Shown here: positions 1 to 64,000 of the stretch, piece after piece
How positions within the stretch are numbered: the first letter of the stretch is position 1
How the letters are laid out: each line of letters opens with the position of its first letter
Origin: Variovorax paradoxus
Lineage (GTDB): Bacteria > Pseudomonadota > Gammaproteobacteria > Burkholderiales > Burkholderiaceae_C
Reading direction: 5' to 3'
DNA: 64,000 nt
Assembly (NCBI RefSeq): GCF_009755665.1
Contig: NZ_CP046622.1
Coordinates: 5,397,001-5,461,000, forward strand
Translations under genes and position numbers: made by a program
Notes under the pieces: model-generated
What the model was told of the DNA's origin: nothing
Database searches by the model: none
The model's input: only the letters and a program-made list of their open reading frames with translations

Positions 1-959
1 GCACGCTCACTGTCCGCGTCGAACGCATCTTGCGCGAGACGCCGGAAATCCTGGCTTTCGAGCTGGCTCATCCGTGGGGCCGCGCGCTGCCGGGCTACGA
101 GGCCGGCGCGCATATCGACGTGCACATGCCCGGCGGGTTTTCGCGCCAATATTCGCTGGCGCGATGGTCTTCGGATGCGGCGTCGAACGCCGCCTCGTAC
201 GTGATCGGCGTGAAGCGCGAGGCCCAAAGCCGCGGCGGCTCGGCCTCGATGCACGAGCGCGTGCGCGAGGGCGACCTGCTGGCCATCAGCGCACCGCGCA
301 ACACCTTTCCGCTGCGCGAAGCGGCCACGCGGCACTTGCTGCTGGCGGGCGGCATCGGCATGACGCCGCTGCTGGCCATGGCGCAGGCGCTTGCCGCACG
401 CGGCGCGGACTTCACGTTTTGCGTGTTCGCGCGCAGCGAAGAGCACCTGGCGTTTGCAGGCGCACTGCATTCACTGGCGCTGGCACCGCACCTGCGGCTG
501 CACCTGGACCAGGGCAATGCCTCGCAGCGCATCGACTTGCGCGCGCTGCTGGCCGCGCGCGCACCCGGCACGCACCTCTACGTCTGCGGGCCCGGGGGAT
601 TCATGAAGGCGGTGCGCGAAGCGGCTGCGCACTGGCCCGAAGACGCGCTGCATGCCGAGTACTTTGCTGCGCCGGCCGATGCGAACACCAGCACCGGCCT
701 GCCCTTCATGCTGAAGCTCGCGCAGCGCGGCATCACGGTGCCGGTTGCGGCGGACCAGACCGCCGTCGATGCGTTGCATGAAGTCGGCATCGATATTCCG
801 GTGTCGTGCCAGCAGGGTCTGTGCGGTACCTGCGTGGTCGAAGGAGACGGCGAAGGCGCGGAGCACCGCGATTTCTGCCTTACCGGCACCGAGCGCCGCA
901 CGAAGGTGGCCTTGTGCTGCTCGCGCGCCAGGGGCCAGGAACTGGTACTGCAGCTGTGA
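1..959 (+). CDS. PDR/VanB-family ferredoxin reductase (5' end cut by window edge)
   Basis: Reductase component that passes electrons from NAD(P)H through FMN and a plant-type [2Fe-2S] cluster to a Rieske oxygenase. The frame is open from base 3, so the start lies just outside; about 318 residues are visible, almost the usual family length of ~315-320. In order: a flavin-binding barrel with RQYSLA (about residues 48-53), an NAD-binding segment with LLAGGIGMTPLLAMA and YVCGPGGFM, then a C-terminal ferredoxin domain with CQQGLCGTC (Cys-x4-Cys-x2-Cys) and a fourth Cys in ALCC. This FMN-NAD-2Fe2S order is that of phthalate dioxygenase reductase and VanB. The stop overlaps the TetR start (GTGA), so the two are co-transcribed. 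The oxygenase partner is presumably upstream, outside the window; its substrate cannot be told. Confidence 0.9.
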   Translation, partial: TLTVRVERILRETPEILAFELAHPWGRALPGYEAGAHIDVHMPGGFSRQYSLARWSSDAASNAASYVIGVKREAQSRGGSASMHERVREGDLLAISAPRNTFPLREAATRHLLLAGGIGMTPLLAMAQALAARGADFTFCVFARSEEHLAFAGALHSLALAPHLRLHLDQGNASQRIDLRALLAARAPGTHLYVCGPGGFMKAVREAAAHWPEDALHAEYFAAPADANTSTGLPFMLKLAQRGITVPVAADQTAVDALHEVGIDIPVSCQQGLCGTCVVEGDGEGAEHRDFCLTGTERRTKVALCCSRARGQELVLQL

Positions 960-1627
960 ATGCGCGCGCCGCCATCGGCACCACCGACGAAAGCATCGGC
1001 GAGACGCCCGCCACGCGCGGCCGCTCGCGCAAGTACACGCAGGTGCTCGGCGTCATCAACCAGGCCGCGATCGAGGTGTTTGCCAGCGAAGGTCTGGCCG
1101 GGGCATCAACCCAGGCGATTGCCGACAAGGCCGGGCTTTCGAAGGCGCAGCTGCACTACTACATCGACAGCAAGGAAGCGCTGTACCGGCAGATCCTGCA
1201 GGACATCCTCAACGACTGGATCGTGGTGTTCGGCTTTGCGGACGAGGCCTTCGGCCCGCGCAAGGTGCTGGGCGATCTGATCCACCGCAAGATGGTGTTC
1301 TCGTTCGAGCACCCGCTGCGCTCACGCATCTTCACGGCCGAGATGATGCGCGGCGCGCCGGTGCTCAACACCATGATGGACACGAGCAAGCAGCGCACCG
1401 ACCAGGCCGCCGCCGTGATCCAGAACTGGATGAACCAGGGCCTGATGGACAAGGCCGACCCGATGCTGGTGCTGTTCCACATCTGGGCAGTGACGCAGTT
1501 CTATGCCGACCACGCCACGCAGGCCGCGTACTTTCGCAACGTTGCGCAGGAGGGCGACGACAGGGACCGGCGCTACCTGATCGAGCAGGTGACCGAATTC
1601 CTGCTGAAGGGCGCGGGGGTCAAATAG
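956..1627 (+). CDS. TetR/AcrR-family regulator, RutR-like
   Basis: Transcriptional repressor of about 223 residues. An N-terminal helix-turn-helix spans roughly residues 20-66 (AIADKAGLSKAQLHYYIDSK). The C-terminal ligand domain is of the RutR/YcdC kind, with PLRSRIFTAEMMRGAPVL and LVLFHIWAVTQFYADHA. RutR itself senses uracil and controls pyrimidine breakdown. I chose the GTG at 956 because it overlaps the reductase stop codon in a GTGA, the common translational-coupling arrangement; reading further upstream only enters the reductase in another frame. It ends 8 bp inside the 3' end of the convergent Rid gene. A pyrimidine-type ligand is inferred from family similarity and from the cytosine-deaminase-like gene next door; it is not shown. 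Confidence 0.85.
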   Translation: MNARAAIGTTDESIGETPATRGRSRKYTQVLGVINQAAIEVFASEGLAGASTQAIADKAGLSKAQLHYYIDSKEALYRQILQDILNDWIVVFGFADEAFGPRKVLGDLIHRKMVFSFEHPLRSRIFTAEMMRGAPVLNTMMDTSKQRTDQAAAVIQNWMNQGLMDKADPMLVLFHIWAVTQFYADHATQAAYFRNVAQEGDDRDRRYLIEQVTEFLLKGAGVK

Positions 1628-2087
1628 GGCGGTGCTGCGGCAGGTACATGGTGGCTTCCACTTCCACCAGCACCTCGTCGCCCGGCAGGAAGCGCGACAC
1701 CTCGACCACCGTGCTCACCGGCGGCTCGCCCGGATAGAACAGCCCGCGCACGCGGTTGTAGAACGCATAGTGCGGCAGATGCCGAAAGTACTGCACCAGC
1801 TTGACCACGTCCTCCATGGTGCCGCCATGCTCGGCAGCGATCTGGCGGATGCGTTCGAGCACGAACCAGCTCTGCGCCACGATGGGTGCTTCGAAAATGT
1901 CGACCGACATCTGGCCCGTGGCATAGCCCACGCCCTGCAAGGCCGTGCGGGCTTCTTCAGGAATGGCGTCGTAGCCGGCCACGGCGCGCCGCGTGGCCGG
2001 ATCGACCGCGACCACGCCGCTCATGAAGACGAAATCCCCCACGCGCTTGGCGGCGGCGTAGTTGGCCATTGGCTTGCCCATGCTCAT
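1620..2087 (-). CDS. RidA/YjgF-family protein lacking the catalytic Arg
   Basis: Small Rid-superfamily protein (155 residues) with the family pattern VGDFVFMSGVVAVDP near the N-terminus and VLVEVEATMYLP at the C-terminus. True RidA hydrolyses reactive enamines and imines using an Arg in a P-A-R-S/T motif. Here the corresponding stretch is PPVSTVVEVSRF, with Ser where the Arg should be, so imine deaminase activity is doubtful; it belongs with the divergent Rid subgroups. The gene overlaps the upstream amidohydrolase by ATGA (2084-2087), so it is the last gene of that transcript. A second possible start is the Met at 2069. Rid proteins of these subgroups often sit in catabolic operons; a role in pyrimidine-like ring breakdown is inference from position. 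Confidence 0.85.
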   Translation of the reverse strand: MSMGKPMANYAAAKRVGDFVFMSGVVAVDPATRRAVAGYDAIPEEARTALQGVGYATGQMSVDIFEAPIVAQSWFVLERIRQIAAEHGGTMEDVVKLVQYFRHLPHYAFYNRVRGLFYPGEPPVSTVVEVSRFLPGDEVLVEVEATMYLPQHRPI

Positions 2088-3280
2088 TGTGTTTTCTCCA
2101 GAATCTGACCGGCACGGATCACGGTGCGTTGGCGCCCGCGCGGGCCGATGAGCTCATACTCATCGGTCGCCGAAAGCAGCACCAGGTCGGCGGGACAGCC
2201 CGGTGCAATGCGTCCGTCCCACGCAAGGCCGAGCGCCTTCGCGGGGCTGACCGTGATCGCATCGAACCATTCACCCGCGGGCGCGAGGTGCGCCATTTGC
2301 ACGCCAAGGCCAAAGGTTTCCAGAAGATCGTAGCTGCCATAGGGATAGAAGGAGTCCTGCACGTTGTCCGTTGCCAGGCTCACACGCAAGCCCCGTGCCG
2401 CCGCCTCGTGGATGCGCGTGATGCCGCGCTGCACAGGCGTGCGGTCCCAGGCACCTTGAAGGTAGAGATTGGTGGTCGGCAGCGCGACGATGTGAAGGCC
2501 CGCCCCGGCGCACAGCGCCAGCGTTTCGTTGGCCACCGCATCGTCCTGCACGGCCAGCGAGCAGCAGTGGCCGCAGACCACGCTGCGCCGGAACTCGCGC
2601 GCACGCATCAGCTGCGCAATGCTGCGCAAGCCGCTCGCGTCGGCATCGAGACCTTCGTCGACATGAAAGTCGAGGCCCAGCCCGTGGTCTTGCGCCAGGT
2701 CGAACACGCGGCCCAGCTTGTGCACGAGACCTTCGTTGCGATAGACGAACGCACCGAGCGTGCCGCCCGCGCGTTTTACCTCGCGCGCGATGCGCTCGCC
2801 GGCGTCGAGGTCCGCAAACAGATCCAGCGGAGTGAGAGAAACGAACTGCAGCTCGATGCGGCCGCGCCACTCATGGCGCAAGGCCTCGAACACGGCGAGC
2901 GCGGCCGGCGGCTCTGCCTGCACCCAGTCGATGTGCGTGCGCAGCGCGCGCGTGCCCGATTGCCAGGCGTCCTGCAATGCGCGCTCCATGCGCGGACGCA
3001 GCGCTTCGCCGGTCCAGCCCGCGCGGTGCTTGTCCATGCGCTCGATGGCCGCGAACAGGTTGCCCTCGGCCGCGCCGACTTCCTGCACGGTGTAGTTCTT
3101 GTCGATGTGCGCATGCGCCTCGACCAGCGCACTCAGCAAGGTGCCACGCGCGCTCGACTGCAATGCGCTCGGCACGACGGCCTGCACGCGGCCTCCGGCC
3201 AGCGTGACATCGAAAACCTGCGCATCACCCGCGGCAAAGCCCCGCAGCCGCGTCGGAATGCGCACGGACTCGAGCTTCAT
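2084..3280 (-). CDS. Amidohydrolase, cytosine deaminase-like
   Basis: Metal-dependent hydrolase of the amidohydrolase superfamily, 398 residues, nearest in motif layout to cytosine deaminase (CodA). Visible: the first metal motif as EAHAHIDK (about residue 60), a His in [12 protein letters not shown], and the late Asp motif [13 protein letters not shown], the counterpart of the CodA S-D-N-x-R-D-P-x-Y-P-Y-G segment. The start at 3280 overlaps the otnI stop (ATGA 3277-3280); a longer reading frame continues upstream but lies inside otnI. Deamination of a cyclic amidine or cleavage of a cyclic amide is the family-level prediction; the actual substrate is unknown. It is chained on one side to otnI and on the other to the Rid gene, so it would be expressed with the sugar-acid genes. 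Confidence 0.85.
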
Positions 3281-4095
3281 GCGCGCTGCTGCAGTGCCCG
3301 CAGCCAGCCCAGGCCGGCCGAAGTGCCGCCGGGTTCCATGCCGCGGCTGGGCCGGTATTCGCAGCCGATCCAGCCCTGCCAGCCGCACTGCGCCGAGACT
3401 TCGTCGATCAGGTCGAACAGGTACGGATAGTTCTGCTCGCCGATGTCGGGCTCGTGGCGCTCCGGCACGCCGGCAATCTGGATGTGGCCCACGCGGCCGG
3501 TCGGCAGGTACTTGCGGATTTTCATGGCCACGTCGCCCTCGACGATCTGGCAGTGGTACAGGTCCATCTGCACCTTGAGGTTGGGCGCGCCGACCATGTC
3601 GATGATTTCGTGCGCATGGTCTTGCCGGTTGAGAAAGAAGCGCGGTATGTCGCGCGTGTTGATCGGCTCGATCAGCACGTCGCGGCCGGCCTTGGCGGCT
3701 TCGGCCGCGGCCCAGCGCAGGTTGTCTACGTACACGGGCTGCACGGCTTCGCGTTCCAGGCCCTCGGGCACCAGGCCCGCCATGATGTGGATGCGCGGGC
3801 AGTCGAGCGCCACAGCGTAGTCGACGGCCTTGGCAATGCCTTCGCGAAACTCCGCGTCGCGGCCCGGCAGGCAGGCAAGGCCCCGCTCGCCGCCGTCCCA
3901 GTTGCCCGGGGGGCCGTTGAAGAGCACCTGCTGCAGGCCGTTGTGCTTCAGGCGGGCAGCAATCTCGTTGCGGTCGTAGGCGTAGGGGAACAGATATTCG
4001 ACAGCCCTGAAGCCGTCTTTTGCGGCGGCTTCGAAGCGGTCAAGAAAGTCGAGCTCCGGATAGAGCATCGAGAGGTTGGCTGCAAATTGAGGCAT
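3277..4095 (-). CDS. otnI: 2-oxo-tetronate isomerase / hydroxypyruvate isomerase family
   Basis: TIM-barrel xylose-isomerase-like enzyme of the Hyi family, about 272 residues (family ~258-270). In the four-carbon acid sugar pathway OtnI converts 2-oxo-tetronate to 3-oxo-tetronate so that OtnK can phosphorylate it. Supporting motifs: the N-terminal [28 protein letters not shown], a metal-ligand Glu in [30 protein letters not shown], and [16 protein letters not shown]. The start MPQFAANLS at 4095 fits the family N-terminus; upstream codons in frame are not family-like. It lies 16 nt behind otnC and overlaps the amidohydrolase start by 4 nt. The assignment to OtnI rather than plain hydroxypyruvate isomerase rests on the otnC/otnK neighbours. 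Confidence 0.9.
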
Positions 4096-4111
4096 GGGGT
4101 GCTTTTTACTA

Positions 4112-4780
4112 TTACCAGCGCGCACCGAAAGTGCGGCGCAGTTCGTCGATCTGTTCATCGCTCAGCGGTTGGGGTTTGGCCGTGCCGGTGAGCAGATGGA
4201 GCCTTGCGGTTTCTTCGAGTTCCTCGAGCACGGCCATTGCCGAGCCGGGCGTCTCGTGCCACACATTGGGTCCGAGGCGTTCGAGCATCACGGCGCGAAT
4301 CGGTGTGCCGGCCGCGCCGTGGCGCTCGATGGCTTGCGCCACCAGCTCGGCTGCTTCGGGCGCGCCGGGGCGGTGATAGGGAATGAGCGGCACGTGGCCG
4401 ACCTTCATCACAAAGTAAGGTGTGAGCGCGGGCAGGAGTTCGTCGCCTTTTACGGCGAGCGTGAGCGCAACGCAGTGCGTGCTGTGCGTGTGGATGACGC
4501 ATGCCGTGCCTGCATCGAATTTGCGGGCTGCCGCATAGATGCGTGTGTGCAGGGCGATGGTCTTGCTGGCTCGATCGCCTGCGGTCTGGTTGCCTTGCGC
4601 GTCGAGCCTGGCCAAGCGTGCCGGATCGAGAACGCCGAGGCAGGCATCGGTCGGCGTAATGAGAAAGCCGCCGTCGTCGAGCCGTACGCTGATGTTGCCT
4701 GCTGTCGCATGCACATAGCCGCGTTCGAAAAGGCTTTGGCCTACGCGGCAGATTTCTTCTCTGGCCTGGGTTTCGTTCAT
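4112..4780 (-). CDS. otnC: 3-oxo-tetronate 4-phosphate decarboxylase (class II aldolase family)
   Basis: Class II aldolase/adducin-fold protein, 222 residues. OtnC decarboxylates 3-oxo-tetronate 4-phosphate to dihydroxyacetone phosphate. Visible: the substrate-phosphate segment [12 protein letters not shown] (about residues 25-36), [10 protein letters not shown], and the zinc-binding His pair in [14 protein letters not shown], followed by the later region [16 protein letters not shown]. Start [10 protein letters not shown] at 4780 gives normal family length. About 300 bp including an inverted-repeat element separates it from otnK upstream, unusual for this otherwise tightly packed operon; otnI follows after 16 nt. 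Confidence 0.93.
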
Positions 4781-4829
4781 GTCGCTTTTCCGCGCTTTGT
4801 GTTGCGCTGTTCAGGGCTTGTGCCCAGGC

Positions 4830-5081
4830 CACCGGGTACTCCCCTCCGCGAATGTCCCCCGGGGCTGCGCCCCTCCTCCTTTATTTCGCTGCGCGGAGCA
4901 CCCGATGCCCTGTGCACTTGGGCACGCTCTGGGTGCACCGCCGATCAACGACCGCTCTGGATAACGCACCCGCTGGCGGGGTGCCTTGCGCAGCGAAATA
5001 AAGGAGGAGGCCGCAGGCCGGGGGACATTCGCGGAGAAAGGCACCCCGTCGGCGGGTGCGCACCCAGAACAAGTACCCGGC
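4830..5081. repeat. Long inverted-repeat intergenic element
   Basis: The whole 308 bp between otnK and otnC is filled by an imperfect inverted repeat. The left arm is 4844-4903, the right arm 4979-5036. Within the arms two blocks match perfectly: 19 bp (4844-4862 against 5018-5036) and 22 bp (4873-4894 against 4988-5009); a short GC-rich piece between the blocks differs. Outer bases also pair (accgggtact at 4831-4840 with agtacccgg near 5072). The ~75 bp centre contains a further gcaccc/gggtgc pair (4898-4903, 4931-4936). No open frame fits. It looks like a repetitive extragenic palindrome family member, and as RNA it would fold into a very long hairpin between two genes of one operon. Confidence 0.8.
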
Positions 5082-5088
5082 ATGCAAT

Positions 5089-6360
5089 TCATGCCAACAC
5101 TGTAAATGCCTTGGTGAAGAAATCGTCCCCCCCAAAATTGCCAGACTTGAGCGCAATGTGCACCGACGTGCCTTCCGCCACATCGGTGCGCGCATGGCAC
5201 CACGGCACGCCCGGATCGATCTGCGGACCGATCTGCATCTGCGCAATGCCCAGCGCCTGCACGCATGCGCCGGAGGTTTCGCCGCCCGCCACCACGAGCT
5301 GGCGAACACCGCGTTCGACCAGGCCGCGCGCGACGGCGGCAATGGTGCGCTCGACCATGGCACCGGCCTCTTCGACGCCTAGGCGGCCCTGCACCGACTT
5401 GACGGCACCCGCCTCGGCTGTGGAATAGACCAGCACTGGTTGCTTGTCGACGAGCGGTGTTGCCCACGCCAGGGTTTCGGTCGCCACGTCGACGCCTGCG
5501 GCAATGCGCAGCGGATCGATGGCCAGTGCCGCGCCGCCGCGCTGGATGAAGTCGAGCACCTGGCGATTGGTGGCCAACGAGCAGCTGCCTGACACCACGG
5601 CGCGCAATCCGGCCGCATCTGGCAGTGCGCTGGCTTGCGACGACGGCGCAAGGCCGAAGTTGGCGGGCAGGCCGATTGCCACGCCCGAGCCGGCGGTGAC
5701 CAGCGGCATCTTGGCAATGGCCGGGCCGAGCCGCAGCAGGTCGTTGTTCGACACTGCATCGACGATGGCGATCGACACGCCTTCGCCTTTCAGCTGTTCG
5801 ATGCGCTCCGAAATGGCCGGCGCACCGCGCCCGACCACCGTATGGTCGATGAGCCCTACCTTGCGCTTGCATTGCGCCTGCAGCACGCGCACCAGGTTCG
5901 GGTCGGTCATGGGCGTGAGCGGATGGTTCTGCATGCCGCTCTCGTTGAGCAGCACGTCGCCTGCGAACAGGTAGCCCTTGAAAACGGTTCGCTTGTTGTC
6001 GGGGAAGGCTGGCGTCGCGATGGTGAAGTCGCAGCCGAGCGCGTCCATGAGCGCTTCGGTCACCGGGCCGATGTTGCCCTGCGGCGTGCTGTCGAACGTG
6101 GAGCAGTACTTGAAGTAGATCTGCTGCGCGCCCTGGGCCTGCAGCCATCGCAGCGCGGCCAGCGACTGCTCGATGGCTTCGGCCGGAGCGATGGTGCGCG
6201 ACTTGAGCGCGACCACGACGGCGTCGACTTCCGCATCGAGCGGCGTGGCGGGCACGCCGATGGCCTGCACGACGCGCATGCCGGCGCGCACGAGGTTGTT
6301 GGCCAGGTCGGTGGCACCGGTGAAGTCGTCGGCAATGCAGCCGAGCAGCAGCTTGGGCAT
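5089..6360 (-). CDS. otnK: 3-oxo-tetronate kinase (four-carbon acid sugar kinase)
   Basis: ATP-dependent kinase of the DUF1537/acid-sugar-kinase family, 423 residues (family ~420). It phosphorylates 3-oxo-tetronate at C4. The N-terminal signature LLGCIADDFTGATDLANNLV is intact, followed by the YFKYCSTFDSTPQGNIGP region (about residues 78-95), FPDNKRTVFKGYLFAGDVLLNES, and a C-terminal nucleotide-binding part with LVVAGGETSGACVQAL and SGNFGGDDFFTKA. Start MPKLLLG at 6360 is 3 nt from the denD stop, so the genes are translationally close. With OtnC and OtnI it forms the shared lower branch of threonate/erythronate breakdown. Confidence 0.95.
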   Translation of the reverse strand: MPKLLLGCIADDFTGATDLANNLVRAGMRVVQAIGVPATPLDAEVDAVVVALKSRTIAPAEAIEQSLAALRWLQAQGAQQIYFKYCSTFDSTPQGNIGPVTEALMDALGCDFTIATPAFPDNKRTVFKGYLFAGDVLLNESGMQNHPLTPMTDPNLVRVLQAQCKRKVGLIDHTVVGRGAPAISERIEQLKGEGVSIAIVDAVSNNDLLRLGPAIAKMPLVTAGSGVAIGLPANFGLAPSSQASALPDAAGLRAVVSGSCSLATNRQVLDFIQRGGAALAIDPLRIAAGVDVATETLAWATPLVDKQPVLVYSTAEAGAVKSVQGRLGVEEAGAMVERTIAAVARGLVERGVRQLVVAGGETSGACVQALGIAQMQIGPQIDPGVPWCHARTDVAEGTSVHIALKSGNFGGDDFFTKAFTVLA

Positions 6361-6363
6361 CGA

Positions 6364-7383
6364 TCAGTCCTTTGCTGCCACAGCGAGCTTTACCGCCTGC
6401 GGGTTCTCGCGCACGTAGTCGCGCAAGATGGCGTCGAAGCTCGCATCGGCCTTCAGGCCCAGCGCCTCGGCGCGCGCCGCGTGAATGCGGCTGGGCCAGC
6501 TGGTCACGATCTTCGCGATGTTCGCATCGGGCTCCCAGTCGATCAGCGACGTGGCCTCTTTGCCGGCGATGCGCTCCAGCGCATCTGCCATTTCGCGCAC
6601 GGTGGTCGTCAAGGCGGGCAGGTTGACCGCGGTGCGCGCGCCCCACTCGGCAGCGCTGGCCGTGGCCGCGCGGATGATGCCCGCGACGGTGTTGCCGGGC
6701 GATGCGAGGGCAACGGCTGTGTCGGGCGCCACGGGGCAACGCGCGCGCTCGCCGGCCAGCGGCTCGCGCAACATGCCGCTCAAGAAGCTGGAGGCCGCGC
6801 CGTTGGGCCGGCCGGGCCGCACCGACACCGTCATGAGCCGCACGTTGCGGCCCTGCACGAAGCCCTTGCGCGTGAAGTCGGCCACGAGCTGCTCGCCGAT
6901 GAACTTCTGGATGCCGTAGCTGTTCTGCGGCCTCGGCAGCGTGGTGTCTTCGATCAGCTCGGGCAGTCGCTGCTCGGGCGAATCGCCGAAGACCGCCACC
7001 GAGCTGGAGAACACGAACACCGGCGCGTGGCCCGCGCGGCGGCACGCTTCGAGCAGCGCGCGCGTGGTGTCCAGGTTGCTGCGCATGCCCAGGTCGAAGT
7101 CGGCCTCGCATTCGCCGCTCACGGCGGCGGCAAGGTGGAACACGGCGTGCGTGTCGGCCAACGGCAGCACACCGCTCACGGCCTGCTCGTAGAGGTCGCC
7201 TTGCACAAAGTGCACGCGGCCATCGGCTTGCAGGTCTGCGGGAGGCGGCGCGCGGTCGGCCAGCGTGATGCGCGCGACGGGCTGGACCACACCGCCGGCC
7301 AATGCCAGCGGGCCGCCCGCGAGCAGCGTGCGCGCGAGCCGCGCACCGACAAAACCGCAACCTCCGGTGATGAGAATATTCAT
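6364..7383 (-). CDS. denD: D-erythronate dehydrogenase (extended SDR)
   Basis: NAD-dependent epimerase/dehydratase-fold protein of 339 residues with the Rossmann motif ITGGCGFVGARLA (residues 5-17), the SDR Ser region VFVFSSSVAVFGD, and the catalytic Tyr-x3-Lys as YGIQK. DenD oxidises D-erythronate at C2 to 2-oxo-tetronate, which OtnI then isomerises. The residues LIEDTTLPRPQNSYGIQKF and SVRPGRPNGAASSF are typical of this subgroup. It lies 18 nt behind ltnD and 3 nt ahead of otnK. The choice of D-erythronate over a related sugar acid follows from the OtnI-containing context and is inference. Confidence 0.88.
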   Translation of the reverse strand: MNILITGGCGFVGARLARTLLAGGPLALAGGVVQPVARITLADRAPPPADLQADGRVHFVQGDLYEQAVSGVLPLADTHAVFHLAAAVSGECEADFDLGMRSNLDTTRALLEACRRAGHAPVFVFSSSVAVFGDSPEQRLPELIEDTTLPRPQNSYGIQKFIGEQLVADFTRKGFVQGRNVRLMTVSVRPGRPNGAASSFLSGMLREPLAGERARCPVAPDTAVALASPGNTVAGIIRAATASAAEWGARTAVNLPALTTTVREMADALERIAGKEATSLIDWEPDANIAKIVTSWPSRIHAARAEALGLKADASFDAILRDYVRENPQAVKLAVAAKD

Positions 7384-7401
7384 GATGCTTGTCTTCCTTG
7401 T

Positions 7402-8328
7402 TCAGGCTTTCTTGTCGGCAGCCGGCAGTTCGATGCCGGGAAAAATCTTGATGACCGCGCTGTCGTCTTCGCGCGCAAAACCCGCGGTAGACGCCTGCAT
7501 GAACATCTGGTGCGCGGTGGACGAGAGCGGCAGCGGAAACTTGCTGGCGCGCGCCACGTCGAGCACCAGGCCCAGGTCCTTCACGAAGATGTCTACGGCC
7601 GAGAGCGGCGTGTAGTCGCCCGCCAGCACGTGCGCCATGCGGTTCTCGAACATCCAGCTGTTGCCCGCGCTGTGCGTGATCACCTCGTACAGCGCCGCCG
7701 GGTCCACGCCTTCGCGCAGGCCCAGCGCCATGGCCTCGGCCGCCGCGGCAATGTGCACGCCGGCCAGCAACTGGTTGATGACCTTGACCTTGCTGCCCGC
7801 ACCCGCGCGGTCTCCAAGACGATAAACCTTGGCCGCCATGGCGTCGAGCACGGCACCGGCTTTTTCATAGGCGGCGGGCGTGCCGGCGGTCATCATCGTC
7901 ATCTGGCCGCTCGCGGCCTTGGCGGCGCCGCCGGAGATCGGCGCGTCCAGGTACAGGATGCCCTGCGCGGCCAGGCGCGCCTCGAGCGCGACCGACCAGT
8001 TTGGATCGACCGTGGAGCACATCACGAACAGGCTGCCGGGCTTCATCGACGCCGCGCAGCCGGGTGTGGTGCCGTCGCCGAACAGCACCGACTCGGTCTG
8101 CGCCGCATTGACCACCACGGAAACGACGATGTCGCACTGCGCGCCGAGCGCGGCCAGCGTGTCGCAGGCCACGCCGCCGTTGCGCGCAAAGGCGTGGGCC
8201 ACGTCCAGGCGCACGTCGAACACGTGCGGCTCGTAGCCCGCGCGGCGCAGCGAGTGCGCCATGCCGCTGCCCATGGCGCCAAGGCCCACCAGGCCGACCA
8301 CGGGTGTGTTGTGGGTGTTGGAAGTCAT
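7402..8328 (-). CDS. ltnD: L-threonate dehydrogenase (beta-hydroxyacid dehydrogenase family)
   Basis: NAD-dependent beta-hydroxyacid dehydrogenase, 308 residues. LtnD oxidises L-threonate to 2-oxo-tetronate. Visible: the dinucleotide motif VGLVGLGAMGSGMAHSL (about residues 11-27), the substrate loop DAPISGGAAKAASGQMTMM, and the catalytic Lys region GAGSKVKVINQLLAGVH (family consensus G-x-G-x3-K-x2-N). The ATG at 8328 puts the Rossmann motif at the usual distance; a longer frame upstream falls in the MFS gene. It follows the MFS gene by 19 nt. Having both LtnD- and DenD-type enzymes suggests that more than one stereoisomer of the four-carbon acid is used. Confidence 0.88.
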   Translation of the reverse strand: MTSNTHNTPVVGLVGLGAMGSGMAHSLRRAGYEPHVFDVRLDVAHAFARNGGVACDTLAALGAQCDIVVSVVVNAAQTESVLFGDGTTPGCAASMKPGSLFVMCSTVDPNWSVALEARLAAQGILYLDAPISGGAAKAASGQMTMMTAGTPAAYEKAGAVLDAMAAKVYRLGDRAGAGSKVKVINQLLAGVHIAAAAEAMALGLREGVDPAALYEVITHSAGNSWMFENRMAHVLAGDYTPLSAVDIFVKDLGLVLDVARASKFPLPLSSTAHQMFMQASTAGFAREDDSAVIKIFPGIELPAADKKA

Positions 8329-8347
8329 GTCAGAGAGATTCTTTCGG

Positions 8348-9676
8348 TCAGCGATTGACGAGTTGCTTGGGCGTGAGCCACACGCCGATGGCACCGAGCA
8401 CCAGCGCGCCGGCCAGCACGTACATGCCGATCTGCGTGCTGCCGGTGAGGTCTTTGAGGTAGCCGATGAGATAGGGGCTGACGAAGCCCGCGAGGTTGCC
8501 CACCGAATTGATGACCGCAATGCCCGCCGCCGCCGCGGTGCCCGAAAGAAAGGCCGTAGGCAGCGACCAGAACAGCGGCGCGCAGGTGAGAACGCCGGCT
8601 GCGGCAAGCGAAAGGAACGTGAGCGACACGACCGTATTCTGCGTGTACGAGGCCGCCACCGTGAAGCCGACGGCGCCCATCAGCGCGGGCACGATCAGGT
8701 GCCAGCGGCGCTCTTGCCGGCGGTCGGCGCTGCGGCCGAAAAGGTTCATCGCAACGATGGCGCAGATGAACGGAATGGCGCTCAACAGGCCGATGTGCAG
8801 GTTGCCCTTGACGCCCGTTGCCTTGACCAGCGTGGGCAGCCAGAAGGTCAGCGCGTATTGGCCCATGACGAAGGCGAAGTAGATCAGCGCCATCCACCAC
8901 ACCCGCGCATCGCGGAACATGGCGCCCACCGAGTGCGGCCCCTTGGCGCCATGCGCCTGGTCGCGCTCGACCTCGCGCTGCAGCAGGCGCTTTTCTTCGG
9001 GGTCGAGCCAGCGCGCATGCTGGATCCCGTTGTCCAGGTAGACCAGCACCATCACGCCGACGATCACGGCCGGAATCGCTTCGATGATGAACATCCACTG
9101 CCAGCCTTCCATCGAAGAGACGCCGTGGAAGGCATCCATGATCCAGCCCGAGAGCGGATTGCCGAAGATGCCCGCCACCGGAATGGCCGACATGAAGACC
9201 GCGATGATGCGCGCGCGCCGATGCGCCGGGTACCAGTGGGTGAGGTACAGGATCACGCCGGGGTAGAAGCCCGCCTCGGCCACGCCGAGCAGAAAACGCA
9301 GGATGTAGAAGCTGGTCGGTGTTTCCACGAACACGAAGCAGGCCGAGAGCAGGCCCCAGGTGATCATGATTCGCGCAATCCAGATGCGCGCCCCTACGCG
9401 GTTGAGCAGCAGGTTGCTCGGCACCTCGAAAAGGAAGTAGCCGAGAAAGAAGATGCCGGCGCCCAGCCCGAACACCGTTTCGCTGAAGCCCAGGTCTTGT
9501 CCCATCTGGAGCTTGGCAAAGCCCACGTTCACGCGGTCGAGATACGCGACCACGTAGCAGAGCATCAGAAAGGGAACGAGGCGCCAGAACACCTTGGTGT
9601 AGGCACGCTTCTCGAGCGCGACCTCGGCCGGCGTGTCCGCGGTGGCAGCCAGCGGCGCGTGGAGTGTTGAAGTCAT
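8348..9676 (-). CDS. MFS transporter, ACS (anion:cation symporter) family
   Basis: Inner-membrane importer of about 442 residues and 12 predicted helices. The N-terminal part carries the ACS-type segment FLMLCYVVAYLDRVNVGFAK, LGAGIFFLGYFLFEVPSNL, and GVAEAGFYPGVILYLTHWYP, all typical of transporters for tartrate, galactonate, phthalate and other acids. Met at 9676 is taken as the start; a longer version to 9763 would add an untypical N-terminus. First gene of the catabolic operon, 147 nt from the regulator gene, with a palindromic operator candidate in between. Uptake of the four-carbon sugar acid is inferred from the operon. Confidence 0.9.
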   Translation of the reverse strand: MTSTLHAPLAATADTPAEVALEKRAYTKVFWRLVPFLMLCYVVAYLDRVNVGFAKLQMGQDLGFSETVFGLGAGIFFLGYFLFEVPSNLLLNRVGARIWIARIMITWGLLSACFVFVETPTSFYILRFLLGVAEAGFYPGVILYLTHWYPAHRRARIIAVFMSAIPVAGIFGNPLSGWIMDAFHGVSSMEGWQWMFIIEAIPAVIVGVMVLVYLDNGIQHARWLDPEEKRLLQREVERDQAHGAKGPHSVGAMFRDARVWWMALIYFAFVMGQYALTFWLPTLVKATGVKGNLHIGLLSAIPFICAIVAMNLFGRSADRRQERRWHLIVPALMGAVGFTVAASYTQNTVVSLTFLSLAAAGVLTCAPLFWSLPTAFLSGTAAAAGIAVINSVGNLAGFVSPYLIGYLKDLTGSTQIGMYVLAGALVLGAIGVWLTPKQLVNR

Positions 9677-9742
9677 TGGAGGAAGTCCGTTTGGATGATG
9701 AACCGGGTCTCGCTTGGGCGCTGCGTGCGGTGCGCCACCCTT

Positions 9743-9765
9743 ATTTGTCAGGTCATCATACAAAT
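9743..9765. promoter_or_regulatory. Candidate GntR-type operator
   Basis: Inverted repeat atttgt-N11-acaaat, lying 67-89 nt upstream of the MFS start and between that gene and the GntR/FCD gene. The TTGT...ACAA layout is like operators of FadR-subfamily regulators. It is the only symmetric AT-rich site in this gap. Function is inferred from position. Confidence 0.4.
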
Positions 9766-9823
9766 CTGATGCAGGCGATTTGCTTCGGGTAAACCCGCAA
9801 GCTACACCTCGTTTCCTTTCCTT

Positions 9824-10600
9824 CTATTGGCCCGCGGGCCAGCCTTCGACCAGCGGCCGGGCGAGCTGCGCGCCCTCCTGCTGCCAGAAGGCAGGGTCGG
9901 CCTGCTCGATGCGGCGAATGGCGTTGTCCATGTGGGACTTGGCGGCTTCGCGGGCGCGCAGCGGGTCGCCGGCCTCAATGGCCTCGACGATCTGCGCATG
10001 CTCCTGCGCCACCTCGCGCGCAAAGTCGGCCCGGCGCGCCTCGTTGGCGCGCGTGACGCGCGTGGCCCCATGCAGGAACTGCCGCAGGTACTGCAGCGTG
10101 CCGATCAAAAAGGGGTTGCGCGCCGCCTCGGCAATGGCGCGATGAAAACGCACGTCTTCATCCGCACCGTTGCGCCCCGCCGCCACCGCGGCATGCAGCG
10201 CCTCGATGGCTTCGCGGATGCGTTCCACGTCTTCAGGCGTGCGCCGTTCGGCGGCGAGCGCGGCCACTTCGGCTTCGAGCGCACGGCGCAGTTCGACCAT
10301 CTGGATCACCGCTTCGCGCGAGGCCACATGCGGCACCTCGAAGCGCAGCGGTTCCACGCCGGCCGCGCGCACATACACGCCGCTGCCCTGGCGCGAATCG
10401 AGCAGCCCCAGCGACTTGAGCCGCGAAACCGCCTCGCGCACCACCGTGCGGCTCACGCCGAACTGCTCGGCCAGTGCCGCCTCGGTCGGCAGACGGTCGC
10501 CTGCCGACAAGCGCCCGCTGCGCACCTCGGCCGCCAGCGCATCGGCCACCTGGTCAGCAAGGCGGACGGTGGGAGCGACGGATTGGAATCGTGCGGTCAT
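9824..10600 (-). CDS. GntR-family (FadR/FCD subfamily) transcriptional regulator
   Basis: Regulator of 258 residues. The winged helix is at about residues 12-78: LPTEAALAEQFGVSRTVVREA followed by SRLKSLGLLDSRQGSGVYV. The C-terminal all-helical FCD ligand domain shows ELRRALEAEVAALAAERR, DVRFHRAIAEAARNPFL and a late His-containing helix EHAQIVEAIEAGDPLRAREAAKSHMDNAI, the metal/ligand-binding residues of the family. It is transcribed in the same direction as the catabolic operon, 147 nt ahead of the transporter, and very likely represses that operon until a sugar acid or pathway intermediate binds. Confidence 0.92.
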   Translation of the reverse strand: MTARFQSVAPTVRLADQVADALAAEVRSGRLSAGDRLPTEAALAEQFGVSRTVVREAVSRLKSLGLLDSRQGSGVYVRAAGVEPLRFEVPHVASREAVIQMVELRRALEAEVAALAAERRTPEDVERIREAIEALHAAVAAGRNGADEDVRFHRAIAEAARNPFLIGTLQYLRQFLHGATRVTRANEARRADFAREVAQEHAQIVEAIEAGDPLRAREAAKSHMDNAIRRIEQADPAFWQQEGAQLARPLVEGWPAGQ

Positions 10601-10881
10601 GAAGGCGTAGGGCGGTGGGCTGCGACTCTAACGCAGGGCCCTGCGCTGGGCATCTAGAACTTAAGGGTTACACGCGATTGACGAGTGTTGTTCTGATGCT
10701 CGTAGCACGTGTGAAAAATCTGACGATTCCTCTGCCTATCTGCGCGGTTTCATTGGTTTTGACATTCATAACTCTTTGTAACGAGAAAATCCCACATACC
10801 GGCATCGGTGCCGGCGGGTAGCACGCCTTCCAAAGCGGCGTGCATTGCTGTCACGCAGAGAGACCAGGGAAGAAAAACGAG
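10601..10881 (+). promoter_or_regulatory. Upstream/5' leader region of the cdiA-type gene
   Basis: This 281 bp gap is more AT-rich than its neighbours. A good -35-like TTGACA lies at 10759-10764, but no -10 at normal spacing convinces me. Two small hairpins follow: ccggca/tgccgg (10799-10814) and gcacgcc/ggcgtgc (10821-10843), which could form a structured leader. The ribosome site before the ATG at 10882 is weak (aggga at 10866-10870). Confidence 0.35.
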
Positions 10882-13800
10882 ATGAACAAGAACCTCCACC
10901 GCATTGTGTTCAATGCGAAGCGCGGACTGCGCATGGTCGTGCAAGAAACGGCCAAGAGCACGGGCAAAGGCACTTCCAAGGCCACCACCGGTGCGAGCGC
11001 CGCCATTGCCGCAGGTGCGGCAGCACTGGCGCCCATGCTCGTGGGCGCAGCGCTCGCGGGCATGCTCTCGGCTTCACCCGCCCAAGCCCAGATCGTCGGC
11101 GCGCCCAACGTTCCCGCCAACCTCCGCCCCACGGTGATGGTCGCGCCCAACGGCGTGCCGCTCATCAACATCCAGACGCCCAGCGCGGCCGGTGTTTCGC
11201 GCAACGTGTACCAGCAGTTCAACGTGGCGCCCAACGGCGCCATCCTGAACAACAGCCGCACCAACGTGCAGAGCCAGCTCGGCGGGTTCGTTCAAGGCAA
11301 TCCGTATCTCGCGACCGGCCCCGCACGCATCATCCTCAACGAAGTGAACGGCGGCAGCCCGAGCCAACTGCGCGGGTACATCGAAGTCGCGGGGCAGCGT
11401 GCCGAAGTGATCATCGCCAACCCGGCGGGCATCAGCGTCAACGGCGGCGGCTTCATCAATGCATCGCGCGCCACGCTGACCACGGGCACGCCGCAGTTCA
11501 ACGCCATTGGCGGCCTGGACAGCTTTCTGGTGCGCGGCGGCACCATCACCATCGACGGGGCCGGCCTGGACGCGAGCAAGACGGACTACGCCGCGATCCT
11601 CGCGCGTGCGGTCGAGGCCAATGCCGGCATCTGGGCCAGCGAGCTGAAGGTGGTGACGGGTGCGAACACCGTGAGCGCCGACCACAACCAGATCACGCCG
11701 ACCAGCGGCACCGGCACAGCACCCACCTTTGCGCTGGACGTGGCCGCACTCGGCGGCATGTACGCAGGCAAGATCACGCTCATCGGCACCGAGGCTGGGC
11801 TGGGCGTGCGCAACGCCGGCACGATCCAGGCCGCACCGGGCGCCACCGCGCTGATGGGTGCGGGCCAATTAGTCGTCACCAGCGCCGGGCGCCTGGAGAA
11901 CATCGGAACCATGCAGGCCACCGCCGACGCAAACCTGGCGGCAACGGGCATGGCCAACAGCGGCCGCGTAGTCAGCGGCGGCAACCTCAAGATCACGACG
12001 CAGGGCGAGCTGGCGAATGCGCTGAACGGCACGGGCGGCACCTTAGAAGGCGCGCGGCTGGAGCTCGCCAGCACGGCGGGCGACATCGACAACCGCGGCG
12101 GCACCATCCGCCAGACCAGCAGCACGGGCTTGGCGCTGAGCGCGCCCGCTTTGAGCAACACCAGCGGCGGCGTCATCGGCGCGGAGCCCGTGGCGGCTGC
12201 GCCGTCCACGCCCGACACCGGAACCGGCGGCGGCACGGGCACAGGAACTGGCACAGGCGGCACCACCAGCCCCACCCCGCCCACCGCAGGCACTGGCGCG
12301 GAGACCGGCTCCGGCGGCACCATCACGCCCGCCCCGTACGTGCCACCGTCGCCGGGTGCGATCACCGCCACCGGCACGCTCCGCAACGACGGCGGCAAGA
12401 TCTACGCCGGCGGGCCCATCAGCCTGCAAAGCGCGAACATCAACAACAACGGCGGCACCCTGAGCGTCGCCAGCATGGCCGTGAGCCAGCCGACCTTCGA
12501 CAACCACGGCGGCACGCTGAATGTCAGCAACAGCTTCAGCGCGAATGTCGATCGCTTCGACAACACTGGCGGCACGCTGAAGGCGGGCAGCCTGAACATC
12601 ACCACGACCGGCGACCTGGTCAACGTCGACGGCAAGCTGACCAGCGCCACCGACGCCACGCTCACGGTGGGCGGCCAGGCCGACAACACGCGCGGAACGA
12701 TCTCGGCAACGGGCGCGCTGACGGCCAATGTGGCGGGCGCGGTGAACAACACCGGCGGCACGCTGGTGGCGAACCAAGGCGTCGCGCTCGGCGCGGGCAG
12801 CCTGGACAGCACGCAGGGCAGCATCCAGTCGACGCAGGCTGCAGTGCAGCTGGGGGTGACTAACCAACTGACCAATGGCAGCAGCGGCACGATCGGGGCG
12901 GCCACCGACCTGAAGGTGCAGGCGGGTTCACTCGTCAACTCCAATGGCGCCAGCCTGCGCGGCGCGAACGATGTGAGTGTCGCGGTCGGCGGGGCGATGA
13001 CCAACGACGGCAGCGTCACGGCCGGACGGCACACGTCGGTCGCCGTCGGCAGCCTGCAAAGCGGCACCACCGGCGTGCTCGGCGCGGGCATCCAGAGCGA
13101 CGGCAAGCTTGGCGCGGCGGGTGACCTGGTCGTGACCACGAGCGGCGCCCTGGTCGCCAATGGCACCAACCTGGCGGCCGGCAATGCCATGCTGCAGGGC
13201 GCGAGTGTCGATCTCTCGGCCAGCCAGACCAGCGCGGTGAACATTGCGGTCACGGCCATGCAGGGCAATGTGGTTACCAGCAGCCAAGCCAAGATCGTGA
13301 CGCCCGGCACGTTGCGCATCACCGCCAACGCGCAGCCCGGCCAGACGCTGGTCAACGATGCGGGCACGCTCAATGCCGGCCAGCTGGACCTGAACGTTTC
13401 GAACATTGCCAACACGAACGGTGGCGAGATCGTGCAGACCGGCACCGCGGCGACCGGCATCGCCGTCTCGGGCACCTTGAACAACGACGGCGGACGCATC
13501 GCCAGCAATGGACAGGACCTGAGCCTCAGTGGTGACAGCATCATCAACACCGGCGGCAAGATTGAGCATGCCGGCGCCGGCACGCTGAGCATTGCGGGCG
13601 GCAGCTACAGCAGCACCGATGGCCAGATCACAGGCAACGGCGCATTGGCCGTCGCCATGTCAGGCGCCTTCAACCAGAACGGCACCAAGGCCGCGATCAG
13701 CGCCAAGCAAATCACCATCGACGCCGGCTCATTCGGCAACCGCACTAGCGCCCAGATCGTGCAGACCGGCACCGACGCGACGCGCATCACGGTAGTGGGC

Positions 13801-16800
13801 GCGTTGGACAACAGCGGCGGCACGCTGGCCAGCAACGGCAACACAAACATCGCAGCCGGCAGCTTGACGAACCAGGCCGGCACCCTCCGTGCGGCCGGGA
13901 CTTCCGACCTCGCCCTGACCGTGGGCGGCCTGCTCGACAACAGCAACAAGGGCGCGATCGGTGCGGGTGGCAACACCACCGTGGTGGCTGGCAGCCTGAA
14001 CAACGACAAGCTCGGCAGCATCACTGCTGTAGGGAGCTTGAACATCAAGGTGGATGCTGCCGCAACCAACGTCGGCGGCACGCTGGCGGCCAACGGCAAC
14101 ACCACGCTGGAAGCCGGGACGCTGGACAACAGCGGCGGCGGAGTAGTTGCCGCAGTGAATGGCAATCTGGGCGTTGAGACCCAAGGCGCAACGACGAACA
14201 ACGGCGGCACCTTGCAGGCCGGCGCCGCGACCACGCTGGTCAACAGCGGGCTGAGCAATGTCGGCGGCAAGGTCTTCGGCGACAGCCTGTCGGTCGACAC
14301 GCAAGGCAATGCACTGGACAACAGCAAGAAGGGCACGCTGGCGGCGACCACCACCGTGGGTGTGAACTCGGGTGCGCTGAACAACGATACGGGCCTGATC
14401 CAGTCCGGTGGCGCGATGACCATTCACACGGATGGCCACGTGCTCAGCAACACCAATGCAGCAGGCTATACCTCGGGCCAAGGCGGCATTGCCAGCGGCG
14501 ACACGCTGACCCTGACCGCAGGGAAGGTCATCAACACGGGCGGCTTCATTGGCGCGAAGAACGCACTGGCCGCCAACACGCAGGCCTTTTCCAACACGGG
14601 CGAAGGCCAGGTGCTCGGGCAGTCTACGGTCACGCTCGACACCCACGGTGCCGAATACGACAACACCGGTGGCGAGACGCTGGCGGTGGGCAATCTCAAC
14701 ATCTACGCGGGCACACTGACCAATACCACAGGCCTGATCCGCTCGGCGGCCACCACGACGCTCAGTGCCGCGAACCTCGTCAACAGCGACACCCGGGGGA
14801 CCGAGCAAGGCATCGAAGGCCAGAACGTCGATATCGCCGCACAGTCCATCCTCAACAACTCCGGCGCGATCCGCGCCGACCAGAACACCACACTGAGCAG
14901 CAGCGGGAACATCGACAACAGCGCCGGCCTGGTCTCCGCCGGCAAGGTGCTCACCGTCAAGGACCCCAGCACAGCCAAGACCTTGTCGGTGCTCAACACC
15001 GGCGGCACCCTGGTCGGCGGCGAGAACGTTGTCCTCGATGCGGGCTCGGTCAGCTGGGACGGCAAGCTGCTGTCGCTCCAGGACATGACGCTGACGGTCA
15101 CCCGCGACATCGCCTTTGCCGCAGGCAGCGAGACCGTCGCAAACCGCAACCTGACGATTTCGACGACCGGTGACATCACCAACAGCGGCAAGCTGGCCGC
15201 CGGCAACGATCTGACGCTCTCGGCGAGGGACATCGACAACAAAGCCACCGGCGACATCCAGGGCAAGACCACCACGCTGAATGCCAGCGGCACGCTGACC
15301 AATCGCGGCGTGATCGACGGCGGCACCACCCGCATCAACGCCGGCACGCTGGACAACCTGGGCACCGGCCGCATCTATGGCGACTGGGTCGCGATCGGTG
15401 CCGGCACGCTCAACAACAGCGCCGAGACGATTAGCGGCGTGGCCTCGGCCGGCACCATCGCGGCGCGCACCCGCCTGGACATCGGCGCCGGCACCATCAA
15501 CAACAGCAATGGCGCCCTGATCCTCAGCGCCGGCAACCTCTACATCGGCGGCAAGCTGGTGGACGGCAAGGCCAACGGTGTAGACAGCGGCGCGGGCAGC
15601 GAACTGAACAACCACGCCGCGACCATCGAGGCGGTGCAGGACATGGACATCAAGACGAATGTCCTGAACAACACCAATGGCGGCGTGACCTGGACGACGC
15701 AGACCAGCTCCGACGGCAAGCAGCACACGGAATACGCACTGCCCGGCAGCGCGACGCGCTACGACGCCAGCCAGCTGGTCTTTGTGAGTGTGGGCGGGCC
15801 CAACTTCGACTTCGCGCACATGAACGGGGTTCTGTGGCCCAGCTTCGTCAGCTACGCCGCAGGTCCTGTGGCCGGTCCGTTCGCGGGCATCCTGGTGCCG
15901 TCCGCCAACTATCCGCTGTCCCGCTACAGGGCTTATTACACGAACGCGCCGCGCAACAGCAGCGACCTGCATGGCACCCGGCAGGTGAACATCGATCAGA
16001 CCGAGTCCTATACGGAGCCGGGTGCCTGGTACTCCCGCTCCGATCCGATCTGGGCCACCTTCGGTGTGACGCCGCCGGGCACGGACACGCCGACTGACTC
16101 AACTCAAGCCCAGGCTTACCTGGATGCCCACGAGCGCCTCGACGCCGCGACCGAAGCCTTCATTCGCGACATCTACGAGAACTACGCGCGCTCCTATTAC
16201 GCCTGGGTCTACACCGAATCGACCACCACCCCGGTGCTGCAGACCTCCGCGCCCGCCCGGATCATCGCCGGCGGCAAGATGGACATTGCCGTGGGCAGCG
16301 GCACCAACGAGATGAGCCAGATCCTGGCCAACAAGGCGCTCAACGTCACAGGCGGCACCATCACCAACAAGAATGTGGAGGTCTCTGGGGCGAAGACCCG
16401 CACAGGCTGGCAGCACTTCCAGGCGGGTGTGGGGGATCCCACGCAAGTCACCCCCTACAACACCAGCGATCCCATCACCGTGACCCTGGCTGCGGCGCGA
16501 CAGGAGGGCAACGTGACGGTGGTGGGCAGCGGCGGATCCACCGGCACGCTCGCGCCTGGCCACACCAATCAGGGCGTGGCCAGCGCCAGCGGCGTTAATG
16601 CCGGCGGCCCCACGGGTGTCACGGGTGGCAGCGGTACTGCGGTAAATGCGCCGGGCGCAGGCTCTGGCGGTGCGGCAGGTCCTATCGTCCACCCGATCAT
16701 CGAGGTGAACCTGGCGTCCAGTTCCGGGACCACCCAGGTCGTGCGCACCACCTTGCCAGGCCTGACCGTGCCCACCGCCAGCCTGTTCCGCACGCATGCG

Positions 16801-19800
16801 GAAGCCTCGAGCCGCTACCTGATCGAGACCGATCCGCGTTTTGCGAACCAGCGCAACTGGCTCAGCAGCGACTACCTGCTGAACAACCTGGGCCAAGACC
16901 CCGACAACACCCTCAAGCGGCTGGGCGACGGCTTTTACGAGCAGCGCCTGATCCGCGAGCAGGTGGCGCAACTGACGGGCTACCGCTATCTGGACGGCTA
17001 CGAGAGCGATGAAGCGCAGTACACCGCGCTGATGGATGCAGGGCTTACCTTTGCGCGCCAGTACGGCCTGCGGCCCGGTATCGCGCTCAGCGACGCCCAG
17101 ATGGCACAGCTGACCAGCGACATCGTCTGGCTGGTGGAGCAGACCGTCACGCTGCCGGACGGCAGCACCCAGCGCGTGTTGGTGCCGCAGGTCTACGTGC
17201 GCGTGAAGAACGGCGACATCGACGGCTCGGGCGCCTTGCTGGCCGGCAAGGAGGTCAACATCAAGCTCGATGGCGACCTCGTCAACAGCGGCACGGTCGC
17301 CGGACGCAACACGGTCAGCATCACGGCGGAAAACATCCAGAACCTGAACGGCCGCATCTCCGGCGGCAGCCTCGACCTCAAGGCCCGGACCGACCTGAAC
17401 AACATCGGCGGCACGATCGATGCGGCCAGCCAACTCAAGATCGAGGCCGGCCGCGACATCAACGTGCGCACCACGACCAGCACCAGTGCGCTGGCGCTGG
17501 ACTTCGCGCCCGGGGCCGCGAGCCTGCGCGGTGCCACCATCGTCGACCGGGTGGCGGGGCTCTACGTGACCGGCTCCAAGGGCGTGCTGGTGGCTTCGGC
17601 CGGGCGCGACGTCAACCTGATCGGCGCCCTTGTCGCCAACAGCGGCAAGGAAGGCACGACCGAGATCGGCGCCGGCCGCGACATCAACCTGGGCACCGTC
17701 ACCACCGCCAGGCACGACACCACGGTCCGGGACGCCGGCAACTACCGCGCGGAAAGCAGCACGCGGGAAGTCGGCACCCGCATCGAGACCAGCGGCGACA
17801 TTACCCTGAGTGCTGGGCGGGATGTCAACGTGCGCGCGGCTACCATCAACAGCGCCGAAGGCGCGCTTGAGGTCGCTGCCACACGCGATATCACCATCAA
17901 TGCCGGCCAGTCGACCTCGGTGCTCAACGCCGGACGCCGCACTGAGGAGAGCGGCTTCTGGGGCAGCGACCGCAGCATGGAACAGGGCACATATGGATCG
18001 ACCGGCGTCATCGGCAGCAGCCTGGGCGGCAAGACGGTGATGCTGGATGCCGGCAACGACATCCGCATCCGCGGCTCGAACGTGGTGAGCGACCAGGGCA
18101 CCGAGCTCCGGGCGGGCAACAACATCACCATCGAAGCTGCGACGCAGACGCGTGACAGCCAGTACGTTCGCGAGGAATCGAACAGCGGCATGTTCGATGC
18201 GAACTCGGGCTGGACCTGGGGCCACCAGGATATGCGCAGTACCAGCAAGACCGGCGAGAGCACGGCCGTGGGCAGCACTGTCGGGGCGATCTCGGGAAAT
18301 GTCATGATTACCGCCGGCAACCGCTACAGCCAGGTGGGCAGCGATGTGATCGCGCCGGGCGGCGACATCGACATCCAGGCGCGCGACGTGGAGATCGTCG
18401 AGGCGCGCGAGACGAGCCGCAGCGAAAGCACGCAGAGCTTCTCTCAGGGCGGCATCACGCTGGGCATCAAGGCACCGTTGATCGATATGCTGCGGAACCT
18501 GGAGGAGACCACTCAGGCGATGGGTGACACCAAGGATGACCGCATGCAGGCGCTGGGCGCGGCGAGCATGGCACTCAGTGGCTATTCCGCATACCAGGAC
18601 ATTGCACAACAGGCAGTGACCCAAAGCAAGGGCGGCACCGGAGTGGTCAGCATGGGGGCGACCCTTACCCTCGGTAGCAGTTCGAGCGAGTCCACGCGCA
18701 CTGAGAGCAGCGACAGCTCGGCCAGTTCGCGGGTGCAGGCGGGCGGCAATGTGACCATTACCGCCACTGGCGGCGGGCGTGACTCCAACATCCTCATACG
18801 CGGCAGCGAAATCGATGCGGGCAAGAACGTCAACCTCTCGGCGGAAAACAACATCACCCTCGAGGCGGCTGCGAACACCCGCGAGCAGAGCTCCACCAGC
18901 CACAGCAGCAATGCCAGCATCGGTGTGGGCTTCACCTTCGGGCAAAGCAACGGTCTGACGATCGAGATGGCCGCTGGGAGCCAGAGCGGACGCGACAACG
19001 GCACCGATGGCGCATGGACGAACACCACCGTCAGTGCGGGCCAACAGGTCAACATCTCCAGCGGCGGCGACACCACCGTCCGGGGCGCCACGGTTTCCGG
19101 AAGCCGGATTAATGCCGACGTGGGAGGCAACCTACACATCGAGACTCTGCAGGACACCAGCACGTACCACAGCCAGAACAGTGGGGGCGGCTTCAACGCC
19201 ACCATCTGCGCTTGGTATTGCACCGGCGACAGCAGCGTGAGCGTCTATGCCCACAACATGCAAGGGGACGGCAATTTTGCGAGTGCGACGCAGCAAAGTG
19301 GCTTCCTGGCGGGGAACGGCGGCTTCGGCGTCAATGTGGCGGGCAACACCAATCTCGTGGGCGGTGTGATCAGCAGCACCGATGCCGCCGTAATTGCAGG
19401 CAGGAACAGCTTCACGACAGGCAGTCTGACGATGACCGATCTGGTCAACCACGACACGTTCCAAGGCAGCGGGTACAGCGTCAGCTTCAGCACCAGCACC
19501 TCGGGATCGAGTTCGGGCAGCGCCGGCATCGGCAGCAATGATGTCAATCAGTCGAGCCTCACGCAAAGCGGAATCTCGGGCATTGCAGGCAACGCGGCGG
19601 TGCGCACCGGAGTCGACGGCACCAACGCGCTGCAAAGGACCAATCGCGAGCGTGCCATGAGAGATGTTCAAGGGCAAGTCCTGATCACAGCGCAATTCGG
19701 ATCACAGGCGTCAAGTGCATGGGGTCAGTATGCGAACGAACGCTTGCGGAATGCCACAACCGATGAGGAGCGGGCATGCTGGGGGAGCAACGGCACATGC

Positions 19801-20976
19801 CGCGCGTCCGGGCACATGGTGATTGGCGGGCTGACAGGTGGTGCCGGGGGCGCCATTGGCGCGGTTGCGAGTACGCAGGTCGCCTCTTACGTTGACCAGA
19901 CCGTCAGAGCGTTGGGGCTCACTGGCGCTGCACATGATTCAGTGGTGGCGGGGCTGACCATGGCCATCGGTGGTGCACTAGGTGGTACATCAGGAGCCGC
20001 TGGGGCATTGAACGAGGTCACGAACAACTATCTGACGCGCACTCAATGGGAAGCGCTCGCGGAAGACATCAAGCGATGCCAAGCACGGAAGTGTACGCAG
20101 GAGGAGCAACAGGTCATACGAAACAGCTATCAGGATCTCAGCAATCAACAGAACGTGGCGTTGGCCAACTGTGCGAAAACTGGGAACTGCGTCACCCTGC
20201 GGGACGATGTGATTAATGGAACGCAGGCGATGATCGATCTGGCGGACGCAGGGAAACTGCCAATTGGCGCCGGAACTGGCAATGATCTGGGACAGTACGC
20301 GGGGCAGCGGCTGGCGAACGATCCCGCTTATCGAGAGACAGTGAGGCACTCAATCGACGTGCTGAACAATTGCAAGGCCAATCCTCAGCAATGTACGCAA
20401 CAGGCGATCACCGCTGCCGCGTTGATTGTGGCTCCGCTGCTAGGACCCGCTGGCGTTTCGTTGACTTGGGAAGGACTTGCCGTAGGCGGAACAATCGGGG
20501 CAGCAGCAAACGTGGGCGGACAGTTATATGGAAATGGCGGGAGTTTTAGTCAGCTCAATCCGCGGGATGTCGGGATGGCGTTCTATACGGGGGCGTTAAC
20601 TTATGGGGCGGGATTCATGTCGTCGATGTTTGTTAACACAGGAGGCGCGCTCGTCGGGTCGGGGATGAACACAATCTATATGAATCAAGCGCCTTCCGCT
20701 TCCGGAGGTAGCCTCTTGGGGGCCGCACTGGGAACAACGCTTGGTTATCCAGTCGGCGCTGTCACGCAGAACGGATTGAATGGTTATTTCAATCCATGGT
20801 ACCGGCCAATGTGGCAAGACCTAGGTTACACCATGCAGAGTTGGCTGCAGCCTAGTGTTGTGCCCGGGATGAGTGGCGCCGGCGTTGGCAGCTTCTTGCA
20901 GGAGTTGGCCAATGCGGGAGTCAATAACCCAAATGTTCCACAAGGTACAGGCAACCCAACTAGAGGTGGAAGATGA
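10882..20976 (+). CDS. cdiA: CdiA/BcpA-type two-partner-secretion exoprotein (contact-dependent toxin)
   Basis: Giant filamentous-haemagglutinin-like protein of 3364 residues. Starting at MNKNLHRIVFNAKRG it has an extended signal region (ESPR, ~1-28), a signal peptide ending near SASPAQAQ (~71), and a TPS secretion domain with NPYL (~140) and NPAGIS (~180). Next come NNGGTL-type haemagglutinin repeats to ~1600 with a Gly/Thr/Pro linker near 440-510, a non-repetitive Tyr-rich section (~1610-1960), a conserved segment with SSDYLL and KRLGDGFYEQRL (~1985-2020), and a second repeat block. The pretoxin region ends in EVTNNYL (3045-3051), comparable to the VENN border of CdiA. The last ~315 residues are the variable toxin part: a Cys-containing helical piece, then a Gly-rich hydrophobic stretch. 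The next gene overlaps the stop by ATGA and a CdiB-type gene follows. GC drops over the last ~1.3 kb. Toxin activity is inferred. Confidence 0.88.
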   Translation: MNKNLHRIVFNAKRGLRMVVQETAKSTGKGTSKATTGASAAIAAGAAALAPMLVGAALAGMLSASPAQAQIVGAPNVPANLRPTVMVAPNGVPLINIQTPSAAGVSRNVYQQFNVAPNGAILNNSRTNVQSQLGGFVQGNPYLATGPARIILNEVNGGSPSQLRGYIEVAGQRAEVIIANPAGISVNGGGFINASRATLTTGTPQFNAIGGLDSFLVRGGTITIDGAGLDASKTDYAAILARAVEANAGIWASELKVVTGANTVSADHNQITPTSGTGTAPTFALDVAALGGMYAGKITLIGTEAGLGVRNAGTIQAAPGATALMGAGQLVVTSAGRLENIGTMQATADANLAATGMANSGRVVSGGNLKITTQGELANALNGTGGTLEGARLELASTAGDIDNRGGTIRQTSSTGLALSAPALSNTSGGVIGAEPVAAAPSTPDTGTGGGTGTGTGTGGTTSPTPPTAGTGAETGSGGTITPAPYVPPSPGAITATGTLRNDGGKIYAGGPISLQSANINNNGGTLSVASMAVSQPTFDNHGGTLNVSNSFSANVDRFDNTGGTLKAGSLNITTTGDLVNVDGKLTSATDATLTVGGQADNTRGTISATGALTANVAGAVNNTGGTLVANQGVALGAGSLDSTQGSIQSTQAAVQLGVTNQLTNGSSGTIGAATDLKVQAGSLVNSNGASLRGANDVSVAVGGAMTNDGSVTAGRHTSVAVGSLQSGTTGVLGAGIQSDGKLGAAGDLVVTTSGALVANGTNLAAGNAMLQGASVDLSASQTSAVNIAVTAMQGNVVTSSQAKIVTPGTLRITANAQPGQTLVNDAGTLNAGQLDLNVSNIANTNGGEIVQTGTAATGIAVSGTLNNDGGRIASNGQDLSLSGDSIINTGGKIEHAGAGTLSIAGGSYSSTDGQITGNGALAVAMSGAFNQNGTKAAISAKQITIDAGSFGNRTSAQIVQTGTDATRITVVGALDNSGGTLASNGNTNIAAGSLTNQAGTLRAAGTSDLALTVGGLLDNSNKGAIGAGGNTTVVAGSLNNDKLGSITAVGSLNIKVDAAATNVGGTLAANGNTTLEAGTLDNSGGGVVAAVNGNLGVETQGATTNNGGTLQAGAATTLVNSGLSNVGGKVFGDSLSVDTQGNALDNSKKGTLAATTTVGVNSGALNNDTGLIQSGGAMTIHTDGHVLSNTNAAGYTSGQGGIASGDTLTLTAGKVINTGGFIGAKNALAANTQAFSNTGEGQVLGQSTVTLDTHGAEYDNTGGETLAVGNLNIYAGTLTNTTGLIRSAATTTLSAANLVNSDTRGTEQGIEGQNVDIAAQSILNNSGAIRADQNTTLSSSGNIDNSAGLVSAGKVLTVKDPSTAKTLSVLNTGGTLVGGENVVLDAGSVSWDGKLLSLQDMTLTVTRDIAFAAGSETVANRNLTISTTGDITNSGKLAAGNDLTLSARDIDNKATGDIQGKTTTLNASGTLTNRGVIDGGTTRINAGTLDNLGTGRIYGDWVAIGAGTLNNSAETISGVASAGTIAARTRLDIGAGTINNSNGALILSAGNLYIGGKLVDGKANGVDSGAGSELNNHAATIEAVQDMDIKTNVLNNTNGGVTWTTQTSSDGKQHTEYALPGSATRYDASQLVFVSVGGPNFDFAHMNGVLWPSFVSYAAGPVAGPFAGILVPSANYPLSRYRAYYTNAPRNSSDLHGTRQVNIDQTESYTEPGAWYSRSDPIWATFGVTPPGTDTPTDSTQAQAYLDAHERLDAATEAFIRDIYENYARSYYAWVYTESTTTPVLQTSAPARIIAGGKMDIAVGSGTNEMSQILANKALNVTGGTITNKNVEVSGAKTRTGWQHFQAGVGDPTQVTPYNTSDPITVTLAAARQEGNVTVVGSGGSTGTLAPGHTNQGVASASGVNAGGPTGVTGGSGTAVNAPGAGSGGAAGPIVHPIIEVNLASSSGTTQVVRTTLPGLTVPTASLFRTHAEASSRYLIETDPRFANQRNWLSSDYLLNNLGQDPDNTLKRLGDGFYEQRLIREQVAQLTGYRYLDGYESDEAQYTALMDAGLTFARQYGLRPGIALSDAQMAQLTSDIVWLVEQTVTLPDGSTQRVLVPQVYVRVKNGDIDGSGALLAGKEVNIKLDGDLVNSGTVAGRNTVSITAENIQNLNGRISGGSLDLKARTDLNNIGGTIDAASQLKIEAGRDINVRTTTSTSALALDFAPGAASLRGATIVDRVAGLYVTGSKGVLVASAGRDVNLIGALVANSGKEGTTEIGAGRDINLGTVTTARHDTTVRDAGNYRAESSTREVGTRIETSGDITLSAGRDVNVRAATINSAEGALEVAATRDITINAGQSTSVLNAGRRTEESGFWGSDRSMEQGTYGSTGVIGSSLGGKTVMLDAGNDIRIRGSNVVSDQGTELRAGNNITIEAATQTRDSQYVREESNSGMFDANSGWTWGHQDMRSTSKTGESTAVGSTVGAISGNVMITAGNRYSQVGSDVIAPGGDIDIQARDVEIVEARETSRSESTQSFSQGGITLGIKAPLIDMLRNLEETTQAMGDTKDDRMQALGAASMALSGYSAYQDIAQQAVTQSKGGTGVVSMGATLTLGSSSSESTRTESSDSSASSRVQAGGNVTITATGGGRDSNILIRGSEIDAGKNVNLSAENNITLEAAANTREQSSTSHSSNASIGVGFTFGQSNGLTIEMAAGSQSGRDNGTDGAWTNTTVSAGQQVNISSGGDTTVRGATVSGSRINADVGGNLHIETLQDTSTYHSQNSGGGFNATICAWYCTGDSSVSVYAHNMQGDGNFASATQQSGFLAGNGGFGVNVAGNTNLVGGVISSTDAAVIAGRNSFTTGSLTMTDLVNHDTFQGSGYSVSFSTSTSGSSSGSAGIGSNDVNQSSLTQSGISGIAGNAAVRTGVDGTNALQRTNRERAMRDVQGQVLITAQFGSQASSAWGQYANERLRNATTDEERACWGSNGTCRASGHMVIGGLTGGAGGAIGAVASTQVASYVDQTVRALGLTGAAHDSVVAGLTMAIGGALGGTSGAAGALNEVTNNYLTRTQWEALAEDIKRCQARKCTQEEQQVIRNSYQDLSNQQNVALANCAKTGNCVTLRDDVINGTQAMIDLADAGKLPIGAGTGNDLGQYAGQRLANDPAYRETVRHSIDVLNNCKANPQQCTQQAITAAALIVAPLLGPAGVSLTWEGLAVGGTIGAAANVGGQLYGNGGSFSQLNPRDVGMAFYTGALTYGAGFMSSMFVNTGGALVGSGMNTIYMNQAPSASGGSLLGAALGTTLGYPVGAVTQNGLNGYFNPWYRPMWQDLGYTMQSWLQPSVVPGMSGAGVGSFLQELANAGVNNPNVPQGTGNPTRGGR

Positions 20977-21224
20977 ACACATCGCGAAGTCTAGGCTTGA
21001 GAATGCTTGGAGTTCTGTTTTTGACCTTCCTCTTCATGTTTGGCGTCGGCTTTTCCTTGGCTGCTTTGCTTGCCATGCCCTTGATTCGCTGGGCAATCCA
21101 TGGGGTACTCTATTTTCCGGTCAGTCCATCTGAGCTTTACCGTCTGCTCCTTGTCGTCCTCGGCGTTTCTGTTGTTGCAACGGTCGTCACGTGGTTGGCC
21201 GGAAAGTACAAAGGGCGTTGGTGA
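20973..21224 (+). CDS. cdiI: Small two-helix membrane protein, candidate CDI immunity protein
   Basis: 83-residue protein, Met start overlapping the cdiA stop (ATGA 20973-20976). Two hydrophobic helices are visible at about residues 9-33 (LGVLFLTFLFMFGVGFSLAA onward) and 59-76 (LLLVVLGVSVVATVVTWL), with a short basic tail AGKYKGRW. I recognise no named family. Its position immediately after the toxin-coding end, the overlap, its small size and its low GC match immunity genes of contact-dependent inhibition systems. A membrane location would suit protection against a toxin acting in or through the inner membrane. Function is inferred from position and topology. Confidence 0.65.
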   Translation: MNTSRSLGLRMLGVLFLTFLFMFGVGFSLAALLAMPLIRWAIHGVLYFPVSPSELYRLLLVVLGVSVVATVVTWLAGKYKGRW

Positions 21225-21277
21225 AATTGCTCAGACACTGCGCGCGACGGTGTAGATAAAAACATCAGGGAGAGAAA

Positions 21278-23050
21278 TTGAAAACGAACTCGCTTGCCAT
21301 GTTGGCCGGCGTGCTGTTGGGCGGTCCACTATTGGCCACGGCCCAGATTTCCAGCACCCCCCAGCCCTTCGTTGAACAGCAACGCCAGCAGGAACGCGAA
21401 CGCGCGCTGCGCGAGCAGAACGAGCGCACCATCGACCAGCGCCCGCAGGCGGCGCCGCCTGCACCGGTGGCACGCATTCCCGAATCCGAAGCCCCGTGCT
21501 TTCGCATCGACCGCGTGCTGCTGGTCGGCGAGCAGGCCGAATTGTTCCAATGGGCTGTTTCTGATCTTTCGGGTCCTGAAGGCAACGATTCTCCCCTTGG
21601 CCGGTGCTTGGGCACCGCAGGCGTGAACGTGGTGCTCGCCCGCGCCCAGCAGGCGGCCATCGCGCGCGGCTTTGTCACCACCCGGGTGCTGGCCGCGCCG
21701 CAGGATCTCTCCACCGGCACCTTGACCCTGTCGCTGGTGCCCGGGCGCATCGCGGCCATCCGCCTGACGCCGGATTCTTCCTCGACGCTGCTGGGCAGCG
21801 GCGCCTTGCTGGGTTCGGCCATTCCCGCCCGGCCGGGCGCTCTCTTGAACCTGCGCGACATCGAGCAGGGGCTGGAGAACCTGAAGCGCGCCCCCACGGC
21901 CGAGGCCGACATCCAGATCGAGCCCTCGACGGCACCCAACGCCCGGCCGGGCGACAGCGACCTGGTGGTCAAGTACGTGCAGGCCAAGAAGTGGCGCGTG
22001 GCCCTGAGCCTGGACGACAGCGGCACCAAGGCCACGGGCCGCTACCAGGCCGGCGCCACGGTGTCGGTGGACAACCCCTTCGGGCTGAACGACCTGTTCT
22101 ACCTGAGCGCCAACCACAGCATCAACAGCCACTTTCTCTCGGAGCCGAGCTACGGCACCGAGGGCCAGACGGTGCACTATTCGCTGCCGTACGGTTACTG
22201 GATGCTCGGGTTCACGGCCTCGAACAGCCAGTACCACCAGAGCGTGGCGGGGCTGAACCAGGACTATGTCTACGCGGGCAAGACCAACAACGCCGAAGTC
22301 AAGCTCTCGCGCCTGCTGTACCGCGACCAGAGCCGCAAGACCACGCTGGCGCTCAAGGGCTTCCGGCGCGAGTCGCGCAACTTCGTGGACGACACCGAGG
22401 TCGATGTGCAGCACCGGGTGGTGGGTGGCTGGGAGCTCGGCCTGAACCACAAGGAGTTCATCGGCGAGGCCACGCTGGAAGGAACGCTGGCGCTCAAGCA
22501 CGGCACGGGCGGCTTTGGCGCCCGGACCTCGCCGCAGGAGATCTACCACCGCAACCACCCTGACGAGCCGCTGGAAGGCACTTCGCGCATGAAGCTGTAC
22601 ACGGCCGAGGTGAGCCTGAATGCGCCGTTCAAACTCGGGGCGCAGAAGCTGCGCTATTCGGGGCTGATCCGCGCGCAGTGGAACCGCACGCCGCTGATGC
22701 CGCAGGACCGGTTCGCCATCGGCGGGCGCTACACGGTGCGCGGCTTCGATGGCGAGACGAGCCTGATGGGGGAGCGGGGCTGGCTGATCCGCAACGACAT
22801 CGGGTGGGCGATCCCCACGGGGTCAGGCCAGAGCGGGGCGGAACTGTATGTCGGCGCCGACTACGGGCATGTGGGCGGGCGCTCGACGGTGGATGGGCTG
22901 GGGCGCAGCCTCGCGGGCGCGGTCATTGGCGTGCGGGGGCAGTGGAGCAAGCTGAGCTATGACTTCTTCATGGGGGCGCCGATCCGCAAGCCCGAGGGGT
23001 ATCGCACGGCCAGGACCACGTTTGGGTTCAATCTCAACGCAAGTTTTTGA
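21278..23050 (+). CDS. cdiB: Two-partner-secretion outer-membrane transporter (ShlB/FhaC/CdiB family)
   Basis: TpsB transporter of 590 residues that would thread the CdiA protein across the outer membrane. Order: signal peptide, a Gln/Arg-rich helical linker (~30-60, with RQQERERALREQNERT), a POTRA domain around CFRIDRVLLVGE (~85), a second POTRA with GFVTTRVLAAPQDLSTGTL, then a 16-strand barrel. The L6 motif RYTVRGFDGE and the closing GWLIRNDIGW are present, and the protein ends in an aromatic residue (NASF) as barrels do. It starts at TTG (21278), supported by AGGGAG at 21267-21272 five bases upstream. Gene order exoprotein, small gene, transporter is the Burkholderia bcpA-I-B layout rather than the E. 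coli cdiB-A-I layout. Confidence 0.92.
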   Translation: MKTNSLAMLAGVLLGGPLLATAQISSTPQPFVEQQRQQERERALREQNERTIDQRPQAAPPAPVARIPESEAPCFRIDRVLLVGEQAELFQWAVSDLSGPEGNDSPLGRCLGTAGVNVVLARAQQAAIARGFVTTRVLAAPQDLSTGTLTLSLVPGRIAAIRLTPDSSSTLLGSGALLGSAIPARPGALLNLRDIEQGLENLKRAPTAEADIQIEPSTAPNARPGDSDLVVKYVQAKKWRVALSLDDSGTKATGRYQAGATVSVDNPFGLNDLFYLSANHSINSHFLSEPSYGTEGQTVHYSLPYGYWMLGFTASNSQYHQSVAGLNQDYVYAGKTNNAEVKLSRLLYRDQSRKTTLALKGFRRESRNFVDDTEVDVQHRVVGGWELGLNHKEFIGEATLEGTLALKHGTGGFGARTSPQEIYHRNHPDEPLEGTSRMKLYTAEVSLNAPFKLGAQKLRYSGLIRAQWNRTPLMPQDRFAIGGRYTVRGFDGETSLMGERGWLIRNDIGWAIPTGSGQSGAELYVGADYGHVGGRSTVDGLGRSLAGAVIGVRGQWSKLSYDFFMGAPIRKPEGYRTARTTFGFNLNASF

Positions 23051-23140
23051 CAGACGTTGGACCGCTGCGCGCCGAGCAGCAGCCTGAGATCAACTGAGTC
23101 CGCCTTAAAAATTCCAAAATTTCAAATGAGAGGGAGCGCC

Positions 23141-23866
23141 ATGAAACGCATCATCACCGTCTGCACCATTGCAGTCATGCTCGTTGCTTGCGCCGGTCGG
23201 CCCAAGCAAGCGGCCAATGAAGAGCCAGAGCCGCTGTCACATCCCCGGGTCGAGATCGTCTACAACGCCAAGTCCGAACTAGCTGTTCTGGATACCGGCG
23301 CGACGCCGACAGTCGGGCTCGGCGGTTTGCTCGGGCCTGTGGGAGTGCTGGTGGCGATTGGCGCTGACGTTGCCAATCGCAGCAACTCCATGGACCAGGT
23401 CGCGAGCCGCAGCAAACGTTTTCAGCAGGCGATAGAAGAAAGCCAGGGCGAGCTGACGCTTCATCGGGAATACGCTGAACGCCTGGCTGAAGCCATGCGC
23501 GCAACAGGCCGAGAAGTCAAGCTCACGCCAAGTAATCGCGCCACAGGCGCTGCGCGAAAAATGGAACTCGCCGGCCTGACGGCGACGCCGGGCTACGAGG
23601 TGATGCTGCTGCGCATCACCGCCGGCTACGGAGCGCCCAGCTTGACCGCGGACTTCCGGCCAATCATTTCGGTGGAGTACGCACTGCGCGACGACAAGCT
23701 CCAGCCCATCACGTGGAACTCCGTCACGTCAAACCGGGGCGGACCCACCTACTTTGCCTATGACACCTTGCTCAAAGAAAACAAGGCAGCATACGAAGGC
23801 GTGCGCCAGGAGCTGTTCGCCACCGTCGGGCGGGTGATGAACAACGACTTTCCAAAACAGGAATAG
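23141..23866 (+). CDS. Lipoprotein of unknown function at the end of the CDI locus
   Basis: 241-residue protein starting at MKRIITVCTIAV with a lipobox LVAC (Cys at about 18) and a good ribosome site (gaggga just upstream). The mature part is soluble, with a Gly/Val-rich stretch GLGGLLGPVGVLVAIGADVA (~67-86), a coiled region RSKRFQQAIEESQGELTLHR, and no family I recognise. It is in the same orientation 90 nt after cdiB, so it may be in the same transcript. Burkholderia CDI operons include a small lipoprotein gene (bcpO), but that lies between immunity and transporter genes and is smaller, so equivalence is not established. The downstream neighbour is convergent. Confidence 0.75.
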   Translation: MKRIITVCTIAVMLVACAGRPKQAANEEPEPLSHPRVEIVYNAKSELAVLDTGATPTVGLGGLLGPVGVLVAIGADVANRSNSMDQVASRSKRFQQAIEESQGELTLHREYAERLAEAMRATGREVKLTPSNRATGAARKMELAGLTATPGYEVMLLRITAGYGAPSLTADFRPIISVEYALRDDKLQPITWNSVTSNRGGPTYFAYDTLLKENKAAYEGVRQELFATVGRVMNNDFPKQE

Positions 23867-23881
23867 CGGCGGTCGCTCCGC

Positions 23882-26542
23882 TCACCCCAACGCATACCGC
23901 GCCGCCCGCGCAATGCTCCCCGCATCCACCCCAAAGAACTCCCGCAGCGCTGCACGCGTATCGCTGCGGCCGAACCCATCCGTTCCCAGCGTGAGATAGC
24001 GGCGGCCTTCGGGCAAGAAGGCGCGCACGCTCTCGGGCACGGCACGCACGTAGTCAGTGGCGGCGATGATCGGGCCTTTGCTCGCACTGAGCTGCTGCGC
24101 GATGAATGGCAAACCGGCATCTTTCTCACCCGCAATCGCGCGCTGCTCGCAAGCCAGGCCGTCACGCGCAAGTTCACTCCAGCTCGTCACGCTGAACACC
24201 CCGGCCTCGATGCCTTCATCGGCCAGCAGCTGCGCCGCCTTGATGACCTCGGTGAGGATGGCGCCCGAGCCCATGAGCGTGACGACCTTCTTCGTTTTCG
24301 CCTTGCCTGAAGTCGGCGCGTACACGCCAAAGCGATAGCAGCCGCGCAGGATGTCCGCCTCCGCCCCCTCGGGCACATCAGGCTGCGCGTAGTTCTCGTT
24401 CATGAGCGTGACGTAATAGAACACGTCCTTCTGCTCGACCATCATTTCGCGGATGCCCGCATCGACGATGACGGCCATTTCGCCCGCATAGGCGGGGTCG
24501 TAGGCCTTGCAATTGGGGATGGTCGCGGCCACCAGGTGGCTGCTGCCGTCCTGGTGCTGCAGGCCTTCGCCGCCGAGGGTGGTGCGGCCCGATGTGGCGC
24601 CCAGCAAGAAGCCGCGTGCGCGCTGGTCGGCCGCGGCCCAGATGGCGTCGCCCACGCGCTGGAAGCCGAACATCGAGTAGTAGATGTAGAAGGGCAGCAT
24701 GGCCAGGCCGTGCACGCTGTAGCTGGTGGCGGCTGCCGTCCAGCTGGCAATGGCGCCGGCTTCGCTGATGCCTTCTTCCAGAATCTGGCCGTCGATGGCT
24801 TCGCGATAACTCAGCACGGAGCCGATGTCTTCCGGTGCATAGCGCTGGCCCACGCTCGAATAGATGCCGACCTGCTTGAACAGGTTGGCCATGCCGAAGG
24901 TGCGCGCCTCGTCGGCCACGATGGGCACGATGCGCGGGCCGAGCGCCTTGTCCTTCATGAGGTTGCCCAGCATGCGCACGAAGGCCATGGTGGTGCTCAT
25001 TTCCTTGCCGGCCGCCGCTGTCGCGAATTGCGCGTAGCTTGCGATGTCGGGCTTGGGCACCACGTCGCACGCGGTCTCGCGGCGGGGCATGGCGCCGCCG
25101 AGCGCAGCGCGGTGGCTGCGCAGGTACTGCATCTCGGCGCTGTCTTCGGGCGGGCGGTAGAAGTCCATCGCTATGGCCTGCGCGTCGGTGAGCGGCAGGT
25201 TGAAGCGATCGCGAAACTCGATGAGATCGACGTCGCCCATCTTCTTGTGCGAGTGCGTGGTCATCTTGCCCTGCGCGGCGCTGCCCATGCCGTAGCCCTT
25301 CTTGGTGTGGGCGAGGATCACGGTCGGTTGACCCTTGTGTGCGGCCGCGGCGGCATAGGCGGCGTATATCTTTACGAGGTCATGGCCGCCGCGCTTCAAG
25401 CGGTCGATCTGCTCATCGGTCATGCCTTCTGCAAGTCGAGCAAGCTCGGGGTTCTGGCCGAAGAAGTTGTCGCGGTTGAAGCGACCGTCCTTGGCCGCAA
25501 AGGTCTGCATCTGGCCGTCGACGGTGTTGGCGAACACGCGCGCCAGCGCGCCGCTCACGTCCTGCGCGAAGAGGCCGTCCCAGTCGCTGCCCCACACGAG
25601 CTTGACGACGTTCCAGCCCGCGCCGGCAAAGAGCTTTTCAAGCTCGTCGATGATGCGGCCGTTGCCGCGAACCGGGCCGTCCAGGCGCTGCAGGTTGCAG
25701 TTGACGACCCACACGAGGTTGTCGAGCTTCTCGCGCGCGGCAAGCGTCAGCGCGCTCATCGATTCGGGCTCGTCCATTTCGCCGTCGCCGAACACGCCCC
25801 ACACTTTGCGGCCCTCGCAGTCGAGCAGGTTGCGGTGCGTGAGGTAGCGCATGAAGCGCGCGTGGTAAATCGAGCTGATCGGGCCGATGCCCATCGAGCC
25901 GGTCGGAAACTGCCAGAAATCCGGCATCAGGTAGGGGTGCGGATAACTGCTTAGGCCGCGTGCGCCGCTGCCTTGGGTGAAGGCGGGCGCGGTCAGTTCC
26001 TGGCGATAGTGCTTCAGGTCTTCTTCGCTGAGGCGGCCTTCGAGGTAAGCGCGTGCGTAAACGCCGGGTGCGCTGTGCGGCTGAAAGAACACCAGGTCGC
26101 CTCGATGATTTTCATCGCGCGCGTGAAAGAAGTGGTTGAAGCCGGTCTCGAACAAATCGGCCGCGCTGGCATAGCTGGCAATATGGCCTCCCAGTTCGCC
26201 ATACGCCTGGTTGGCCTTCGCCACCATCGCAAGCGCGTTCCAACGCATGAGCGAAGCCAGGCGCTCCTCGACGGCCAGGTCGCCAGGAAACGGCGGCTGG
26301 TCTTCCACCGCAATGGTGTTGACGTAGGGCGTCGCGAGTTCGGGCTGCCATCCGATGCGTTGCTGCCGCGCAAGCCGGGCGAGCTCCACCAGCATCTGCC
26401 GCGCACGCTGAGGACCATGCGTGTGCGCCAGCGCCAGGAAGGCGTCGCGCCATTCGGCGGTCTCGGCAGGATCGGGGTCGTGCGAGAGCGGCGTGTCGAG
26501 CAGCAGCGCGCGCATCTGGTCGGATGAAATCGGGGCGTTCAT
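23882..26542 (-). CDS. Homodimeric-type 2-oxoacid (pyruvate) dehydrogenase E1, AceE/MdeB family
   Basis: Thiamin-diphosphate enzyme of 886 residues that decarboxylates a 2-oxoacid and passes the acyl group to an E2 lipoyl protein. Visible: DPDPAETAEWRDAF at the N-terminus, HFFHAR and QPHSAPGVYARAYLEGRL, and the ThDP motif running from GDGEMDEPES (~252) to WVVNCNLQ about 30 residues later. Later come RTFGMANLFKQVGIYS, the substrate-channel region TTLGGEGLQHQDGSS, and LAMLPFYIYYSMFGFQR. No E2 or E3 gene adjoins it, unlike the normal aceEF operon, and an Lrp-type regulator is divergent. This is the arrangement of MdeB of Pseudomonas methionine degradation, which handles 2-oxobutyrate. The true substrate here is undetermined; MdeB-like is my preferred reading. 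Confidence 0.88.
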   Translation of the reverse strand: MNAPISSDQMRALLLDTPLSHDPDPAETAEWRDAFLALAHTHGPQRARQMLVELARLARQQRIGWQPELATPYVNTIAVEDQPPFPGDLAVEERLASLMRWNALAMVAKANQAYGELGGHIASYASAADLFETGFNHFFHARDENHRGDLVFFQPHSAPGVYARAYLEGRLSEEDLKHYRQELTAPAFTQGSGARGLSSYPHPYLMPDFWQFPTGSMGIGPISSIYHARFMRYLTHRNLLDCEGRKVWGVFGDGEMDEPESMSALTLAAREKLDNLVWVVNCNLQRLDGPVRGNGRIIDELEKLFAGAGWNVVKLVWGSDWDGLFAQDVSGALARVFANTVDGQMQTFAAKDGRFNRDNFFGQNPELARLAEGMTDEQIDRLKRGGHDLVKIYAAYAAAAAHKGQPTVILAHTKKGYGMGSAAQGKMTTHSHKKMGDVDLIEFRDRFNLPLTDAQAIAMDFYRPPEDSAEMQYLRSHRAALGGAMPRRETACDVVPKPDIASYAQFATAAAGKEMSTTMAFVRMLGNLMKDKALGPRIVPIVADEARTFGMANLFKQVGIYSSVGQRYAPEDIGSVLSYREAIDGQILEEGISEAGAIASWTAAATSYSVHGLAMLPFYIYYSMFGFQRVGDAIWAAADQRARGFLLGATSGRTTLGGEGLQHQDGSSHLVAATIPNCKAYDPAYAGEMAVIVDAGIREMMVEQKDVFYYVTLMNENYAQPDVPEGAEADILRGCYRFGVYAPTSGKAKTKKVVTLMGSGAILTEVIKAAQLLADEGIEAGVFSVTSWSELARDGLACEQRAIAGEKDAGLPFIAQQLSASKGPIIAATDYVRAVPESVRAFLPEGRRYLTLGTDGFGRSDTRAALREFFGVDAGSIARAARYALG

Positions 26543-26647
26543 GCCGGCACTTTAGGCCGCAGCGGAAAGAATTAGCTACCGGCTTGGGCATACCCATGGC
26601 AGCAGCGCAGCATAAAATTCCTGAAAACCAACCGAACGCCGCATATC

Positions 26648-27112
26648 GTGCAACTCGACACCATTGACCTTCGCATCCTCGACGAGCTTCAACGCGACGG
26701 CGGGCTGTCGAACGTGGAGCTTGCGCGCCGCGTTCAGCTGTCGCCTTCGCCGTGCCTCGCGCGCGTGAAGGCGCTGGAGGCCGGCGGCGTGATCGACCGC
26801 TATGTGGCGCTCGCGAACGCAAAGGCGCTGGGCCTCGGGCTCAACGTGTTCATCTCGATCAGCCTCACCACGCAAAGCAAGCAGTCGCTCGCCGACTTCG
26901 AGCAACGCATTGCCGAGCACGACGAAGTGATGGAGTGCTACCTGATGACGGGCGACAGCGACTACCTGATCCGCATCGCGGTGGCGGACATGGCGGCGCT
27001 GGAGAAATTCATCCTGGAACAGCTCACGCCGATTCCAGGCATCGAGAAAATCCGCTCGAGCTTTGCGCTCAAGCAGGTGCGATACAAAACGGCGTTGCCG
27101 TTGCCTCGCTAG
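26648..27112 (+). CDS. Lrp/AsnC-family transcriptional regulator
   Basis: 154-residue feast/famine regulator. GTG start at 26648 giving MQLDTIDLRILDELQRDGGL; the helix-turn-helix follows with SNVELARRVQLSPSPCLARVKALEAGGVI. The C-terminal RAM ligand-binding domain is complete (LGLNVFISISL, VMECYLMTGDSDYLIRIAV, IEKIRSSFALKQV). It is divergent from the E1 gene over a 105 bp gap, so it very probably controls that gene in response to an amino acid or a derived 2-oxoacid, as MdeR does for mdeB. A strong hairpin terminator follows 8 nt after its stop. Confidence 0.9.
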   Translation: MQLDTIDLRILDELQRDGGLSNVELARRVQLSPSPCLARVKALEAGGVIDRYVALANAKALGLGLNVFISISLTTQSKQSLADFEQRIAEHDEVMECYLMTGDSDYLIRIAVADMAALEKFILEQLTPIPGIEKIRSSFALKQVRYKTALPLPR

Positions 27113-27120
27113 TTCGCTGG

Positions 27121-27152
27121 GCTCCCCCGGGTTGCGTGCAACCCGGGGGAGC
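27121..27152. terminator. Bidirectional hairpin terminator
   Basis: Perfect 13 bp stem gctcccccgggtt / aacccgggggagc with loop gcgtgc, between the ends of the convergent Lrp-type gene (27112) and phoX (27168). There is no long T-tract on either side, common in high-GC genomes. Confidence 0.8.
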
Positions 27153-27167
27153 GACCGGCGCAACCGA

Positions 27168-29429
27168 TCAGAGTCCGATCAGGCCGCCGTCGTCCTTGGT
27201 GATGACGACCGTGGCCGAGCGCGGGCGGGCCGTGCCGCCTTCTGGCCAGTGGCTGCCGAACTTGGTCGGGTCGCTGATGTTCGCCGCAGCGGTGGTTTCA
27301 CCCGGGTGCTGGATGTTGACGAACAGCGCGCGTCCGTCGCCCGATTCGGCGATGCCGGTGATCTCGCAGTCCTTCGGGCCGACCAGGAAGCGGCGCAGGC
27401 CGTCGGCACCGGGCGCCTTGCCGATGAAGGTAGCCTGCGTCGCGCTGGTGGCGCCGTCAACGTTGGTGATCGTCTTCGCCGCGCCGTCTCCCACCTGGCC
27501 CGGCAGCGCCGCCAGCATCATGCAGTTGGTCACGTCGGTGTACTTGCCGTCGTCGGTCTGCAGCCACAGCAGGCCGGCGGTCGCATGGCTGAACCACATG
27601 CCGTCGGGGCTGGAGAAGTCGTTGTCTGCAACCAGGTTGGACAGGTTGACGTCGGCCGATGCCGTCGAGCGCGCACCGAAGAGATAAACGTCCCACGTGA
27701 AGCTGACGGCTGCGGGGTCAGCGCCGGCGTCGGCAAAACGAACGATGTGGCCGTTCGGGTTGCCCTTCTGCGCCGTCTGGGCCACGCCTTTGGGGTCGTT
27801 GTAGTAGCGTGGGTTGGCGGCATCGGTCGTGCTGATGGTGCGCGCGGCGTTGTTGGTGAGGGTGAGGTACACGTCGCCGTTCTTCGGATTGACGGCGGTC
27901 CACTCGGGGCGGTCCATCTTGGTCGCGCCGGCCACGTCGGCCGCAAGGCGCGCGTTGATCACCACGTCGGCCGCATCGGCGAAGGGGTACGCGGCGTTGC
28001 CGGAGGTGATGCCGTTCACGCCGAGCGAAAGCTCCAGCCAGTTGCCCGTGCCGTCGGCGTTGAAGCGCGCGACGTAGAGCTTGCCGTCGTCCATGTACTT
28101 GTCGCCGGCCGCCATGCCGCCGCCGATGTCGGCCGCATCCCAGGCCTTGGTGGAGACGAACTTGTAGAGGTATTCGTTCTGCGAGTCGTCGCCCATGTAC
28201 CAGACCAGCGGCTTGCCGACCACGACCGGGCCCAGGCATGCGCCTTCGTGGCCGAAGCGGCCGAGCGCGGTGCGCTTCTTGGGCGTGCTGGCGGGGTTGA
28301 AGGGGTCGATCTCGACCACCCAGCCGTAGGTGTTGGCGGCGTTGCGGAAATCGTCGGTCGCGGTGGCGCCGGTCACCTGGGTGTTCCAGCGGCCGTAGAT
28401 GTCGTCGGCCGTGTCCGGCGTGACGGTGGCCCACAGTTCGCGGCCGGTGCTCGACACACCGTAGCGGCCGAACGAGGTGATTTCCTTGGCGGTGCGGCTG
28501 GGGTTGTCGGTGGCCGGAATGCGGCGGAAGTAGCCGGCCCAGTTCTCTTCGCAGGTGAGGTACGTGCCCCACGGCGTGGTGCCATTGGCGCAGTTGTTGA
28601 GCGTGCCGCGGGTCTTGCTGCCGTCAGTCGAGTACTTGGTCTTCAGGTAGTCGGTCTTGGCGGCCGGTCCCGAGAACGTCATTTCGGTGAGCGTGTGAAC
28701 ACGGCGGTTGAAGAGCGAGTCCTGCTTGTAGCTCCAGCTGGTGCCGCTCTTGTTGACTTCGACCACGCTCACGCCGTGCAGGTAGAACTCGCGCAGCACT
28801 TCATCTGCCACGGTGCGAACCGCTGCATTGCCGGTGCCGGTAATGGTCTGGCCGGTGGGGTGCAGGAACAGCGGCGTGATGGCTTCGTGGTTCATCACGA
28901 GCAGGCCGCGCGCCGCGTTGGCGGGGTCCCACTTGTTCGAGCCGTCCATGCCGAAGAAGGTCATGCCGTCGTGGTGATCGCCGGCACGTCGGTCGTAGGT
29001 GGCCGGATCGTCCGTGCCATCGTTCTTGTAGGCAGCCACGCCGTTCGCAATCGGGTCACCCAGGCGGTAAAGCACGCTGGCGGTGTAGCCCGCGGGCACG
29101 CTCACGACGTCGTCCAGGCTCTTGGCCACGGCATTGAAGTTGAGCTTGAGCGGTGCAGGCGCCGGTGCCGGCGGCGCGGGTGCAGGCGGCGGAGGTGCGG
29201 GAGCCGGTGCAGGAGGCAGCACGGGGAAGCCGATGCCCCCACCGCCGCCACCACCACCGCCGCATGCCTGCAGCAACGCGGTGCCGGCCGTGCCGACGCC
29301 CAGGCCGAACAGGTGACGGCGGCTCAGGCGCGACGCGATCAGGTCGCTGAAAGAGGGATTCGAGGTGGGGTTGGTGCCGATGTCGTCGAGATCGATCGAA
29401 GGATCGTCGCTGCGGGAGTTTGCGGTCAT
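27168..29429 (-). CDS. phoX: PhoX-family alkaline phosphatase, Tat-exported
   Basis: Calcium/iron-dependent phosphomonoesterase of the PhoX (DUF839) family, 753 residues. The N-terminus has a twin-arginine signal SRRHLFGLGVGTAGTALLQAC, whose Cys could be a lipobox. It is followed by a run of nine Gly and a Pro/Ala-rich spacer (~55-90), suggesting a tether before the enzyme. Family motifs: MTFFGMDGS, GLLVMNHEAITP (~185), SGTSWSYKQDSLFNRRVHT, WGTYLTCEENWAGYF, FGHEGACLGPVVVGK and DFSSPDGMWFSHATAGLLWL. Met at 29429 is chosen because it places the twin-Arg motif ~35 residues in; a longer frame adds nothing family-like. It would release phosphate from organic phosphates in the periplasm. A Pho-box-like site lies upstream. 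Confidence 0.92.
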   Translation of the reverse strand: MTANSRSDDPSIDLDDIGTNPTSNPSFSDLIASRLSRRHLFGLGVGTAGTALLQACGGGGGGGGGIGFPVLPPAPAPAPPPPAPAPPAPAPAPLKLNFNAVAKSLDDVVSVPAGYTASVLYRLGDPIANGVAAYKNDGTDDPATYDRRAGDHHDGMTFFGMDGSNKWDPANAARGLLVMNHEAITPLFLHPTGQTITGTGNAAVRTVADEVLREFYLHGVSVVEVNKSGTSWSYKQDSLFNRRVHTLTEMTFSGPAAKTDYLKTKYSTDGSKTRGTLNNCANGTTPWGTYLTCEENWAGYFRRIPATDNPSRTAKEITSFGRYGVSSTGRELWATVTPDTADDIYGRWNTQVTGATATDDFRNAANTYGWVVEIDPFNPASTPKKRTALGRFGHEGACLGPVVVGKPLVWYMGDDSQNEYLYKFVSTKAWDAADIGGGMAAGDKYMDDGKLYVARFNADGTGNWLELSLGVNGITSGNAAYPFADAADVVINARLAADVAGATKMDRPEWTAVNPKNGDVYLTLTNNAARTISTTDAANPRYYNDPKGVAQTAQKGNPNGHIVRFADAGADPAAVSFTWDVYLFGARSTASADVNLSNLVADNDFSSPDGMWFSHATAGLLWLQTDDGKYTDVTNCMMLAALPGQVGDGAAKTITNVDGATSATQATFIGKAPGADGLRRFLVGPKDCEITGIAESGDGRALFVNIQHPGETTAAANISDPTKFGSHWPEGGTARPRSATVVITKDDGGLIGL

Positions 29430-29486
29430 GCGCAATGTCTTTCGTGGGTTGAACAAGAAATCAACCCGCAAAGGTAGTCAGTTCGC

Positions 29487-29504
29487 ATGACACGAGCGTG
29501 AAAC
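29487..29504 (-). promoter_or_regulatory. Pho-box-like site upstream of phoX
   Basis: Read on the minus strand: GTTTCAC-GCTC-GTGTCAT, two 7-mers spaced 11 bp apart. The PhoB consensus is CTGTCAT-N4-CTGTCAT; the second 7-mer matches 6 of 7 and the first 4 of 7. It lies about 58 nt before the phoX start. A gggttga/tcaaccc hairpin (29446-29467) sits between it and the gene. Confidence 0.4.
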
Positions 29505-29559
29505 GCTCAGCCTCCGGTCAGCCGCGCTGACTCGCCCTCCGACCGGCAGCTGACGCCAG

Positions 29560-30708
29560 TCAGGGCGCCGGCATTTGCCTCGGCCACAGCGCCCACAGGC
29601 GCAGCGGCTGGTTCATGCTGGCAGCCAGCCGGCCGGCATCGGCACCGGTGCCGGCAAAGTAGTCGGCACGCACGGCGCCGACGATGGCGCTGCCGGTGTC
29701 CTGCGCAACCACGAGCTTCTGCAGCTGCGCGGCAGGGCCGCTCGAGGCGAGCCACACCGGCGTGCCGTACGGAATGCTTTCGCGGTCGACCGCGATGGAG
29801 CGCCCGGCCGTGAGCGGCACGCCCTGCGCGCCGCGCGGGCCGAACGAAGCGTCCAACTCGCTCATCGTCTCTTCGCGGAAAAACACATAGCGCGGATTGC
29901 TCCACAGCAATTGCGACACCCGCTGCGGGTTCTGCGCAGCCCATGCCTTGGTGTCGTCAGGCCATTTGCCGACCTTGGCCACGCCCTGCGCAATGAGCCA
30001 TTGCTGCACGCTCTTGTAGGGCTGCTCGTTGGTGGCCGAGAACGCCACGCGCACGGTGCGCTGCACGCCGTTGGCTTCGGTAAGGCGAAGGCGCCCCGAG
30101 CCCTGGATGTGCAGCATGAGCGCGTCGATGGGGTCGGCCATCCATGCGATCTCGCGGCCGCGCAGCGCCGCCTGGGCCTCGGGCAGCGTTTCGATCTCTT
30201 GCCGGGTGTACCAGGGGCGGCGCGGCACCAGGCCGTCCGGCGCCTGGTAGATCGGAACGTTGAAGGCCGCGGTGGGCACGCGCGAGGCTTCGTACACCGG
30301 CTCGTAGTAGCTCGTGAGCTTGCCTTCGCTCAAGCCCGCGAGCGACTCGACCCGGTAGGGCTGCAGCCGGTCGGTCATCCACTGGCGCTGCTCTTCGGGC
30401 GTGGCAATGGCCAGCTGGCGCACGTCGCGGCACAGCGGCGCAAAGGCGGCATTGGGGCGCGCGCAGTTGGCAAGCAGCGCAATCCAGGCTTCGTGCAGCG
30501 GATCGTCGCTGAAGCCCGGAAGCTCCGACCAGCCGACGGGGACCCATCGGCTCTTGGGGTGCGCCAGCGAGCCGGTCAGGGGCCCGAGGTCGCGCGGGGG
30601 TGTCACGGTGGGGCGTGCCGGGGGTTCCGGCGCGCGCGGGCTGAGCGAGCAGCCCGCCATCGTTGCTACGATCGCGAGCCCTACCAGCCACTGGAGTCCA
30701 TTTCTCAT
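29560..30708 (-). CDS. mltA: Membrane-bound lytic murein transglycosylase A
   Basis: Outer-membrane lipoprotein that cleaves peptidoglycan glycan strands with formation of 1,6-anhydro ends. 382 residues from MRNGLQWLVGLAIVATMAGC, with the lipobox Cys at ~23. The MltA barrel follows (GKLTSYYEPVYEASR, LVPRRPWYTRQEIETLP, IAWMADPIDALMLHIQGSGRL), then the 3D domain with the catalytic Asp region VVAQDTGSAIVGAVRADYF and a late LWALWP. The start codon is fixed by the lipoprotein signal; upstream in-frame codons give a basic, non-signal sequence. The ATG overlaps, on the opposite strand, the ATG of the divergent microprotein gene. Confidence 0.94.
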   Translation of the reverse strand: MRNGLQWLVGLAIVATMAGCSLSPRAPEPPARPTVTPPRDLGPLTGSLAHPKSRWVPVGWSELPGFSDDPLHEAWIALLANCARPNAAFAPLCRDVRQLAIATPEEQRQWMTDRLQPYRVESLAGLSEGKLTSYYEPVYEASRVPTAAFNVPIYQAPDGLVPRRPWYTRQEIETLPEAQAALRGREIAWMADPIDALMLHIQGSGRLRLTEANGVQRTVRVAFSATNEQPYKSVQQWLIAQGVAKVGKWPDDTKAWAAQNPQRVSQLLWSNPRYVFFREETMSELDASFGPRGAQGVPLTAGRSIAVDRESIPYGTPVWLASSGPAAQLQKLVVAQDTGSAIVGAVRADYFAGTGADAGRLAASMNQPLRLWALWPRQMPAP

Positions 30709-30868
30709 GGGTTTGATTTTGCTTGAAGCCCTCGGGGCCGGGCTCGTGCTCATATTGATCGTCTGGTGGACCATGTTTTCCGGTCGAAATAAAGGTGAAC
30801 TGCACGACGAGGACGAGGCCGCCGATGACAACGGATCGTCCAAGAAGGACAGCCCTCCCGACGCGTGA
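30707..30868 (+). CDS. 53-residue single-pass membrane microprotein
   Basis: Starts at the ATG at 30707, sharing the CATG tetramer with the mltA start on the other strand, with GGAG at 30693-30696 as ribosome site. The protein is one N-terminal hydrophobic helix (MGLILLEALGAGLVLILIVW, then WTMFSGR) followed by a highly acidic and then mixed-charge tail. No named family recognised. The hydrophobic-helix-plus-charged-tail design and the clean start suggest a real gene. Its own upstream region lies inside mltA, so a promoter would have to be there. Confidence 0.6.
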   Translation: MGLILLEALGAGLVLILIVWWTMFSGRNKGELHDEDEAADDNGSSKKDSPPDA

Positions 30869-31065
30869 ATTTCTCGCGTAGCCCCACACCGCAGGGAAAT
30901 GTCGGAGAAGAGGCCATTCGCTATTACTTTAGTAGCAATCATCGCAGCATTCATCGGACATGGCGAAAGGTTTTCCTGTTTTCCGCGGATCGGTAAGGCC
31001 GTACCATCGCATGCTTGCCGAAGCTAAGCTGTGGCCCGCCTGATTCATCCTTGAAAGGGAAAGCC

Positions 31066-31725
31066 ATGAAAAAATTCGTTCTCGCCACCACCGCCGCTGC
31101 ACTCGTCCTGTCCGGATGCGCAGGCGGCATGACCGACACCCAGCGCAACACCGGCATTGGTGCCGGCATTGGCGCCCTGGGCGGCGCCGCCATCGGCTCC
31201 GCCACCGGCGGCAACCGCGGCGCCATCGGCACCGGCGCCGTGGTGGGTGCCGCAGCCGGCGCGCTCGGCGGCTACCTGTGGTCGCAGCGCATGGAAAACC
31301 AGAAGCGCCAGATGGAAGCCGCCACGCAAGGCACCGGCGTGGCCGTCACGCAAACCCCGAACAACGAGCTCAAGCTCCAGATCCCGAGCGACGTGTCGTT
31401 CGACGTGGGCCGCGCCAACATCAAGTCGAACTTCGCGCCCGTGCTCGACCAGTTCGCAAGCGGCCTGCGCAACAACCCGAACGCCGAGGTGCGCATCATC
31501 GGCCACACCGACAGCACCGGCTCGGACGCCATCAACAACCCGCTGTCGGTCGACCGTGCCGCCAGCACGCGCGACTACCTGGTGGCACGCGGCGTGAGCG
31601 CAGCAGCCTTCCGCATCGAAGGCCACGGTTCGCGTGAGCCGATTGCCGACAACAACAGCGATGCCGGCCGGGCCCAGAACCGCCGCGTCGAGATCTTTGT
31701 GGGCGAGCGCGCACCGCGAGGCTGA
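31066..31725 (+). CDS. OmpA-family lipoprotein with glycine-zipper segment
   Basis: Outer-membrane lipoprotein of 219 residues. The signal MKKFVLATTAAALVLSGCAG has a lipobox Cys at ~18. A glycine-zipper segment follows (GIGAGIGALGGAAIGSATGG and continuing to GGYLW, ~30-72), then the OmpA peptidoglycan-binding domain (~105-215) with VSFDVGRANIKSNF, IIGHTDSTGSDAINNPLSVDRA and GHGSREPIADN...GRAQNRRVEIF. The Asp and Arg of that motif bind diaminopimelate of peptidoglycan. It links the outer membrane to the cell wall. The start has a purine-rich site (gaaaggga) upstream. A shorter paralogue follows 114 nt later. Confidence 0.92.
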   Translation: MKKFVLATTAAALVLSGCAGGMTDTQRNTGIGAGIGALGGAAIGSATGGNRGAIGTGAVVGAAAGALGGYLWSQRMENQKRQMEAATQGTGVAVTQTPNNELKLQIPSDVSFDVGRANIKSNFAPVLDQFASGLRNNPNAEVRIIGHTDSTGSDAINNPLSVDRAASTRDYLVARGVSAAAFRIEGHGSREPIADNNSDAGRAQNRRVEIFVGERAPRG

Positions 31726-31773
31726 CCCCACCGACAGACACAAAAGAACAAGTAAGCCAGACAAGAAGAAAAA

Positions 31774-31797
31774 GCCGGCCGGGCGGGAGCGGCCGGT
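31774..31797. other. GC-rich hairpin between the two OmpA-type genes
   Basis: Stem ccggccg / cggccgg with an 8 nt loop, in the 114 nt gap between the paralogous lipoprotein genes. It has no T-tract. It could be a weak terminator or an mRNA-processing/stability structure that separates expression of the two genes. Confidence 0.35.
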
Positions 31798-31839
31798 GCC
31801 CATCGTTATCGTTTCAATGTCAATCCAGAGGGAAAACTC

Positions 31840-32403
31840 ATGAGGAAGTTTGTTGTTTCGGGTGCGGCTGCGGCCGCATTGTTCATTGCGGGCTGCGCCT
31901 CGCAATCGCCTGCGCCGGGTGCTGCAACCGCACCGGATGCCCAGTCGGCCGCGCCGTCCAATAGCTGGACTGCGCGCCTGGCGTCGCTCAAGACCGAGTT
32001 GGAAAATTCCACCAAGGGCACGGGCGTGGTGATCGAGCAAACCGCGGACAACCAACTGCACCTCGTGGTCCCCAACGAACTCTCGTTCGACGTGGGCCGC
32101 TCCAACGTGAAGCGCAATCTTGCGCAGGTGCTCGACAAGGTCGCCGAAGGCCTGCGCAGCGCCACGGCGGCCAGCGTGCGCGTGGTGGGCCACACCGACA
32201 ACACCGGCAGCGAAGAAGGCAACGAGCGCCTCTCTGTGAGCCGCGCCGACAGCGTGCGCAACCACCTCGTGGCGCGCGGCGTTTCGAGCACCGCCATCAC
32301 CACCGACGGCCGCGGCTCGCGCGAGCCTCTGGCCGACAACGGCACCGCCGCCGGCCGTGCGCAGAATCGCCGCGTTGAAATCTTCGTGGCGGAAAAGTCC
32401 TGA
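31840..32403 (+). CDS. OmpA-family lipoprotein (paralogue of preceding gene)
   Basis: 187-residue lipoprotein, MRKFVVSGAAAAALFIAGC with the Cys at ~19, then directly a linker and the OmpA-type domain: LSFDVGRSNVKRNL, VVGHTDNTGSEEGNERLSVSRA, GRGSREPLADNGTAAGRAQNRRVEIF. The shared segments KGTGV, NELHL-like and VPNELSFDVGRSN show that it is a duplicate of the gene before it, but it has lost the glycine zipper. Expected role: non-covalent anchoring to peptidoglycan. It ends 4 nt from the convergent response-regulator gene. Confidence 0.92.
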   Translation: MRKFVVSGAAAAALFIAGCASQSPAPGAATAPDAQSAAPSNSWTARLASLKTELENSTKGTGVVIEQTADNQLHLVVPNELSFDVGRSNVKRNLAQVLDKVAEGLRSATAASVRVVGHTDNTGSEEGNERLSVSRADSVRNHLVARGVSSTAITTDGRGSREPLADNGTAAGRAQNRRVEIFVAEKS

Positions 32404-32407
32404 TCTC

Positions 32408-33034
32408 CTAGAGATCTCTCAAGCGGTTGGCCAGCTCGACCGCTGATTTCACTTCCATCTTTTCGAACACGCGCGCACGGTGGACCTCCACCGTGCGCAC
32501 GCTTATCGCAAGCTGATCGGCGATCAGCTTGTTCGGCAAGCCTTCGACCACGAGCCGCATCACGTCGCGCTCGCGCTCGGTCAGCTCGGCAATGCGGCCG
32601 GCAAGGCTGCGCCGCACGCGCTGCACTTCGAGCGCACGAAGCGAAGCACCCAGCGCCTGCTCGATACGGTCGACCAGCGCGTTGTCCGAGAACGGCTTCT
32701 CGCAAAAATCGAAAGCACCGCGCTTCACTGCGTCGACCGCGGTGGGCACATCGGCGTGGCCGGTCAGAAAGATCACGGGCATGGCGTCGAGCAGGCCGCG
32801 CTCCGCGAGCCGGTCGAACAGCACCAGTCCGCTGGTGCCGGGCATGCGCACATCCAGCAGCAGGCACAACGGCTGCTGAGGCAGCGGCCCTTCGGCCAGG
32901 CGCTGCTCGAAGGCCTCGGCGCTTGCAAAGTGCTCGCTCTCCAGGCGCCGCGAGCGCAGCAGCCAGGCCAACGCCTCGCGCACGCTGGCGTCGTCGTCCA
33001 CGATGAAGATGAGGCCGTCGATCAGCGGTTGCAT
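32408..33034 (-). CDS. Response regulator, FixJ/NarL type
   Basis: 208-residue regulator. Receiver domain 1-~125 with the acidic pocket VDDDASVREAL, the phospho-accepting Asp in LCLLLDVRMPGTSG and the Lys in FCEKPF. The LuxR-type helix-turn-helix is at the C-terminus (LTERERDVMRLVVEGLPNKL, then IADQLAISVRTVEVHRARVF). Start at MQPLIDG (33034); a longer frame upstream runs into the kinase gap. It is 42 nt behind the histidine kinase and clearly its partner. Targets are not visible in this window. Confidence 0.93.
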   Translation of the reverse strand: MQPLIDGLIFIVDDDASVREALAWLLRSRRLESEHFASAEAFEQRLAEGPLPQQPLCLLLDVRMPGTSGLVLFDRLAERGLLDAMPVIFLTGHADVPTAVDAVKRGAFDFCEKPFSDNALVDRIEQALGASLRALEVQRVRRSLAGRIAELTERERDVMRLVVEGLPNKLIADQLAISVRTVEVHRARVFEKMEVKSAVELANRLRDL

Positions 33035-33076
33035 ATCAGTCGTTTCAAAAATGTGGCCGCGGCAACCCTGCAAGGG

Positions 33077-35125
33077 TCATGCCGCCGGCAGGGTAAAGCG
33101 GAACACCGTGCCCCGGGGCTGGTTGGGCTCGAACATCAACACGCCGCCGTGCTGTTCCACCACCGTGCGGCACAGGCTGAGGCCAAGCCCCATGCCGTCG
33201 GCGCGCGTGGTGAAGAAAGGCGTGAAGAGGCGGCTCGCCACCTCTTCGCTGATGCCGCTGCCGAGGTCGGCCACCGAAAACTCGAGCCAGCGCCGCGCGT
33301 CTTCCACGCCGGTGCCGCCCACCGCGACGGCGCGCGCCACGCGCAGCCGCAGCACCCGTTCTCCGGCATTGTCCGGCGTGTCCATGGCCTGCATTGCGTT
33401 GCGCGCCAGGTTGAGCAGCACCTGCTCGACCAGCGTGCGGTCGCACATGGCCTGCGGCAGGCGGTCTTCCAGCAGCACCTCGATGATCACGCCGAGCTTG
33501 CGCGCCTGCAGCCGCACCAGCGGCAGCACCGCATCGATCAATGCCTGGGGAGCGACGGCCTCGCGCGTGCGGTCACGGCGGCGCACGAAGTCGTGCACGC
33601 TGCGAATCACCTGGCCGGCGCGGTCGGCCTGCTCGGCAATGCGCCGCACGGCCATGGCCACTTCGGCCTGCTCGCCCTTGGCATGGGGGCCGAGCATGTT
33701 GAGCGACCCGGTGGCGTAGCTGGCAATTGCGGCCAGCGGCTGCGTGAGTTCATGGCTCAGCAGAGACGCCATTTCGCCCACGGTGGCGAGCCGTGCGCTG
33801 GCCTGCAGGCGCTCCTGGCTCGCGCGCGAGAGTTCTTCGATGCGGCGCTGCTCGCTGATGTCGATGAAGGCGCTCATCCAGCCGGTTTGCACGCGCTGCG
33901 CGTTGATGAGCGGGGCCTCGAAGATGAGCACCGGAAAACGCGTGCCGTCCTTGCGCATGAAGACCGACTCGAAGCCCTCGCGCGGCGGCATACCGCCGGC
34001 CAGGCGCCGCGCTTGCCGCTGCTGGTATTCGTGCGCCAGCTCGGTGGGCCAGTAGGGCACCTCGGTCGATTCGCCGCTGCCTGCCATCAGTTCTTCAGGG
34101 CTGAAGCCGACCATTTCGCAGAACGCCGGGTTGACGTAGGTGATGCGGCCCTGCAGGTCCCGCGCGCGCAGGCCGGTAATCACCGAGTCTTCCATCGCCT
34201 TGCGAAAGGCGAGCGCATCGGCCAGGTCGCGCTCGGCACGCAGCCGGCGGCGCGTGTCGCGCGCCAGCAGCACCAGCACCGACACCAGCGCAATCGAGAT
34301 GCCGGTGACCAGCGCCGTGAGCACGTTCGGAAAAAGATCGGGCGCCGCGCGCCAGCCGTCGACACGCAGCATCAGCGCGGCTCCGGGCAGATCGATGAGC
34401 TGCTGCGAGGTGAAGACGCGCGTGCCGGTGCGGCGCGACGTGCCGAGCGCCACGAGCCGCGTGCCGTCGGTTTCGGTAAAGGCCACCTCCTGCCCGCGCG
34501 TGAGCGTGGGGCCGACCAGTTCGATCAGTGTGTCGCGCAGCGAGTAGCTCGCCACCAGGAAACCGCCCGCGTCGATGGGCACGCAGAGCTCCATCACCTC
34601 GACGCCGCCTCCGCCGAGCACCGGCACGAAGTGGCTCGGCGAATAGGCCGGCGCGCCGAGCTTGCGTGCGGCCGTGCAGGCAAGCGCCACATCGGGTTGC
34701 TCCGTGCCGCGGCTCTCCTCCGCGATAAGACGCATTCGGTAGGGCGTGTTGGCCGCTTCCAGCGGACGCAGTGCAGCGTCGCGCCATTCGAGGCGAAGCC
34801 ACTCGCGATGCTCCCTCAGCAACGAGGCCGCGGCCTCTGGCCAATGCGTGCGGTCCAGGCCCGAAGCCTGCGTGGCGCGCAGGCTCTGCGCATTGCGCTG
34901 CAAGCCGATGCGAAGGTCGGAAACCGCATCGGCCGTGTCGCGGTCGAGTGCCGCCTGCACCTGCTCGACCTCGTGCCGGCCCGCAAGCCACACCACCGTA
35001 ATCAGCAACACGGACACCAGCACGGCCAGGATGAGCCACAGAAACCAGCGCTTCCACAGCGAACGCAGGCGCGCAAACGCCAACAGCGCCCGGCGTGGCG
35101 ATGCGGCGGTCAGCACATCCTGCAT
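33077..35125 (-). CDS. PAS-containing sensor histidine kinase
   Basis: 682-residue membrane kinase. N-terminal TM helix (WFLWLILAVLVSVLLITVVW, ~27-46), a large periplasmic sensor (~50-260), a second TM (LVTGISIALVSVLVLLA, ~270), a PAS domain with ITYVNPAFCEMVGFSPEEL, then the dimerisation/phosphorylation helix SLLSHELTQPLAAIASYATG (His ~456). The ATPase domain has LLNLARNAMQAMD, DLGSGISEE and GMGLGLSLCRTVVEQHGG. This is the DctB/FixL-like HPK4 layout. Its ATG follows the amidase stop with no gap, and the regulator follows 42 nt later. The periplasmic ligand is unknown. Confidence 0.92.
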   Translation of the reverse strand: MQDVLTAASPRRALLAFARLRSLWKRWFLWLILAVLVSVLLITVVWLAGRHEVEQVQAALDRDTADAVSDLRIGLQRNAQSLRATQASGLDRTHWPEAAASLLREHREWLRLEWRDAALRPLEAANTPYRMRLIAEESRGTEQPDVALACTAARKLGAPAYSPSHFVPVLGGGGVEVMELCVPIDAGGFLVASYSLRDTLIELVGPTLTRGQEVAFTETDGTRLVALGTSRRTGTRVFTSQQLIDLPGAALMLRVDGWRAAPDLFPNVLTALVTGISIALVSVLVLLARDTRRRLRAERDLADALAFRKAMEDSVITGLRARDLQGRITYVNPAFCEMVGFSPEELMAGSGESTEVPYWPTELAHEYQQRQARRLAGGMPPREGFESVFMRKDGTRFPVLIFEAPLINAQRVQTGWMSAFIDISEQRRIEELSRASQERLQASARLATVGEMASLLSHELTQPLAAIASYATGSLNMLGPHAKGEQAEVAMAVRRIAEQADRAGQVIRSVHDFVRRRDRTREAVAPQALIDAVLPLVRLQARKLGVIIEVLLEDRLPQAMCDRTLVEQVLLNLARNAMQAMDTPDNAGERVLRLRVARAVAVGGTGVEDARRWLEFSVADLGSGISEEVASRLFTPFFTTRADGMGLGLSLCRTVVEQHGGVLMFEPNQPRGTVFRFTLPAA

Positions 35126-35941
35126 CTAGAGCACACAGTGCGAGAGAACCGGCAGCTGCGCGCGCATGCGCCCCGTCTGCCCTGCATCGATGTCGAACAG
35201 CACCACGCCTTCTTCGCGGGCCTGCTGCGCGACCACGGTGCCCCACGGGTCGATCACCATCGACTGGCCCCACGTTTGGCGGCCGTTCTCGTGCGTGCCG
35301 CCCTGCGCGGGCGCAACCACCCATGCAAGGTTTTCGATGGCACGCGCGCGCAGCAGCACCTCCCAATGCGCGGCGCCGGTGGTGCGGGTGAAGGCGCTGG
35401 GCACCAGCAGCAGGTCGGCGCCCTGTTTGGCAAGCGCGCGGTACAGCTCCGGAAAGCGCAGGTCGTAGCAGACGCTCATGCCCACGCGCCAGCGGTGGCC
35501 GTCGCGGGACGGCAGCTCGAACACCACGGGCGTGGAGCCCGGGGCGATGACGCGGCGCTCGTCGTAGCGTTCGGTGCCATTGTCGAAGTAGAACAGGTGG
35601 ATCTTGTCGTAGCGCGCCACGCATTGGCCGTCGGGCGAGTAGCACAGCGAGCTGTTGAACACATGCTCCGCATCGTTGCTCTCGATCGGCAGCGTGCCAC
35701 CGACGATCCACAGCCCGAACTCGCGCGCCGCATCGGCAAGAAAGCCCTGCACGGTGCCGGCGCCAGCGGTTTCGCGCAGGCCCAGCTTGTCGGTGTCGCG
35801 CGCTCCCATCATGCAGAAATACTCGGGCAGCACGGCCAGTTCGGCACCGGCCGCGGCGGCTTGCGCGAGCAGGTCGTGGGCGCGTGCGAGATTGGCTTCG
35901 CGGGCGATGGCCGACACCATCTGGATGGCTGCGACTTTCAT
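35126..35941 (-). CDS. Carbon-nitrogen hydrolase (nitrilase superfamily, omega-amidase/Nit-like)
   Basis: 271-residue cytosolic amidase with the Glu-Lys-Cys triad in place: Glu in LAVLPEYFCMMG (~43), Lys in YDKIHLFYFDNG (~113), Cys in GMSVCYDLRFPELYR (~150). The sequence YDLRFPELYRALAKQGADLL and the closing ENGRQTWGQSMVIDPWGTV are typical of the Nit1/Nit2-like branch, which repairs deaminated glutathione or hydrolyses omega-amides. The start at 35941 overlaps the yhdP stop (ATGA 35938-35941). A long upstream extension of this frame lies antisense-free inside yhdP and is not real. In many Burkholderiales a similar amidase follows yhdP; this is consistent. Confidence 0.92.
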   Translation of the reverse strand: MKVAAIQMVSAIAREANLARAHDLLAQAAAAGAELAVLPEYFCMMGARDTDKLGLRETAGAGTVQGFLADAAREFGLWIVGGTLPIESNDAEHVFNSSLCYSPDGQCVARYDKIHLFYFDNGTERYDERRVIAPGSTPVVFELPSRDGHRWRVGMSVCYDLRFPELYRALAKQGADLLLVPSAFTRTTGAAHWEVLLRARAIENLAWVVAPAQGGTHENGRQTWGQSMVIDPWGTVVAQQAREEGVVLFDIDAGQTGRMRAQLPVLSHCVL

Positions 35942-38900
35942 TGCGTGGTCTCCGTTTTCCGGCCTTCCGCGGCGGGCTGCGGCGCGGGAAGATTCAGGGG
36001 ATTCGGCAGGATGGATCGCGGCACCTTGGCTATCTTGGGGTCGGCCCAGGTGCCTTCGATGTGAAACTCCTGCGTGGCGGCGGCCGCGAGCGGCTTGCTC
36101 AGCACCCATTGCGCCAGGAAGGTGCCCAGCCCGATGGCCGGGTTGATGGCGGTGGCCACCAGCGCCGCGGTACCGGCATTGATTTCGGGCACCACCACCA
36201 CGCGCAGGTCCTGGGTTTCGCGCACGATGTCCGCCGAGCCGTCCATCAGCGCGGCGGCGTTGACGCCCTTCATCTGCAGGTTGTTGGTGCTCGCGATGCC
36301 GTTCGTGATCTTGGCGTCGCCTCGGATGAAGTCGAAGGCGAAGCCCTGGCTGAACACATCGCGGAAGTCGAGCGTGAGCCGGCGCGGCAGCGCCTGCAGG
36401 CTCAGCACGCCAAGCAGCTTGGCAAGGCCGGGGTCGGCCTTGAGGAACTGGCCCGATCCCACGTTGACCTGCAGCTGCCCGCCCAGGCTCGGATAGTCGA
36501 GCGAGAACGGCGAGCCGCGCCAGTTGACGTCGCCTTCGAGCCGCCCGCTGCCGCGCCGCAGCACGCCGGGCATGCCGAAGCGCGCGAGCAGCTCGCCGGC
36601 ATCGGCAATGTCGAGCCTGAAGGTCATGGCGGTGCGGCGCTGCTCGGCGCGTCCGGCCCTGCCGCCGGGCACTGCCGCCCAGGTGCCCTTGGCCGCGAAG
36701 CTCGCCTCGGGCATGGTGAAGCTCAGTTTGTTGAGCAGCCATTCGCGGCCCGCGCCGCCGCGGTTGACGGCATCGATCTCGGCGCGGCCGAGCCGCTTGC
36801 CCAGCAGCTCGAAGTCGTCGATGACGATGTCGAGCGCGGGCAGCGTGCCGGGCTGCTCGTCGAGCAGCGTTTCCACCTGCGTCGCCTCGGTCGGCGCGAT
36901 CTTGAGCCGCGCGAGCCGCGCATGGAGGCGCCCGGCCTGCGAGTGGCTGTACTCGGCGTAGCCGCTGAGCTCGGTGGCGTCGATATTGGCGCGCCAGAGC
37001 GAGCCGTCGCGCGTGCCGCCGAGCACCACGTTGTGCAGCGTACGGCCCGCAATGCCGAGCTCCTGCGCGCGCACGGCAATGCGTGTGGGGAGGTAGCTCA
37101 TCGCCGCGTCTTCGGGCCGCTCGGCGCCGCCCGCTTCAGCCGCATTGGTTGCGGTGTCCCCGGCCAAAGCTTTCCATGCGGGCATGTCGAGCTTGGCGAC
37201 GTTCACGTTGGCCAGCACGCCCCTGTCGGGCACGCTGGCGGTTTCGCCCGGCGCCAGGCCGATGCCGATGCTTCCGCGCAGCACCCGCGCCTCGGCGCCG
37301 GAGATGTCACGCACATATTGGGCGCTGCCGATGCGGCCGAGCTCCAGCGAAAGCTGGTCTTGCACTGCAACGGCGGCACCCGAGCGGGTCTCGCGCTGCA
37401 GCACTTTCTTTTCGATGCGCAGCGGCATCTGCTCGTCCGCCGTCTTCACGAGCGGGGCGGGCAGCTGTAGCGCCAGGCCTTGCAGGGTGCTGGTCAGCAG
37501 GAACTCCGGCGCGCCGTCGCGCATCGAGAAGGTGAGCGCATACGGCGTGCTGCCGGTCGCCTTGGCCGCGATGCGCGTCAGCCACTCGGCCTCGCGCGCG
37601 CCGCGAAGGCCTTCGGCCGTTGCGGTGCCCTGCGCCTTCAGCGCCACTTCGCGGTTGGGCCCGGCAAAGCGGCCACGGCCTTCGACGCGAACGTCGCCGC
37701 CGAGCAGTTTGGCATTGACGCCGGTCAGCGAAAAGCCTGTTTCGGTGAAGCCGACGACGCCCTTCGCATGGGTGAATGACGGCGCTTCGGGCACCAGCTG
37801 CAGCTCATTGTCGGAAAGCGCGATGCTGGCCTGGACCTTGGCGGTGTCCATCGCCTCGAGCGGCAGTTCCAGATGCAGCCGGTAGTCGGCCGTGCCGGTG
37901 GCGCGCGCGCGGGCCAGCACCTCGCCGGTTTCGCCGGCCAGCGGCGCACCCACGCGCAGCAGCTCGCCGAGCGGGCCCTTGGCCTGGGCATCGACGCGCA
38001 GCAGCGAGGCATGGTGCGACATGTCGGCAATCTGCGCCTCGGCCTTGGTCACCTCGATGCCGGTGGCGCCCGCCAGCCGGCCGCGTGCATTGCGCACCAG
38101 CATGCCCGCGCGTTCGAACACCAGCTCGCCCGAGACGCCGGTGAGGGCGGGCCAGACCGCTGCGGGCGTGCCGGGCCGGGCCGAGGCGGCAGCCCTGGAG
38201 GCGGTGGACGCCGCAGTGGCGGAGGTGGGCGGCACGTAGGCGTAGTTGACGTCGGCCACCTTGGCCACGATGCGGAACTCGCCCTTCTTCGGGTCCATGA
38301 ACGGCATGTCGTGCAGGTCGCCGCGCACCCGAAAGTCGACGCTGCTGGCGGTGCCCTTGGTGACCGACTGGCGCACGTAGTCGCGCGTGTGCTGGGGAAT
38401 TTCGAGCGGCAGGTAGCGGAACACGCGGGTGCCGTCGGCGCGGGTCAGCCGGCCCTGCAGGTCGAGCACGCCGGGGTAGAGCGCCTGGCCGGCGGATATG
38501 GCGGGATCGCTGGTGCGCCAGCTGGCTTCGGCCTCGCCCTCGGCATCGGCGTTGGCAAACCGCAGCTTGGACACCTGCAACTGCGCATGGCCCTTGTCGA
38601 GCTTCCATTGGAGCTGGGCAGCCAGCCGGTCGATGGGAATGACGGGCTCCTCGAACACGCCCGGAAATTCGAGCGTGCCCTGCGCCATCGACAGCGCGGC
38701 GGTGCCGCCGGTGTGGGTGGCGTCGAATTCGATGGTGGCGCCGCTCAGACCGGGCGAGCCGGCGTGCGGGCGGGGAGTGGTGGCTGGGGCGCCGGCTTTG
38801 GGAGCAGCGGCAACCACGGGCGGGGCGGGTTGCGACGCGACCCGCAGGCCGCTGACGCGCCCCTTGGCCTGGTAGCGCTCGGGGGCACCCAGCGAACCCT

Positions 38901-40113
38901 GCCAGTTCAGGTCGATGCGCTCGACCAGCCCACGCGGCGCATAGGCATCGAGCACGCGGTGCGTGGCCTCGCCCAAGGGCAGGCGATCGGCAATGAGGGC
39001 CAGCGCGGCCAGGTCGAGCCGGTCGGCGCGCAAGGCGCCGTGTTCCGGCGTGCGGCCGCGGGCGGGCGAGTGCTGCATCCACAGGTTGCCGCCGGGCCAG
39101 CGCATTCCATCGGCGGTGTCGAACTGCAGGGCAGCGGTCGAGAACTCGAAGTTCTCTTCATTGAGCTGGCCGGCAAGGCGGCCGGTGACCGAGCGCAGCA
39201 CCAGCGGCTGCAATCCCCGCCCCAGCGACGCGTCGACGCGGTTGAGCCCGAGGTCGGCCGCGCCGCCCACGATCTGCCCGTCTTTCACGTCGGCCCAGAC
39301 GCGCAGCGCGCCGCTGCCTTCGCGGATCCGCGCGTCGATGGAGACGTAGCGGCCCAGGCGGGTCACATCCATGTAGGGAAGGTCGGCATAGAGCTGGCCG
39401 TCCCAGGTCTGCCAGCGGCCGGAGCGCACCGACAGCAGGGGCTGGCGGAACTGCCCGCGCAGGGTGAAGCGCTCGCCCCAGCCGGCCGGCGGAGTGGCAT
39501 CGAGCCGCAGCCCGTGGCGGCGGCCGCCATTGCGGGCCACAAAACGCACATCGGTCAGCAACAGAGGCTCGGTCTGGCGCTGCTCGTCGGTCCAGCGGAC
39601 GGTGCCGCCTTCGACCACCAGTTCGCGCTGGGCGAAAAACCAGTCGGCGGCGCGGGTCTCTCCGGTGGTGTCGTTGGACATGTGCAGGCCGGCCACGTGC
39701 AGCTTGCCGAGCGCATCGCGCCGCACGTCGACCTGCGGTCCTTCGATGTAGAGCTGCTCGAAATTGAGGCGCCACAAGGAGCGGGGCGACACGCTCGCCA
39801 CCACCCGCACAAGGCGCAGGGCTTCGCGCTGGCTGGCATCATGCAGCACGACGTCGCGCAGCTCGAAGGCGGGAAACAGACTATCGGAACGGGCGGTGAT
39901 CGACCCGATGCGCACAGGTACCCCGATGGCTTTGCTGGCTTGTGCCTCCAGGGCACCACGGTAATCGCCGATTCGCGGCACAATCCACGCGTGTAGGACA
40001 ACCACTGACAGTGCAAGCAGAAGCCATGCAGCGATCAGTAAACCCAGCAGCCAGCGCGCCGTCGCAGCGGTGATCTTGAGCAGACGTGAAGGGGGAGACG
40101 CCGTGTCGTTCAT
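35938..40113 (-). CDS. yhdP: YhdP-family AsmA-like envelope protein
   Basis: 1391-residue inner-membrane-anchored protein with one N-terminal TM helix (WLLGLLIAAWLLLALSVVVL, ~21-40) and a very long periplasmic part of AsmA/DUF3971-type beta repeats. It belongs to the bridge-like proteins (YhdP, TamB, YdbH) that move phospholipid between membranes. The C-terminal AsmA-like segment is clear: YPSLGGQLQVNVGSGQFLKA, LLGVLSLQALPRRLTLDF, FAFDFIRGDAKITNGIASTN and VVVPEINAGTAALVATAINP, the conserved family end. Length is a little over the E. coli protein. It heads a transcript yhdP, amidase, kinase, regulator with ATGA and zero-gap junctions, and is divergent from glnE across 25 bp. Confidence 0.93.
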   Translation of the reverse strand: MNDTASPPSRLLKITAATARWLLGLLIAAWLLLALSVVVLHAWIVPRIGDYRGALEAQASKAIGVPVRIGSITARSDSLFPAFELRDVVLHDASQREALRLVRVVASVSPRSLWRLNFEQLYIEGPQVDVRRDALGKLHVAGLHMSNDTTGETRAADWFFAQRELVVEGGTVRWTDEQRQTEPLLLTDVRFVARNGGRRHGLRLDATPPAGWGERFTLRGQFRQPLLSVRSGRWQTWDGQLYADLPYMDVTRLGRYVSIDARIREGSGALRVWADVKDGQIVGGAADLGLNRVDASLGRGLQPLVLRSVTGRLAGQLNEENFEFSTAALQFDTADGMRWPGGNLWMQHSPARGRTPEHGALRADRLDLAALALIADRLPLGEATHRVLDAYAPRGLVERIDLNWQGSLGAPERYQAKGRVSGLRVASQPAPPVVAAAPKAGAPATTPRPHAGSPGLSGATIEFDATHTGGTAALSMAQGTLEFPGVFEEPVIPIDRLAAQLQWKLDKGHAQLQVSKLRFANADAEGEAEASWRTSDPAISAGQALYPGVLDLQGRLTRADGTRVFRYLPLEIPQHTRDYVRQSVTKGTASSVDFRVRGDLHDMPFMDPKKGEFRIVAKVADVNYAYVPPTSATAASTASRAAASARPGTPAAVWPALTGVSGELVFERAGMLVRNARGRLAGATGIEVTKAEAQIADMSHHASLLRVDAQAKGPLGELLRVGAPLAGETGEVLARARATGTADYRLHLELPLEAMDTAKVQASIALSDNELQLVPEAPSFTHAKGVVGFTETGFSLTGVNAKLLGGDVRVEGRGRFAGPNREVALKAQGTATAEGLRGAREAEWLTRIAAKATGSTPYALTFSMRDGAPEFLLTSTLQGLALQLPAPLVKTADEQMPLRIEKKVLQRETRSGAAVAVQDQLSLELGRIGSAQYVRDISGAEARVLRGSIGIGLAPGETASVPDRGVLANVNVAKLDMPAWKALAGDTATNAAEAGGAERPEDAAMSYLPTRIAVRAQELGIAGRTLHNVVLGGTRDGSLWRANIDATELSGYAEYSHSQAGRLHARLARLKIAPTEATQVETLLDEQPGTLPALDIVIDDFELLGKRLGRAEIDAVNRGGAGREWLLNKLSFTMPEASFAAKGTWAAVPGGRAGRAEQRRTAMTFRLDIADAGELLARFGMPGVLRRGSGRLEGDVNWRGSPFSLDYPSLGGQLQVNVGSGQFLKADPGLAKLLGVLSLQALPRRLTLDFRDVFSQGFAFDFIRGDAKITNGIASTNNLQMKGVNAAALMDGSADIVRETQDLRVVVVPEINAGTAALVATAINPAIGLGTFLAQWVLSKPLAAAATQEFHIEGTWADPKIAKVPRSILPNPLNLPAPQPAAEGRKTETTQ

Positions 40114-40138
40114 TGAGGATCGCGCTGTGTCGGGAATT

Positions 40139-42937
40139 ATGACCGCCAGCCATCAGAGGGGTTCCACGGAAACCAATATCAGTGTGAACCAGTTGCCAAC
40201 CACGCCCACGCCACCTATCGCGATCGAGGTCGCGTTTTCTTCCTATTCGCGCTTCGTGCAGCGCCTGCGCCGCAGGTATGCGGCCGAACTCGCATTGCTT
40301 CCCCCCGGCGCACCGCTGCGCGAGTCGATATCGAAGGCCTATGAGGCATTGCGCGAACGCGGCGACAGCGTCGGCGATGCGCTGCGCATTGTGCGGCAGC
40401 TCGTGATGGAACGGCTTGTAACGCTCGATTGCGATGCCCAGGCGCCGCTCGCCGTGGTGACCACGGCCGTGACCGAACTCGCGGAATTCGCGCTCGACAT
40501 CGCCTGCCGAGACGCCTGCCACGAGCTCGACGCACTGCATGGCGCGCCGCTCGGCCCCGAAGGCCGGCGCGCGCAGCTCTGGGTGGTGGGCATGGGCAAG
40601 CTCGGCGCGCGCGAGCTCAACGTGTCGAGCGACATCGACCTGATCTACCTGTACGACCTGGACGGCGAAACCCGCGGCGACGCCGATGGCCGCGGCCGGT
40701 TGTCGAATCAGGAGTACTTTTCGCGCGCGGTGAAGCGCATCTACGCGCTGGTGGGCGACACCACCGAGCACGGCTTCGTGTTCCGCGTCGACCTGGCGCT
40801 GCGGCCCAACGGCAACTCCGGGCCGAGCGTGGTCTCGCTCGACGCGCTGGAAGAATATTTCCAGGTGCAGGGCCGCGAGTGGGAACGCTTTGCCTGGATG
40901 AAGAGCCGGGTGGTGGCGCCGCGGGACATCGTGTCCGAAGGCCATGCGCAAGGCCTGCGCGCCACGGTGCTGCCCTTCGTGTTCCGCCGTTACCTGGACT
41001 ACAGCGTGTTCGACTCGCTGCGCACGCTGCACCGGCAGATTCGCGAGCAGTCAGCGCGCCGCAGCGCGGGCCGGCCCGAGCGCGCGAACGACGTCAAGCT
41101 GTCGCGCGGAGGCATCCGCGAGATCGAGTTCACCGTGCAGCTGCTGCAGGTGGTGCGCGGCGGCCAATTCCCCGAACTGCGCACCCGGCCCACGCTCGAT
41201 GCGCTGCAGCGCCTGGCGCGCGCCGGGCTGATGCCGCAGGAAACCGCCGATGCGCTGGCCTCGGCCTACGAGTTCCTGCGCCGCGTGGAGCACCGCATCC
41301 AGTACCTGGACGACCAGCAGACCCACATGCTGCCGGTGGGCGACGACGACCTGCGCTGGATTGCCCAGACCATGGGCTATGCCAACTGCTGCCCGTTTCT
41401 TGAGCAGCTCGATACGCACCGCGAACTGGTGGCACAGGAGTTCGACAAGCTGCTCGGCGGCGAGAAGGCCTGCAACGGCAAGTGCAGCGGCAAAAAAGCC
41501 GCCGCGCCCGCCGACCTGGCCGACCTGCTCGACGACTTGCCGCCGGCGTTTGCGGAGCGCATTCGCAACTGGTGCGAACAGCCCCGCGTGCTTGCGCTGC
41601 GCGAAGAGACGCGGGCCCGGCTGCGCCAGCTGGTCCAGCGCACCGGGCAGTGGCTGAAAGAGCCCGACGGCGACGGCCCGGGGCAGACGCCGCGCCATGC
41701 GGACGCCGCATTGCGCTGGGCCGACTGGATCGAACCGCTACTGCGGCGCGAGAGCTACCTGGCGTTGCTGGTCGAGCGCCCCGCGGTGCAGGAGCGGCTG
41801 CTGCGGCTGCTGGGCGCCGCCAAGTGGCCGGCGCGCTACCTCATGCAGCACCCGGGGGTGATCGACGAGCTTGCGAGCGACGAAATGCTTTCGGGCCGCT
41901 TCGTGGCGGCCGAGTTCGAACGCGAACTGGAAGCACGCCACGCCTCGCTCAGCCGCACCGGCGAAGCGGACGAAGAGCGTCTGCTGAACCTGCTGCGCCA
42001 TGCCCACCACGCCGAGGTGTTCCGCACGCTGGCGCGCGATGTGGACGGCCGCATTACCGTGGAGCAGGTAGCCGACGACCTGAGCGCGCTGGCCGACACC
42101 ACGCTGCGCGTGACGGCCCGCTGGTGCTGGCCGCACGTGCGCAACCGCCACCGCGAAGTGCCGCAGTTCGCCATCATCGGCTACGGCAAGCTGGGCGGCA
42201 AAGAACTGGGCTACGGCAGCGACCTGGACATCGTTTTCGTCTACGACGATGACGACGAGCGCGCCGGCGAGGTGTATGCGGCCTACGTGCGCAAGCTCAT
42301 CAACTGGCTCACGGTGAAGACGCGCGAGGGCGACTTGTTCGAGATCGACACCGCCCTGCGGCCGAACGGCAATTCGGGCCTGCTGACCACCAGCTTCGAA
42401 GCCTACGAGAAGTACCAGCTTGGCCGCGGCAGCAACACGGCATGGACCTGGGAGCACCAGGCCATGACGCGCGCGCGCTTTGTGCTGGGCAGCGCCGAGC
42501 TGGGCGCGCGCTTCGACGGCGTGCGCCAGGCCGTGATCGTGTCGCCGCGCGACCGAGAAGCCCTGAAGGCCGAGATCATTGCCATGCGCAACAAGGTGCG
42601 CGGTGCAAGGCCTGTGAAGGCCGACCGCTTCGACGTGAAGCACAGCCCCGGCGGCATGGTGGACGCCGAGTTCGCGGTGCAGTTCCTCGTGCTGTCGGAC
42701 TCGGGCGAGCACCCGGAGCTCATTCCCAATGTGGGCAACATCGCGCTGCTGATGCGCGCCGAAGAAGCGGGCTTGCTGCCCTCCGGCGTCGGCCGCAATG
42801 CCGCGGCGGCGTACCGCGAACTGCGGCGCGTGCAGCATCGCGCCCGCCTCAATGAAGAACCGACCCAGGTCACCCCGCCTGCATTGGCCGCCGAGCGCGA
42901 TGCCATGCTGGCCTTGTGGAAGGCTGTATTTGGCTGA
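40139..42937 (+). CDS. glnE: Glutamine synthetase adenylyltransferase/adenylyl-removing enzyme
   Basis: Bifunctional GlnE, 932 residues (E. coli 946), which adenylylates glutamine synthetase in high nitrogen and removes AMP in low nitrogen, in response to PII. Two nucleotidyltransferase halves are visible: GMGKLGARELNVSSDIDLIY (~152, removing half) and GYGKLGGKELGYGSDLDIVF (~682, adding half), each with its Asp-x-Asp. Each half is followed by DLALRPNGNSG or DTALRPNGNSG. A helical PII-linking region lies between. I take the ATG at 40139; the frame is open a little further upstream but overlaps yhdP. rlpA overlaps the 3' end. Confidence 0.95.
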   Translation: MTASHQRGSTETNISVNQLPTTPTPPIAIEVAFSSYSRFVQRLRRRYAAELALLPPGAPLRESISKAYEALRERGDSVGDALRIVRQLVMERLVTLDCDAQAPLAVVTTAVTELAEFALDIACRDACHELDALHGAPLGPEGRRAQLWVVGMGKLGARELNVSSDIDLIYLYDLDGETRGDADGRGRLSNQEYFSRAVKRIYALVGDTTEHGFVFRVDLALRPNGNSGPSVVSLDALEEYFQVQGREWERFAWMKSRVVAPRDIVSEGHAQGLRATVLPFVFRRYLDYSVFDSLRTLHRQIREQSARRSAGRPERANDVKLSRGGIREIEFTVQLLQVVRGGQFPELRTRPTLDALQRLARAGLMPQETADALASAYEFLRRVEHRIQYLDDQQTHMLPVGDDDLRWIAQTMGYANCCPFLEQLDTHRELVAQEFDKLLGGEKACNGKCSGKKAAAPADLADLLDDLPPAFAERIRNWCEQPRVLALREETRARLRQLVQRTGQWLKEPDGDGPGQTPRHADAALRWADWIEPLLRRESYLALLVERPAVQERLLRLLGAAKWPARYLMQHPGVIDELASDEMLSGRFVAAEFERELEARHASLSRTGEADEERLLNLLRHAHHAEVFRTLARDVDGRITVEQVADDLSALADTTLRVTARWCWPHVRNRHREVPQFAIIGYGKLGGKELGYGSDLDIVFVYDDDDERAGEVYAAYVRKLINWLTVKTREGDLFEIDTALRPNGNSGLLTTSFEAYEKYQLGRGSNTAWTWEHQAMTRARFVLGSAELGARFDGVRQAVIVSPRDREALKAEIIAMRNKVRGARPVKADRFDVKHSPGGMVDAEFAVQFLVLSDSGEHPELIPNVGNIALLMRAEEAGLLPSGVGRNAAAAYRELRRVQHRARLNEEPTQVTPPALAAERDAMLALWKAVFG

Positions 42938-44087
42938 GCGAGCCGGCGCCCAAGCACCCGCCGCGCTGGCTGCGTGCGCGGTGGCCGTCGCCATTCTTCT
43001 TGCGGGTTGCGCGAGCGGCACCCGCAGCGGCGGCGGCGCGCTGAGCGGCCGCGACGGCCCGGGCACGAACATTCCCTCGGACCTCGACCGCGTACCCGAT
43101 GCCGAGCCCCGCATCGAAGCCATCCGCAGCAGCGGCGGCACCAGCAAGCCGTACACGGTGCTGGGCCGGGCGTACCAGCCGATCACCGACGACCGGCCGT
43201 TCCGCGAATCGGGCATTGCGTCCTGGTACGGCCGCAAGTTCCACAGCGCGTCGACCGCGAGCGGCGAGCCCTACGACATGTACGCCATGACGGCCGCGCA
43301 CAAGACGCTGCCGCTTCCGAGCTACGTGCGGGTGCGAAACCCGGCCAACGGGCGCGAGGTGATCGTGCGGGTGAACGACCGCGGCCCTTTCGTCGACGGC
43401 CGGATCATCGACCTGAGCTACACGGCGGCGCTCAAGCTCGACCTGCTGCGCGGCGTGGCGCCCGTGGAGATCGAGCGCATCACGAACGAGGACATCCGCA
43501 CCGGCGCCTGGCGCCGGGACTCGGGAACCGCGTATGCCGCGGCGCCGCCGGCATCACCGCCGCCCCGGCGTGCGGCGGCTGGATCGGTGGCGGTGCCTTC
43601 GGCCTGGGTGGCGCCGGTGGCGATGAATGCGCCGGAGGCTTCGACGATGCCGGTCGTGCCGCAAACGCCAATGACGCCGATGGCGCAGGCAGAAGCCGTG
43701 GCGCAAGCCGCACAGCCAACGCTCGAGGCCGATGCCGCGCCGCCGCCCCGCCAGCCCATGGTGGTCACCGACCTTGCGCCCATGGCGCCGCTGTCCGCGC
43801 CAACGGCGCCGGCAGCGGCCCCGCCGGCAGCCGCACCATCATCCGCCGCGGTGGCGGGCTTCTGGGTGCAGCTCGGCGCCTTCCGCGAGCGCGATGGTGC
43901 GGAGAGCCTGCGCAGCCAGGCGGCACGCGGCCTGCCTTCACTGGCGCCGCAACTGCGCGTTTTCAGCGAGGCCGGTACGCACCGGCTGCAGGCCGGGCCC
44001 TTTGCCTCGCGCAATGAAGCCGGCGAAGCCGTCACGCAGCTGCGCGACAGCCTGCGCATCGCGCCGATGGTCGTCGAGCGCCGCTGA
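42930..44087 (+). CDS. rlpA: RlpA-family septal lytic transglycosylase, SPOR domain lipoprotein
   Basis: Outer-membrane lipoprotein of ~385 residues. TTG at 42930 is the most likely start: it overlaps the glnE stop by 8 nt and gives MAERAGAQAPAALAACAVAV then ILLAGC, a workable lipobox; no ATG is available before the signal. The double-psi barrel follows: GIASWYGRKFHSASTASGEPYD through VRVNDRGPFVDGRIIDLSY (~90-165), with the catalytic-type Asp in NDRGPF. A Pro/Ala-rich disordered linker (~195-310) and a C-terminal SPOR domain (VAGFWVQLGAFRERDGAESL) complete it; SPOR binds denuded glycan at the division septum. Linker length is larger than average. Confidence 0.92.
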   Translation: MAERAGAQAPAALAACAVAVAILLAGCASGTRSGGGALSGRDGPGTNIPSDLDRVPDAEPRIEAIRSSGGTSKPYTVLGRAYQPITDDRPFRESGIASWYGRKFHSASTASGEPYDMYAMTAAHKTLPLPSYVRVRNPANGREVIVRVNDRGPFVDGRIIDLSYTAALKLDLLRGVAPVEIERITNEDIRTGAWRRDSGTAYAAAPPASPPPRRAAAGSVAVPSAWVAPVAMNAPEASTMPVVPQTPMTPMAQAEAVAQAAQPTLEADAAPPPRQPMVVTDLAPMAPLSAPTAPAAAPPAAAPSSAAVAGFWVQLGAFRERDGAESLRSQAARGLPSLAPQLRVFSEAGTHRLQAGPFASRNEAGEAVTQLRDSLRIAPMVVERR

Positions 44088-44098
44088 AGGAAAGACGT

Positions 44099-44560
44099 TC
44101 AGTCCAGCGCCTTGGTGGCGACAGGCATGCGCATGCCGACGTTGATGCGGTTCCAGGTGTTGATCTGCGCCACAGCCACGGTGAGCTCGGCAATCTCGAC
44201 ATCGCTGAACTGCGCCTTCAGGGCTGCGAATTCGGCCTCGCGTTCGTCGTGATGGTCGGCCAGCCGCGTGAGCGATTCGGCCCACGCCAGCGCCGCGCGT
44301 TCGCGCTCATTGAAAAAGCTCACTTCACGCCAGGTCGCCAGGCTGTTGATGCGTTGCCATCCCTCGCCCTGCTTGCGCAGGTCGCGCACGTGCATGTCGA
44401 GGCAATAGGCGCAGCCGTTGATTTGCGAGACGCGCGCGAACACCAGATCGAGCACCGTCTTGCCGACGGTGCTCGAATCGATGCTGGCGCTGACGGCCAG
44501 GATGGCTTCGAAGGTCTTGGGAATGGTCTTGAACCAGTTCAGGCGAGGGGTCGTGTTCAT
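44099..44560 (-). CDS. Carboxymuconolactone decarboxylase/AhpD-like protein (ECF41 partner)
   Basis: 153-residue all-helical protein with the redox motif INGCAYCLDMHVRDL (Cys-x2-Cys-x3-His, ~47-61), as in AhpD-type peroxidase partners. The long form with WREVSFFNERERAALAWAES is the version usually encoded next to ECF41 sigma factors. A ribosome site (TGGAG) precedes the ATG, and a perfect ECF41 promoter lies ~52 nt upstream, so it is very likely the direct target of the adjacent sigma factor. Probable thiol-dependent redox function; substrate unknown. Confidence 0.92.
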   Translation of the reverse strand: MNTTPRLNWFKTIPKTFEAILAVSASIDSSTVGKTVLDLVFARVSQINGCAYCLDMHVRDLRKQGEGWQRINSLATWREVSFFNERERAALAWAESLTRLADHHDEREAEFAALKAQFSDVEIAELTVAVAQINTWNRINVGMRMPVATKALD

Positions 44561-44611
44561 GAAGATGCTCCAGTGGCTTGGGTTTGAAAGATCTGTTTCC
44601 TACCCACTGAA

Positions 44612-44638
44612 GACGGGCCCGCTCCCGGCCCTGTGACA
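44612..44638 (-). promoter_or_regulatory. ECF41-type promoter (target gene)
   Basis: On the minus strand TGTCACA (44638-44632), a 16 nt spacer, then CGTC (44615-44612). This is exactly the published ECF41 recognition pattern TGTCACA-N16-CGTC. It faces the AhpD-like gene, giving a leader of roughly 45 nt. Confidence 0.88.
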
Positions 44639-44649
44639 CGCCGCGCGAA

Positions 44650-45531
44650 CTATTTCGAAGAAAAAAGCCGGGCGATGCGCGCCAGCTTGTCGGGGTTGCG
44701 CTGGGCGCGGATGCGCACGATGCGCTCGCCCTCGATCTCGAACGTCTGCGCCGATTCGAGCTGCCCATCGAAGAAGCGCAGCAGCCCCGGCTCGCCGTTG
44801 ATGTCCACCAGTTCCATGCGCACCGCGGGGCCCATGCGGCGCCAGAGCGCAAAGTAAAGCTGTGCCAGCCGCTGGCTGCCGCGCAGGACCTTGCTGAAAG
44901 ACTGCACCTTGCCGCCGCCGTCGCCGATGAGTTCGACGTCTTCCGCCATCAGCGCCTTCAGGTCCTGCAGGCTACCGCGCGCCGCCGCATCGGCAAAGGC
45001 CTGCAGCAGGCGCTGGTGGGTTTCGCGCGAGACCTGGAAGCGCGGGCGCGCCTCCTGCACCTGTGCCTTGGCGCGGTGCACCAGCTGGCGGCAGGCGGCT
45101 TCGCTCTTGCCGAGGGTGCGGGCGATTTCTTCGTAGTCGGCGTCGAACACCTCGCGCAGCAGAAAGGCGGCGCGGGCCTCGGGCGCGAGGCGCTCCAGCA
45201 CGGCAAGGAAAGCCACCGACACGTTGTCCGCGCGCTCGAGCAGCTGCTCGGGCGTGGCGGGGGCATCGGTGAGCGTCGGCTCGGGCATCCAGGCCCCGAT
45301 ATAGTGCTCGCGCTGGACCTTGGCGGCACGCAGCCGGTCGATGGAAAGACGCGTGACGACGGTGACCAGCCAGGCTTCGGCGCTGTCGAAACCGGCCTTG
45401 TCGGCCTCGTGCCAGCGCAGCCAGGCGTCTTGCACCACTTCTTCGGCCTCGGCAACGGTGCCAAGCATGCGGTAGGCAATGCCCTGAAGGCGGCGGCGAT
45501 GGCTGTCGAAAGTAAGGGTGGCGTCGTCCAT
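44650..45531 (-). CDS. ECF41-group RNA polymerase sigma factor (SigJ-like)
   Basis: 293-residue extracytoplasmic-function sigma factor with a fused C-terminal SnoaL-like domain instead of a separate anti-sigma factor. Sigma region 2: YRMLGTVAEAEEVVQDAWLR; region 4: AFLLREVFDADYEEIARTLG, then KSEAACRQLVHRAK. The ECF41 hallmarks are present: WMPEP in the linker, DGGGK (~205) and NPDKL near the C-terminus, which modulate activity. I prefer the ATG at 45531 over the GTG at 45537, because the GTG lies only 2 nt after the -10 of its own promoter and would not be transcribed. Confidence 0.93.
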   Translation of the reverse strand: MDDATLTFDSHRRRLQGIAYRMLGTVAEAEEVVQDAWLRWHEADKAGFDSAEAWLVTVVTRLSIDRLRAAKVQREHYIGAWMPEPTLTDAPATPEQLLERADNVSVAFLAVLERLAPEARAAFLLREVFDADYEEIARTLGKSEAACRQLVHRAKAQVQEARPRFQVSRETHQRLLQAFADAAARGSLQDLKALMAEDVELIGDGGGKVQSFSKVLRGSQRLAQLYFALWRRMGPAVRMELVDINGEPGLLRFFDGQLESAQTFEIEGERIVRIRAQRNPDKLARIARLFSSK

Positions 45532-45539
45532 GGTCACAA

Positions 45540-45566
45540 GACGGGCGATCGACCTGGTTTGTGACA
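45540..45566 (-). promoter_or_regulatory. ECF41-type promoter (autoregulation)
   Basis: Minus strand TGTCACA (45566-45560), 16 nt spacer, CGTC (45543-45540): the same perfect pattern as in front of the partner gene. Only 8 nt separate CGTC from the ATG at 45531, so the message would be leaderless or nearly so. Confidence 0.85.
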
Positions 45567-45598
45567 GGCCATTTCGCGGGACGCGCCCGTTAATCCCT

Positions 45599-46456
45599 TT
45601 ACGCGCCCTGGTACTCGGCCTTCGGCCCGAGGTTGGCGGAGACTTCCTTGCGGTAGCGGTTGAGCTCCTGCACGGTCTTGAAGCTGCGGTTCATGAGCAG
45701 GCTCAGGTTGTGCAGGATGCGCTCGCCGACCTTGCCTTCCCAGGCGGCATCGAACTTGATCTGCTTGTCCAGCCAGTGCTCGAGCCAATCCGGGTCGGGC
45801 ATGCGGCTCTGGATGGTGTCATTGGGAAACAGCGCCTTGTTGACGTGCAGGTTGGTCGGGTGCAGCGCCTGGGCGGTGCGGCGCGCACTGGCCATGAGCA
45901 CGCCCACCTTGGCGAATGCGGCACGGGCCTCGTCGCCGAACTTTTCCATGGCGCGCTTCATGTAGCGCAGGTAGGCGCCGCCGTGGCGGGCCTCGTCCTG
46001 GCTCAGGGTGGTGTAGATGTGCTTGATGACCGGCTCGGTGTGCCACTGGGCCGCGCGGCGGTACCAGTGGTTGAGGCGGATCTCGCCGCAGAAATGCAGC
46101 ATGAGGGTCTCGAGCGGGGGCGCCGGGTCGAAGTCGAAGCGCACTTCGTGCAGCTCCTGCTCGGTGGGCGCGTGCTGGGGGCTGAAGCGCTTGAGGTACT
46201 CCATGAGCACCAGCGAGTGCTTCTGCTCCTCGAAGAACCAGATCGACATGAACGCCGAAAAGTCGCTATCGTGGCGGTTGTCGCGCAGGAACATTTCGGT
46301 GGCCGGCAGGGCCGCCCACTCGGTAATGGCGTTCATCTTGATGGTTTGCGCCTGTTCTTCGGACAGCAGCGAAGCATCGAACGACTGCCAGGGAATGTCC
46401 TTGTCCATGTCCCAGCGGACAGATTCGAGTTGTCTGAAGAGTTCCGGATAAAGCAT
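45599..46456 (-). CDS. Ferritin-like di-iron protein, acyl-ACP-desaturase-like
   Basis: 285-residue helical protein with two Glu-x2-His iron-ligand pairs, in SIWFFEEQKHSLVLMEYL (~80) and TTLSQDEARHGGAYLRYM (~170), plus additional Glu ligands in ITEWAALPATEMFLRD and HFCGEIRLNHW. The spacing is that of the ferritin-like superfamily close to stearoyl-ACP desaturase. Start MLYPELFRQLES at 46456. The reaction is not clear: desaturation or hydroxylation of a carrier-bound acyl chain is possible. It is divergent from the exported peroxidase gene and no electron donor gene adjoins it. Confidence 0.8.
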   Translation of the reverse strand: MLYPELFRQLESVRWDMDKDIPWQSFDASLLSEEQAQTIKMNAITEWAALPATEMFLRDNRHDSDFSAFMSIWFFEEQKHSLVLMEYLKRFSPQHAPTEQELHEVRFDFDPAPPLETLMLHFCGEIRLNHWYRRAAQWHTEPVIKHIYTTLSQDEARHGGAYLRYMKRAMEKFGDEARAAFAKVGVLMASARRTAQALHPTNLHVNKALFPNDTIQSRMPDPDWLEHWLDKQIKFDAAWEGKVGERILHNLSLLMNRSFKTVQELNRYRKEVSANLGPKAEYQGA

Positions 46457-46584
46457 CAAAATCTTTCTAAGGCCGCTGATTTTAGTCGGCCCGCTTGGCG
46501 CGCTCGTGACAGACGCGCGATGATGCGGCCATGCACCCCCTGAAGGCACGGATGCATACCCTCATTTTTGTACCAGGAGCCCTT

Positions 46585-47226
46585 ATGCCAACCCCCACCC
46601 GATCGCCCGTGCCGATGCGCCTTGCACAGGCTGCCGCGCTCGCGGTTTGCCTGCTTGCCGCTGGTACGGCGGGTGCCCAGGCCCCCTCTGCCGGCCCATC
46701 CACGGCTCCGGCCACCAGCCCCGCTGCCGCCCCCGCCGACGCAGCCTGCCCGGCCACACTGCAACACACCTTCCCGCGGCTGCAGGACGAAAAACCCCAA
46801 TCTTTGTGCCAGTACTCCGGCAAAGTGGTGCTGGTGGTCAACACCGCGAGCTTCTGCGGCTTTACCCCGCAATACAAGGGGCTGGAGGCGCTGGACAGCA
46901 AATACCGTTCGCGCGGTTTGGTGGTGCTGGGCTTTCCGTCGAACGATTTCTCCCAGGAGTCGGGCTCCAACAAGGAAATCGCCGACTTTTGTGAAAGCAC
47001 CTTCGGCGTGAAGTTTCCGATGTTTGCCAAGTCTTCGGTGCGCGGACCCAACGCCAACCCGCTGTTCAAGCAGCTGGCGCTGGCCTCCGGCACCACGCCG
47101 AAGTGGAACTTCTACAAGTACTTGATCGGGCGGGACGGCAAGGTGGTTCAGGCGTGGTCGAGCATGACTGCACCCGACGAAGCCGCCTTCGTGAAGGTGG
47201 TGGAAAGCCAACTCGCCGCAAATTGA
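46585..47226 (+). CDS. Exported glutathione-peroxidase-family protein
   Basis: 213-residue thioredoxin-fold peroxidase with a signal peptide (LAQAAALAVCLLAAGTAGAQ, ~12-31) and a Pro/Ala-rich spacer before the domain. Active-site elements: the peroxidatic Cys in VNTASFCGFTPQYKGLE (~91), Gln in FPSNDFSQESGSNKEI, and the Trp/Asn pair in PKWNFYKYLIGRDGK. A Cys version rather than selenocysteine, so likely thioredoxin-dependent; it would reduce peroxides outside the cytoplasm. Start 46585 is set by aggag at 46574-46578, 6 nt upstream; earlier Met codons lack a ribosome site. Confidence 0.9.
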   Translation: MPTPTRSPVPMRLAQAAALAVCLLAAGTAGAQAPSAGPSTAPATSPAAAPADAACPATLQHTFPRLQDEKPQSLCQYSGKVVLVVNTASFCGFTPQYKGLEALDSKYRSRGLVVLGFPSNDFSQESGSNKEIADFCESTFGVKFPMFAKSSVRGPNANPLFKQLALASGTTPKWNFYKYLIGRDGKVVQAWSSMTAPDEAAFVKVVESQLAAN

Positions 47227-47516
47227 CCGGGGCCCCGACCGGGGCTCTTCTCGCACCGGAGTCTTGTAGTACACGTGAACTGATCGTCACAAACGTTTAC
47301 CACTGAACCGGGAACCGCGCTGGCACACTGTCCTCATAAAAGACGTGGACAGCAAATGTCCTCCGGTTTTCATGTTGCGAGGTCTTCCAGGCGTTTCTCG
47401 TCTGGTCGAAATCCCGAGGTGATTCTTCTCCTCCTCCCTCCCTCCCTCCTTCGCGTCGGGGCGCCTCGCAGCATTTTTGTATTCCACGTGAGGGGGCGCC
47501 GCACAAAGGCGCCCCA
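47227..47516. other. Gene-free interval with pyrimidine tract and hairpin
   Basis: No protein-coding frame is convincing here. It holds a strongly pyrimidine-biased tract (about 47420-47452) and an 8 bp hairpin ggggcgcc/ggcgcccc with a 7 nt loop (47493-47515), immediately before the terminator hairpin. A small RNA or long 3' trailer ending at that terminator is possible; I see no clear promoter. Confidence 0.4.
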
Positions 47517-47553
47517 GAAATGAAAAAGGCGCCCGGGGCGCCTTTTTCATTTC
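47517..47553. terminator. Strong bidirectional terminator
   Basis: Perfect 17 bp stem (47517-47533 with 47537-47553) closed by a 3 nt loop. An A-run enters and a T-run leaves the stem, so it works on both strands. It overlaps the last codons of the GST gene on the minus strand and would stop rightward transcription as well. Confidence 0.88.
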
Positions 47554-48163
47554 ATGGTTGAGTGTCGATGAAGCTCGGCCGCAGCATCAGCTTGTCGTAC
47601 AACTTTCCAAGGTTCGGGTGCTCGCCGCGCCAGTCGATTTCTGGAAAGCGAAACCCCACCCAGCCCAGCGCACAGCCAACCGCGATGTCCGACAGGCTGA
47701 GGTGAATGCCGCTGCAGAAGGGCTTGTCGCTCAGGCCCTTGGCCATGGCGGCAATCCCGCCCTCGACCTTGGCGCGCTGGCGCTCGATCCAGGTGGCGCT
47801 GCGCTCGCCGTCGCCGCGGCCGCTCCAGGTGGCTTCCAGGCGCCAGAGCACGCCGGCGTCCATGACGCCGTCGGCCAGCGCTTCCCAGGTCTTGACCTCC
47901 GCGCGCTCGCGGCCCTGCTGCGGAATGAGCTTGCCCACGGGGGACAGCGTGTCGAGGTATTCGACGATCACGCGCGAGTCGAACATCGCCTCGCCGCCTT
48001 CCATGATGAGGCAAGGCACCTTCCCGAGCGGGTTGGAGTGTGCGATGGTGGTGTCGGCGGACCAGACATCTTCGATCACGAACTGGTAGTCGAGCCGTTT
48101 CTCGGCCAGCACCACGCGCACCTTGCGCACATAAGGGCTGGCGGCCGATCCGATCAGTTTCAT
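47552..48163 (-). CDS. Glutathione S-transferase family protein
   Basis: 203-residue GST. N-terminal thioredoxin-like domain with the start MKLIGSAASPYVRKVRVVLAE, the cis-Pro region NPLGKVPCLIM and the glutathione-binding Asp-Ser in MFDSRVIVEYLD. The helical C-terminal domain has HLSLSDIAVGCALGW (N-capping box Ser-x2-Asp). The active residue is probably the Ser in SAASPYVRK, as in the bacterial YibF-like group. Cytosolic; substrate unknown. Divergent from purB over 119 bp and terminated by the strong hairpin it overlaps. Confidence 0.92.
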   Translation of the reverse strand: MKLIGSAASPYVRKVRVVLAEKRLDYQFVIEDVWSADTTIAHSNPLGKVPCLIMEGGEAMFDSRVIVEYLDTLSPVGKLIPQQGRERAEVKTWEALADGVMDAGVLWRLEATWSGRGDGERSATWIERQRAKVEGGIAAMAKGLSDKPFCSGIHLSLSDIAVGCALGWVGFRFPEIDWRGEHPNLGKLYDKLMLRPSFIDTQP

Positions 48164-48273
48164 GAAGGCTCTCTCCCTTTGCTTTGATAACGATTGTTCG
48201 TGGCTATTTTAGGGGAACGCTGAAAAAGGCAGCTTCGAACTGCCGCGAACGGGCGTCGGCGCGGCCCGCCTAA

Positions 48274-49662
<1,389 letters not shown>

Positions 49663-49680
49663 GGCTTCCCGCACCGATGC

Positions 49681-49704
49681 AACAGCCGCCCGAGGGCGGC
49701 TGTT
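49681..49704 (+). terminator. purB terminator
   Basis: 10 bp perfect stem aacagccgcc / ggcggctgtt with loop cgag, followed by a T-rich stretch, 19 nt after the purB stop. Confidence 0.85.
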
Positions 49705-49812
49705 CGCTTCGCGTCTTCGCTTTTCGTTTTCTGCCGAAATTTCCAGCCAACGCGCCGTGACCGGCGCGCCAGCCAACAACCGTGACGGGACGCCTCGAAG
49801 TCCCCGTTGTTC

Positions 49813-50961
49813 ATGCGCGCCCCCCTGAGACGCCTCTGGCTCAAGATTCACCGCTGGATCGGCCTGTCGCTCGGACCGGTACTCGCCCTCACGGCGCTGC
49901 TTGGCGCCGTGCTGGTGGTGGCCTTGCCGATCGACCGCTACGCGCATCCTGACTTCTTCGTCGCGCGAAGCGCGGCCGATGCGGGAACAGCAACGGCCCG
50001 GGCCGCGCTTCCGCTCGAGCCGTTGCGCCAGCGCATCCTGGCCGAATTCGGCCCCACCACCAACTTCACGCTGCGGCCGCCCCGCAAACCCGGCGAAACG
50101 CTCTGGGTGTACGTGCGCGGGCCGTGGGAGGGCACGCTTTACCTCGACCCCGCAACCGGCGCCGAGCAAGGCCGGCGCGGGTCGCACGAAGGCGCCTACA
50201 ACCTGATGTTCGAACTGCACAGCAGCCTGCTGCTGGAAGACACGGGCAAGGGCATCCTGGCTTTTGTGGCGCTGGCCTACCTCTTCCTGCTGGTCACGGG
50301 CGTGGTGCTCTGGTGGCCCACGCGCTGGCCGCCCTCGCTGCGCATTGTGCTGAACCGCGGCCTGCTGCGCGGCTTGTTCGACCTGCACCGGACGGGCGGC
50401 GCCGTGCTCGGGCTGCTGATCGCGGTGTCGATCTTCACGGGTGCCTACATGGCCTGGCGGCCGCTCGGCAACTTCATTTCAGCCGCGGTCGGGCAACAGC
50501 AGGTCAAGCCGCCTGTGGTACCCAAGGGCCCTACGTCAGCCCCCCGGCTTTCGCTCGACGAGCTCGTCGCCCGCGCCCAGCAGGTGTTTCCGGGCCAGCC
50601 GATCGGCTACGTCCAGGTGCCGGCCAAGCCCGACCGGCCGCTGCGCGTGCGCTTCCGGCTGCCCGACGATCCACATCCGAACGGCATCGGCTCGGCATGG
50701 CTGCATCCGCTGACGGGCGAGGTGCTGGCGGTGCGCCGCTGGCAAGACCTGGACGTGGGCAACGGCGCGGTGGTGGTGATCTACCCACTGCACACGGGCG
50801 AGCTGGGCGGGCTGGTGCACCAGGCCGTCACCGTGCTGCTCGGCCTTGCCCTTTGCGGTCTGGGCGTGAGTGGCGTCTGGCTCTGGTGGCGGCGCCGCGC
50901 GGTGGCTGCGGCGGCGGCTCGCGACCGGGCACTTTCCGGCAGCACGCGCACCACGTCTTGA
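49813..50961 (+). CDS. PepSY-associated TM-helix protein (iron-siderophore reductase-like)
   Basis: 382-residue inner-membrane protein with four visible hydrophobic helices: SLGPVLALTALLGAVLVVAL (~18-38), FVALAYLFLLVTGVVLWW (~150), GGAVLGLLIAVSIFTGAYM (~195) and TVLLGLALCGLGVSGVWLWW (~350). The N-terminal RLWLKIHRWIGL and the conserved FDLHR mark the PepSY_TM family. Members encoded beside TonB receptors are thought to reduce ferric siderophores or ferric citrate. ATG at 49813. It precedes a FecA-like receptor by 47 nt in the same direction, so the two form an iron-uptake operon. Function is inferred from context. Confidence 0.88.
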   Translation: MRAPLRRLWLKIHRWIGLSLGPVLALTALLGAVLVVALPIDRYAHPDFFVARSAADAGTATARAALPLEPLRQRILAEFGPTTNFTLRPPRKPGETLWVYVRGPWEGTLYLDPATGAEQGRRGSHEGAYNLMFELHSSLLLEDTGKGILAFVALAYLFLLVTGVVLWWPTRWPPSLRIVLNRGLLRGLFDLHRTGGAVLGLLIAVSIFTGAYMAWRPLGNFISAAVGQQQVKPPVVPKGPTSAPRLSLDELVARAQQVFPGQPIGYVQVPAKPDRPLRVRFRLPDDPHPNGIGSAWLHPLTGEVLAVRRWQDLDVGNGAVVVIYPLHTGELGGLVHQAVTVLLGLALCGLGVSGVWLWWRRRAVAAAAARDRALSGSTRTTS

Positions 50962-51008
50962 GCGGGGCGCCGCAGCAGCTTTCGATTACTGATATCCGAG
51001 GAGAAACC

Positions 51009-53180
51009 TTGTTCAAACAGAAAAAGTGCGCCGCGCTGGTCATCGCGCTGTTTCCCATCAGCTTCCAGAGCTTTGCGGCCGACGCGGAGCCTGCTGATGC
51101 CGCGTCCGGCGCGAAATCGCTGGAGGCGGTGACCGTCACCGGCGACTGGCTGGGCTCGCCCAACGAGACCAAGGTGCTCGAGCATCCGGGCGCGCGCAGC
51201 ATCATCGAACGCAAGCAGATCCAGGAAAGCGGCTCGAGCAGCGTGCGCGACGTGCTGCGCCAGGTTCCCGGCGTGCAGGTGCAGGAGAGCAACGGCACGG
51301 GCGGCAGCGACATCTCGCTCAATGTGGGCGTGCGCGGGCTCACCTCGCGGCTGTCGCCGCGCTCGACCATCCTGCTGGACGGCGTGCCGCTGGCCTATGC
51401 GCCCTATGGCCAGCCGCAGCTGTCGCTGGCGCCCCTTTCCCTTGGCAGCCTGGAGGCGGTCGACGTGGTGCGCGGCGCGGGCTCGGTGCGCTACGGCCCC
51501 CAGAACGTGGGCGGCATCATCAACTTCGTGACTAGGGCAATTCCGAAGCAGTTCGCCGGCGAAATCGGCGTGGGTGTCGAAAGCGCCAGCCATGGCGGCG
51601 GCGTCAAGACCACGCCCACGCTGTTCATGGGCGGCACCAACGAGAACGGCCTGGGTCTTGCGCTGCTGTATTCAGGCACGCACGGCGACGGCTTTCGCCA
51701 GAGCAACGACCACACCAGCATCAACGACCTGATGCTGAAGGGCGCGTATCGCATCTCGAACACGGACGACATCGCCGTCTCGCTGCACCATTTCGAAGGC
51801 AAGGGCCGCATGCCGGGCGGCCTGACGACGGCGCAGTTTGCGGCCAACCCGTTCCAGTCGGACCGCCCTTTCGACGAATTTTCGGGTCGCCGCACCGACG
51901 GCTCGATCAAGTACACGCATAACGACGGCGTGAACAAGTTCGAGATGCTGACCTACTACACGGACTCGTACCGCAGCAGCTACCTCGAGCAGGAAGGCAC
52001 GGGCGCCAACACCGGCAGGCGCCGGCTCACCACGGCTCCGCGCGACTACAAGACCTTTGCCATCGAGCCCCGCTATTCGCGGCTGATCGATTCGGGCAGC
52101 GTGGTGCAGGAAGTGAGCGTGGGCGTGCGCTACCTCAAGGAAGAAGCCTCCGAGGTGGCAACGCGCAGCAGCTACTACACGCCCACACCCGGCTACAACG
52201 CCTACACCCGTGCGCAGCCGGCATACCAGACCAGCAAGGGCGGCACGACCGCGCATGCCTTCTACATCGACGACCGCATCGACTTCGGCAACTGGACGAT
52301 CACGCCCGGGGTGCGCTACGAGTCGATCCGCTCGCACAACGATGTCTTCACGGTGGCAAACAACCGCGTGACGGGCGCGATCTATCCGAAGATCGACTCC
52401 AACGAGGTGCTGCCGACGCTGTCGGTGCTCTACCGCATGAGCGAGCGCTGGTCGGTGTTCGCAAACGCCGGCGTGTCGTTCGGCCCGCAGCAATACGCCC
52501 AGCTTGCGCAGTCCACCACCGGCCTGCACCCCGAAAAGGCAAAGACCTATGAAATCGGCACGCACTACAAGGGCGAGGCCTGGAGCGGCGAGCTGACGCT
52601 GTTCAACATCAATTTCGACAAGGAACTGCAGCTGGCCCGCTCGATCACCGGCGACGTCGGCCAGTGGACCGACCTGGGCGCCACGCGGCACCGCGGCCTG
52701 GAGTCGGCCCTGCGCTACGACATGGGCAGCCTGAGCGATTCGCTCAAGGGCCTGTCGCTGTCCGCGACCTACACTTACACGCAGGCCACCTCGAAGGCGG
52801 GCGCCTTTGCGGGCCGCGACCTGCCGTTCTACTCGCGCCAGGTGGCAACGCTCGGCGCGCGCTACGAACGCGGGCCATGGACCTTCAACGCCGACGTGTA
52901 CGCGCAATCGAAGCAGCGTTCGCCGGGCTCACCCGACGACGGCGCAAACTACATCACGCTCGAAGATTCGACCGGCCGGCTCGGCGACATCCCGGGCTAC
53001 GCCACGATGAACCTGCGCGCGGGCTACGACTTCGGCCCCTCGATGAGCAACCTGAAGCTGGCCGTCGGCATCAAGAACCTGTTCGACCGCCGCTACTACA
53101 ACCGCTCGGTCGACAACAACGGCGGCAAGTACGTGGGCCAGCCGCGCACGCTGTACATGCAGGCTTCGGTGGCGTTCTGA
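51009..53180 (+). CDS. TonB-dependent ferric-siderophore receptor, FecA-like
   Basis: 723-residue outer-membrane receptor. TTG start at 51009 with a strong GAGGAG at 50998-51003; signal peptide MFKQKKCAALVIALFPISFQ to SFAADA. The TonB-box-like stretch SLEAVTVTGDW leads straight into the plug (SGSSSVRDVLRQVPGVQVQE, then the FecA-type STILLDGVPLAYAPYGQPQL and VDVVRGAGSVRYGPQNVGG). A 22-strand barrel follows, ending in YMQASVAF with the terminal Phe. The N-terminal signalling domain of E. coli FecA is absent, and no FecI/FecR pair is near, so it is not a surface-signalling receptor. The ligand is probably ferric citrate or a hydroxycarboxylate siderophore (inference from FecA similarity). Confidence 0.9.
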   Translation: MFKQKKCAALVIALFPISFQSFAADAEPADAASGAKSLEAVTVTGDWLGSPNETKVLEHPGARSIIERKQIQESGSSSVRDVLRQVPGVQVQESNGTGGSDISLNVGVRGLTSRLSPRSTILLDGVPLAYAPYGQPQLSLAPLSLGSLEAVDVVRGAGSVRYGPQNVGGIINFVTRAIPKQFAGEIGVGVESASHGGGVKTTPTLFMGGTNENGLGLALLYSGTHGDGFRQSNDHTSINDLMLKGAYRISNTDDIAVSLHHFEGKGRMPGGLTTAQFAANPFQSDRPFDEFSGRRTDGSIKYTHNDGVNKFEMLTYYTDSYRSSYLEQEGTGANTGRRRLTTAPRDYKTFAIEPRYSRLIDSGSVVQEVSVGVRYLKEEASEVATRSSYYTPTPGYNAYTRAQPAYQTSKGGTTAHAFYIDDRIDFGNWTITPGVRYESIRSHNDVFTVANNRVTGAIYPKIDSNEVLPTLSVLYRMSERWSVFANAGVSFGPQQYAQLAQSTTGLHPEKAKTYEIGTHYKGEAWSGELTLFNINFDKELQLARSITGDVGQWTDLGATRHRGLESALRYDMGSLSDSLKGLSLSATYTYTQATSKAGAFAGRDLPFYSRQVATLGARYERGPWTFNADVYAQSKQRSPGSPDDGANYITLEDSTGRLGDIPGYATMNLRAGYDFGPSMSNLKLAVGIKNLFDRRYYNRSVDNNGGKYVGQPRTLYMQASVAF

Positions 53181-53214
53181 AGAACCCCATGGGGGCGCAT
53201 ACACTCGCGCACCC

Positions 53215-53775
53215 ATGGCCCTCAAATCCACCATCTTCAAGGCCGCCCTCGCGGTGGCCGACATCGACCACGGCTACTACGCCGACCATGCGCTGACCCT
53301 GGCGCGCCACCCGAGCGAGACCGACGAGCGGATGATGATCCGGCTTGTCGCGCTCGCGCTCAACGCCTACAAGCTGCAGGACGTGTGCCAGGGCGACGGC
53401 ACGCTGGCCTTCGGCGCGGGTCTGTCGAACGTGGACGAGCCCGATGTGTGGCTGCGCGATTTCACGGGCGAGACCAAGCTGTGGATCGAGGTCGGTCAGC
53501 CCGAGGACAAGCCCATCATCAAGGCCTGCGGCAAGTCGGACGAAGTGATCGTCTATTGCTTCAACCATGCCGCCGAGATCTGGTGGCGCGGCATCGAGAA
53601 CAAGCTCACGCGGCCGCAGAACCTGTCCGTCTACCGGGTGCCGACGGAGGCCTCGCAGGCGCTGGCCGCGCTGGCGCAGCGCAGCATGCAGCTGCAGGCG
53701 ACGATCCAGGAAAACACGCTGACGCTGGGCGACGGCACAAACAGCATCGACGTCGAACTGCTGCGCTGGAACTAG
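53215..53775 (+). CDS. yaeQ: YaeQ family protein
   Basis: 186-residue cytosolic protein with the YaeQ hallmarks: ALKSTIFKAALAVADIDHGY (residues 2-21), HPSETDERMMIRLVALAL, ETKLWIEVGQPEDKPIIKAC and VYRVPTEASQALAAL. The fold is nuclease-like (PD-(D/E)xK superfamily: Asp, Glu in WIEVG and Lys positions are present), but the biochemical function is not established. ATG at 53215 gives full family length. It stands alone after the iron receptor gene, 34 nt downstream, and meets a convergent gene 13 nt after its stop. Confidence 0.93.
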   Translation: MALKSTIFKAALAVADIDHGYYADHALTLARHPSETDERMMIRLVALALNAYKLQDVCQGDGTLAFGAGLSNVDEPDVWLRDFTGETKLWIEVGQPEDKPIIKACGKSDEVIVYCFNHAAEIWWRGIENKLTRPQNLSVYRVPTEASQALAALAQRSMQLQATIQENTLTLGDGTNSIDVELLRWN

Positions 53776-53792
53776 CGCTCAACAGGCGCTAG
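53772..53792. terminator. Small convergent-gene hairpin
   Basis: 7 bp stem ctagcgc / gcgctag with a 7 nt loop, spanning the yaeQ stop and the stop of the convergent DUF2007 gene. No T-tract, so terminator function is uncertain. Confidence 0.4.
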
Positions 53793-54094
53793 GCAGCCGG
53801 CATCATCGCGCCGCAGTGCCAGCATTGCTCGAAGCCGCCTTCGATCCGCTCGCCGCACACGCATTGCCAATTGCGCTGCGGCCGATGCTGCGCCGCATGC
53901 AGCACGTGCCGGGCGCGCTCGAACTGGGTTTCATCGTCGATCCAGATTTCGGGCAGGCACTGGTCCGGCGGCAACTGGCCCATCACGGCGCCGAGAAATT
54001 CGCGCTGGACCGTCGCCTCGACGCCCTCCTCGCGCAAGGCATGCACCCACAAGGTCGCAATCGCAAGGTTGGGCGCTTGGGCGAGGCGGCGCAT
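53789..54094 (-). CDS. DUF2007-type protein with C-terminal zinc ribbon
   Basis: 101-residue protein. The N-terminal ~65 residues (LAQAPNLAIATLWVHALREE, EFLGAVMGQLPPDQCLPEIW) are the small DUF2007 signal-transduction-like fold. The C-terminus carries a four-Cys zinc ribbon, CVCGERIEGGFEQCWHCG. Start MRRLAQAP at 54094; the frame continues upstream only as an antisense-like extension in the neighbouring gene. It follows the DUF1289 gene by 13 nt in the same direction. Function unknown; a small regulatory or protein-binding role is likely for the family. Confidence 0.82.
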   Translation of the reverse strand: MRRLAQAPNLAIATLWVHALREEGVEATVQREFLGAVMGQLPPDQCLPEIWIDDETQFERARHVLHAAQHRPQRNWQCVCGERIEGGFEQCWHCGAMMPAA

Positions 54095-54107
54095 GCGGTG
54101 GCCTCTC

Positions 54108-54575
54108 TCAGGGCGTGTCGTCGGGGCCGAGAGGCTCGGCGGGATCTTCGTCCGGCCATTGAGGCGGCTCGGCCTCGCGGGCGCGCTCGGCATACTTGTT
54201 GAAGCGCCAGGCCGTGTCTTCCATGGTGATGCGGCGCCACGTGACGCGCTTTTCGGCCGGCGACATGGCGGGCCAGTGCTGCACCTCGTCGAAGCTGCGG
54301 CCGCAGCCCTTGCACTGGTCGTCGCCCTGGCTGGTGGAGCAGATGGCAATGCACGGCGTGTCGGGCGTGCTGTGATACCAGTCGAGCCAGGCGGCCCAGG
54401 CTTTTTCAGGGAAGCCCTGCTCGTCGACTTCGTCTTCATGGTGGAACACCATGAGCGCATAAACCTCTGCGAGCGCACGCAATTCGGGCGCCAGCGTGAT
54501 GCCGTCGGGCGAGGGACTCTTCTCGCGCCAATGGTTGATGGCGGCCTCGATGTCTGTGATGTGAATGGCGGCCAT
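54108..54575 (-). CDS. DUF3717-DUF1289 fusion protein
   Basis: 155-residue protein with two recognisable parts. The N-terminal ~65 residues (IHITDIEAAINHWREKSPSP, LAPELRALAEVYALMVFH) correspond to DUF3717. The C-terminal part is DUF1289, a Cys-rich module: TPCIAICSTSQGDDQCKGCG, then WPAMSPAEKRVTWRRI. The four Cys suggest a metal site. Met at 54575 is preferred because DUF3717 starts right after it; a start at 54605 is also possible and neither has a clear ribosome site. It is transcribed together with the DUF2007 gene. No function known. Confidence 0.82.
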   Translation of the reverse strand: MAAIHITDIEAAINHWREKSPSPDGITLAPELRALAEVYALMVFHHEDEVDEQGFPEKAWAAWLDWYHSTPDTPCIAICSTSQGDDQCKGCGRSFDEVQHWPAMSPAEKRVTWRRITMEDTAWRFNKYAERAREAEPPQWPDEDPAEPLGPDDTP

Positions 54576-54758
54576 GGAAGAGAAAAAACAGCGAGCGGCG
54601 ATCATAGTCCGGCAATGCCCTACCGAGTCCGAAGGTTATGGACGCTCCTAAATAAATAGCGCCTGTACAAGCGCTGGCGAATCTTCCAGAAGCCTTCCGC
54701 TTGAAGACCTAAAACTTTCCGGTTGCCAGAACAGGGGCCTCGATGCTCTAATCCCGCC

Positions 54759-54888
54759 TACGAAGGGGAGTAGCTCCCGACCGCCATCCAACGGCGGAAA
54801 TCGACAGGTCGTCAATACGAAGCACAACACTTCCGGCCTGTCGGGCAATGCGTGCCTGCGGGCGGCGTTGTCGAGCAAGACCTTCGAT
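54759..54888 (+). ncRNA. yybP-ykoY manganese riboswitch
   Basis: Lies in the 485 bp gap before the TerC gene. The conserved loop aggggagtagct (54764-54775), the second conserved loop gtcgtcaatacg (54809-54820) and the closing gagcaagaccttcg (54873-54886) are present. The outer helix P1 pairs cgaagg (54761-54766) with ccttcg (54881-54886). This class binds Mn(II) and switches on Mn exporters. About 170 nt separate the aptamer from the start codon, room for the expression platform. The remainder of the gap (54576-54758 and 54889-55060) shows no gene. Confidence 0.88.
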
Positions 54889-55060
54889 TTGAACCTGCGC
54901 AGGTTTGATCGAAGCGTTCCTGAATTCCCGGTTCCACCACCGGTCTTCGTCATGCTTCGAACAGCCCGCACGGGATGAATCGAAACGAACGAATGCGCCA
55001 AACTGCCGCCAATCCTCTTAGGATGGATGGCCGAATGGCGCGCGAAGACAAGAGGAACGT

Positions 55061-55804
55061 ATGGAACAGTTCATGGCCCCGGAATTCTGGGTCGCGGTCG
55101 GTCAGATCATCATGATCGACATCCTTCTCGGTGGCGACAATGCCGTCGTCATTGCCTTGGCTTGCCGCAAGCTGCCGCCTGCGCAACGCACCAAGGGCAT
55201 TCTTTGGGGCACCGCCGGTGCCATCGTGCTGCGCGTGATATTGATCTTCTTCGCGCTCACGTTGCTGGCGATTCCGTTCCTCAAGCTGGTCGGCGCCGCG
55301 CTGCTGGTGTGGATCGGTGTCAAGCTGCTGGCGCCCGACCATGACGACGCGCACGGCAACATCCAGGGCAGCGACAAGCTGTGGGCCGCCGTCAAGACCG
55401 TGATCGTGGCCGACTTGGTCATGAGCGTGGACAACGTGATCGCCATTGCCGGCGCCGCTCAGGGTGCCGGCCAAGGCCACCAGATGCCGCTCGTGATCTT
55501 CGGCCTGCTCGTGAGCATTCCGATCATCGTCTGGGGCAGCCAGCTGGTCATCAAGCTGATGGACCGCTTCCCGATCATCATCACGGTCGGCGGCATGCTG
55601 CTGGGCTGGATTGCCGGCACCATGGCGGTCTCCGATCCCGCGTTGTCGAACACCGCGGCCTGGACCTGGGTACCGAAGGTGCCGCAGAGCGACACCGTCA
55701 GGTACGCCGCCGGTATTGCCGGTGCGCTGCTGGTACTGGTCATCGGCAAGCTGGTGGCCATGCGCCGCCCGAAGCACGCCGAAGAAGCCGCGACGACGAG
55801 CTGA
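55061..55804 (+). CDS. TerC-family membrane protein, probable Mn(II) exporter
   Basis: 247-residue inner-membrane protein of the TerC/Alx/YjbE family with about seven helices. Both family Asp motifs are intact: IDILLGGDNAVVIALACRKL (~20-39) and VADLVMSVDNVIAIAGAA (~118-135), in which the Asp-Asn pairs bind the metal. Family members riding behind a yybP-ykoY riboswitch export manganese, also during metalation of secreted enzymes. ATG at 55061, after agaggaac. Riboswitch control is read directly from the upstream sequence; the Mn role follows from it. Confidence 0.93.
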   Translation: MEQFMAPEFWVAVGQIIMIDILLGGDNAVVIALACRKLPPAQRTKGILWGTAGAIVLRVILIFFALTLLAIPFLKLVGAALLVWIGVKLLAPDHDDAHGNIQGSDKLWAAVKTVIVADLVMSVDNVIAIAGAAQGAGQGHQMPLVIFGLLVSIPIIVWGSQLVIKLMDRFPIIITVGGMLLGWIAGTMAVSDPALSNTAAWTWVPKVPQSDTVRYAAGIAGALLVLVIGKLVAMRRPKHAEEAATTS

Positions 55805-55885
55805 TCGCCCACAGCCGCCATCGGAGAAAATGCTCTTCCTCTATGGAACAGTCTCTGCCACTCTAACTACTTAAAGGAGCGCCTC

Positions 55886-56350
55886 ATGGAAAAGATCATT
55901 CTCTATGTCGACGACGCTGGCTATGCCGCCGAGCAGTTCGCAGAACTCGCACCGGATGCCGGCAGCGTCGTGGCGCGCCATTGGGTACTGGTGGCCTGCG
56001 CTCCGCGCATGACGCACCGCATCAGCAAGTGGGTGAGCCACAGCGCGCGCGAAAACTGGCGCGCCAAGTGGTTCAGCAAGGTGCAGGCGCAGCTGCTGCC
56101 CATGCTCGAGCGCAATGGCGGGCAGGTGACGGCGGTGCTTGCCAAGGGCCCGCTGACCGAACTGACGCAGCAACTCAAGCGTGAGCATGCGGCCACGCAC
56201 GTGGTCGATGCGCGCCGTCCCAAGATCGGCGTCGACCTGGAGCCGGTCACGCACGAGCAGACGCCGCCGCGCCAGTCGGGCTGGGCTTTTCCCGGTGCCG
56301 TGATGGGCATGGGCGCGCTGCTGGTGCTTGCGAACGAACTCGCGGAGTAG
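55886..56350 (+). CDS. Conserved protein of unknown function
   Basis: 154-residue protein with a strong ribosome site (aaaggag, 7 nt before the ATG). The first ~115 residues look like a small alpha/beta fold beginning MEKIILYVDDAGYAAEQFAE, with VLVACAPRMTHRISKWVSH and ATHVVDARRPKIGVDLEP; the strand-helix rhythm resembles USP/HUP domains but no nucleotide motif is evident. It ends in a hydrophobic helix WAFPGAVMGMGALLVLANEL. 81 nt after the TerC gene, and followed by a good terminator, so it could be read from the TerC transcript. Confidence 0.75.
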   Translation: MEKIILYVDDAGYAAEQFAELAPDAGSVVARHWVLVACAPRMTHRISKWVSHSARENWRAKWFSKVQAQLLPMLERNGGQVTAVLAKGPLTELTQQLKREHAATHVVDARRPKIGVDLEPVTHEQTPPRQSGWAFPGAVMGMGALLVLANELAE

Positions 56351-56380
56351 CCGCGCAGCCAAGGCTTCAGCGCTCCCCTG

Positions 56381-56420
56381 ACGAGCCCCGGTGCGGCAAC
56401 GCCCCGGGGCTCGTCGTTTT
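56381..56420 (+). terminator. Rho-independent terminator
   Basis: 11 bp stem acgagccccgg / ccggggctcgt with a 12 nt loop followed by cgtttt, 30 nt after the preceding stop codon. Confidence 0.87.
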
Positions 56421-56446
56421 GTGACTGCTGGGGTATCCTGCGGCGC

Positions 56447-56803
56447 ATGCGCATCATCATCAAATGGCTGCTCAGCGCCGTGGCGCTACTGGCGGTCGCC
56501 TACCTCTACAGCAGCGGTGTCCATGTCAACAGCTTCGGCTCCGCACTGATTGCCGCCGCGGTCATCGGCCTGCTCAACATGATCGTGCGGCCGGTGCTGG
56601 TGGTGCTGACGCTGCCGGTCACCATCGTCACGCTGGGGCTGTTCCTGTTCGTGATCAATGCGCTGCTGTTCTGGGCCGCATCGGGCCTGCTCGCGGGTTT
56701 CCAGGTCAGCGGCTTTCTGGCGGCGCTGATCGGCTCGCTGATGTATTCGCTGCTGGGCCTGGTCATCGAAGCGGCCTTGGGCGGGCTTCTTTCGAAGCGC
56801 TGA
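56447..56803 (+). CDS. Phage-holin-4-type small membrane protein
   Basis: 118-residue integral membrane protein with four hydrophobic helices and the family pattern VIGLLNMIVRPVLVVLTLPV (~39-58) followed by TIVTLGLFLFVINALLFWAA. This is the PF04020-type family found across bacteria, named after a mycobacteriophage holin; in chromosomes it has no link to lysis and its role is unknown. There is no phage gene nearby. Single gene between two terminators or convergent ends. Confidence 0.85.
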   Translation: MRIIIKWLLSAVALLAVAYLYSSGVHVNSFGSALIAAAVIGLLNMIVRPVLVVLTLPVTIVTLGLFLFVINALLFWAASGLLAGFQVSGFLAALIGSLMYSLLGLVIEAALGGLLSKR

Positions 56804-56840
56804 GCAAAACGCCCGCGCTCCCTTCCGCCTCTCTCCAGCC

Positions 56841-58406
56841 TCACCTCAGCGGCGGCTCTTCAGCCTGCCGCTTCACCAGCGCCTCCACGGCCCGCGCGCG
56901 GGTGTCGATGATCGACGCCTCGTAGTGGTCGATGGGCGCACCGGGCTTGCGCACCAGCTCCTGCGCGGCCTTGAAGCGGTCGCGTGCGGCCGGGTAGTCG
57001 AGGATGGCCACGTTCGCTTCCGCATCGGCCCGCACGGCGCGCAAGGTGTCGTTCTGTGCGCCGTAAAGATTGGCCAGCGCCCGCCAGGCAGTGGCGTCGC
57101 GCGGATGCGTGGCCACCCAGTCGCGCAGCACGGGCACCATGGGCGCAGGCTGGCGGGTGGCCACGGCAGCCTCAGCCGCAAGCAGCATCTCCGGACGCTC
57201 CCTGGATTTCACGTCGAGCAAGGTGGCGGCCTTGGGAGCGCCGCCGCTGGCGAGCTCGATTTCAGCGTTGAGCCATCGCGCCAGCTTGGCGGCGGATGCG
57301 TCTTCGGCGGTGCGCGCAGTCAATCGCTCGGCCATCGCGCGCGCCGATCTGAAATCGCGCAGCTCCTTGGCCGACAGCGCTGCCGCGTAGAGCGTGCCGG
57401 CCTGCTGGGCCGGGCTGCTCCTGGCGAACTCGCCGCTCGAGGCGGCGTCGACCCAAAGCCGCAGCACATCGACACCCGGCCGCGTGAGCACCCGCGCACG
57501 CGCCGCGATCATGGCGTGGTCCATCACCAGCGGCATGGCCGGGGCCGCGTCCATGCGGAACTGGAAGCGACCCTGCATGTCCGAGATGCGCTCCGACGTG
57601 AGCGGATGGCTGCGCAGATAGGGGTAGGAGCCGTTGTCATTGAGGCGCGAGGCGTACTGCAGCTTCTCGAACATCGTCGCCGCGCCCTGCGGTGCAAACC
57701 CCGCCTGGGTCATCACGCCAAAGCCGACACGGTCGGCCTCGCGCTCCATGTCGCGCGAGAAGCTCAGCTGGTTCTGCATGAAAAGCGCCTGGCTGCCCAT
57801 GATCACGGCCTGGCCCGCATCGGCGTTGCGGCTCTTGCTGGCCGCGATCATGCCGAGGATCAGCCCCGCCACCATGAGCGGCATCTGCTTGCCCTGCCTG
57901 CTCATGATGCGCGAGATGTGGCGTTGCGTGACGTGCGAGAGCTCATGCCCGAGCACCGTCGCCAGCTCGTCGCGGCTGCCCACGGTGGCAATCAGGCCCA
58001 TGTTCAGTCCCAGGTAGCCGCCCGGCAGCGCGAAGGCGTTGATGTTGCGGTCGCGGCCCAGCAGAACGACCCAGGCAAAGCGCTCGTCGAGCTCGGGCGT
58101 GAGCTCGCCGCGCTCGCGGGCGGCCGTCATAAGGCGCTGCCAGATTTCCTGCACATAGGCGCCGACCACCGGGTCGTCGATGTAGTCGGTGTCGCGGTAG
58201 AGCTCGCGTGCGATCTGGTCGCCCAACTGGCGCTCCGCGCTGGCCGTCATTTCGCCGCCGTCGCCCAGGCCCGGCAGCACCTGCAGCTGCGCGCGGGCAG
58301 GCACCGGCAGCACAACCTGGCATGCTATTAAAACGGTAGCGCACAACGACCGCAACGCGGGTGCGGCAGAACTTTTTTTCTTGGCAAAAGGAGTCAAGCG
58401 CGGCAT
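56841..58406 (-). CDS. M48-family metalloprotease with TPR repeats, BepA-like
   Basis: 521-residue periplasmic protease. Signal region [20 protein letters not shown] then RAQ. The M48 domain shows the zinc motif [17 protein letters not shown] (His-Glu-x2-His, ~145) and the third ligand Glu in [19 protein letters not shown], with [12 protein letters not shown] later. The C-terminal ~200 residues form TPR-like helices. BepA degrades misassembled outer-membrane proteins and assists LptD assembly. Start [11 protein letters not shown] at 58406 gives a normal signal peptide. Divergent from moaC over 54 bp. Confidence 0.92.
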
Positions 58407-58460
58407 TCCTCGTCCATGGCTCGGGCTCGTATGATGCACCTCCACACCGAACGTTCACAC

Positions 58461-58943
58461 ATGAGCTCCCTCACCCATTTCGACGCTCAGGGCCAAGCCC
58501 ACATGGTCGACGTCGCGGCCAAGCCCGCAACCCACCGCGTGGCCGTAGCCACGGGCCGCATCGAGATGCAGCCCGCGACGCTGGCGCTGATCGAATCGGG
58601 CACCGCAAAGAAGGGCGACGTGCTCGGCATCGCCCGCATTGCCGGCATCCAGGCCGCCAAGAAAACCAGCGACCTCATTCCGCTGTGCCATCCGCTGGCA
58701 CTCACGCGTGTGGCGCTCGCGTTTGCGCTGGCCGAAGAAGGCAACGCGCCGCAAGTGGTGTGCACCGCCACCGTTGAAACCGTGGGGCCGACCGGCGTCG
58801 AAATGGAAGCGCTGACCGCCGTGCAGGTGGCACTGCTCACGATCTACGACATGTGCAAGGCGGTTGACCGGGGCATGCGGATCACCGACGTGCATGTGCT
58901 CGAAAAGCACGGCGGAAAGTCGGGGAGCTACGTCGCCGGTTAG
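58461..58943 (+). CDS. moaC: Cyclic pyranopterin monophosphate synthase
   Basis: 160-residue MoaC, the second step of molybdenum cofactor synthesis, converting the MoaA product to cPMP. Motifs: [20 protein letters not shown] (~70-85), [20 protein letters not shown] and [15 protein letters not shown] with the catalytic Lys and Asp, ending [12 protein letters not shown]. Start at MSSLTHFD. Other moa genes are not in the window. Confidence 0.97.
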
Positions 58944-58961
58944 CTCGCCGGCCAGGTAAAC

Positions 58962-60680
58962 CTAGGGCGACCGCGCGTCGACCGGCTGGCCCTTGAGCCA
59001 CTGCTCGTATTCGACCGGAAAAGCGATGCGGAAGCGCTCCGCCTGTTCCCAGGCCTCTTGGCCCCGCCCCGTCAGTTCGGCGCTTTCGATCAGCTTGACG
59101 ATCACGCGGGGCTCGGGCGAGAAATGCAGGATTCGCGCGGCCAGAGAATGAATCTCGGCGGCGTTGGCGGTGGTAACCCGCGTGAGCGTCAGTTCGGCAA
59201 AACCCACCTGCCGTGCGAAGAGCCAGGACTTCTTCGCCTTGGCCAGCGTGTCGTCTTCGTAAGCCGGCAAACGCTCGTCGCGCGGCAGGTAGATCTGGCT
59301 GATGCGGATGTAGTCCCATGTGGCGTAGCCGACCACCGCCGCCAGCACGGTGGCCGCCACGGCGGGCAACACCGGCGCGTTGAGCCACTTGGCATTGAAC
59401 CGTTGCCGCGACGAAGCAACTCGCGCCGGCCACAGCACTCCCAGGCACAGCCCGAACGCCAGTTGGAACGGCCCGTACCAGAGCGGATATTCCAGCAGGC
59501 TGTGCAGCACGATCGCACCCAGCATGCCCCACGCCATCAGCCGCGCCGGATCGCGCTCGCGCCAGGGCCGCGCCGCCAGCACCATCCAGATGAACCCGCC
59601 GCAGATCAGCACCGAGGCCGGAATGCCCAATTCCACGGCCAGGTGCAGCGGCAGGTTGTGCGCGTTGTCCAGGATCTCCGGGAACCGTGGCCCTGAATAC
59701 AGCGTGCTGTAGTGCGCAAAGGCCAGTTCGCCCCAGCCCCACCCCGTCCATGGATGCTCGGCAATCAGCGTGAGCACATTGCGCCAGAGAATCATCCGCG
59801 TGTGGTCGCCTGGGGCGCCTTCCTGCAGGCGGCGCATCATGCCTTCGACCTCGCTGGCGGTGAGCTGCGGCAGCAACCAGGCGATGGCGAAATAGATCGG
59901 GACCATCGCCACCAGCACGAGCGGCGGGGGCAGGCTGAAATGCTTCGTGTCAGTTACAGGCGCGCTGCGGCGTTCACGCCACGCGATCAACGTTGCGACC
60001 CCCACGATCGACAGCAGCTGAAGCAGCCCGGTGCGCGACGTCGACGCCGCTGCGGCCACCAACAGCAGCAAAGCAGCCGCCACCAGCCAACGCCTGATCT
60101 GCAGCGACGGCTGCGCGGCGTGGATCCAGAGCGCCGCCACCAGCGCCATGCTGATCAGCGTGGCGAACTGATTGCGCTGGCGCAGGTTGCCGTACGCCTG
60201 GCCGAGCGCGGGGGTGGTGGTCCAGGGCACCAGCGGTTCGGCCAGGCCGTAGTACTGGAGCAGGCCGAGCACGGCGCTGACGAGGCCGGCCGCGAGAATG
60301 CCCGTCGCCAGAACCGCTGGGGCGGAGGGGCCGCCCTGGGCGATGCCGGCGCCCGCGCAGGCCGCAGCTGCAATACCGGCCAGGGTCGCGCAAACCGGCA
60401 GCCAATAAGAAATAGGCTCCCCACGCGCTGACAGCACCACGGCAATCGCACCCGTCGCCAGCCAAACCCATATCTCCTGCTTGGGGCGCGCGGCTGGTCC
60501 AATCGCAAGCAGTCCCGCAACGCACGCCCAAGTTGCCATCAGTTGCCAGACATTGACCGATGGCCCGCCGACGAGTGGGCAGAGAAAGGGGAATGCGATC
60601 AGCCCCGCACGCACGGCGTGGCCGATTTTTGCAGCGGAGGCGGGTGCGGGCGCCTCGAAGGGCATGGCTCGAAGCGTCAT
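58962..60680 (-). CDS. PglL/PilO-like O-oligosaccharyltransferase (Wzy_C family)
   Basis: 572-residue multispanning protein with about a dozen helices. The ligase signature is in the middle: YYGLAEPL, NLRQRNQFATLISMAL (~167), TSRTGLLQLLSIVG, then the large periplasmic loop with LTLIAEHPWTGWGWGELAFA and LDNAHNLPLHLAVELG (catalytic-type His). A C-terminal soluble region (~460-572) is typical of the pilin-glycosylating ligases rather than O-antigen polymerases. It lies directly downstream of a type IV pilin gene in the same direction, as TfpO/PilO genes do. Transfer of a lipid-linked glycan to pilin is the inferred role. Confidence 0.87.
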   Translation of the reverse strand: MTLRAMPFEAPAPASAAKIGHAVRAGLIAFPFLCPLVGGPSVNVWQLMATWACVAGLLAIGPAARPKQEIWVWLATGAIAVVLSARGEPISYWLPVCATLAGIAAAACAGAGIAQGGPSAPAVLATGILAAGLVSAVLGLLQYYGLAEPLVPWTTTPALGQAYGNLRQRNQFATLISMALVAALWIHAAQPSLQIRRWLVAAALLLLVAAAASTSRTGLLQLLSIVGVATLIAWRERRSAPVTDTKHFSLPPPLVLVAMVPIYFAIAWLLPQLTASEVEGMMRRLQEGAPGDHTRMILWRNVLTLIAEHPWTGWGWGELAFAHYSTLYSGPRFPEILDNAHNLPLHLAVELGIPASVLICGGFIWMVLAARPWRERDPARLMAWGMLGAIVLHSLLEYPLWYGPFQLAFGLCLGVLWPARVASSRQRFNAKWLNAPVLPAVAATVLAAVVGYATWDYIRISQIYLPRDERLPAYEDDTLAKAKKSWLFARQVGFAELTLTRVTTANAAEIHSLAARILHFSPEPRVIVKLIESAELTGRGQEAWEQAERFRIAFPVEYEQWLKGQPVDARSP

Positions 60681-60740
60681 CCGCTCGATTGTGCCAACCG
60701 CTTTTGTCCCCGTCCTTCTACACGTGCGGTGTGAGGGGGC

Positions 60741-61166
60741 TTAGCGCCAGCAAGTCGCCGCTGTTCCCGGACTATCGGCTGCCATGCCCTTGGCTCCCTT
60801 GGCATTCAAAGTGAAGTCGCCACACTTGCGATCCGCAGCCTGCGCCCCTGCGCGGGTCGCCTTCAATGTGAAGCCACCGTCGTCGGCGACCACATCCAAG
60901 GTCAGCGTGTAGTAGCCGTTTTGCGATGCGAGGCCTGTTGGCAGCTTCAGTTTGTCCAACTCGCCGGCGCCGGCGTACACGCCGTTCTGCGCCCTGAAAC
61001 GCTCTTGCCGGGCGGCTGCGTCATTGAGCAGGTTCTGCCCTTCTACGCGCCGGGACCGCATCACGTACTCCGTGTATGACGGATAAGCGATCGCCGCAAG
61101 AATGCCGACGATGGCCACTGTGATCATCAGCTCGATCAGGGTGAAGCCCTTTTCAGCATTGCGCAC
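60741..61166 (-). CDS. pilE: Type IV pilin (PilE-type, minor pilin)
   Basis: 141-residue prepilin. Very short leader ending in Lys-Gly, then the mature N-terminus FTLIELMITVAIVGILAAIA with the essential Glu5; cleavage by PilD is expected after the Gly at position 7. The globular part ends with a disulfide pair in RKCGDFTL and TAATCWR. GTG start at 61166, preceded by aaggag 7 nt away; no ATG fits. It is 20 nt after the pilY1 stop, so it belongs to the pilY1 minor-pilin operon, and precedes the ligase gene. PilE here is likely a minor pilin of the fibre tip or of DNA uptake. Confidence 0.92.
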   Translation of the reverse strand: MRNAEKGFTLIELMITVAIVGILAAIAYPSYTEYVMRSRRVEGQNLLNDAAARQERFRAQNGVYAGAGELDKLKLPTGLASQNGYYTLTLDVVADDGGFTLKATRAGAQAADRKCGDFTLNAKGAKGMAADSPGTAATCWR

Positions 61167-61186
61167 TGGTTTCTCCTTCAAAAAGA

Positions 61187-64000
61187 TCAGCTCGGATTCG
61201 GCGGCTGCTTGCGCCAGCTTTGACGGCCGAACTGCAAACCGTGGTTGACGCGCCGCTCGGCGTTTGCTTCGGGGTCGAACACCCGCTCTCCGCGAATGGT
61301 CTGCCTGCCCGCACCCGTTCCTGTGCCACTGACCTGGCCGCCGGCCATTGCATCGGCGCCATTGAAAAATCCATCGCCGTTCATGTCGAACACGACGTAA
61401 TCGGTTCGGCCGCCGCCATTCGGATCGATGCCGTAGATCGTGCCGCTCATGCCCGCCGCACAAGGATCGTCTGAAGTCCGCACCGACGAAAGGAACAGCC
61501 CCCGGCCGTACAGCGTCATGTCATAGACCACCTTCTCGCCGTTGCGTGGCAGGTCTACCATCCACCCCCACTTTTCGACATCGATGTCCCGCTTGGCAGT
61601 CGTGTCGGTCTTGTACCACTGCACTGTGTTGTTCGTGAGCGAGAAGTTGCCTGAGCCGGTGTCCAGTTCCGCGAACGACTGGCTCTGCATATCGGCGCGT
61701 CCCTTGGCTGCGGTCGGCAATGGTGTGGGCGCCGCCACGCCCCTTTCGTTGTAGCGCTCCCAAACGCCATACACGGTCTGCCTCTGCGTGCTGCTCTTGT
61801 CGCTGGCCGTCAACAGGCGGCCGGTGCCAATGATCACCAGATCGCCCTTGCCCGTGGGGTGCGGCACCACATAGGGAGCCGCCGTGATCGCCTGGCGCTT
61901 GCCGTCTGCGGCCTTGGCAGTGAAGAACTTCTGCACCGTCCACGCCGAGACGTCGCCGCTGCTTATGTCGAAGCGCCACACGTTGCCCGCCAAGTCACCC
62001 GCGTAGGCCAGGTCCACCTTGCCATCGCGGGTGTTATCCACGGCGGTTGCACGCGAGAGCCCGTTGCCCAGGGGCAGTGACGCCGTCAACTCGTCAGCTG
62101 ACATGCCGCCATCCAGATTGAATTGCCGGAGCACGGCGCCATTCGAAACATCCAGGACGAACAGGCTGGCACCGCCACCGCCCGCGGTGCTGTTGCCCCC
62201 TTGATAACCGCCGGGCACCAGGGCAACCCACTTGCCTTTGCCAGTCGCCGGATCATTGAGCCGTGCGATGGTCGGCTGCGGCAGGGAGTTGCCCATGTTG
62301 GCGTTCTGATCGGACCCGAACTCCCACAGCAGTTGGGGCGACGTGGGGTCGGTGATGTCCAGCGCAAACACTTGCCTGCCGCCAGCGCCCAGGCTGCCGA
62401 TCATCACCTTGTGCCACGCTCCGCCGAAATACACGTCAGAGGCAACCGGTGAGCCGTCGACGTAGTAGCGGTGCGATGTGCCGTCTTTCTTGCCGTAATC
62501 GGGCGCGGTGAGCGTGTTCAGACTGTTGCGCAACGCCGTAGGAATAAACGCGAACTCCTCCACGCCGTTCTCGGCACGGAAGGCGTGGAGCATGCCGTCG
62601 TTGGCGCCCACATAGATCATCTCCGGCTTGCTTGCCTGACCGGTGACAAAGTCGGCGTAGTTGCTGCCTGTGCCCTCCAATGCATCCGCAGCTGTTGTCC
62701 GGTAGAGCGCGCCCTTGACGCGCAGCGGCGACGAATTGACGATGTCGCCGAGCAGATTGGGCTTGCCGCTGGGCAGGACCTTGCGGGCACGGAACGTCTC
62801 GCTCTCGCCGCGCAGGAAGCTGATGCGCTGTTCGGCCCTGGCATCTGCCTGGTTGGTGGCAGGGTTCCTGTTGAGCGCGGTGAGCCAGGCCGCATCGGCC
62901 GTCTGCCCACCAATGCCCGCAAAGGTGAATGGACGTAGGGTGGGCGTGGTGGCGCCTGCACCCGCATAAAGAATATTCCGGGGCGTTGTGCGCGCGGCCA
63001 GCTGCTCTGCTGCGCTCCACTGACGCACGTAGTTCAAGCCGGTGGTGGCGTTATCCGTCAGCCTGTCGCGGATTACGTCACCGACCCAGCCTTCGGCCTC
63101 GAAGCGGGTGCGGTAGATATCTGCGCCCGAAGCGATGGTGCCGCCGGGCACGTCCACCGACACAGCCGTCACCGAATTGGTGTTCTGCAAGATATCGTTG
63201 AAGGCCTTGGTCATCTGCGCCTTCAGCGTGGTGGCGTTGGTGACCAGGAAATAGTTGTCCGGATCGCCCGCGACCGAGGCGGGATCACGCCCCGGCATAC
63301 CGTATTTGGCGGCGTACCACAGAGGGCCCTTGAGGAAGCTACCCGAAGAACCCGTGGTGCTGGGCGTGAAGGTCCGACTGGCCGTGAGCGGCAGGTTGGC
63401 GCACTCCGAATCGTTGGATTTCCCGACGCAATAGCCAGGCGCGCGGCTGGGAGGCGTGTTCAGCGCGTAGTACACCGAACCCGTGTCCTTGTCCCGCACC
63501 TCCAGATACATGCCGTCCTGGTTGGTACCGGAGATCACATAGCCCATGTGCTGCCCGATGCCGCCGGCGGCGTATTCGGACAGCATGTCGACCTTCACGC
63601 TGCCGTCCGCCTGTAGCGCAACGGTGTAACGCGAGATGGCGTCCATGTCGTGGTCGGCGCCCTGCTCCACGTCCTCGTAGTTGATGCGGAACTCTGCATA
63701 GGGCCGCCCACCGTTGATGTTGGCATTCTGGTCGGCTGCGCCGGTGTTGGCGATGCGGTCGACGTAGTAGTCCACGATCTGGTTGGTCGGCGCGAAGCGC
63801 GTGGGATCGATGTTGTAGCCGGTAACAGACTTGGCAAAAGGGGAGATCGTCACGAATCGGCTATTGCCTACCGGAAACCGAATCTCGGGCAACGGGGAAG
63901 CGATGGCTACCGAATACGTCATCAGCCGGTTCTTGCCCCGGGCATTGCCAAAAACAGCGTTGTTGGCACCAAAACGCGAGACCCCCGCGGAGTAATAGCT
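61187..64000 (-). CDS. pilY1: PilY1/PilC-type pilus tip adhesin (5' end beyond window)
   Basis: The last ~937 residues of a PilY1-like protein; the frame stays open to the right edge, so the N-terminus is outside. The C-terminal half is the beta-propeller characteristic of PilY1: YVGANDGMLHAFRAENGVEE, HRYYVDGSPVASDVYFG, WHKVMIGSLGAGGRQVFALD, and the calcium-binding loop DNTRDGKVDLAYAGDLAGNV. A second calcium-like loop (DMNGDGFFNGAD) occurs near the C-terminus. PilY1 sits at the pilus tip, antagonises retraction and mediates adhesion and surface sensing. Other operon members (fimT, pilV, pilW, pilX) are expected upstream, outside the window. Confidence 0.94.
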   Translation of the reverse strand, partial: SYYSAGVSRFGANNAVFGNARGKNRLMTYSVAIASPLPEIRFPVGNSRFVTISPFAKSVTGYNIDPTRFAPTNQIVDYYVDRIANTGAADQNANINGGRPYAEFRINYEDVEQGADHDMDAISRYTVALQADGSVKVDMLSEYAAGGIGQHMGYVISGTNQDGMYLEVRDKDTGSVYYALNTPPSRAPGYCVGKSNDSECANLPLTASRTFTPSTTGSSGSFLKGPLWYAAKYGMPGRDPASVAGDPDNYFLVTNATTLKAQMTKAFNDILQNTNSVTAVSVDVPGGTIASGADIYRTRFEAEGWVGDVIRDRLTDNATTGLNYVRQWSAAEQLAARTTPRNILYAGAGATTPTLRPFTFAGIGGQTADAAWLTALNRNPATNQADARAEQRISFLRGESETFRARKVLPSGKPNLLGDIVNSSPLRVKGALYRTTAADALEGTGSNYADFVTGQASKPEMIYVGANDGMLHAFRAENGVEEFAFIPTALRNSLNTLTAPDYGKKDGTSHRYYVDGSPVASDVYFGGAWHKVMIGSLGAGGRQVFALDITDPTSPQLLWEFGSDQNANMGNSLPQPTIARLNDPATGKGKWVALVPGGYQGGNSTAGGGGASLFVLDVSNGAVLRQFNLDGGMSADELTASLPLGNGLSRATAVDNTRDGKVDLAYAGDLAGNVWRFDISSGDVSAWTVQKFFTAKAADGKRQAITAAPYVVPHPTGKGDLVIIGTGRLLTASDKSSTQRQTVYGVWERYNERGVAAPTPLPTAAKGRADMQSQSFAELDTGSGNFSLTNNTVQWYKTDTTAKRDIDVEKWGWMVDLPRNGEKVVYDMTLYGRGLFLSSVRTSDDPCAAGMSGTIYGIDPNGGGRTDYVVFDMNGDGFFNGADAMAGGQVSGTGTGAGRQTIRGERVFDPEANAERRVNHGLQFGRQSWRKQPPNPS

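What the first reader, a model, noticed from the sequence alone, without database searches (positions are those of the whole stretch)
20017..21224. Uncharacterised membrane-type toxin/immunity pair
After EVTNNYL (residue ~3050) the protein continues 315 residues. The last ~180 are Gly-rich and hydrophobic, with no His/Asp/Glu/Lys pattern of the nuclease, deaminase or ADP-ribosylating toxins I know. The following 83-residue protein has two membrane helices, which is what an immunity protein against a membrane-inserting (ionophore-like) toxin should look like. I recognise no named family for either.
Basis: inference. Interest (0 to 1): 0.82.

Follow-up and report, generated by a model that had tools for sequence, protein, structure and literature searches.

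The report
Contact-delivered membrane-depolarising toxin with immunity gene
A soil bacterium (Variovorax) carries a giant surface protein whose tip is very probably a membrane-depolarising toxin aimed at neighbouring bacteria, plus a tiny membrane protein that should protect its owner; both look like members of a family described in E. coli in 2024, so this is a new member rather than a new kind of weapon.

Summary
After the VENN-like motif EVTNNYL (20014-20034) a CdiA-type protein continues for 313 residues: a 123-residue domain with six Cys, then a 190-residue Gly-rich domain without Lys, His or Cys. An 83-residue two-helix gene overlaps its stop codon (ATGA). The functional guess is well supported by homology: a profile built without E. 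coli sequences finds the C-terminus of E. coli EC93 CdiA1, a proven membrane-depolarising toxin (E 5.4e-12 among 1162 frames; best reversed frame 3.9), over the first 100 or so positions including the glycine zipper. All 28 module ends examined are followed by a short hydrophobic ORF (20 with two or more membrane windows at the strict cut-off, 27 at a lenient one); three loci with a related entry domain but other toxins are not. What fails is 'no named family': Halvorsen et al. 2024 described CDI alpha-helical ionophores (type 10) with two-helix immunity proteins and reported relatives in Burkholderiales. Local features are a Trp-rich segment absent from EC93 and an uncharacterised entry domain. 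New member of a known kind.

The parts
10840..20976 (+). cdiA-like two-partner secretion effector (GTG ORF 3378 aa; likely start ATG 10882, 3364 aa)
   Evidence: Pfam TPS 1.7e-52, ESPR 1e-11, Fil_haemagg_2 1.8e-50, all over cut-off
20014..20034 (+). VENN-like CT boundary EVTNNYL; relatives read AVENNYL or AAANNYL
20035..20403 (+). N-terminal CT domain (presumed cytoplasm-entry domain), 123 aa, six Cys in three close pairs (positions 15/20, 46/52, 113/120)
   Evidence: related domains (31-38% identical) precede a papain-fold toxin (L043), a CdiA_C toxin (L044) and an unnamed toxin (L045) in other genomes of the genus
20404..20973 (+). ionophore toxin domain, 190 aa
   Evidence: homologous to the EC93 CdiA1 C-terminus: hmmsearch 5.4e-12, profile positions 12-112 on residues 2993-3093 of the 3136-residue frame; BLASTP 7e-6; hhalign probability 93.5
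20707..20757 (+). glycine zipper GSLLGAALGTTLGYPVG; the last four glycines align with EC93, the first has the same spacing but falls in a gap of the alignment
20797..20826 (+). Trp-rich segment WYRPMWQDLG after the zipper, absent from EC93
20973..21224 (+). cdiI-like immunity gene, 83 aa, two predicted membrane helices, overlaps the toxin stop (ATGA)
   Evidence: dN/dS 0.22-0.25; a hydrophobic neighbour at 28 of 28 module ends examined
21278..23050 (+). cdiB-like outer-membrane transporter
   Evidence: Pfam ShlB 1.9e-104, POTRA_3, POTRA_2
23057..23866 (+). lipoprotein-like gene after cdiB (probable start ATG 23141, lipobox-like stretch by eye); belonging to the locus is inferred only
   Evidence: no Pfam or NCBIfam match at E <= 1

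Best explanation
This is a contact-dependent growth inhibition locus (cdiA-cdiI-cdiB) of a Variovorax. CdiB exports the CdiA stalk; on contact with a susceptible bacterium the C-terminal 313 residues are released at the VENN-like motif into the target's periplasm. The Cys-rich entry domain docks on an unknown inner-membrane protein, and the glycine-zipper domain inserts into the inner membrane and collapses the membrane potential. The 83-aa two-helix protein sits in the producer's own inner membrane and blocks the toxin by binding its helices. Shown here: sequence homology to an experimentally proven ionophore toxin, gene architecture, purifying selection, recurrent pairing with hydrophobic neighbours. 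Inferred from published E. coli work: delivery, cleavage, depolarisation, receptor use and immunity.
For: Profile A1 (12 relatives, no E. coli) finds the EC93 CdiA1 frame at E 5.4e-12 among 1162 frames from 100 kb of plasmid pCP127; the only domain with a score above zero lies in the C-terminus, residues 2993-3093 of 3136. The best reversed frame scores E 3.9, and the CdiA2 frame of the same plasmid, whose toxin is Ntox25, is not listed at E <= 10. BLASTP of the window domain against the EC93 CT: 36% over 70 aa, E 7e-6. The zipper glycines that the paper calls the only shared element of the family (Gly168/172/176 of CT-EC93) align with window domain glycines 106/110/114 (numbering of EC93 counted from the V of VENN by me). 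At 28 of 28 module ends the longest ORF starting within 60 bases of the toxin stop is hydrophobic, 67-116 aa long, starting at -52 to +1; 20 have two or more windows at KD 1.6 and 27 at KD 1.2, against 0 of 3 for loci with a related entry domain and another toxin. Toxin and immunity diverge together: toxin identity to the window 99, 94, 94, 59, 35, 39, 31 and 30-32%; immunity of the same loci 100, 86, 86, 45, 22, 22, 25 and 13-14% (L007, L008, L009, L010, L012, L016, L017, three L023 cassettes). dN/dS of the toxin domain is 0.08 and 0.09 against L008 and L009. Representatives of each E. coli group depolarise targets and cognate immunity protects (PMC11630599 section 6).
Against: The match to EC93 covers profile positions 12-112 of 174; the last third of the domain is not matched. 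The immunity protein does not clearly match EC93 CdiI: hhalign probability 39.7; hmmsearch E 0.0057, second to a minus-strand frame at 0.004. The three-glycine motif alone is weak: 68.8% of shuffles of this Gly-rich domain contain it (the five-glycine form 3.3%), and it is missing in 3 of the 16 toxins aligned. The toxin domain has only one strongly hydrophobic stretch by hydropathy. No structure could be predicted. Nothing was tested at the bench.
Confidence: 0.86

Rival explanations
1. The Gly-rich end is only a structural tail or pre-toxin linker of an adhesin, and the small membrane gene is unrelated.
For: Relatives on Enterobacter plasmids are annotated 'adhesin' or 'hemagglutinin repeat-containing protein'.
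Against: The domain ends at the stop codon that overlaps the small gene; 28 of 28 module ends examined have a close hydrophobic neighbour; toxin-end plus immunity cassettes recur without the adhesin stalk; homology to a proven ionophore.
Confidence: 0.06
2. A membrane-depolarising toxin of the beta-barrel Ntox25 type rather than the helical type.
For: Ntox25 CdiA-CTs also disrupt the membrane potential (PMC11630599 discussion).
Against: No Ntox25 match in Pfam scans; the profile matches the EC93 CdiA1 C-terminus and not the CdiA2 frame that carries Ntox25.
Confidence: 0.03
3. A cytosolic enzyme toxin of unknown fold.
For: A related entry domain precedes a papain-fold toxin and a CdiA_C toxin in other genomes of the genus.
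Against: No Lys, His or Cys in the domain and only four acidic residues; hydrophobic two-helix neighbour; no enzyme family match over cut-off.
Confidence: 0.03

Closest known systems
CdiA1-CT/CdiI of E. coli EC93 (plasmid pCP127), group 1 CDI ionophore
   Same: Homologous domain with aligned zipper glycines, two-part CT after a VENN-type motif, 79-aa two-helix immunity gene whose start overlaps the toxin stop
   Different: EC93 lacks the WYRPxWxDxG segment; its entry region shows no similarity to the window's entry-domain profile (hhalign probability 0.1); gene order is cdiBAI there and cdiAIB here
CDI alpha-helical ionophore family, 'type 10' (Halvorsen et al. 2024, PMC11630599)
   Same: Glycine zipper, great sequence diversity, small hydrophobic immunity proteins of 72-100 aa; the authors report relatives in Burkholderiales
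   Different: Six groups were defined in E. coli by entry domain; the window was compared here with EC93 (group 1) only
cdiAIB gene arrangement of Burkholderia, Variovorax and Cupriavidus (PMC4364669)
   Same: cdiA-cdiI-cdiB order, stated there for Variovorax
   Different: The CT boundary here is VENN-like, not (E/Q)LYN; the lipoprotein-like gene lies after cdiB, not between cdiI and cdiB like BcpO

Membership tests
CDI two-partner effector (CdiA) | ESPR plus TPS domain, haemagglutinin repeats, CdiB partner | tested here: met
   Pfam matches over cut-off
CDI two-partner effector (CdiA) | variable CT after VENN or (E/Q)LYN, with an adjacent immunity gene | tested here: met
   VENN-like EVTNNYL, AVENNYL in a relative; overlapping gene. 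No PT-VENN match appeared in the Pfam scan
CDI alpha-helical ionophore (type 10) | sequence homology to CT-EC93 | tested here: met
   over about the first 100 of 174 profile positions
CDI alpha-helical ionophore (type 10) | Gly-x3-Gly-x3-Gly zipper at the equivalent place | tested here: met
CDI alpha-helical ionophore (type 10) | small (72-100 aa) hydrophobic two-helix immunity protein, N and C ends in the cytoplasm | tested here: met
   83 aa with two helices by hydropathy; the orientation was judged by eye from positive ends and is not tested
CDI alpha-helical ionophore (type 10) | immunity protein homologous to a known CdiI of the family | tested here: inconclusive
   probability 39.7; E 0.0057, rank 2; the paper's abstract calls the immunity proteins highly polymorphic
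CDI alpha-helical ionophore (type 10) | five-helix bundle | not testable with these tools
CDI alpha-helical ionophore (type 10) | depolarises target cells; cognate CdiI protects | not testable with these tools
   needs a bench assay
Ntox25 beta-barrel ionophore (type 14) | Ntox25 domain (Pfam) | tested here: not met
   no match

The most novel reading that the evidence does not exclude
The Trp-rich WYRPxWxDxG segment after the glycine zipper, kept in the Variovorax and order relatives and in part in some Enterobacter cassettes but absent from EC93, is an added membrane-interface element, so these toxins form a subfamily with a pore build or ion selectivity different from EC93.
Probability: 0.2. 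Interest if true: 0.45.

Novelty: new member of a known kind. Interest (0 to 1): 0.3.

Why it matters
It places a recently described toxin family in a soil and plant-associated genus, where it may decide which strains coexist, and it gives an identity to a toxin/immunity pair that the family libraries searched leave unnamed. A related entry domain carries a papain-fold toxin and a CdiA_C toxin in other genomes of the genus, so the open question of how ionophores and cytosolic toxins use one entry route could be tested there; shared entry routes are already known in E. coli (PMC11630599 Table 2). Three Enterobacter cassettes with 80 of 80 identical first toxin residues but immunity proteins sharing 29-34 of 85 residues point to the later part of the toxin as the place that decides which immunity protein fits.

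Tried and rejected
Pfam and NCBIfam scans of the toxin region and immunity protein: sub-threshold noise only (DUF3482, BrxC_BrxD, TctB and others). Of 12 aligned toxins scanned one by one, one weakly matched 'Glycine zipper 2TM domain' (best E 0.0015). The PDB profile search gave 8 sequences at E <= 1, six of them named photosystem I subunit O or PsaO (best E 0.0037), mostly over the Trp-rich part; I treat this as chance or composition, without a test. Plasmid tblastn with the immunity protein and with the entry domain found nothing; a viral-contig scan found no relative. Immunity homology to EC93 CdiI stayed inconclusive.

Rows dropped before counting module ends: L018 and L019 (weak matches, no module-like ORF seen), L036 (Rhs-type protein, E 2.8e-4), L015 (same place as L014), L011 (read as L054 instead), L020-L022 (same contigs as L007, L008, L010), and copies on L024 and L025 of modules counted on L023. 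EC93's orphan module pieces were not counted. The 28 module ends are not independent: L007 is nearly the window itself, and eight come from three related Enterobacter plasmids. The control of three loci is small; the ORF chosen after L043 was a mechanical pick and the one after L045 runs off the locus. The seven further entry-domain hits outside the window (L056-L062) were not examined. E. coli relatives found by DNA (135 of 5426 genomes) were not fetched.
Full report
What is there. The window lies in a one-contig genome of 5.57 Mb; the three named loci that encode the toxin domain are all Variovorax. ORF 10840-20976 is a CdiA-type two-partner effector: ESPR, TPS domain and haemagglutinin repeats over cut-off. 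It is followed by an 83-aa gene at 20973-21224, a CdiB/ShlB transporter at 21278-23050 (ShlB 1.9e-104) and a lipoprotein-like gene. The order cdiA-cdiI-cdiB is stated in the literature for Burkholderia, Variovorax and Cupriavidus (PMC4364669; one passage and the Introduction seen).

The C-terminal region. EVTNNYL (20014-20034) is a VENN variant: relatives read AVENNYL or AAANNYL. A 123-aa domain with six Cys follows, then a 190-aa domain with 37 Gly, no Lys, His or Cys, 2 Asp and 2 Glu. Only its first few 19-residue windows pass KD 1.6 (peak 1.9); beyond domain residue 30 the peak is 1.15, at the zipper. The 83-aa ORF begins inside the toxin stop codon (ATGA). Against L008 and L009 (94% identical toxin) dN/dS is 0.08 and 0.09 for the toxin domain, 0.04 and 0.07 for the entry domain and 0.22 and 0.25 for the immunity gene; the competing overlapping frame gives 1.76 on 51 codons against L008. 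So both genes look real, and immunity changes faster.

Relatives. The toxin domain was found in 9 of 100 genomes of the genus including the window's own, two of them with fragments only; in 5 of 300 genomes of the order, own included, two being weak matches later dropped; in 3 plasmid records, all Enterobacter; and by profile in 9 of 398 genomes of the phylum, own included, one being the Rhs match later dropped. I examined 28 module ends (window, genus, order and class relatives, Enterobacter cassettes, EC93), taking the longest ORF that starts within 60 bases of the toxin stop. In 28 of 28 it is hydrophobic, 67-116 aa long and starts at -52 to +1; 20 have two or more membrane windows at KD 1.6 and 27 at KD 1.2. 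They are not independent samples. Three loci of the genus with a related entry domain (31-38% identical) carry other toxins: a papain-fold glutamine deamidase match (L043, E 1.1e-11), a CdiA_C match (L044, E 1.3e-18) and one without a match (L045). The ORFs after them have no membrane window (0 of 3; a small control with two imperfect picks). So a change of toxin goes with a change in the kind of neighbour.

Link to a proven toxin. Profile A1, built from 12 relatives without any E. coli sequence, was run against 1162 six-frame reading frames of two 50 kb stretches of E. coli EC93 plasmid pCP127. It hit the CdiA1 frame at E 5.4e-12, with the scoring domain at residues 2993-3093 of 3136, and two pieces of a nearby orphan module (6.2e-13 and 1.3e-6); the next frame is at E 3.1. 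The best reversed frame scored 3.9, and the CdiA2 frame (toxin Ntox25) is not listed at E <= 10. The match covers profile positions 12-112 of 174; the last third is not matched. BLASTP of the window domain with the EC93 CT gives 36% over 70 aa, E 7e-6; hhalign gives 93.5% probability. In the alignment four glycines of GSLLGAALGTTLGYPVG coincide with EC93 GPMVGNAIGTALGNKAG, among them Gly168/172/176, named as the only shared element of the family; the first glycine has the same spacing but falls in a gap. The motif by itself is weak: 68.8% of shuffles hold a three-glycine zipper and 3.3% a five-glycine one, and 3 of 16 aligned toxins lack it. The immunity proteins are too diverged to link by sequence, and the EC93 entry region is not similar to the window's.

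What is known. Of Halvorsen et al. 2024 (PMC11630599) I saw the abstract, sections 6, 8, 14 and 24 and searched passages. It describes CDI alpha-helical ionophores (type 10) with variable entry domains, a predicted five-helix toxin domain, two-helix immunity proteins of 72-100 aa, depolarisation shown for representatives of each E. coli group, and relatives in Burkholderiales among others. [quoted passage not shown] The review PMC9086364 (passages) says Burkholderia sometimes carry orphan modules between cdiI and cdiB. PMC8190604 (passages) gave the EC93 accession. A search for Variovorax with 'contact-dependent growth inhibition' listed 7 papers, of which I opened PMC4364669; no title or shown abstract start describes a Variovorax ionophore. 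A search for CdiA, ionophore and Burkholderiales listed only PMC11630599. Papers outside the held library were not seen.

What differs here. A Trp-rich segment WYRPMWQDLG (20797-20826) after the zipper is kept, with changes, in the aligned Variovorax and order relatives (L007-L010, L012, L013, L016, L017) and in part in some Enterobacter cassettes, but not in EC93. The entry domain of the window has no Pfam match; one of six aligned relatives weakly matches DUF6862 (E 5.2e-5). In three Enterobacter cassettes the first 80 toxin residues are identical (80/80) and differences gather towards the end, while their immunity proteins share 29-34 of 85 residues. This agrees with the E. coli predictions that helices 1, 4 and 5 contact the immunity protein, though it does not test them. 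A toxin-end remnant with an 83-aa immunity gene occurs in G487 (L014/L052), a displaced toxin end with one in G473 (L054), and a second immunity-like gene in G489 (L053).

Verdict. It is a member of a published family, so interest is modest. Not shown here: structure, membrane depolarisation, receptor, and specificity of the 83-aa protein.

Noticed in passing
L023 1-5274, L024, L025 (Enterobacter plasmids): Arrays of orphan ionophore-type toxin/immunity cassettes, several with identical starts and divergent ends; annotated as 'adhesin' and 'hypothetical protein', some immunity ORFs without a listed gene in PLSDB's (incomplete) table.
   Followed up: partly
L026 21085-21762: Two adjacent frames on EC93 plasmid pCP127 match the profile: an interrupted orphan ionophore module after the cdiA2 locus. 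Left as separate pieces.
   Followed up: no
L053 2422-2745: A second immunity-like ORF (107 aa, 43% identical to the window's) follows the cognate one in another genome of the genus.
   Followed up: partly
L052 7923-8311 and L054 minus strand 1-510: A toxin-end remnant and a displaced toxin end, each with an 83-aa immunity gene, in two other genomes of the genus.
   Followed up: partly
   Followed up: no
G000, six places listed: The genome holds six TPS-domain matches over cut-off, one of them in this locus, so there are other two-partner proteins outside the window.
   Followed up: no
rows H6, H8, H9, H12, H13: E. coli proteins matched by DNA of Enterobacter ionophore cassettes are named 'contact-dependent inhibition effector tRNA nuclease' (EC93 CdiA1 too); for these toxins probably a wrong activity label.
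   Followed up: no
window 23057-23866: Lipoprotein-like gene directly after cdiB without a family match; unlike BcpO it lies after, not before, cdiB.
   Followed up: no
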